Positions 1-35,778 of a stretch of DNA of 35,778 nt are shown one piece after another. The notes under the pieces were generated by a model. It was not told where the DNA came from. It saw nothing but the letters and a program-made list of their open reading frames with translations, and made no database searches. Within the stretch, counting starts at the first letter, position 1, and each line of letters opens with the position of its first letter. Source of the stretch: a bacterium (GTDB lineage Bacteria > UBP6 > UBA1177 > JAGLDR01); contig JAGLDR010000047.1 in NCBI GenBank assembly GCA_023145475.1, positions 1 to 35,778 of the forward strand. Reading direction: 5' to 3'. Both the position numbers and the translations under genes were made by a program.

Positions 1-563
1 TCAACGCGATAGGTAAAATAACCGACCTCAGCCTGCACAGTTGAACCATCGAATGTGTTACTGCACCCAATTTCAACATCATCGACAAACTTGATTCCTT
101 CAAATTCGAAAGAGGGAGCATCAGTAAGAAGTTTGCCAACATCACCAGCCTTCACCTTTTTCGTATGCTTATTATAAAACGAGAGCGTCACCTCATTATC
201 TGTTGGTTTATCAAGTTGGTCTGGCGCAACTGCACCCATCCAGATAAGATACGCCTTTTCAACAATCGCATCATTAGGCAGATGTTTTTCTGTTAAAGTG
301 AATGAACTCGTGCTAAGACAGACATCACCCTGCGGATTTGCGGAAGTTTCACCATAAAAAGTGATTGTATCATCTAAAAATGAGTTAAACATGACAAAAT
401 ACTCAAGACCATGATCTTCAAAAGTCAATGATGGCTCGCCACCTGGCATATTTCCATGAATTTCCGCTGAAACAGCAAACGCAAAGAGTAGAAATGGTGT
501 CATGCCGATACATTTCAGAAGAAATGTGACGACTTGATACCGTTTGGTCCTGTTTTTCTTCAT
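1..563 (-). CDS. Secreted surface protein, paralog of the 5771-8905 product (5' part only, runs off the left edge)
   Basis: Manual reverse translation from ATG at 563: MKKNRTKRYQVVTFLLKCIGMTPFLLFAFAVSAEIHGNMPGGEPSLTFEDHGLEYFVMFNSFLDDTITFYGETSANPQGDVCL...AEVGYFTYRV; near-colinear with the N-terminus of the 1044-aa protein. SD AGGAGA 5 nt upstream. Absent from ORF track because no stop lies inside the window. Confidence 0.9.
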   Translation of the reverse strand, partial: MKKNRTKRYQVVTFLLKCIGMTPFLLFAFAVSAEIHGNMPGGEPSLTFEDHGLEYFVMFNSFLDDTITFYGETSANPQGDVCLSTSSFTLTEKHLPNDAIVEKAYLIWMGAVAPDQLDKPTDNEVTLSFYNKHTKKVKAGDVGKLLTDAPSFEFEGIKFVDDVEIGCSNTFDGSTVQAEVGYFTYRV

Positions 564-3500
564 CGTTTTCTCCTCACAAACAGTCCAACTAACGGGAAGA
601 TAAGCAAAAACAGTAGAAATGCGTATGTTTTTGGGGGTTTTTCAACAGTTGTGATGGTACATTCACACGATGAATTTTGCGGCGATGCTGAGCAAATATC
701 TCGTCTATCAACAAACTGTTTCGACACAAGAGGTAGCTGATATACCGCCATCACATGTGACAATTGGAGAGAATTTTGATTTATGCGAAGTTGCGCGGTT
801 TCTCCGCAACTTAGAGCAAGTTCACCAACCACCAGAAGATAGGAATCTTTATCGGCAACAAGAGGATAATCCAAGTTAAAATCGACTGTTTGCTCAGTAA
901 ATTCACTTACTTCAGCAAGAAGTGGCTCCTCATCTGAAAGGACTCCATCGCCGTTCACATCTTCATAGATAGAGAGCGATGCTATCCCCGCTCCGAGCCT
1001 TGTTGAACCTTCATTTACGCCTATACGAAGAGTTTGTAACACACTATTCTGTTTGTTGCTTTTCAGACGCAACTGCATCAGAGCGTGTCTTCCATTGATA
1101 TCATTTGGATCGAGAATAGATGGATCATTCATCCCTTTTGTGATGATAAAACCATCTGAAGGCTCCACCATAAATGTTGGAAAGTCTATTCTATTCACCT
1201 TGTCACCATTTTTGTTAACCAACTGCACAATAGGAACTCCATCATCAACAAGCTCTATTGAGAATGGGTCCATAAGAGAGAGAAAATAGGTTGAAACCTC
1301 ATCGGGAGACACATCAATATAATTAACATCGGCAACAATCAAAAAAGCGTGCTTCAAACCTCCGAAGATTGAATAGTTATAATCGTTTGAAAGTGTTGCG
1401 ACGGGGATTCCACCTCCCTTTACGACTTCAGGCTCCAAGGAATCAAAAGAGCCGTTGTTGTTCAAATCCTCTATCAATCGGATAGTAAAAAATACGTTAG
1501 AAGAAGAACTTGTAACACCAAGTTTCAGTTGCTTGAATTTATAAAAAGTATCTCGCGCCACCGTCTGATTAAACAGGAGGGACCCTATGACAAGATTGGC
1601 AACTTTTTGTGGCACAAGAATTGGAATATTCTCTGTAGCGACTGAAGGACTCTCCCCTTTTGAGACCGTTACAATTACACCTTCTGTTGGTGTCGCATTC
1701 TCAATATTAACGCACCGTCCAGCCTCCTCACTGCACTCCTTTCCTGCGGGACAATCACCATCTTTTTGACAAAGAATCGAAGGAATAGAGCCTCCACACA
1801 GCGTCATATCAATAGTGCGTGTACATTTGTCTCCAAAAGACGATGGCATCCATAATGGAATGCCGCCATTCGTGTCATAGGAATCGCTCATTCCATCCGC
1901 CTTAATTGTAGCAATATTAAAAACAGAATCTAGGACATAAATATGTCTCAATTTTACTTTAAAACGGACTAACGCCGTATCTGGACAGATATCTGGAGTA
2001 ATGGGAGATACTTCATCCCAACTCTCATCCTCGTTACACGGACGCATCGTTGGCAGCGCATCAAGAGTGACCCCATCTTCCAACGGAAATACGCCATTAT
2101 CTGGCACATGAATCCAATCTCTTTCAATTACGCCCCACTTTTCATCAAAGGTGACTGCGTATGAAGTGGTCCCCGGAATATACTCCATAATTGATGTATC
2201 AAGACGATTGCGGACAACAACATTACTAACGGGATCATTCGACCAGTTCTGCACTTTAATAGAAAACCAGAACTCTTCACTCTCATCGCACCAGCGATAA
2301 TCATCTCCCGTATAGTGGTTACAGACAAACATTTCAGGCTCATTTGGAATATCAAAGACAGGTTCTCCACTTGAAACAGCAACAATAAGAAAATTTGTCA
2401 ACATCCAATCTTGATTGGCGCTTATTTTTATATTTATCGTATCGCCACCTTGATAAAAATGGCCCGCAAAGTCGTCCTGCTTCATCGTATCAATCACAAA
2501 AGTGTCCATATCGACACCGTATTCCATCATGTTATTATATCCAGGAGGTGTCCCACCAATACAGCTTGGGTCTGTATCAGAAAATCCATACTGGCTAGAT
2601 ATACTGTTAAAAACTTCAACATACGGAAAAAGACCGGTAGCATCTTGAATTTCTGCAGGTGGATTACATTCATTGCTTAAAGGAAGCCAATCAGGAAGTC
2701 CTCCCTGCACCAAGACACCTTCAGGAAATGCTGGACCACCATCAGGATTTGTAAGAACAGCGCGACCGGGATCACCTTCAAATGATGCAAGTGTCAAACG
2801 AATCCTAGGACTCTCTGGAAGGATAAACCCTGTTACGCTCATCTCTGTTTGCACATGAGAATATCCCGAAAACCCGTTGTACATATATATTTTGTTCGGT
2901 AAAACCTCATCCGAATCGTAAATAAGAATGATTGACCACCCAGAGACCATCGTTGACCTTCTCACATACTTAACATCCTCTGCACATCGGAAATTCTTGA
3001 GATTATAATCGCCAAGAAGCTGAAGACCAGAGAGGGCGACACCCTTTTTTTCTCCCTCACGATGAATATCTGTGAAGAAGTCTGTAATATCCGTTCGGTA
3101 GGTAAAATAAGCCTCGTCAGGGTCATCAGGAAAACGGTAACTTTCAAATGAAAAACCCTGAGCCGAACTAAGCGTCTTTGCAACAACTTCAACCTCTTTT
3201 GAAAGTGAGTAATATCCATCTTTCGAGCTGAATTCTAGTGTAACATCATTGTCTAAAACACCCGCTAAATCTTCTTGAGAGACTGCGCCAGTCCAAACAA
3301 GAAAGGCTCTTTTTATATGAGCGTCCTGTGGAATATGTCTTCCATTGAGATGGTAGGTTGAACCAACTGATTCGTCTATGCAGTGGTCGGCCTGTGGGTT
3401 AACTACCGAATCACCTGTGGTATCCTCATTCTTTAACAATGACTTAAACATAACAAAATAGCTGTGCTGCGATGCATCCCACTGAAGCTTCTTACCACTG

Positions 3501-3583
3501 TATTCAGCAACTTCTGAACCAAGCTTCTTTGCTGAAACAGTAAACGCAAAGAGTAGAAACAGTAAAAACGCTATTTTTTTCAT
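560..3583 (-). CDS. Large secreted surface protein with N-terminal domain, DUF11-like domain, Cys-rich motif, DxDxDG motifs and C-terminal Cys/TM/Arg tail
   Basis: 1007-aa ORF; signal peptide MKKIAFLLFLLFAFTVSA; CQKDGDCPAGKECSEEAGRCV; C-term CECTITTVEKPPKTYAFLLFLLIFPLVGLFVRRKR*; SD GAGGAGAAGACA-ATG; ATGA overlaps at both ends. Confidence 0.9.
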   Translation of the reverse strand: MKKIAFLLFLLFAFTVSAKKLGSEVAEYSGKKLQWDASQHSYFVMFKSLLKNEDTTGDSVVNPQADHCIDESVGSTYHLNGRHIPQDAHIKRAFLVWTGAVSQEDLAGVLDNDVTLEFSSKDGYYSLSKEVEVVAKTLSSAQGFSFESYRFPDDPDEAYFTYRTDITDFFTDIHREGEKKGVALSGLQLLGDYNLKNFRCAEDVKYVRRSTMVSGWSIILIYDSDEVLPNKIYMYNGFSGYSHVQTEMSVTGFILPESPRIRLTLASFEGDPGRAVLTNPDGGPAFPEGVLVQGGLPDWLPLSNECNPPAEIQDATGLFPYVEVFNSISSQYGFSDTDPSCIGGTPPGYNNMMEYGVDMDTFVIDTMKQDDFAGHFYQGGDTINIKISANQDWMLTNFLIVAVSSGEPVFDIPNEPEMFVCNHYTGDDYRWCDESEEFWFSIKVQNWSNDPVSNVVVRNRLDTSIMEYIPGTTSYAVTFDEKWGVIERDWIHVPDNGVFPLEDGVTLDALPTMRPCNEDESWDEVSPITPDICPDTALVRFKVKLRHIYVLDSVFNIATIKADGMSDSYDTNGGIPLWMPSSFGDKCTRTIDMTLCGGSIPSILCQKDGDCPAGKECSEEAGRCVNIENATPTEGVIVTVSKGESPSVATENIPILVPQKVANLVIGSLLFNQTVARDTFYKFKQLKLGVTSSSSNVFFTIRLIEDLNNNGSFDSLEPEVVKGGGIPVATLSNDYNYSIFGGLKHAFLIVADVNYIDVSPDEVSTYFLSLMDPFSIELVDDGVPIVQLVNKNGDKVNRIDFPTFMVEPSDGFIITKGMNDPSILDPNDINGRHALMQLRLKSNKQNSVLQTLRIGVNEGSTRLGAGIASLSIYEDVNGDGVLSDEEPLLAEVSEFTEQTVDFNLDYPLVADKDSYLLVVGELALSCGETAQLRINQNSLQLSHVMAVYQLPLVSKQFVDRRDICSASPQNSSCECTITTVEKPPKTYAFLLFLLIFPLVGLFVRRKR

Positions 3584-5624
3584 TGTCTTCTCCTCAGAAG
3601 CAGTCCACCCAACAGAAAAATCAGTAGAAACAGCAGAAACAGATATATTTTTGGGCCTTTATCAACGGTTGTGATAGAACACATGCATCCCGTCCCGTTA
3701 CAACCACCATCATCAGGGCAATTGCCCCACGAATCACAAGAAAAAGTGTGTGAAAGAAGAGGGAAGCCAAGCGTCTTAACCTCTGTTTTCAAGGTAACAT
3801 CGACTGCATTTATCTGAAAAACAGCTCTATCTTCACTACTCGTTATCTCGTGTATATCAGCGTAGAGAAGAAAAATCTTTTTCTCTCCCGCTTTATATAA
3901 AACAGGTGTCAGGAATGTATCAAAATGAGCCTGATCATTTCTGAATTTCGTAACTCGTTTCAACAATATATCACCCTCTCCATCACCATCACTATCTTGA
4001 TAAAGAGAGAATGAATCAAGATCTTTTCCAAAAGGAGTCGTCGAAGAAGGAGTCAACCCCACAACAAGTTTGGTAATCTCATTTTCAATAGTTGATTTGA
4101 GCCAAAACTGCATCACCGGGGTTTCACCATTTTCATCGCCATCCCACCCATCACTCGTTTTCGGTGGATGAGGTTCATTTTCTCCCCGTCCAGCAAAGAG
4201 ATAACTGCCTGATGGCTCAAGTATAAATGTTGCAAAATAGAGACTCCTTCCATTAAATTGAAGGGTGGTGTAGGAGTTCATTCCATGCAGGCTTTTAGCG
4301 CTGCTAATTGCAAAGGTAAATGTTGTGTTTTCTGGAACTATTTCGTCACTATAATCAACTTTTGTTATAATCAGAAAGTTGTGATCTACGCGTCCGAGAT
4401 ATCTGCGATGCTCCTTGTTAATCACAAGCCTAAACCCTGCCGTCTCTTTTGTTGCCTCTTGCGAAACAACAACATCTATGCCATCAGTGTAGACCCCATC
4501 GTCATCTTTATCATATACCAACTGCACATCTGAAAATGCGATAGACTCCTTGGTTGTTGTCAAACTTACAAAAATCTCATCAAATAAAAATGCCCTTGTC
4601 CGTAAACAACCAGAAGAATTGAGTTTCAATTGACCAACAACAAGCACCTTTCCATCGTTGTCGTGAGGAATAATGTGGGAAAATTCGGTTGAAGGTGATG
4701 AGTCTCCAGCAGAAAAATCGACCTCATCCTCGCGGCATAAATTCTCTTGTATAACACACTTTTCGTCTCTGCATATCTCATTGGATTCACAGTCATCATC
4801 TATTAGGCACCCACCAACATCAACACCTCCACAATTCTCTTTTGTCGGTTGCAGGCAATCGAGAAGAGCGCCACATGAGGCTGCTCGTAAAGAGAGAGGA
4901 AAACTCTTATTTGTCTTGTATATAGTGCCACTACCATCAGAAATCAGAGCCATATTATATAAAATAGTCTCTTTTATCATTATCTCTTTCGGTTTCACAA
5001 GAAAACGAATCAAACGACCATCGCTACAAGTCCAAGTAGTGGTATCACAAGGCTCCATTCTATCTGCGATTTTATAACCATCTCCACCAAGTGGAAATTT
5101 CTCAGCAGCTGTTTCACCACTCTTTTCTGGTATCGGCTGCCAACCAACATGATAATTCTTTTCAGTATTATAGTATCTTGCAATTTCAGCACTTCCGACC
5201 ACATAATCCATCTCAAGCAATTCATCTTTGACCCAAACATCTGTGGCAAAATCTTTCCCCCAGTTTTCAACCTTAATCATATAATAAAAAGGACGACCAT
5301 TATAACAAAAATAGTCATAATCTCGATCATCATTTTTTTGACACGCACAAAATTGTTTTTCTCTATCATCTTTCCACGGAAAAACCCTTGATTCGGGAGG
5401 AATATCCCAGCGAGAAGGAGAGATGTCTACATCGGTATCTACATCGGTATCTACATCTATATCAACATCTGCATCAATATCGGCATCAGCATCAACATCT
5501 ATATCTACATCTACATCTGCATCAATATCGGTATCTACATCAATATCGGCCATTAGAGAAAAAGAAAAGAGAAGAAACAGAAGAAATGTGGCGACTTGAT
5601 ACCTTTTTGCTCTCTTTTTTTTCA
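3580..5624 (-). CDS. Secreted surface protein paralog with an Asp-X repeat linker in place of the N-terminal domain
   Basis: ORF listed as 3580..5673; the better start is ATG at 5624 (MKKKRAKRYQVATFLLFLLFSFSLMADID...) preceded by GAGGAAAGGG. From SPSRWDIPPES onward it aligns with SPGWDVPPEAKN... of the 5771-8905 product; C-term CMCSITTVDKGPKIYLFLLFLLIFLLGGLLLRRRQ*. Confidence 0.88.
5422..5547 (-). repeat. Degenerate hexanucleotide (GAYNNN)21 repeat encoding (Asp-Val/Ile/Ala/Thr)21
   Basis: Direct reading: DIDVDTDIDADVDVDIDVDADADIDADVDIDVDTDVDTDVDI; 126 bp, 6-bp period, in frame. Confidence 0.95.
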
Positions 5625-5728
5625 TCCCTTTCCTCGCATCAAAAAAACAAAATGTCACAAATGTTGAAACCAACTTATATATAATACACTATCTATTGAA
5701 TTTTATCAAATGAAAAGAGGAATATATC

Positions 5729-5748
5729 CCCTCTCCGTGCGGAGAGGG
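5729..5748. repeat. Perfect 8-bp stem hairpin CCCTCTCC-GTGC-GGAGAGGG in an intergenic spacer (possible dispersed intergenic repeat or terminator)
   Basis: Perfect inverted repeat between the 5771-8905 gene and the next gene; followed by aaataaaaggggtgagg; no strong T-tract on either side. Confidence 0.55.
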
Positions 5749-5770
5749 AAATAAAAGGGGTGAGGTTTAA

Positions 5771-8700
5771 TTACTTACGAGAAGAACGCCTTCTTGAGAA
5801 GAATAAAACGGTTGACAAAAGAAGTGCAAGCAGAGCGAGCACACTCATATCAGCTGTCTGATTAACAGAAGTAATGGTACATTTTCCGCCACCGCCTTTG
5901 TCTTCAATAGGACAAGTTCTCGCGGTTGTAGCATCGCCGTTTGTACACTGAAATAGCTTTGAATAAATTGGCGTTCCAACAATTGTTGTACTATCTTTCA
6001 ATTTCAGACTGCGATCAGCAACATAAAAAATCACCTTTTGACCAGCTTCTATTCCTCTCATATCAGCTTGAACAACAAAAGTCTTATCCTCGCCTTCACC
6101 ATAGTTAAGTGGCAAATCAAAGCCATTAAACAAAGCTGTATTTGCGGTAAAAACCACCTGTTTTTGCAAAAGAACATCTCCCGTTCCATCGCCATCACTA
6201 TCTTGATAGAGAGAGACAGAAGGAATATTATCGCCAAAGCGCATATTAGAGCCAGGAGCCATTTTGATAGCAATCTCTGTCAGCTCATTGGTAACTTCAC
6301 TTGATTTTGTCCACATCTGCATAACGGGGATTTCCGTGACGGTCTCACCCTTCCACTTTGTGGGATCCTGAGGAACAGAGGCATCATTTGATCCAAGAGT
6401 TGCAAGAAAATAGTTTCCCTCTGGCTCTAACATAAATGTTGCAAACTTTATAGAAAGACCCTTAAATTCAAGGTCCCCTGCCTGATCTTGTCCGTGAAAA
6501 CTGTCTGCAGCTACAATCGAAAGATTAAAAGTACTCTTTTTCCCGACCTTTTGCGTACTTGGATAGTCAACCTTAGTCAGGATAAGGAAGTTATGATCAG
6601 TACTGCCTGTGTACGCCTGCATATCATCTTTAATTAAGATTCTAAATCCTGTGTTTTCTTTTATAGCAGCCTTTGAAACAATGGTATCAATCCCTTGAGT
6701 ATAGACACCATCGTTATCTTTATCATAGACAATTTGTTGGTCTGGAAACTCAATCAACTTATCTTCTCTATAGTTGCTTGCAAAAAGTGCCGTAAAGAAA
6801 AAGTTCTTTGTATTACCACAGGTTGTAGCATTCAGAGTAAACTGTCCTGCAACAAGATACTTTCCACCGTTATCACGATAGATGATATGCTTTGATGTGT
6901 CACTTGGAGTATTGGGACCTACAGTATATTTTACAATTGTTCCCGCACTACAAACCTCGCCATCAAAAACACATTCGCCAGCTGCATTACACTTCTTCCC
7001 TTCTTCACAGTCATCATCAGAATGGCAAGTGTCATCAGGAATTCCACCACAATCTTCAGGTTTTGGTTGCGAACAACTTTCAAGACCGACACAATCAACA
7101 CCACTCGTAGGAATTGGCCATGAATTATTTGTCTTGTAGTGGGTTCCAGAACCATCAGAAATAACGGCTATATTTTCAAGAACAGCATTCTTTGACAGAC
7201 CACTTTTTGGTGTTACCAAGAAGCGAACCAAGCGGGTATCGGTACAAGTCCATGAAGCGATATCACAAGTCTTCATCTCATCAGCAACCTTCACACCCTT
7301 TCCACTCAGAGGAAACTTCTCTGCTGCTGTTGCGCCAGCTTTATCTGCAATTGGCTTCCAATCTGTGTAATACTTCAATGAAGAGCTATATTTTGATGCA
7401 ACTTCCGTTGTTCCTGGAATATATACCAGATTGATAAGCTCATCACTTACCCAGACATCTTTTGCAATATTAGTTCCCCAGTTCTCGACCTTAATCATAT
7501 AATAGAAAGGACGCTCACCATAACAATAATACTCTGCTTTAGCGTTGTTAGTCTTACATGCACACCACTGTTTCTCTCTATCATCAGTAAAAGGAAGATT
7601 CTTTGCCTCTGGGGGAACATCCCAACCAGGAGACTTTGTATCAACAGAGAGCATTAAAAAGTTTGTAATGATAGCATCTTGATTAACAGAAAGAGTAATA
7701 TCCATCTTGGTGTTTCCGCGAGCAAGGTGCTCTTGGAGATTGATATCTTTTTCAGCATCAAGCAAGAATGTATCAACATCGATACCATATTTCTGATCGC
7801 CAGTTCCACCAGTTACACATGAAATCAAATCTTCTTCTGCTGCCTCTGGATCCCAATTTATGATAGAGGAGTTTGAGTTATATACCTCATAGTCCAACCC
7901 AGTCTTAGGATTACATTTGTTGTGAAGATGATATGGTGCAGTTGCGCCTTCACCTGTCAGCATAATGCCCTCTTTTGGCATTGTTGGATTTACTTCAAGT
8001 GCAGGATCACCCTCTGCAACCATCAGTGTTTGACGAACAATTGGGTTCTGAGGCAAGTTAAAGCCAGAAACCTCGGCTTTTGAACGCTCACCTTGAACAT
8101 AAGAGAGACCATTATAGAAATAAATCTTTTTAGAGCGGATTTTTCCACTTCTATAAATAACAATCAATGACCATGCTGAGACCATCGTTGTACGACATTT
8201 GTAATTATCATGATCCGTACACTCAAGATCAGAAACCGTATATTTACCATACAGTGCATTTCCAGATAAAACGCCACTATCACTATTAACGATAGCACCG
8301 TCATCCTTCTCCATTCCGTCTTTTTGTACTTTTTTCATAAATTCGGTTACATCAACGCGATAGGTGAAATAACCAACTTCAGCTCTTACTGTTGAGCCAT
8401 CTGATGTCTCGCTACAGCCAACTTCCACATCGTCTTCGAATTTAATACCTTCAAAATCGAATGGTGAAGTGGTGTCAGTAAGGAGTTTCCCTGCATCACC
8501 GGACTTAACGGCTGTTGTCCCTGTTACTGCGTGGGCTGCATTCTCATTATCAAACGAGAGTGTAACCTCATTATCTGTTGGATCACCCAATTTTTCTGGA
8601 GCTACAGCTCCCATCCAAACAAGATAGGCTGATTCAACAATAGCATCATTTGGTACATGCTTATCTGTTAAAGTAAATGGACTGCTATTCAAACAGGTGT

Positions 8701-8905
8701 CTCCCTGTGGATTTGCAGCTGTCTCACCATACAGTGTAATTGTATCATCCAACAGAGAGTTGAATAAAACAAAAAAGTCCAAACCACCATCTTCAAAACT
8801 CATTGTTGGCTCACCACCCGGCATTGTTCCGTGTGTTTCTCCAACCATTACCAAAGGCATCATCATCAAAATAAATACCAAAAGCATACTTCTAAATAAC
8901 TTCAT
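5771..8905 (-). CDS. Large secreted surface protein, most complete member of the paralog family
   Basis: 1044 aa; signal peptide; AYLVWMGAVAPEKLGDPTDNEVTLSF; CHSDDDCEEGKKCNAAGECV; LVYDKDNDGVYTQGID and LYQDSDGDGTGDVLL; C-term KCTITSVNQTADMSVLALLALLLSTVLFFSRRRSSRK*; RBS AAGGGGAGGAGTAC-ATG. Confidence 0.92.
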   Translation of the reverse strand: MKLFRSMLLVFILMMMPLVMVGETHGTMPGGEPTMSFEDGGLDFFVLFNSLLDDTITLYGETAANPQGDTCLNSSPFTLTDKHVPNDAIVESAYLVWMGAVAPEKLGDPTDNEVTLSFDNENAAHAVTGTTAVKSGDAGKLLTDTTSPFDFEGIKFEDDVEVGCSETSDGSTVRAEVGYFTYRVDVTEFMKKVQKDGMEKDDGAIVNSDSGVLSGNALYGKYTVSDLECTDHDNYKCRTTMVSAWSLIVIYRSGKIRSKKIYFYNGLSYVQGERSKAEVSGFNLPQNPIVRQTLMVAEGDPALEVNPTMPKEGIMLTGEGATAPYHLHNKCNPKTGLDYEVYNSNSSIINWDPEAAEEDLISCVTGGTGDQKYGIDVDTFLLDAEKDINLQEHLARGNTKMDITLSVNQDAIITNFLMLSVDTKSPGWDVPPEAKNLPFTDDREKQWCACKTNNAKAEYYCYGERPFYYMIKVENWGTNIAKDVWVSDELINLVYIPGTTEVASKYSSSLKYYTDWKPIADKAGATAAEKFPLSGKGVKVADEMKTCDIASWTCTDTRLVRFLVTPKSGLSKNAVLENIAVISDGSGTHYKTNNSWPIPTSGVDCVGLESCSQPKPEDCGGIPDDTCHSDDDCEEGKKCNAAGECVFDGEVCSAGTIVKYTVGPNTPSDTSKHIIYRDNGGKYLVAGQFTLNATTCGNTKNFFFTALFASNYREDKLIEFPDQQIVYDKDNDGVYTQGIDTIVSKAAIKENTGFRILIKDDMQAYTGSTDHNFLILTKVDYPSTQKVGKKSTFNLSIVAADSFHGQDQAGDLEFKGLSIKFATFMLEPEGNYFLATLGSNDASVPQDPTKWKGETVTEIPVMQMWTKSSEVTNELTEIAIKMAPGSNMRFGDNIPSVSLYQDSDGDGTGDVLLQKQVVFTANTALFNGFDLPLNYGEGEDKTFVVQADMRGIEAGQKVIFYVADRSLKLKDSTTIVGTPIYSKLFQCTNGDATTARTCPIEDKGGGGKCTITSVNQTADMSVLALLALLLSTVLFFSRRRSSRK

Positions 8906-9050
8906 GTACTCCTCCCCTTAAAGGACATATGTCAAAACTCGTACAGCACTCTACTAAATATAGTAACCCTTCTTGCTAATAAATCAAGCAAACGAGTACT
9001 CCCCTTTCTATATAGTGCCATTTGAAAGCAAATTTTATTGTTTTATCCAT

Positions 9051-9833
9051 TTATTTTAACTCAGCTTCTCTCTTTTTTATTTTCAAAAGGAAGGCAATGG
9101 GTCCACCTATCAGCCCAAATATGAGAAAAAATGATTCAACTCGCGTGAAAATCGACATCCAGCCAGTAAGAAGTGAGAGTGCAGCAAAGAAATAGATATC
9201 GACCTCATTAAACTTAAAAATTGATAAAAATGCACTACCTAACCATTTAAGCCACTCTATTATTGTTCTTTCTGGCGGCAGCTTTTGTAGTCTTTTTGCA
9301 CTCTTTTTTGTTGCCCACTCCTCTAAATCGCCCTTTTTGGTATGATATTTCAACTCTAAATCTTTAATAACAACCTCTGTTATCCACTTGCTATAATTTG
9401 CAATAAATGCTCCTGTTACACCCGCCATTGGAAGAATAATATCCCACATCGAGTGCGTTATAAGCCATGCTCTATATCCCATCGCCCAAAAAAGCAAAAC
9501 AAATGTAACAGCATCAGTCACCTTGTCATAAATATTTCCAAAAGCTGATGAAGTCTCGTGATAACGGGCAATTGTGCCATCCATATTATCAAGAACAAGT
9601 CCTAAATTGATTAAAACTGCACCCCAGACTGCTCCGGTATAAGTGTGTACAAAAGCGATAAAATAGAGGGCAATAAGCTTCACAAAAAGTGATGCAGTTG
9701 TTACCCGATTCGGTGTTAACCACCGTTTTTCAATAAAAGGATAGAGAAAAAGTATGGTCAGTGGACGAGCAAAAATCATCGCCCAAAAATCATCTGATTG
9801 AAAGTTGCGTAATCGCTGTAATCGTGTTTTCAT
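9051..9833 (-). CDS. CDP-alcohol phosphatidyltransferase family membrane protein
   Basis: NLGLVLDNMDGTIARYHETSSAFGNIYDKVTD resembles the DG(x)2AR(x)8G(x)3D(x)3D signature; start adjusted to ATG 9833 (MKTRLQRLRNF) after GAGGGTAG. Confidence 0.85.
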   Translation of the reverse strand: MKTRLQRLRNFQSDDFWAMIFARPLTILFLYPFIEKRWLTPNRVTTASLFVKLIALYFIAFVHTYTGAVWGAVLINLGLVLDNMDGTIARYHETSSAFGNIYDKVTDAVTFVLLFWAMGYRAWLITHSMWDIILPMAGVTGAFIANYSKWITEVVIKDLELKYHTKKGDLEEWATKKSAKRLQKLPPERTIIEWLKWLGSAFLSIFKFNEVDIYFFAALSLLTGWMSIFTRVESFFLIFGLIGGPIAFLLKIKKREAELK

Positions 9834-9972
9834 TTGTCTACCCTCATTATAAACAACGGAGACAAGGCATGCCTTGTCTCTACGGAAATACAAAACCATT
9901 GTAAATAAATACTGTTTTTTTACGAATAATTTTGTTAGAGTGCCACAGATTGTATGATTTCAGGAGAATCAG

Positions 9973-10500
9973 ATGCTCAAAACCGGTGAAAAAGAGGTCT
10001 TTAATGCGGGAATCTTTCGTATTGCCGATATTACCTTGCTTAACGATAAAAAAGAGGAGATTCATCACTCAGCCGTCCGGTTTGTTAAAACGGTCTGCGT
10101 TTTACCAATAACCAGTGATGGGAAAATTTGGTTAGAGCGACAATATCGCAGTCCTATTGATAAGACTGTCATTGAAATCCCCGCAGGAAAGATGGATCCA
10201 GGAGAAATACCAGAAGAGACAATGAAACGAGAGATTGAAGAAGAGATGGGTCTAAGAGTCATCTCATTTGAGGAACGATTTCAAGCCTTTGTAACATGTG
10301 GATATAGCGATGAATATATGCACTATTTCACTGCTATTGTTGAGAAAATACCGAAGGGAGAACGAAAATATTTTGAAGACCCAGATGAAGAAATCACCCT
10401 CTTTTCAGTAACAAAATCAGAAGCAAAAGAGTTGGTAAAATCAGGTGAAATAGAGGACGCAAAAACTATTATGATGTTACTTGACCACTTTGCAAAGTAA
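9973..10500 (+). CDS. NUDIX hydrolase (ADP-ribose pyrophosphatase-like)
   Basis: Nudix box GKMDPGEIPEETMKREIEEEMGL; upstream AGGAGAATCAG-ATG. Confidence 0.93.
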   Translation: MLKTGEKEVFNAGIFRIADITLLNDKKEEIHHSAVRFVKTVCVLPITSDGKIWLERQYRSPIDKTVIEIPAGKMDPGEIPEETMKREIEEEMGLRVISFEERFQAFVTCGYSDEYMHYFTAIVEKIPKGERKYFEDPDEEITLFSVTKSEAKELVKSGEIEDAKTIMMLLDHFAK

Positions 10501-10502
10501 TC

Positions 10503-11801
10503 TTATAGAATATTAAGAATAAGCGGTGATTCACTCTTTTTATCTGCAATCACTATACTATTAGCAACAATATCAAAGGCGCGGCTGAGCTTTTCTTGAG
10601 TACGATAATAGATGGTATAGAGCAGTTCGCCTCTCTCTACATAGTCACCAACTTTTTTGGCAAAAACAAATCCTGTTGCAGGGTCGATAACATCTTTTTG
10701 AACCTTTCTTCCCCCGTCAAGTTCAATCAAACCGAGTCCAAAAGAGAGCGCGTTCATCTCGCTGATATATCCCGATTTCTCTGCACGAATTGGCTTACTG
10801 TATGGTGCTTTTGGCAACTTATCTGGATGTTCAAGCTGTGATATGTCGGCTCCATGTGCTGCAGAAATTCTTAAAAATCGTTCAAATGCTGAGCCATCGG
10901 CCAACTTCTCCTCTGCCTTTTTCACTCCAGCATGATACGAATCAACCATTCCCTCTGAATAGAGCAATTTTGCAGCCATTCCAACGACAAGCTCCGTCAC
11001 TTGCGGAATATGCTCACCACGCAAAACAGCGAGAGACTCCTCAATCTCGAGGGCGTTCCCCACACTATATCCGAGCGGCTCATCCATAGCAGTAAAAAAA
11101 ACATTTACGGCTGTTTGCATCTCTGATGCCAGCCCAATCATCGTATCAGCAAGAACCTCCGCAGGCCCGATAGACTTCATAAATGCCCCTCGACCAACTT
11201 TTACATCTAAAAGCAATCGTCCTATCCCTTCTGCCAACTTCTTACTCATAATACTACTGGCAATCAGAGGAATTGAGGCAACAGTCGCCGTTACATCACG
11301 CAGAGCATAAAGACGCTTGTCAAGTGGCGCAATATCACCTGTTTGACCAATAAGAGAGCAGTGCTCGTCTCTGACAATTCTTTTAAAATCATCAAGTGGC
11401 AGGTTGACATTAAACCCTGATATTGACTCAAGTTTATCAAGTGTTCCGCCTGTGTGGCCAAGACCGCGACCTGAAATCATCGGCACATAAAACCCAAGCT
11501 CAGCAAGCAACGGTGCAAGAGGAATACTTATCTTATCGCCCACGCCTCCGGTGCTATGTTTATCGACAACGGGGCCATCAATTCCGGAAAACGAAAGCAA
11601 TTTTCCGCTATGCAACATAACAGATGTCCATATCGAAAGCTCCTCTTGATCAAAACCATTCAGATAAATCGCCATCAACATTGCAGACATTTGATAATCT
11701 GTAACCGAGCCCTCAAGATAACTTTTCATAAAAAATTTAATCTGAGTAGAAGACAACTTTTTACCATCTCTCTTATTCGCAATAATGGTAACAGGCAACA
11801 T
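10503..11801 (-). CDS. Thymidine / pyrimidine-nucleoside phosphorylase
   Basis: Signature DKHSTGGVGDKISIPLAPLLAELGFYVPMISGRGLGHTGGTLDKLESI; 432 aa. Confidence 0.93.
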   Translation of the reverse strand: MLPVTIIANKRDGKKLSSTQIKFFMKSYLEGSVTDYQMSAMLMAIYLNGFDQEELSIWTSVMLHSGKLLSFSGIDGPVVDKHSTGGVGDKISIPLAPLLAELGFYVPMISGRGLGHTGGTLDKLESISGFNVNLPLDDFKRIVRDEHCSLIGQTGDIAPLDKRLYALRDVTATVASIPLIASSIMSKKLAEGIGRLLLDVKVGRGAFMKSIGPAEVLADTMIGLASEMQTAVNVFFTAMDEPLGYSVGNALEIEESLAVLRGEHIPQVTELVVGMAAKLLYSEGMVDSYHAGVKKAEEKLADGSAFERFLRISAAHGADISQLEHPDKLPKAPYSKPIRAEKSGYISEMNALSFGLGLIELDGGRKVQKDVIDPATGFVFAKKVGDYVERGELLYTIYYRTQEKLSRAFDIVANSIVIADKKSESPLILNIL

Positions 11802-11985
11802 CGTAGCTCTCCTCTAGTCAATTATCTTAAAGCAATTCTCACTATATTTAAAATAATGTCAAAATTCTTATCCTCTAGCATGCATTTACAGGCGTTTGCT
11901 TCCGAATGAACGAAGGAATATAGATATATTTCAAGTGAAATGAGAGAAGAAAACAACACAGAAATGCGCCATTCTCACTGCTGAT

Positions 11986-13338
<1,353 letters not shown>

Positions 13339-13570
13339 CTATAAAAAATAAATAAAACAAATGAAAAAAACATGGTCCTACTCAGACCGACTGCATTGTA
13401 CGACAAAAAAGAAGAGAATCAAGAAAAAAGATATCTTTTTTTACATTCATAACACCTTGTTTTTACTGAACAAATCGACCAGCAAAGGAGGTGCGACACA
13501 AAATATTGATTCAGCACCCTAAAAGACATATACAATAGAAGGAGTCTGAATCTATTGCCGCGAGGAAGAG

Positions 13571-16531
13571 ATGTATTTTGAAGAGCTTACCGACATCATA
13601 GACAAGTATCGTTCTAACACTGATATTTTTCACGATTTGATGCCACACAAGATGCGTGAGATTCTTCTCGTCTCAACGCTGTACGATGCCTTTATCCTTG
13701 AAAGAGAGGGTCAACTCTCAGAGCAAATTTATGGCGAATATTACCAACTCAACTTGCAGTCTGCTCCCCGTATTATTTCAACATACTCCGTTCAGGGTGC
13801 ACTTAAGAAATTAAAACAGAAAAGATTTGACCTTGTCATTCTGATGGTTGGACTTGATTTTGATACACCGTTGTTGCTCAGCTCAAAGATTAAAGATATT
13901 TTCCCAAAACTCCCCGTTGTTATGCTCTTTAACAACAACTCTAACTTGCAACTTTTTAATGAGAAAGAGCTTCTAACCACCCATATTGACCGCTCTTTTG
14001 TCTGGAACGGAGATAGCTCTGTCTTTTTAGCTATGATTAAGTGTGTTGAGGATAGAAAAAACAGTACAAAAGATACCAAACTCGGTCAAGTTCGTGTTAT
14101 TCTCCTTGTCGAAGATAATATAAAGTACTACTCTCGCTATCTTCCCCTGCTCTACTCAGAAATCCTCAAACTAACGCAAGCACTCATTGCTGAAGAGGAG
14201 TTAGAGGAGATGAATAAGATGCTTCGAATGAGAGCAAGACCAAAAGTGCTTCTTGCAAGTAACTATGAAGAGGCTAAAAAACTCTATCTCAAATATGAGG
14301 ACTATCTGCTCGCTGTTATCTCGGATTTCAGCTTTCCAAAGAAGGGAGTTGAAGATAAAAATGCAGGGCCAAAATTGGTTAAATATATTCGCCACCGAAA
14401 CAAACATATTCCTATAAAGTTGCAGAGTGCAGAGAGCACAAATGCACTCGTTGCCGAAAAGATGGGCATCTCGTTTCTTGATAAAAACTCAGAAACTCTG
14501 ATTGCAGAACTACGAACATTTATAAGAAGTGATCTTGGCTTTGGTCCATTTTACTTTCGCTGTGCCGACAACAGTATTGTCGATACTGCAGACACTCTCG
14601 TAGCACTCAAACAGAAGTTGCTAGACATTCCAGATGAGATACTTGAAAGACACGCAAAAAAGGACGATTTCAGCACATGGTTGATGGCTCGCGGAGAGAT
14701 TCAGTTTGCTAAAATGCTTAAGAAAATCACATTTGACCACTTCTCTTCTACTAAAAAGATGCGCCAATTTATCATTCGAGTGCTGAATAACGCAAAGCAG
14801 GACAGAATTATCGGTCGAGTAGTCAATTTTAATGAAGAGATGTTTAACAGCGACCGCTATATCACTCGATTTTCTAATGGCTCACTTGGTGGCAAAGGGA
14901 GAGGACTCTCTTTTATCAACCATCTTTTAGAGCGAGCAAAATTCACACAACATATCAGAAATATTGAGATACTACTGCCAACAACTGCGATTATTGGCAC
15001 AAATGAGTTTGACTCTTTTATAGATCGCCATAATCTCTCAATATTTATACAAAAAGAGAGAGATTTACAGACTATTAAAGCACATTTTCTCTCTTTATCT
15101 CTCTCTGAGGCACTTCTTACCAAGTTAAAAAAGTTTATTGGCAAGGCAAAAAAACCAATTGCAGTCAGAAGCTCAGGACTGTTTGAAGATATGTTGATGC
15201 AGCCATTTGCAGGCATTTATGACACCTTTTTGCTTCCGAACAACCATCCTGATGCAGATGTCAGATTGAAACAGTTGAGTGACGCTATAAAACTTATCTA
15301 TGCCTCGATATTTTCTCCAAAGGCACATGCCTACTTCCATGCTGTCCACTATAAAATTGAAGAGGAGAAGATGGCAGTTATTTTACAAGAGGTTGTCGGC
15401 GTACAAAATGAAAATCTCTTCTATCCACATATCAGCGGCGTGGCGGCTTCACGCAACCACTACCCCATCGAGAACCTCAAGCCAGAAGATGGTGTTGCCG
15501 TTGTTGCACTCGGACTTGGAACCTATGTTGTTGATGGAGAGAAGGCTTTTAGATTTTCGCCAAAATATCCAAAAATTGATATCGTCTCTCCTGAGCAGCA
15601 AATTGGCGCATCACAAAATCACTTTTATGCCCTCGATTTAGAAAACAGCACCCCAGATTTAATTGCTGGCGAGGAGGTTTGTTATAAAAAAGAGAATCTC
15701 CCAACCGCAGAAAAAGCGGGTATGCTTCTCCATCTTGCATCGGTGTACGACTATCAAGATCAGAGGATGAAGACAAGCCTTTCATATAAGGGAGCTCGCA
15801 TTCTTAACTTTGCTAACATATTGAAATATAACCAATTCCCTCTTGCGGAAGCGTTAGAGTTTATTCTTGACACTGGCTCTCGCGCAATGGGAAGTGAAGT
15901 AGAGATTGAGTTTGCTGTTGATATGAGTCAAAAAAGGGCGAGACTCTATCTTCTTCAACTAAAGCCGCTGATTCACAGTGAAGGAAATATAACAATCATA
16001 CCTGATGAAGTTGAAAAGGATGAGCTTCTGCTTTGCTCCAAAAAATCAATGGGAAATGGGATAAGAGACCACATAACAGATATCATTTTCATAAATCCAA
16101 ACTCTTTTGACAAATCAAAAACGGCGAAGATGGCACTGGAGGTTGGCGAGCTGAATAAGAGCCTCGTAGAAGAAGATAAACGGTATATTCTTATCGGACC
16201 AGGACGGTGGGGTACACGGGATCCATGGCTTGGAATCCCCGTCTCGTTTGATCAAATCTCACACGCCAATATCATTGTAGAGGCAGCCATTGGCGACTTT
16301 AAAATAGACTCATCACTTGGCTCTCACTTTTTTCATAATATCACCTCGATGAATATTGGATATATGACCGTCCCAGGAAACTCTGACGCAAGCTTTGTTG
16401 ATTGGGAGTGGCTTTCACAGCAAAAAGTTGTTAAAAAACTCCAGTATACCACACATATTCAACTCGACAAGCCTGTTTTTGCTAAATTAGATGGAAAAAA
16501 CAGCATCGGATACATTAAAAAATCGATTTAA
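13571..16531 (+). CDS. Receiver-like region fused to a pyruvate phosphate dikinase / PEP synthase N-terminal (nucleotide-binding) domain
   Basis: VRVILLVEDN receiver-like segment; GGKGRGLSFINHLLE and KPIAVRSSGLFEDMLMQPFAGIYDTFLLPNN of PPDK_N; no recognisable swivelling phospho-His or PEP-binding barrel; RBS GAGGAAGAG-ATG. Confidence 0.85.
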   Translation: MYFEELTDIIDKYRSNTDIFHDLMPHKMREILLVSTLYDAFILEREGQLSEQIYGEYYQLNLQSAPRIISTYSVQGALKKLKQKRFDLVILMVGLDFDTPLLLSSKIKDIFPKLPVVMLFNNNSNLQLFNEKELLTTHIDRSFVWNGDSSVFLAMIKCVEDRKNSTKDTKLGQVRVILLVEDNIKYYSRYLPLLYSEILKLTQALIAEEELEEMNKMLRMRARPKVLLASNYEEAKKLYLKYEDYLLAVISDFSFPKKGVEDKNAGPKLVKYIRHRNKHIPIKLQSAESTNALVAEKMGISFLDKNSETLIAELRTFIRSDLGFGPFYFRCADNSIVDTADTLVALKQKLLDIPDEILERHAKKDDFSTWLMARGEIQFAKMLKKITFDHFSSTKKMRQFIIRVLNNAKQDRIIGRVVNFNEEMFNSDRYITRFSNGSLGGKGRGLSFINHLLERAKFTQHIRNIEILLPTTAIIGTNEFDSFIDRHNLSIFIQKERDLQTIKAHFLSLSLSEALLTKLKKFIGKAKKPIAVRSSGLFEDMLMQPFAGIYDTFLLPNNHPDADVRLKQLSDAIKLIYASIFSPKAHAYFHAVHYKIEEEKMAVILQEVVGVQNENLFYPHISGVAASRNHYPIENLKPEDGVAVVALGLGTYVVDGEKAFRFSPKYPKIDIVSPEQQIGASQNHFYALDLENSTPDLIAGEEVCYKKENLPTAEKAGMLLHLASVYDYQDQRMKTSLSYKGARILNFANILKYNQFPLAEALEFILDTGSRAMGSEVEIEFAVDMSQKRARLYLLQLKPLIHSEGNITIIPDEVEKDELLLCSKKSMGNGIRDHITDIIFINPNSFDKSKTAKMALEVGELNKSLVEEDKRYILIGPGRWGTRDPWLGIPVSFDQISHANIIVEAAIGDFKIDSSLGSHFFHNITSMNIGYMTVPGNSDASFVDWEWLSQQKVVKKLQYTTHIQLDKPVFAKLDGKNSIGYIKKSI

Positions 16532-18090
16532 TCACGAATTCGGGCGTACAGCATTCCAATCGCTAAATAGAGAAGAAGAGCCCAGAGAAAGACATTTCCA
16601 TATTTGGCATAGAAAGTCTCAATCTTATAAATTGGCACCTCTTTATTGATAAGTATCCGCTCAAACAGTGGTGTCTGCAATGGCGCAGTGCCATCAGGCA
16701 AAATATAGCCACTCACCCCAATGTTCGCGACTCTGACAATCGTTCGCCCAGATTCAACGGCTCGAAAAAAGTAGAAGCTATTGTGCTGAAATGCGGCACT
16801 ACTTTTGCCAAACCAGGCATCGTTTGTAATATTGATAATCAACTCTGCTCCGTTGTTGACAAATCCTCTGACATTTTCTGAAAAGGTGCCATCAAAACAG
16901 ATAAGCGGAGAGACTTTAAGTCCACCATAATCATAGACGGTAAACTCCGTTCCACGAGAAAACGAACCAACGCTGTTTGGCACAACGGTTGAAAGCCCAA
17001 TAGAGTGCAAAAAATCACTCATTGGCAGATATTCGCCAAATGGAGCAAGACGAATTTTATCGTATATTTTCACAATCTTATCACCGTCAACATAGAGCGC
17101 TGAATTATAAAAATGGGTATTATGCAAATCAAACATATCACACCCAACCAACTGCTTTTTAAAGTACTTTGTATGACGAAAATGGTAGTCCCAAAGAGTT
17201 TTATATTTGTCATATCCTTTAGGCAAACGAAAGGGAAATGCCGCCTCGTGCCAGATAAGAAGAAAAGTATCATCATCGACACTATTTATCATATCTCGGT
17301 AGACAGAAATCACATCGTTAAAGGACATCTTCGGCCCTTCAACATCAAACTGGTTAACATTTGGTTGCATAAATGCCAGTTTTACCATCTTTTCAGGTCC
17401 CGTTTGCTCTATAAATCTCTTATGTTGCACTGAATAAATGGTAAGAAGAAAAACAACCACACCAAAAACGATGCTCTCTATTTTTCGTTTTTCTCCCTTT
17501 ATCCACGACCACGCAAGCAGGGAAGTCCAAACGATTAAGAATGATAAAATATAGATACCACCAATAGATGCTAGCTGGACAGTAATGGGGTTGTTATATT
17601 GTGAATGGCCAAGTGCATTCCAATAAAAATCAACCGGAAAATGAGCACGAATAGTCTCAACAGCAGTATAAAGTGCGGCAACAAGGTGGGGCGCGGCCAT
17701 CCCTCTGCGTTTTAAGAAACGGTAGAGCAAGATAAATCCATACCAAAACCCAACCTCACCAAGCATCATCAAAAACATCATAATGAGAGATGTTGCGATT
17801 GAGAGGTCTCCATAGACATACAGAGAGTTGAAAACCCAATAATAAACGGCAATATTAGGCGGTGTCAGCAAGAGGTAGGTCCAAAAAAACAGTTTTTTTC
17901 CCTCTTTTGCTTCATCAACAAAATAGAGAAGAATTGGCATGATAAAAAGGACAAATCCACTTCCAAATACTCGCGCTAACCAGACATCAGTTATCTGACC
18001 TGGAATAACAAGAGGAAATGAAAAGGTATATAAAAAATAGAAAAGAATAACCAGAAGAGGCGATTTATATCGCAAAACAAACGCTTTCAC
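16528..18090 (-). CDS. lnt: Apolipoprotein N-acyltransferase
   Basis: Multi-TM N-terminus plus nitrilase domain: WHEAAFPF, YDKIRLAPFGEYLP, LICFDGTFSENVR, ITNDAWFGKSSAAFQH. Confidence 0.92.
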   Translation of the reverse strand: MKAFVLRYKSPLLVILFYFLYTFSFPLVIPGQITDVWLARVFGSGFVLFIMPILLYFVDEAKEGKKLFFWTYLLLTPPNIAVYYWVFNSLYVYGDLSIATSLIMMFLMMLGEVGFWYGFILLYRFLKRRGMAAPHLVAALYTAVETIRAHFPVDFYWNALGHSQYNNPITVQLASIGGIYILSFLIVWTSLLAWSWIKGEKRKIESIVFGVVVFLLTIYSVQHKRFIEQTGPEKMVKLAFMQPNVNQFDVEGPKMSFNDVISVYRDMINSVDDDTFLLIWHEAAFPFRLPKGYDKYKTLWDYHFRHTKYFKKQLVGCDMFDLHNTHFYNSALYVDGDKIVKIYDKIRLAPFGEYLPMSDFLHSIGLSTVVPNSVGSFSRGTEFTVYDYGGLKVSPLICFDGTFSENVRGFVNNGAELIINITNDAWFGKSSAAFQHNSFYFFRAVESGRTIVRVANIGVSGYILPDGTAPLQTPLFERILINKEVPIYKIETFYAKYGNVFLWALLLYLAIGMLYARIRD

Positions 18091-18548
18091 CGTGAGACTC
18101 CATCAAATCCAAGTTTTTGCATATAGAATTTCTCTTTTTCTCGCATTACTTTCTGTTCGCCTTTTTCTTGATGATCATAGCCAAAAAGATGGAGTAAACC
18201 ATGCACTAAAACAAACGAATATTCATATTGTAGGGAAACGCCATACGATTTTGCGTGTCGCTCAACAACCTCTGGAGCAATCACCAAATCGCCAAGAAAA
18301 AAAGATGGAAAAGGAAGCTCTTCACCCTCCCTATCGGGAAATGAGAGAATATCGGTAGCTCTATCAATATCTCGAAACTCTCTATTTAACTTTCTCATCT
18401 CAGGGGAGCTCTCAAAAAGCAGTGAAAGTGTCAACTCCTCCCACAACTCTGTATCTTCTCCTTGAGCAACACTATTTGCAATCTCTAATATAGCTTCATT
18501 TGATAGTGGAATAGTGTTATGCGTGTTGTTTTGACTTTCTAGTTTCAT
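18087..18548 (-). CDS. ybeY: Endoribonuclease YbeY
   Basis: LVHGLLHLFGYDHQ metal-binding motif, RATDILSFP; RBS AAGGGG upstream of ATG 18548; 32-bp overlap with the preceding gene. Confidence 0.95.
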   Translation of the reverse strand: MKLESQNNTHNTIPLSNEAILEIANSVAQGEDTELWEELTLSLLFESSPEMRKLNREFRDIDRATDILSFPDREGEELPFPSFFLGDLVIAPEVVERHAKSYGVSLQYEYSFVLVHGLLHLFGYDHQEKGEQKVMREKEKFYMQKLGFDGVSR

Positions 18549-20910
18549 TCATCCCCTTCTTTTGCAGCTCTTCATAGTCAGGACGAACATGATAAACTCC
18601 TGACAATGTTTTTATAACACTTTCTTGGATTTTAGCAATATCACTAAATGTCATATTACAATCAGAGAGCTGGCCATCTTCCATAATACTTGAAACAATT
18701 AACTTAACCTTATCTCCAATTCTATCGTAAGTCTTATCTTCTCTGATACTTTTCACACTCGCTTCACATGCATCTGCAATCATAATCAGGCCGACCTCTC
18801 GTGATTGAGGTTTTTCCGCTTTATATCTAAAAGTTTCTTCAGATGCTGCCTTATCACTCTGCTTAGCTTGCTGCAGAAAATAGCGGACAAGCGAAGTCCC
18901 GTGATGCTGGTATGCGGCTGCTTCTATCTTCTCACCAAGATGGTACTGCTGCGCCAACTCTCGCCCATATTTAACATGACTAGTAATAATCATTGCCGAC
19001 ATACTTGGGGTAAGCTCATCATGCTTATTCGTGCCTGTCTGATTTTCAGCAAAATATTCAGGACGCTCCAGCTTTCCAATATCATGAAAATATGCCATCA
19101 CTTTACATGCTACAGGATTTATTCCTATTTCAGTGGCCGCCGCCTCAACTATTGCCCCGACATTTAAACTGTGTTGATAGGTACCATTTGCATGGACTGC
19201 CATTCGTTTTAAAAGGGGATGGTTAAGCGTCGAGTATTCAAGAAAAGTCAAATCTGTTGTATATCCAAAAATTTTCTCAAAAAATGGCAAAAGAGCCATA
19301 ATCAAAACACCAGAAAATATAGCACCAGAAAATGCAAAAACAAGTGCTCGTAACATATTATCTCTCGCCAGTGTCAAATCGAGTGCAAAAATAAGAAGTG
19401 TGACCACACTCATAAAGAGTGCTAGAAAGAGGCTCTTTTGCCAAACTGCGCCCCTCGTTGTAATATGTTGTAACAGATAGAGATATGCCATAGAGCCTAC
19501 AATGTAGTAAGCAGGAAAATAGAAGTTATGCGGTAACACAAGAAAAAACACAAGAATGGTTGTGAGAAGAAAGAAAAGCGCCGTCTCAGTGTTCACCAAC
19601 AACTTTACAATTGCAATAAGCGCTGGAAATGGCAAAAGAAAATAGAATATTCTTGCATCTACATTCCCCATCCAATCACTAAAAGGAATACTCATCGCAA
19701 TAATAGATTTCCAAAGAAGAAGCAAGAAAAGCAACAAAACGCCCATTAACAGAAGCTCAGCAACGGTAAACTTTGCCTTTTTAATATTGTGATTAAAAGC
19801 AACGAACATAACAAAAACAACCAAAAAGAGATAGATAAAGTTTTTAACAGCAACACTCCAAATGCTTTTTTGTTGCTCGACTGCGCGAATTGCTCTAAAT
19901 ATCTTAATATCCTGCTCTGTAATCTTCTCGCCTGCTCTTCGAATAAGCTCACCATATTTAACAGAAAACTCACTGACAGGAGCCTTCTTTCGTGCCTCAT
20001 TACGCATTGTAGTTGTCTCTTCTTCACTAAAAGAGATGTTATCTTTCAGAAGAGTCTCGGTAAGAGCAATAACCATTGCAACACCTTGCGGAGTCAACTC
20101 TTTAGCAATATCCATCGTCTTTTGGAGATGCGCAAGCTCAAAAGAGAGGGTGCGTCTTGTAATAAGACGATAGCGCGGAACAGGAGTTTGAGACTCTCCT
20201 TGCTGTATTTGAATGACATTTTGCGCATAGTCACTGGGCAACCCAATCCTTAAAATCGTATAAGAATTAAGCTTATCTATCAACTTAAAAAACCACTCAT
20301 CGACCTTCGGATTAAAAAGATTTTCAACAAGTGAAACATAGAGAGATTCATTCAAAATTCGTCCTGTACTCTCTTCAACAGTCGCTTTCATTCCAAGCAA
20401 ATCTCTTCGCAACTCTTCTGATAGCGGAGTGCTGCGATCAAGCAAATCAGAATAAAGTCGCTCTTTAATCAGCCCCTCAAACTCTTTTGGAATTTCAGCA
20501 CCACTCTTTCTCAGTGTGGTTAACTCTCTCTCCTTAATAAAAGAGCGCATCATCACAAATGCAGACCGCATCTTTTCATACGATGCACTATTATTTATCA
20601 CAAGATATTGATTAGGAACCTTTGCCTCTGCATTCATTCTATTTTGGCGTGTCTTGTCCTCATCAATTATAGAGATATCTTTGCCCGCACGAAACGAGAA
20701 TTGCATAATCTTTCCAGCATCAGAATCTAACACGGGCAAATCAAGCAGAAGTGAATCCGGCAAAGTAAAATAGGTTATAGCAAGCAAGAAGAGAAGCAAC
20801 AGACCCCATCGAGAAGGACCATCCTCCCTGCGTAACCATGCCAAATAACTACGAAATTGTTGATTGAAAGAGGCTGAAAGCCTCGCCTGTAGCGTTGTTA
20901 TAAATTTCAC
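18517..20910 (-). CDS. PgpH-like 7TM-HD protein (candidate cyclic-di-AMP phosphodiesterase family)
   Basis: 797 aa; N-terminal TM, extracytoplasmic region, 7TM region and HD domain (HANGTYQHSLNVGAIVEAAA...YFHDIGKLERPEYF...QHHGTSLVRYF). Confidence 0.9.
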   Translation of the reverse strand: MKFITTLQARLSASFNQQFRSYLAWLRREDGPSRWGLLLLFLLAITYFTLPDSLLLDLPVLDSDAGKIMQFSFRAGKDISIIDEDKTRQNRMNAEAKVPNQYLVINNSASYEKMRSAFVMMRSFIKERELTTLRKSGAEIPKEFEGLIKERLYSDLLDRSTPLSEELRRDLLGMKATVEESTGRILNESLYVSLVENLFNPKVDEWFFKLIDKLNSYTILRIGLPSDYAQNVIQIQQGESQTPVPRYRLITRRTLSFELAHLQKTMDIAKELTPQGVAMVIALTETLLKDNISFSEEETTTMRNEARKKAPVSEFSVKYGELIRRAGEKITEQDIKIFRAIRAVEQQKSIWSVAVKNFIYLFLVVFVMFVAFNHNIKKAKFTVAELLLMGVLLLFLLLLWKSIIAMSIPFSDWMGNVDARIFYFLLPFPALIAIVKLLVNTETALFFLLTTILVFFLVLPHNFYFPAYYIVGSMAYLYLLQHITTRGAVWQKSLFLALFMSVVTLLIFALDLTLARDNMLRALVFAFSGAIFSGVLIMALLPFFEKIFGYTTDLTFLEYSTLNHPLLKRMAVHANGTYQHSLNVGAIVEAAATEIGINPVACKVMAYFHDIGKLERPEYFAENQTGTNKHDELTPSMSAMIITSHVKYGRELAQQYHLGEKIEAAAYQHHGTSLVRYFLQQAKQSDKAASEETFRYKAEKPQSREVGLIMIADACEASVKSIREDKTYDRIGDKVKLIVSSIMEDGQLSDCNMTFSDIAKIQESVIKTLSGVYHVRPDYEELQKKGMNETRKSKQHA

Positions 20911-21584
20911 TGAACATACCCGTTTTTCAAAAAGAGTTCGGCCAACATAAGGTCACTCGGTGCCGTAATCTTAATATTGCCTTGAAACCCATCAACAATT
21001 GCAACATCATGCCCTGCTGCGAGCACAAGTCCAGCATCATCGGTTACTCGTTTCTTTATTGTACGATGTGCCTCAAGCAAAAGTGAATACCGAAACGCTT
21101 GGGGAGTCTGTATGTGGTACATTGTCTTTCTGTCAGGCTGAGATATCAGTTGATTCTCTTTGACCACACCAATCGTATCGACAGCACTCACCGCAACTGT
21201 TGCCGCACCACTCTCCTGCGCCGCTTGAATAACTGCGGTTACCATTCTTTTTGGAATGAGCGGGCGAACACCATCGTGAATCACAACCAACTGAGGTGCA
21301 AAATCTTCAAGAGTTAACAACCCCTTAAAGACACTCTCCCTTCGGTTCTTTCCACCCTCAATAACAATCGTTGGCGTTGAAATCTGAGCCGTAATACTCT
21401 CTGTTCTTGCTGTGTGATCTTTTGGGACAACCACAACAATTCGATCAAACAAGTCAAATGAGTCAAATCTTTCAAGAGTAACACCAAGCACTGTTTTTCC
21501 ATCTAAAGATAAAAACTGCTTTGGAATACCAGCCCCCATACGGCGACCATATCCTCCGGCGGGAATAACTAAAACTCTATTCAT
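20907..21584 (-). CDS. ispD: 2-C-methyl-D-erythritol 4-phosphate cytidylyltransferase
   Basis: VIPAGGYGRRMGAGIPKQFLSLDGKTVL; VIHDGVRPLIP; AVSAVDTIGVV; VTDDAGLVLAAGHDV. Confidence 0.95.
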   Translation of the reverse strand: MNRVLVIPAGGYGRRMGAGIPKQFLSLDGKTVLGVTLERFDSFDLFDRIVVVVPKDHTARTESITAQISTPTIVIEGGKNRRESVFKGLLTLEDFAPQLVVIHDGVRPLIPKRMVTAVIQAAQESGAATVAVSAVDTIGVVKENQLISQPDRKTMYHIQTPQAFRYSLLLEAHRTIKKRVTDDAGLVLAAGHDVAIVDGFQGNIKITAPSDLMLAELFLKNGYVQ

Positions 21585-21599
21585 ATTAGCTCCTTGCTG

Positions 21600-22619
21600 C
21601 TACTTCTTTTGAGGAGTAACAACTGGTTTCTTTGCTTTTTTCTCTTGTGGCACTACTGCGGGAGCAGGCTGAGTTTGCTGTGGACTCTCTTTTTTAGCGG
21701 CCTCTTTTTTAATGCTATCAAAGCCAGGAAGTTCATCAATCTTTGGCAAGAATATAATCTCAACTCGACGGTTTTGAGCCTTATTCTCAAGCGTATCATT
21801 GTCAACAAGTGGATCAAATTCCGCAGCACCACCAGCTGTCAACATCTCTGGCTTCACTTCATTTTCAACCATCAATCTTACAACTTCAATGGCTCGCTGT
21901 GAAGAGAGCTCCCAATTTGATGGATACCGTTTTGTGCGTATTGGAGATGAATCACTGTGTCCAACAACCAAAAAAGCTCGATTATCTAAAGTACTTAAAG
22001 TTGCACTCAATTCAGCAATTGCAGCCTTTCCATCATCAGTCAAAGTTGTCCGACCTGATGGAAAAAGAATATCAGAACTCAAAGAAACAATCATACGGCC
22101 TTTACGAATAGTTACGGTTAAAGTACCAGCATCAATCATCTTTTGAAGGCTACCCATAATTTTTTGGAATTCTTGATTTCTCAGCTCTGCCGCCTTTTTC
22201 AAGCGAGCAAGTTGCTCAAGAAGATGTTGCTTCTCAGCTTGCATTTTTTGACGCTCTGCACTTAACTCTTTCTGCTTTGCTTCAAGTGCTTCAAGATTGC
22301 TTCCCTTACTTGTCAGTTCAGCTTTCAGAGTGTCAAGCAGTTCGAGTGTATCAAGAAATTTCTGATTAAGAACCTCTTTCTCTTTTTTCAAGTTCATCTT
22401 TTCATTTAACAACTTCATCATATCAGCTTTCAGCACCTTGATATCTTTTTGTAGTGATTTACACGCAGCTATCAATTTCTTGGTTTTAATATGCTCTTTT
22501 TTATAGAGTAACTGACTCTTTTTCAAGTCATTAACAGTCTTTTTGTGAACATCTTTGTTAATCCCGCATGATGCAAAAAGCATCGTAACAACAAGCACCA
22601 AAAGTAATTTCTTCATCAT
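21600..22619 (-). CDS. OmpA-family lipoprotein with long coiled coil
   Basis: MMKKLLLVLVVTMLFASCG lipobox; heptad-rich region; OmpA-like AFLVVGHSDSSPIRTKRYPSNWELSSQRAIEVVRLMVE...NRRVEIIFLP. ORF lists 22643; ATG at 22619 fits the signal peptide. Confidence 0.88.
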   Translation of the reverse strand: MMKKLLLVLVVTMLFASCGINKDVHKKTVNDLKKSQLLYKKEHIKTKKLIAACKSLQKDIKVLKADMMKLLNEKMNLKKEKEVLNQKFLDTLELLDTLKAELTSKGSNLEALEAKQKELSAERQKMQAEKQHLLEQLARLKKAAELRNQEFQKIMGSLQKMIDAGTLTVTIRKGRMIVSLSSDILFPSGRTTLTDDGKAAIAELSATLSTLDNRAFLVVGHSDSSPIRTKRYPSNWELSSQRAIEVVRLMVENEVKPEMLTAGGAAEFDPLVDNDTLENKAQNRRVEIIFLPKIDELPGFDSIKKEAAKKESPQQTQPAPAVVPQEKKAKKPVVTPQKK

Positions 22620-22635
22620 TTTCCCCAGAAAATTA

Positions 22636-23316
22636 TTAATCACACCTTTTCATATAGGTAATCTGTAAAATCGTCTGCATCAAAGAGAGCGTTTTTCCCT
22701 TTGAGAAACGATAGATTAGCCACTCAACAATATAAAGTAAAAATGGAAGGGCATAAAGCAGTGAGCCAGCCCAAAGCAAAAAAACAGTAAGCGTATCAAA
22801 AGAGAAGAGTCGCTCCTCTCTGTTCATAATCCACGCATCCTCAAAAAGCAACGCAACAGGTGTCGTTGCCAAGACAAATGGGAAGATAAAAAGCAATAAG
22901 AACGAAACAAAAAGCCAAGAAATAACATAAACACGAAGAAACGAATCAAATGAAAGATAGGCAGAAGAGAAGAGAGCAGTCGCAACACTAAGCAACATAA
23001 CAAGAGCCATCTCAAAGTGAAAAAGCGTGAGCTGCTGTTTCAGCTGCAGATCTTTATAACGACGGCCTTTAACAACAATTTGCCCCTTTTCTCTGACAAT
23101 TGCCTCCCAATCTATTATAGGCCCACTTGAGTCAGTAGCCACCATCGGAGAGACTTGAATGACTTTTTCAATAGAAGTTTTTACGCAGTTGATAAAACGG
23201 GCAGAATGACCAAGCTCGCTTCCTGCAACTTGACGACGACTAATAAGCGAACGACCACACAGTTTGCATATAAAAGTGTTGTTATTAGCTGTTCCGCAGT
23301 GGTTACATTTCTCCAT
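22636..23316 (-). CDS. Zinc-ribbon membrane protein, function unknown
   Basis: CNHCGTANNNTFICKLCGRSL zinc ribbon; several TM-like hydrophobic segments. Confidence 0.7.
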   Translation of the reverse strand: MEKCNHCGTANNNTFICKLCGRSLISRRQVAGSELGHSARFINCVKTSIEKVIQVSPMVATDSSGPIIDWEAIVREKGQIVVKGRRYKDLQLKQQLTLFHFEMALVMLLSVATALFSSAYLSFDSFLRVYVISWLFVSFLLLFIFPFVLATTPVALLFEDAWIMNREERLFSFDTLTVFLLWAGSLLYALPFLLYIVEWLIYRFSKGKTLSLMQTILQITYMKRCD

Positions 23317-24228
23317 TTACTTCTCTGACCCTGTAATACTAACCATCTTTCCTGCCAACAAGTCCTCAATCATTTTTGCTGCTTTCGTCTCACTTCTTTT
23401 TGACTTCGCTGCCAAAAACCACATATCAATCATCCCACCTTTCTTGTTTTTCAAATAACGCCCATCCCACGAAATCCCTTTTGATGCCGTAAAGCGAGAT
23501 TCAAACTGCTTCATTAAACTTGCAAGAAATGAAATCTCTTTCATCTTCTTTCCAACGATATTTTGCAGGGGCGTAGCTGTATAGGCAACTTCATAGGCGA
23601 TATTAGGAATACGAAACATATAGATGAGTTTACTGTTTTTTATCTCTGCACGATAAAATTTCTGTTGAGAGTTGTATACTGGCGTAACAAGAGGATTGCT
23701 TTTCAACATTTCAAACAGTCGTTTGGTCAGACGATTCAAATTTATAAAAAAGGTAATATCCAAGTGAAGAGTCATCATCTCAGAGGGAAAAATCGTCCGT
23801 GTTGCAAGTGAGCGTTTAAAAGGGAGCTTCATCTTTTTCAAATCGTTCCAATTTAACTGCATAATTTCAACAGCACCGGGAATGTGAAGCACCCCAGAAT
23901 CTAAGATAGTCATCAAGTCTGTTCCTAGGCGCTCTTCCCCATCTTCTGAAAGATAGGCAAAGTTAGGAATAACTTGCGCATACAAAAAGTCATCGACCTT
24001 TTTTATCTGCACTTTTTTTGCCTGAATGGCAGTAATCATCACACGATTTATATCCTTTGCCAACCAATTCAAAGAACTTCCCGCCAACTTTGCATCAATT
24101 CCTTCAGGCAAGACAATAGAAACTTCAGAGTGGAGAGCAACAGAAGGCTCAAGAACAGCGGGAGCTTCCTCCTTCCCGTGTATTGAAAAAACAAAAAAGA
24201 AAAGCAACCAGAAAAATAACAGCTTCAT
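23317..24228 (-). CDS. Secreted hypothetical protein
   Basis: 303-aa ORF with signal peptide MKLLFFWLLFFFVFSIHGKE; abuts the next ORF. Confidence 0.7.
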   Translation of the reverse strand: MKLLFFWLLFFFVFSIHGKEEAPAVLEPSVALHSEVSIVLPEGIDAKLAGSSLNWLAKDINRVMITAIQAKKVQIKKVDDFLYAQVIPNFAYLSEDGEERLGTDLMTILDSGVLHIPGAVEIMQLNWNDLKKMKLPFKRSLATRTIFPSEMMTLHLDITFFINLNRLTKRLFEMLKSNPLVTPVYNSQQKFYRAEIKNSKLIYMFRIPNIAYEVAYTATPLQNIVGKKMKEISFLASLMKQFESRFTASKGISWDGRYLKNKKGGMIDMWFLAAKSKRSETKAAKMIEDLLAGKMVSITGSEK

Positions 24229-24391
24229 ACAACCTCACTCGTCATTACAAACTTCGGGGCATTATACAGGAAATAAACAGATAAATAAATTTTACCAAGA
24301 AAGAGAGATTTTGAAACAACAAAATAGAGCCGTAGAAATAGTAAAAAACTAAAAATATCGGACAAGTATATATAGAAGAAAAAAAAGAAAA

Positions 24392-24467
24392 TGGCTCCCC
24401 GCGACGGACTTGAACCGCCGACCTAGTGGTTAACAGCCACCCGCTCTACCAACTGAGCTAGCGAGGA
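24392..24467 (-). tRNA. tRNA-Asn (GTT), CCA encoded
   Basis: Folded by eye: acceptor TCCTCGC/GCGGGGA, D arm GCTCAGTTGGTAGAGC, anticodon arm GGTGG-CTGTTAA-CCACT, T arm GGCGG-TTCAAGT-CCGTC, G + CCA. Confidence 0.97.
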
Positions 24468-24644
24468 ACCTTTCGTCTTTTCAGCGTAGCCTCAAAGACA
24501 GGCTCAATATACGCATGAGCACTCTGTTGTCAAATTTTATTTTTGCACAGTCGTAGTTGTATTTTCTACTTCATTCCGATTTAAAACTTTGGAGCGATAA
24601 GAGTCTTGCTAATAGAACGCTTCAATTCAACAGAGAAATAACAC

Positions 24645-24705
24645 AATCACGCGTGATGATATTTGCTACCTGAAATCAAAGAAAGTGAACGACAAATCTG
24701 TTCTA
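24645..24705 (-). repeat. Duplicate of the rlmH 3' end (candidate att half-site or degraded gene remnant)
   Basis: Aligned by eye to 27604-27664: 55/61 identical. Encodes LEQICRSLSLISGSKYHHA* versus LEQMYRSLSLISGSKYHHG* in intact rlmH; no upstream rlmH sequence. Confidence 0.92.
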
Positions 24706-24733
24706 GATATTTTAGGATATTACCTGTTTCTAT

Positions 24734-24761
24734 TTGACACAGACATATTTGACATTATAAT
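24734..24761 (+). promoter_or_regulatory. Consensus sigma70-type promoter TTGACA-N16-TATAAT
   Basis: TTGACA 24734-24739, TATAAT 24756-24761, 16-bp spacer, 35 bp before the start codon. Confidence 0.75.
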
Positions 24762-24796
24762 GCCTTAGATATGTGAAAAACTGAAGGGAGATTCAA

Positions 24797-27600
24797 ATGT
24801 ATTACAGGTCTTTTATACTGATAATCATATTATTATTTAATATTCTCAGCTGTGAAAAACATTCCGCATCTAAAGAAGATAATGATATTTATAATGATGT
24901 CAGCCATGAGGATGGTGATGGCGATTTTTTTTTATTGACGAAGATGTGCATGAAACAGATGATGGTGACTTCTCAGACAGTGATGAAGAAAAAGAACTGT
25001 TTGATGGAAATGTCTATCGCCTGCTAGAATATGACTCCACATCAGAAACAGGCGGGTTTCCTTCACAATTTTACACTGTCAATGACAAAGTAATTTTTTC
25101 TACATCTACCGATGATGTTACAGAACTTTGGGCTACAGATGGTACAGCGAAAAATACGCAGATAATATTGTCTTACGCTGCTTTTGATGAGTACACTCCC
25201 CCGATAAAAGGCAACAACAGTCTTTTTTTTGTATCAAAAGACAGACATAACGCTCTTTCTATCTGGAGAACAGATGGAACTGTTGAAGGCACAAGAATGC
25301 TAAGAAATGCCGAGAAAAATGGCGAATTTTATCTCCCCTTTTTCTACACATCTAATTCAGCCATATACACTGCATCTCTTAACAACAAGCTTGTCATGGC
25401 ATATCAGCTCAGAACACCCTGGGTTCATCAATATCAAAAAACCTGGCAACTATACATGGGGAATGATGATGAAACAGAATTTCATTCAATATTTGAGATT
25501 GATCTTTTCCTGGGTTTCTTAGGTGAGTTAAAGGGCGAACTATATTTCCCGATGTTTGAATTAGTTGGAGATGATTATAATCTAGTTATTATGAAGACAG
25601 ATGGATCCAAAAAATCTCCCGAAATTGTAACAACAGCTACCTTACCAGACTATGATGAATGTACTTTTATCCCTAATTTAAAAACTGCTCAGACAGATTC
25701 TCGTATTTTATTTAAATTATGTGGAAAAATCTTGCTGCTAGATAGCAAAACAAAAGATATAACAGTTTTAGAGGATATCGAGAGTGAAAACTACAAAACG
25801 GCTGTAGATGACAGTGGTGATATATATCTTCTTTCTGAAGAAAAAACCCTCTGGTTGATTAACAACAGCAAGATACCAGAAAAGAAAGATATATTTTCAT
25901 CCGGTACAACACTAGAAATACTTATTATAGAAGATACGATAGTGTTTCTGAGAGAAACTTCTACAGGGCATAAAATAGTCGGTTTTAATAAAGTTGATAG
26001 CTCATTAAGCACACTGTATTCCTACGGGTCTAAAAGAAGTTTTGACTATACTCCCGTTATGTTTTTGCACAACAATCAACTTTATTTTTCAAATATTGAG
26101 GTGTCACAAAAACTTTCTACCCCCTTTTACGATGAATTTCTGTTTACACTAAATATACAGGATAAAAAAATTGAAAAAATAGCTATGTTAACTACTGATC
26201 TTTCTGGCGTAGGCAGAGGTTTTCGCGGAATAAACTCCCACTTCACTCCTTTCAAAGATATGGTTTTGTACAATGGATTAGCCTTTTCTATCAAACAGGA
26301 TGGTGCAACAAAACAGACTCTCAGCAAAGGAAATGAACTTTATAAGGTCAATCTGATTGAAAAAAAGATGCAGCTGTTAAAAAACACCTCTTTTGGCGAT
26401 GCCAACAAATATGGAGCGCTAATCTATTTCTCAGATAGATTGATATTTAACTTTGAGAAAGAATACTATATCACCGACAAAGAAATTAAAAAATATGACA
26501 CATTCTCATATGCTCTTGCTCCCTATTTTAAATGGGGAGACAAACTTGTTTTAGGTTCATCTACTGAAATTAAAATCATTGATAGCACCCTGTTCGAGCT
26601 TATCTCTTTTGAGGGTCTTCATTTCAACTTTGTTGATTTTGGTGATAATCTTCTTTTTCAGAAGTGTACAGATAATACTGGATGTGAATTATGGAGAACA
26701 AACCTCTCAAAAACTGAAATGATTTTTGAATCGACCACTGGTACTGATCACAATATCATGCTCTATTCCAATGCGACAAATAACAAAGGATTAGCATTTC
26801 AAGCAGCTACTGAAGCATCAGGATGGGAACTATTTTTCATTGACAAGCAAAATGTTGGAAATGTGCCGATTCTTTTTGATTTAAATGGGGATAATACATC
26901 GTCTGATATAAAAAGATTTGATGGTTTTGAAGATTTCTTCTATCTATTTCATTATTCTGATACAGAAAAAAGAGTTGTGAAAATTAACTCTCAAGGAATA
27001 GTTGAAAAAGAGATATGGTTATCTCCATTTGGCAACAAAGAATATGTTTATACATTGAATTCGCTGGATGATTCGGTAATTTTCATGTCAATAAATCTAG
27101 ATAGTTTTATATTGAAAATATATACAATTGGAAAAGATGACACTATAACGGAAATAAAATCTATTGAAAATACCATTACGACAGCTCGTATTTCAGATGA
27201 AGATCCTCCCACTATTAAGCTGAACAATAAACTTATATTTCCTCTTTTCAATATGAAATACGGTGAAGAACTGTGGGTTTGTGATGGAACGGAAAGCGGA
27301 ACAAAACTGCTGAAAGATATTTTTAAGGGGCCCTACAGTTCTAGACCTTATTTCTTAAAAGTACATGATGACATTCTCTATTTTGGTGCGAATAGTGGAG
27401 AACACGGCTTTGAACTCTGGCGAACTGATGGCACAGAAGAGGGAACATGGATGGTTATAGATCTCAATGAAGGAATTGCCTCTTCGATGCCTAAAACGGT
27501 AGTGTTTATGGAAGAAAACGGTGTTGTAATAAAAGCCGTTATTGATCAAATAGGATACCAAGTATTTATCATCACCAACGATTTATTCTATAAAAAATAG
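24797..27600 (+). CDS. ELWxxDGT-repeat lipoprotein, interrupted by a frameshift at T9 (24925-24933)
   Basis: Frame 24797: MYYRSFILIIILLFNILSCEKHSASKEDND... lipobox; long frame from 24919/24946 to 27600: ELWATDGTAKNT, SIWRTDGTVEGT, ELWVCDGTESGTKLLKDI, ELWRTDGTEEGTWMVIDL. Adding one T joins them as ...HEDGDGDFFFIDEDVHETDDGDFSDSDEE... Confidence 0.82.
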
Positions 27601-27603
27601 AAA

Positions 27604-27664
27604 AATCACCCGTGATGGTATTTGCTACCTGAAATCAGAGAAAGTGAACGATACATCTGCTCTA
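27604..27664 (-). repeat. rlmH 3' end copy that is part of the intact gene (partner of 24645-24705)
   Basis: Direct repeat, offset 2959 bp from the other copy. Confidence 0.92.
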
Positions 27665-28043
27665 ACAAAATAATTCGAGCAAGCTGATGTGGAAGCGTCC
27701 ACGGTGCGATGGAAAGTGCAAGGTCTTCACCGACATCACCATAGCCATACGCGCCACCAACAACAAACACTGGAGCTTTTCCACTCTGTTGTATCTTTCT
27801 AAAAAGATCAGCAAAAGCGGCAGTATCAAACGACTTTCCCTCTTCCCGAAGTGCAATAACAAATGAGGAATTTGGAATAGCTTTTTGTATTAACTGGGTC
27901 TCTTCAGCTGCTGAGGGTCGCTCTTTCAGCTCAATCTGATGCAGTTTTGCATATTTTGCTATCCGTTTTTGATAAAAAATGGCCATATCCGAAAATCCAC
28001 CGGACTGCTTTAGCTTTCCGACGGAGATAAGAGAGATGTTCAT
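27606..28043 (-). CDS. rlmH: 23S rRNA (pseudouridine1915-N3)-methyltransferase RlmH
   Basis: 145 aa; FVVGGAYGYGDVGEDLALSIAPWTLPHQLARIILLEQMYRSLSLISGSKYHHG is typical of RlmH/YbeA (SPOUT). Confidence 0.94.
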   Translation of the reverse strand: MNISLISVGKLKQSGGFSDMAIFYQKRIAKYAKLHQIELKERPSAAEETQLIQKAIPNSSFVIALREEGKSFDTAAFADLFRKIQQSGKAPVFVVGGAYGYGDVGEDLALSIAPWTLPHQLARIILLEQMYRSLSLISGSKYHHG

Positions 28044-28405
28044 TCTGAGAGAAGCGGCTCTATTGAAACAGGGTCTGATTTCTGCCAGATAGTCTCTAAA
28101 TCGTAGTAGTGACGAACTTCTTCGAGCATGATATTGATAACAACATCACCAGCATCAACCAAAATCCATGCTGCCTCTTTTTCGCCCTCGACTGTCGGCT
28201 TTAGCAGCCCATTATTTTTAAGCTCTTTTACAATGTTTTCCCATATCGTTCTGTTGTGTTGTGTCGAAGTCCCTGACACAAAAACCATATAGTCGGTGTA
28301 TCCACTCTGTTCTGTAACATGAAACGCAAGGATATTGACCCCTTTTTTGTCATCAATTGCGTTTACAACTTTTTGTAACTTCATTTCGGTATCGGTTTTT
28401 CTCAT
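28040..28405 (-). CDS. rsfS: Ribosomal silencing factor RsfS (YbeB/Iojap)
   Basis: KKGVNILAFHVTEQSGYTDYMVFVSGTSTQHNRTIWENI...EGEKEAAWILVDAGDVVINIMLEEVRHYYDLETIW. Confidence 0.94.
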   Translation of the reverse strand: MRKTDTEMKLQKVVNAIDDKKGVNILAFHVTEQSGYTDYMVFVSGTSTQHNRTIWENIVKELKNNGLLKPTVEGEKEAAWILVDAGDVVINIMLEEVRHYYDLETIWQKSDPVSIEPLLSE

Positions 28406-28420
28406 TCTTACACTCTCTCC

Positions 28421-29332
28421 CTATTTCATAATATTTTTGGTAGCATCCATTGTTCTTCTGTGGTACTCTGAAGTATATTCAGGTGTTTGAATCTTCTCAA
28501 CGCTCTTCTTGAAAACAGTCCTCTCACCATCTATTGTTATTGTTGTCTTCTCTGTCATCAGCATGGCTTCAAGATGAAACTTCATCCACATTGGCGTGAA
28601 ATCCTCTGTCACGCACAAGGCAAGAGTTCCATTAATATTTGAAAATCCTTTTTTTGACAACTGCGTAATCAGTTTATCATTTTTCATCTCTTCAACGCCA
28701 GCACTATTTTGAAGATATTTTTTCACGGGGAGAGGAGAGCGATTTTGTTTGCTTGGAACAAAGTCAATTGTTACCTCTCTGCACGCCACTCCGCTTACAG
28801 TCATCTTCCGCGAACCACTGATTTTTGCGTGGTCACGAAAAACAGCATATATTTCAGAGAGCATCTTAAACTGAGTCTCCCGATAAAACTCATGTTCACC
28901 CATACTAAAGGTGCGGGCAAATTTGCCACCGAGCAACTTTCGATAGAGAAAGTTATCTTTCCATATCATCTCCCACCCTTCATTTTTATTGTTGCCATAG
29001 ATAATATGAAAGGCACCTGTGCCATCAGAAAATCCTTCGGATTGCTCACTCATCGTATATAAAGCAGGCTTTCCCTCTCTCTCTTTTGCAAACTGATACT
29101 CTACCGTCTGCTCAAAAGAGACAGGGGTATTGTCCTGTTCAAGATAACTCATAGGCATTAACAAAACTCTTTCGATTGCATCAATATCTGAAAAAAGTGT
29201 CTGCGGATCTACCGACAAATCATAATCATACTTATCAAGAACTCGCCACTTTCCTGCGGACTCTACTGGCTTGCTACAGGAGCTTACCAAGAGAATCACA
29301 AGCAGTGTCAGTAATATTTTAGTCTGTTGCAT
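28421..29332 (-). CDS. Lipoprotein, function unknown
   Basis: MQQTKILLTLLVILLVSSCSKP lipobox; ATG at 29332 after GAGGAG; ORF track start 29365 is further upstream. Confidence 0.75.
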   Translation of the reverse strand: MQQTKILLTLLVILLVSSCSKPVESAGKWRVLDKYDYDLSVDPQTLFSDIDAIERVLLMPMSYLEQDNTPVSFEQTVEYQFAKEREGKPALYTMSEQSEGFSDGTGAFHIIYGNNKNEGWEMIWKDNFLYRKLLGGKFARTFSMGEHEFYRETQFKMLSEIYAVFRDHAKISGSRKMTVSGVACREVTIDFVPSKQNRSPLPVKKYLQNSAGVEEMKNDKLITQLSKKGFSNINGTLALCVTEDFTPMWMKFHLEAMLMTEKTTITIDGERTVFKKSVEKIQTPEYTSEYHRRTMDATKNIMK

Positions 29333-30620
29333 GTGTAGCTCCTCGCTCATCGCACTCTGCACCATTTAACTCTATCTGAGCGGTTGTGTCAACTTGCTCG
29401 CCTTTGATAAAGATTTTCCATGCGTGATTATGCGCCATATGGTAGAGAGGATACATCCAAGATTGTGCATCCATAACGACAATATCGCCTTGATATCCCT
29501 TCACAATCTTTCCATGACTCTCTCCAAGCCCAACAGCGTGAGCTGCGTGCGTTGTAATGCCAAGAAGAGCATCCTGCACAGAGACACCGAGTTGTGTTGA
29601 TGCGAGAGATGCAGCAAGTGGCAAAAACCCACTCATACTGCTTCCTGGATTAAAATCTGTTGCAAAGGCAACAGGAAGACCAGCCTCAATCATCTTTTGA
29701 GCGGGAGCATACGGCAATCGACTAAAAACGCTCGTAATAGGCAAAACAACCGGCGTTACACCCGCTGCCTTCATAGCATCGATTCCCTGCTCTGTTACCG
29801 CCTCAAGATGATCAACAGAGAGTGCGCCATATTGTGCTGCAAGCTCTGTTCCACCAAGTGCATTAAACTCATCTGCGTGCAACTTCAGTCCAAATCCAAG
29901 CTCTTTTGCTGCCGTAAATATACGCTCTGTTTCGGCAACCGAAAAGTATCCTTTTTCGCAAAAGACATCAACAAAAGAGGCTTCTGTCTCCTCTTTCACT
30001 CTCGGTAACATCTCATTAATTAACAAATCAATGTAGCCTGTATGATTTTCTTTAAACTCAACAGGATAGGCATGAGCCCCCAAAAAAGTTGAAAGAATGG
30101 TAACTGGATATTTTTTTCGCAGTGCATCGGCAACCTGCAACAGCCGAATTTCGCCATCAGGAGTCAGAGCGTAGCCACTCTTCATCTCAACGGTAGTAAT
30201 TCCATATGAAATCATCTGCAACAACCGTTTTTCTGACTCTCGGTAAAGGTCATCAAAAGAGGCTAAAACTGTCTTTTCGGCTGAATTGAGAATCCCACCA
30301 CCCTCAGCTGCTATCTGCTCATAGGAGACACCTCTCGCCTTTTTCTCATACTCATCTTCACGCGTTTGTGCATATAAAATATGAGTGTGAGCATCAATCA
30401 AACCAGGATAGACGATGCGGTTCTGTGCAGAGATAACAAGATGGTGATAGCGCTGCCTAAAAGCTGGCTCATCTTTTTCAAAATCGCTCTCTTTACCAAC
30501 AAATATAATTATTCCAGCACTATCGACTGCAATAAGAAGAGCACCACCCGTAAGGATAAGATTATCTCTCTCTGCGGTAAAAATTTCAGCGATATCTGTT
30601 AAAATCAGACGATAAGACAA
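29319..30620 (-). CDS. hutI: Imidazolonepropionase
   Basis: IVYPGLIDAHTHILYAQTREDEYEKKARGVSYEQIAAEGGGILNSA; LKLHADEFNALGGTELAA; VAFATDFNPGSS. Likely TTG start at 30620 preceded by GGAGGG; ORF track start 30686 would add residues unlike the family. Confidence 0.92.
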   Translation of the reverse strand: MSYRLILTDIAEIFTAERDNLILTGGALLIAVDSAGIIIFVGKESDFEKDEPAFRQRYHHLVISAQNRIVYPGLIDAHTHILYAQTREDEYEKKARGVSYEQIAAEGGGILNSAEKTVLASFDDLYRESEKRLLQMISYGITTVEMKSGYALTPDGEIRLLQVADALRKKYPVTILSTFLGAHAYPVEFKENHTGYIDLLINEMLPRVKEETEASFVDVFCEKGYFSVAETERIFTAAKELGFGLKLHADEFNALGGTELAAQYGALSVDHLEAVTEQGIDAMKAAGVTPVVLPITSVFSRLPYAPAQKMIEAGLPVAFATDFNPGSSMSGFLPLAASLASTQLGVSVQDALLGITTHAAHAVGLGESHGKIVKGYQGDIVVMDAQSWMYPLYHMAHNHAWKIFIKGEQVDTTAQIELNGAECDERGATHATD

Positions 30621-30641
30621 GAGAATCCCTCCTGACAACGC

Positions 30642-30692
30642 AAAAAACCCGGCAACACAATAGCCTCTACAAAAGACATTGTGCAACCGGGC
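30642..30692 (-). terminator. Rho-independent terminator of rpsT
   Basis: Minus strand GCCCGG-TTG-CACAAT...ATTGTG-TTG-CCGGG-TTTTTT; located just after the rpsT stop. Confidence 0.8.
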
Positions 30693-30714
30693 AAAAAATC
30701 AATTCAGACAAAAA

Positions 30715-31011
30715 CTAACCAGCGAAATGTTTATTAAACCGAAGTTGTAATCTACCAATTCTTCTGCCAGACGTATTACGCTGAATAACACCCTTTGTTG
30801 TTGCCTTCTGAAACTCACTAATAACATTTGTAAGATGTTTTTGCACTGTCTCTTTGTGAGAGTCAACGCCTTTTTCATCTTCTAATGCTGCTGTAATAGC
30901 TTCATCGTAATAACGAATGAATGTTTTTACTCTAGACTTTACACTACGGTTACGAAGACGCCTTTTTGCGTCTGTTTTAATCCGTTTTTTAGCTGACTTA
31001 TGATGTGCCAA
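30715..31011 (-). CDS. rpsT: 30S ribosomal protein S20
   Basis: MAHHKSAKKRIKTDAKRRLRNRSVKSRVKTFIR...GVIQRNTSGRRIGRLQLRFNKH. Confidence 0.97.
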   Translation of the reverse strand: MAHHKSAKKRIKTDAKRRLRNRSVKSRVKTFIRYYDEAITAALEDEKGVDSHKETVQKHLTNVISEFQKATTKGVIQRNTSGRRIGRLQLRFNKHFAG

Positions 31012-31059
31012 GCTAACCTCCTTTAAATCAAAAAAAAGAACCCATAAAAAACCGCATTA

Positions 31060-31087
31060 TTTATATGCGAAAAGTAAGTGGTGTCAA
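31060..31087 (-). promoter_or_regulatory. Candidate rpsT promoter TTGACA-N16-TATAAA
   Basis: Minus strand TTGACA (31087-31082), TATAAA (31065-31060), 16-bp spacer, in the rpoD-rpsT gap. Confidence 0.65.
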
Positions 31088-31103
31088 GTTAAATCGACCA
31101 ACA

Positions 31104-33077
31104 TCAAAGGTAATCATCATAAGAGGTACTTCGCCCTTTCAACAACTTCTTCAATTTGATAACAGCTTTCGCCTCAATTTGACGAATTCTCTCACGAGTA
31201 ACACCCATCTTTTTACCTATCTCTTCAAGTGTATAGGTCTCTTGCTCTCCTATACCAAAACGCATTCTGATAACCTTCTCCTCTCTCGGAGTCAATCCAT
31301 CAAACAGATCACGAATAATCTCTGCCATATTCTGTTTTGAGGTATACTCCTCTGGACTCATAGTCTTTGGATCTTCAACGAAATCTTGAAGTTGACTATC
31401 TTCATCTTCACCAATTGGTGTCTCAAGAGATATGGTCTCTCTTGCACTTCGCCACACCTTTCTTATCTTATCTTCAGGAATATTCATATGTTTTGCAACA
31501 TCAGACATCCCTGGATCAAAACCATTCCGATTAGTTAACTCCTTGATTGTTTTGTTGATTTTATTCATCATCTCAATCATATGGACAGGAATACGAATCG
31601 TGCGACCTTGATCTGCAATTGCACGAGTAATCGACTGGCGAATCCACCATGTTGCATAGGTTGAAAACTTATACCCTCGGCTATATTCAAATTTATCGAC
31701 AGCTTTGATAAGCCCGATATTTCCCTCTGCAATAATATCCTTAAAATCAAGTCCGCGATTATTATATCTTTTAGCAACACTAACAACCAGACGAAGATTT
31801 GCTTGAATCAACTGATTTTTTGCCCTTCTTACGCGCTCTTTTGCACCTTTATATTCATTTGCAAACTCTAAAATCTCGTCAGATGAGAGCTGAGTCTCTG
31901 CCTCAAGTCTTTTCATACTGCGTCGAGTCTGGTTGAAAAGCTGATATTTCTCAGCAAGTTGCAACTTCTTTGTCTCTGTCATCACATCCTTTTCTTGAGC
32001 TTGAGCCATCAATTCACCCATCTTCTCAAAACTCATCTTTGCGGCACTCTCTATTGATTTCATTGAGCGTTTCAGTTGAAGAACTTTCTCTTCATACTGA
32101 ATGATTTTCTCTCCAATTACGGTGAGATAATTTTTATTCAGACCGATAACGATAAGTTGTACTAAATCTTCAAGAAGTTTTCTTGCATTGTTTGCATGTT
32201 TTTTTCGTGTTCCCTCTTGTGTCCCTAACTTACTTGACAATCGAATCTTTTCGATCCGTTTTGCGTTGATTTTAACCAACTCTTGAATTGCAAGAGTAAG
32301 CTGTTCAAATAAAATCTCATTTTTTGTCTGCGTTGGCACGCCCTCTGTTGCCTCAGTCTCAGGTGGAAGAGCTGTAGATGTTCGTACCTCTTTAACTTCG
32401 GCAGTTTTGTCGCCAGCGTTCTCATCGGAATCATTTGAATCGTCATCGTCTGTCTCATCACCTAACTCTCTTGCCACATCTTTTACCGAGAGTTGTTTTT
32501 TCTCTATTTTTGAAGGAATAGCAACAATCTCTTTGAAGGTAATATTCATCCGAAGAAGGATGCGTATAATATCAAACTCGCCCTCTTCAATCTTTTTAGC
32601 AATTGAAACTTCGCCATCTTTTGTAAGAAGCGGAACAGCACCAATTGTCAACATATACATTCTGAGAGGATCTCTACGACTACGATCAGCAGGCAGCGAT
32701 TTCTTTATGTCAGTTGTAAATGTTGGAATAATCGCATTCTGGGCATCAAGCATTGCATCAAGAGTAACATCAAAAGCATTGAGTACATCTTGTAAAACTA
32801 CCAATCCGTCATAATCAAGATTTGGAATTCCACTATTGACTTCTGCATGACTCAACGCAAGTTTCTTCTCTTTCTTTGTTAAGACAATTCGCCTCACAAA
32901 ATCGTGGATTTCCTGAGGAATATTCATTCCACCCTCAGCTAATCCAGCCATTGTACGATTAAACGCTTTCTTGTTTTCTTCGAGTTTTCCAATCTTGTGT
33001 TCTTGAGTTTGAGTAGCACGAACACGGCGTTGCTCTCTCTTCTCTTTTGCATGTAACATCGGGTGCTTACGAATCAT
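31104..33077 (-). CDS. rpoD: RNA polymerase primary sigma factor
   Basis: [83 protein letters not shown]...[29 protein letters not shown]. Confidence 0.97.
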
Positions 33078-33079
33078 TC

Positions 33080-34852
33080 TTACCTCTTTTGGTGTTCTTT
33101 CAATTCCCTTTTCAACGACTCAATTTTTCTCGTTAGTCGCCTCATCTCCTGTGCAACCTCTTGCTCTGTTCCAACAGCAGAAACTTTATCTCGAGTGTAG
33201 GAGTACCACGCGACTTCCAGTTTCAAGGAGAGCACAGAGAAATTTGTTGCAATATTCATCTCATTCATATCATCATATTTCTTAGCATATCGACCGTTCT
33301 TATCAAGCGAGGAGTCATCAATCGTTGAAAGCTCTCCCTCGTCAGCGGCCTGTAAGAGTTGCTCGACTCTCTCTCCCTGACCACTCTCAATTGCAATATG
33401 AGTGAATCTCTGAAGGGAGGGAATGAGAGCGGGAAGTTTCTGAGCTGCAATGTAGAAAAGCTCCGATAAATAAGTGGATAGTTGCGAGAAGTATTTGTTT
33501 GACACATCGTCTTGCCTCCTTGGTTCAGTTGGCTTCTGATATGTTTGGTTACCTCTCGGCACAAATTTTATTGCAATATTGCCAATAATCTTTTGAGAAA
33601 TCATATCTCCATACAATCTTCGCTTGCTCGGCGGGATATAATCGAGGATTTCGTTAATCCTTCGCTCAACAGTAACCTTCTCTTCAATATTGTCTGTTGT
33701 ATTAAAAATCTCAATCTGCTCCTCTAAAAAATACTGATAGAGAGGTCGCGCACCATCAAGAAGGTCTGAGATAATCTTCTTCCCTCCCTCCATTTTCACT
33801 ACCGAATCAGGGTCTGCACCTTCAAACGGGATAAACGCAACGCGTAAATCCAAAGTATCAGGCATTCTCACCTGCAACAATCGTTTGACAGCCTTTCTCC
33901 CCGCTGAATCCCCGTCAAGCAGCAGAATCACAGAAGTTTTAGGCGAAGCAAGCATTGCAAGATGCTCTTCTGTTATCGCCGTCCCTAGTGATGCCGTCGC
34001 TGTTAAAAACCCAGCCTGATGCAGTGCAATAACATCAAAATAGCCTTCAGTTAAAATAATCCGAGGATCTCTTTTCAGCTCTTTTTTAGCAAAATCAAGG
34101 GCAAAGATATTGCGCTTTTTGTTGAAAACAAGCGAATCGGACGAGTTAACATATTTTGGACCACTATCTGAAAGAGTTCTTCCACCAAATCCAATAACTT
34201 TACTCGCCTTAATAATAGGAACCATTAACCGATTATAAAAAAATGTTTTAATCTTCTTGTCGTCACCAATCCTTACAAGTCCCGCTTTTTCCATAGCAGA
34301 AAGATCAACACCGTCTCGCTTCATATCGGCAATAAAAGCATCTCCACCGTGCGCAAAGCCCAACCCAAACTTTGTAATCATTCCTTGAGAGACGCCTCGT
34401 TTATCAAGATAGTCAAGTGCTATTTTATCGGACATAAGATTGCGATAGAAAATTTGAGCGGCAATTTTGTTAGCAAAAACAATCTGCTTCCGCTCCTCTT
34501 CATTTTCGTGAGAATAGTCATTTTTTTGATCAAGAATCTCTTGAATATGATATTGCTCAGCAAGAGTATTAACCGCTTCCATAAATGACAACCCATCAAT
34601 TTCCATAAGAAAAGTAATTGCAGTGCCATGTGCTTGACAGCCAAAGCAGTAGTAAAACTGAGTATCAGTGTTGATATGGAATGATGCCGTTTTTTCTTGG
34701 TGAAAAGGACAGAGACCTTTAAAGCCTCGCGAGGTGCGTTCCAACTTTACATACTTCGATATAACGCTGTCAAGAGGAACTCGGTCGGCGACAAGCCGGT
34801 TAATATCAGCAAATGCCAAGAAAGGCACCCCCGCAAAAACATTGCCGAACAT
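33080..34852 (-). CDS. dnaG: DNA primase
   Basis: [31 protein letters not shown] zinc finger; [35 protein letters not shown]. Exact start uncertain (GTG/TTG alternatives just inside). Confidence 0.96.
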
Positions 34853-35016
34853 TATATAAATATCACAGACAATAGCAAGAAAACAGCTCTATTTTTGCGA
34901 GGAATGCTGCAAAGAGAATCAAATCAAGAAAAATAACTCAACTTTTCCTAAATATGTTTGATTATGCGGACGAATTAAGATAAAATAAGGCGTTATTAAT
35001 CTTTGAGGAGTTCCCA

Positions 35017-35778
35017 ATGAAACACTTTACTTCGATTGTGCTTCTGCTGCTTTTGACCCTGTTCACTACAACAGCATGCGGTTCATCTGCTAACGATGAT
35101 GATAAAACCGATAGTGACACACCTACATCAGACAGCGATACTACTGATGACAGCGACATAATGAACGATCCTATCTGTAATGCTCCTGGCACCGAACCTC
35201 TTGCCATTGCCTTTACTGAGGTAACAGAAGAGCTCGGATTTGGAAAAGATAAAATGGAGATAACCGGAGCAACGGCCTCATCTTTAGACTACGATAATGA
35301 TGGTTTTCCTGACCTTCTTCTCTCGATGGGCGGAAAAAATCGTGATGATGCAGCAGAGCCAAAAGGATACTACCGACTTCTTCGTAACATTAACGGGGAA
35401 AGCTTTGAAGATGTTACATTTACCAGCGGACTTTTCACTGCGCGAAGTGGCTACAAAGGGCGTGAGTCCTCATATATTGTCTGGGGCGATGTCAACAATG
35501 ATGGCTTCACTGATGCAACTCATATTCGCTACTACGACAAAAATGGAGAGGAGCCATACGACAACACCGATGTCTATATTAACAACGGAGACGGTACATT
35601 CAAACCAGGACCAAAAAACAACTTTGTACTCACCTATTTCAACCCAATTGCCGGCGCAGCCATTGCTGATTTCGATAAGGATGGCAACCTTGATCTCTTT
35701 TTTGGACGACACTACGGCGAATACGGCAATCTGAGCAGTTGCGAACAAGATTCACTCTACTACGGAGCGGGAGACGGC
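35017..35778 (+). CDS. FG-GAP/VCBS-type repeat lipoprotein with acidic linker (runs off the right edge)
   Basis: Manual translation: MKHFTSIVLLLLLTLFTTTACGSSANDDDKTDSDTPTSDSDTTDDSDIMNDP...SLDYDNDGFPDLLLSMGG...GDVNNDGFTDATHI...ADFDKDGNLDLFFGRHYG; RBS TTGAGGAG 5' of ATG. Absent from ORF track because no stop lies inside the window. Confidence 0.9.
   Translation, partial: MKHFTSIVLLLLLTLFTTTACGSSANDDDKTDSDTPTSDSDTTDDSDIMNDPICNAPGTEPLAIAFTEVTEELGFGKDKMEITGATASSLDYDNDGFPDLLLSMGGKNRDDAAEPKGYYRLLRNINGESFEDVTFTSGLFTARSGYKGRESSYIVWGDVNNDGFTDATHIRYYDKNGEEPYDNTDVYINNGDGTFKPGPKNNFVLTYFNPIAGAAIADFDKDGNLDLFFGRHYGEYGNLSSCEQDSLYYGAGDG

Follow-up and report, generated by a model that had tools for sequence, protein, structure and literature searches.

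What fixes the C-termini of three neighbouring, apparently exported proteins of an uncultured bacterium, and which enzyme would act on them? The question is raised by the 35,778-nucleotide stretch analysed here (the window), which is contig 189 of a 2.35-Mb MAG (94.6% complete) of the phylum UBP6. An earlier note had quoted three C-terminal tails from it, each with a Cys motif, a transmembrane (TM) helix and an Arg-rich end, and had proposed cleavage near the Cys by a dedicated intramembrane protease, with possible lipid attachment. The nearest known parallel is MYXO-CTERM, which MrtX was shown by experiment to cleave in a Cys-dependent manner in Myxococcus xanthus and in E. coli (PMC11980579); the products processed by MrtX are brought to the surface by the type II secretion system (T2SS) in M. 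xanthus (PMC11980579). A single member of the myxosortase pathway has been studied by experiment, and the acyltransferase of the pathway is still unidentified, with Lgt favoured (PMC11980579).

We compared 28 genomes of UBP6, which fall into four families: f1, the genome of the window itself (G000, "own genome" below); f2, G004-G008; f3, G009-G027; and f4, G001-G003. Named homologs come from bacterium UBP6_UBA1209 and three rumen MAGs; our use of the phylum name follows these names, not a tree of marker genes. With good confidence we read the tails as a MYXO-CTERM-type sorting signal whose Cys would be modified, with a cut next to it by a single CPBP myxosortase, and a second, shortened form of the signal as probably feeding the same modification step.

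RESULTS

Three paralogous proteins carry the tail

All three tails are present letter for letter, on three minus-strand genes (Table 1). The tails quoted earlier are thus real and exact, and only the end of the span given for them, 560-5860, was misplaced, as it falls inside the tail at 5774-5884. The three tagged paralogs form one operon; the start of protein 3 and the stop of protein 2 overlap by four bases (3580-3583), as do protein 3 and the truncated fourth paralog (560-563), which is 53% identical over 175 aa to L014:7619-10792. The three proteins are all-beta, with weak DUF11 matches and ordinary type I signal peptides; protein 2 lacks the N-terminal domain of the other paralogs and has a Dx repeat. 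Since they are homologous along their length (30–44% identity in the alignment), their tails alone do not count as three independent observations. The AF2 model of protein 1 has an all-beta body, a linker at residues 990-1007 with pLDDT <50 and a single C-terminal helix at 1019-1041; a Foldseek search with the cargo protein model returned weak similarity to beta-sandwich proteins (TM ∼0.1) and was uninformative. Two of the three tails contain Cys-x-Cys (CEC, CMC), a detail absent from the earlier note.

Just upstream of the operon lies a CDP-alcohol phosphatidyltransferase gene (9051-9899, minus strand), whose product weakly matches the model of protein-sorting archaetidylserine synthase (26.5 against a cut-off of 200). 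Enzymes of this type adjoin archaeosortases in archaea.

Table 1. Features of the window and related genes elsewhere in the own genome
Feature	Position	Strand	Basis
Protein 1, tagged, predicted exported; DUF11-like all-beta adhesin-type, signal peptide	5771..8905	-	ORF, 1044 aa; weak DUF11 matches; AF2
Putative long sorting tag of protein 1, KCTITSVNQTADMSVLALLALLLSTVLFFSRRRSSRK, Cys codon 5879-5881	5774..5884	-	profile match 1.8e-23
Protein 2, tagged, predicted exported; signal peptide	3580..5625	-	ORF, 681 aa; alignment
Putative long sorting tag of protein 2, CMCSITTVDKGPKIYLFLLFLLIFLLGGLLLRRRQ, Cys codon 3679-3681	3583..3687	-	profile match 3.8e-24
Protein 3, tagged, predicted exported; signal peptide	560..3583	-	ORF, 1007 aa
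Putative long sorting tag of protein 3, CECTITTVEKPPKTYAFLLFLLIFPLVGLFVRRKR, Cys codon 659-661	563..667	-	profile match 4.1e-26
Fourth paralog, truncated by contig end after its first 187 aa; tail outside window	3..563	-	ORF; BLASTP
Short-tag proteins of the own genome	L136:129-4046, L138:2-2389, L221:3091-4593		e.g. SGCAVIVL, GCGCSMVL, SGCSVLVF
Lgt-family genes of the own genome	L272-L276, contigs C173, C39, C183, C123, C35		PF01790

The long tag occurs on unrelated proteins throughout the phylum

A profile built from the three window tails confidently matched only those three proteins in the own genome; among its weak matches L006 and L008 were taken up as tags, and L005, L007 and L009-L013 were left aside. 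A nine-tail profile that includes homologs has matches in 28/28 genomes, and most of the strong ones, inspected singly, are C-terminal tags. The profile check proposed in the earlier note, once the profile is broadened, thus reaches beyond the window paralogs. Independence of the tag comes from the unrelated families that carry it, in the own genome (L006, L076, L077) and in 27 further genomes. The cargo of the tag in the own genome includes a HYDIN/Ig protein ending GGCAQIAVDS...RRRNR (L006) and a beta-helix protein of the collagen/DUF7151 kind ending SGCSIVTTDES...RRRLS (L076), while in L077:2377-7539 (contig C170) the tag is internal: GGGCSLTISDDE-TM-KKK sits within a 1721-aa EGF/TSP3 frame, which continues directly with a signal-peptide-like stretch and then a barrel/OmpA protein. 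M. xanthus MXAN_5598 has the same arrangement of internal tag, signal-peptide-like stretch, barrel and OmpA (PMC11980579). In other genomes the tag ends DUF11, DUF7151 and glucodextranase-B/Ig proteins, so that cargo phylum-wide comprises DUF11 adhesins, DUF7151/collagen and HYDIN-Ig proteins and the EGF-OmpA fusion.

The phylum-wide core is [GS]-G-C-[SAT]-[IVLM]-[TSV]-x-[VIL], with GCGC-S in f2. The tripartite layout of Cys motif, TM helix and basic end holds on unrelated cargo; C-[TS]-I-T-x-V, earlier put forward as the motif, is only a local version of the core. Each of 47 ORFs with a TM-free body, a C-terminal TM helix and a basic tail has C[SAT] before the helix (47/47, at loci mostly selected by profile), as do both non-membrane proteins of this layout (2/2) in 20 evenly spaced, unselected stretches of G023.

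Three DUF7151-type proteins (L091:225-1229, L090:3437-4441 and L119:12941-13951) have a GC[TA]V core and a weakly hydrophobic tail with no basic end (for example SGCTVTSVDTDAVLQLGSIISNIYKFVSDLF), possibly a third form of tag.

The motif grades into MYXO-CTERM

TIGR03901, the MYXO-CTERM model, has no match to the window proteins or their tails, and none of the existing CTERM models reaches its cut-off on these tails; coverage by such a model, named in the earlier note as a refuting outcome, thus did not come about. Of 36 tails from across the phylum, nine match TIGR03901 with E ≤ 1, the strongest at 2.9e-7; one relative, L095:3432-6536, passes the cut-off as a full protein (22.2 versus 20), and L076 of the own genome scores 13.8. 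Sub-threshold matches to the JDVT-CTERM model were found in 8/36 tails. Because the phylum core grades into MYXO-CTERM, we regard the tag as a divergent MYXO-CTERM-type signal and not as an unrelated new one, in line with the resemblance that the earlier note saw in the Cys. The form found in the window is a divergent end of this range.

One myxosortase-like protease per genome

A single CPBP (PF02517) gene is present in the own genome (L001:1477-2112, 212 aa), on contig C19 between genes for phosphoglycerate mutase and cysteine desulfurase and away from the tagged genes. Its best NCBIfam models are MrtP (89.7 bits), MrtC (88.2) and Mrt_core (84.3), all below their cut-offs; for Mrt_core (NF040914) the own protease scores 84.3–86.5 bits against a cut-off of 100, which is passed in 1/28 genomes (103.7). 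By Mrt_core, one clear Mrt ortholog is present in 27/28 genomes, including 18/18 high-quality ones, the sole miss being a 65% complete genome; a second CPBP gene in G001 reaches only 23 bits. Each of the Mrt models is matched by 18/18 orthologs in the alignment, among which the CPBP catalytic motifs EExxxR, FxxxH and HxxxN, and also FxPS, are invariant. The AF2 model of the own protease (pLDDT 93.6) has SpdC, which we take to be a CPBP-type protein, as its best PDB match in Foldseek (probability 0.99, E-value only 0.28). The predicted co-occurrence of a CPBP myxosortase-like protease with the tags is thus found (Mrt in 27/28 genomes, tags in 28/28), in a form that offers no presence/absence contrast, because the protease is near-universal within the phylum. 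Mrt scores are highest in f4, a family with few tags.

In the own genome there are 0 matches to exosortase (PF09721) and 0 to sortase (PF04203). Its one rhomboid gene was rejected as a rhombosortase, scoring 23.2 bits against the TIGR03902 cut-off of 84. The T2SS secretin GspD (TIGR02517) is present with 423.7 bits, and over cut-off in 25/28 genomes. The best explanation, on the model scores and invariant motifs, is that the protease is myxosortase-like and belongs to a subfamily particular to UBP6.

A shortened tag with no helix

Reading C-termini in stretches that had not been chosen for tags, we met large exported proteins whose C-terminus reads GC[SA]-Phi-(x)-Phi-Phi-COOH, with no helix (e.g. 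SSGCSVTVF, DGCGCSVVF). In the own genome they include SRDSGCAVIVL (1305 aa, FG-GAP) and NNGCGCSMVL (795 aa), and in G023 SSSSGCSVTVF (a subtilase) and KKSSGCSMTVF (an M4/M36-like peptidase); ∼60 more short-tag proteins were found in the phylum beyond the three of Table 1. Among 720 sampled, unselected ORFs, C-termini of the form GC[SA]-Phi-(x)-Phi occur 4 times, against 0.0095 expected when the last 30 residues are shuffled. Searches of the phylum's DNA for such endings gave 58 matches versus 1 in the reversed control for the SGC type with five residues after the Cys and a stop, and 54 versus 0 for GCGC plus stop; at 26 of the 30 five-residue loci read, the match closes a long ORF after an acidic or Ser-rich linker. 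The pattern with four residues after the Cys and a stop gave 33 versus 5, and about half of its loci that were read are chance; matches closing tiny ORFs (L162, L167, L168, L175; ∼13 of 30 loci) were dropped on that ground.

The ending is tightly kept: Gly precedes the Cys in 63/64 short tags, Ser follows it in 61/64 and the last residue is Phe in 47/64, with four residues after the Cys in f2 and five in f3 and the own genome. A crude signal-peptide test was passed by 20/24 short-tag proteins with a complete start, compared with 29% of sampled ORFs. Their cargo comprises C25 and S8 peptidases, PAD_porph, metallophosphoesterase and FG-GAP proteins; the metallophosphoesterase homolog of the own genome (C183), for which a short tag is predicted, runs off its contig before the C-terminus. 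NCBIfam CTERM models had no match to short-tag proteins. In 43/47 of them the reading frame beyond the stop codon encodes nothing resembling a helix, and readthrough into a hidden helix was rejected as a general account, a hydrophobic stretch of about TM strength lying downstream in frame in only 4/47.

Two further loci were noted. In L094:2770-7125 (G010), internal, helix-less copies of SSGGCSMVAVD link three consecutive peptidase C25 domains, and the protein ends SSGGCSMIFN. At L249 ∼1456-1527 (G005 C1:67143-67169) an ORF of ∼24 aa, MKNRLLALVKRTVTSNGCGCSVLF, lies behind a 362-aa radical-SAM/SPASM-like protein; it may encode a small peptide substrate or have arisen by chance.

Long and short tags vary together

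Both forms have the core GC[SA]-Phi. A second Cys at -2 is found in 7/7 long and 31/32 short tags of f2, and in 1/34 long and 1/28 short tags of f3 (Fisher exact test, 3.6e-7 for long and 8.6e-15 for short tags; related proteins are counted, so these P-values are optimistic). The difference shows between homologs as well: a PAD-like protein of G005 ends GCGCSVLF where its 45% identical counterpart in G009 ends SGCSVVVI, and of two metallophosphoesterases with 39% identity one ends GCGCSVVF, the other SGCSVTVI. Homologs also exchange one form for the other. The UBA1209 homolog of protein 1 (39% identity over 991 aa) has no helix and ends SSGCSVLTLDQDFRM; G012 carries, within a single stretch, both a homolog with the short form (L084:3-569) and a paralog with the long one. 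This joint variation among families, and the exchange among homologs, suggest one machinery for both forms, and we think that they probably share it. Two points speak against it: a helix-less protein has no obvious route to a membrane enzyme, and f4, which possesses Mrt and some long tags (L070, L073), yielded no short ones with the DNA patterns used.

Lgt-family genes are expanded

PF01790 (Lgt family) has 3–7 matches in each of the 28 genomes and 5 in the own genome (Table 1); a few of the matches across all genomes may be fragments of a single gene. One is a canonical Lgt, with RFGNFMNSE and 175.7 bits to TIGR00544, over the cut-off; in the others R-x-G-C-x(3)-GCC-[FY]-G replaces the canonical motif, and they fall below the Lgt cut-off. 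One non-canonical gene directly follows lspA (L273, L278, L283, L290). The expanded genes are candidates for the acyltransferase that is missing from the pathway, and a paralog might act on C-terminal tags; GCC-type Lgt relatives may be common elsewhere too.

In G005 an Lgt-like domain is part of a ∼1250-aa open frame (L279:967-4725) with an AraC-regulator-like C-terminus, and long frames also occur in G006, G007 and G008. A gene neighbouring the Lgt-family gene in the own genome (L274:269-2593) has a similar AraC-like ending.

DISCUSSION

Our data argue for a divergent MYXO-CTERM-type signal served by a myxosortase-like protease, because the single CPBP protein is nearest to Mrt, exosortase, sortase and rhombosortase were not found in the own genome, and GspD is present. 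Tagged proteins would be exported by Sec via their type I signal peptides; their C-terminal helix would anchor them in the inner membrane and leave the Arg/Lys tail on the cytoplasmic side. The conserved Cys would then be modified, probably lipidated, and the protein cut next to it by the one CPBP protease of the genome. The shortened signal, GC[SA] plus two to four mostly hydrophobic residues, probably feeds the same modification on secreted enzymes. For UBP6, lipidation, cleavage, pairing of enzyme with substrate and surface location are predictions from the tags and their spread, the lone Mrt-like gene, the T2SS secretin and the Lgt expansion. What speaks against this scheme is that the protease misses the Mrt_core cut-off (84–86 versus 100), that the window tails miss TIGR03901, that the Mrt gene is not beside the tagged genes, that its near-universal presence gives no contrast within the phylum, that the Foldseek E-value is only 0.28, and that f4 combines top Mrt scores with few tags. 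The earlier note was right in its observation and right in kind in its interpretation, which is now partly supported.

The tails could instead be ordinary membrane anchors shared by descent, with a Cys motif of no role in sorting and a CPBP protease engaged in something else. The window proteins are indeed paralogs, a TM helix with a positive end is a normal stop-transfer anchor, and other bacteria, as control genomes show, often have CPBP proteins too. We nevertheless find this highly improbable: the identical Cys motif recurs on unrelated families and persists without a helix at the extreme C-terminus of dozens of proteins, no C-terminally anchored protein with a TM-free body lacks it among the ORFs examined, and within the CPBP family the gene belongs specifically to the Mrt type. 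It is hardly credible, too, that a rhomboid, exosortase or sortase type of protease processes the tag and the Mrt-like protein is incidental. The one rhomboid gene is all that would speak for it; that rhomboid scores far under the rhombosortase cut-off, the other two enzymes are absent from the own genome, and the Cys motif fits the MYXO/JDVT type of tag, which Mrt enzymes process.

The short endings leave more room for doubt. That they are remnants of decayed long tags, or that the motif serves some other purpose at the C-terminus (a disulfide, a secretion or folding signal), is a possibility of some weight, if not the one we favour. Without the helix a substrate has nothing to keep it in the membrane, and f4 has Mrt and long tags with no short ones by the patterns used. 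A leftover would not be expected to keep its length and flanking residues so strictly, to exceed the shuffled expectation as it does in the unbiased ORF sample, or to vary in its CxC between f2 and f3 exactly as the long tags do; the absence, for most short-tag proteins, of a helix encoded in frame beyond the stop and the exchange of long and short tags between homologs also count against it. We therefore keep to the reading of the short ending as a probable substrate of the same modification.

The proposed system shares with MYXO-CTERM/MrtX a signal peptide, a Cys in a short GCGC-like motif, a TM helix, an Arg/Lys tail, a CPBP glutamic protease of the Mrt family and a T2SS; the GCGC of the f2 long tags is itself the generic MYXO-CTERM motif (PMC11980579). 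It differs in belonging to another phylum, in scoring under the TIGR03901 and Mrt_core cut-offs in the own genome's window tails and protease, in its core C-[SAT]-[IVLM]-[TS]-x-[VI]-[DE] and in the coexistence of a helix-less form. JDVT-CTERM/MrtJ and Synerg-CTERM/MrtS (NCBIfam) are likewise C-terminal Cys tags processed by Mrt-type CPBP proteases; UBP6, in contrast, has no two-gene pair of enzyme and target, the neighbours of its Mrt gene are metabolic, and the motif differs. With GlyGly-CTERM/rhombosortase, PEP-CTERM/exosortase and LPXTG/sortase only the tripartite layout is shared, as there is no common motif and the enzymes are absent or sub-cut-off in the own genome.

The short tags also resemble the eukaryotic CaaX box, in which a Cys a few residues from the C-terminus is followed by hydrophobics and Rce1 is the protease; a CPBP/Rce1-family protease is present in UBP6 as well. 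A strict CaaX match, with the Cys exactly four from the C-terminus, was rejected, since three residues follow the Cys in CaaX and four (f2) or five (f3, own genome) in the short tags. Unlike CaaX proteins, short-tag proteins are exported and not cytosolic, no prenyltransferase was identified, and their modification is predicted only. We offer as a tentative idea that the short tag is a CaaX-like signal modified by the long-tag machinery, in which an Lgt paralog would serve as the C-terminal acyltransferase, while the myxosortase would clip off the few residues that follow the lipidated Cys. If so, the TM helix of MYXO-CTERM would be dispensable and C-terminal lipidation separable from cleavage at the helix.

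What is new, as far as sequence comparison can tell, is a putative divergent MYXO-CTERM/myxosortase-like sorting system outside Myxococcota, together with a short form of the tag. UBP6 would be a second phylum with a divergent, complete-looking set of long tags, one Mrt per genome, a T2SS and 3–7 Lgt-family genes, giving independent comparative leverage on what a myxosortase recognises. In the short tags the Cys motif occurs naturally apart from the helix; lipidation before and independent of cleavage thereby becomes testable, as does the need for a helix. Finally, the short tags may allow prediction of surface-attached enzymes (gingipain-like C25 peptidases, subtilases, PAD-like proteins) in uncultured anaerobes and in bacteria of the rumen.
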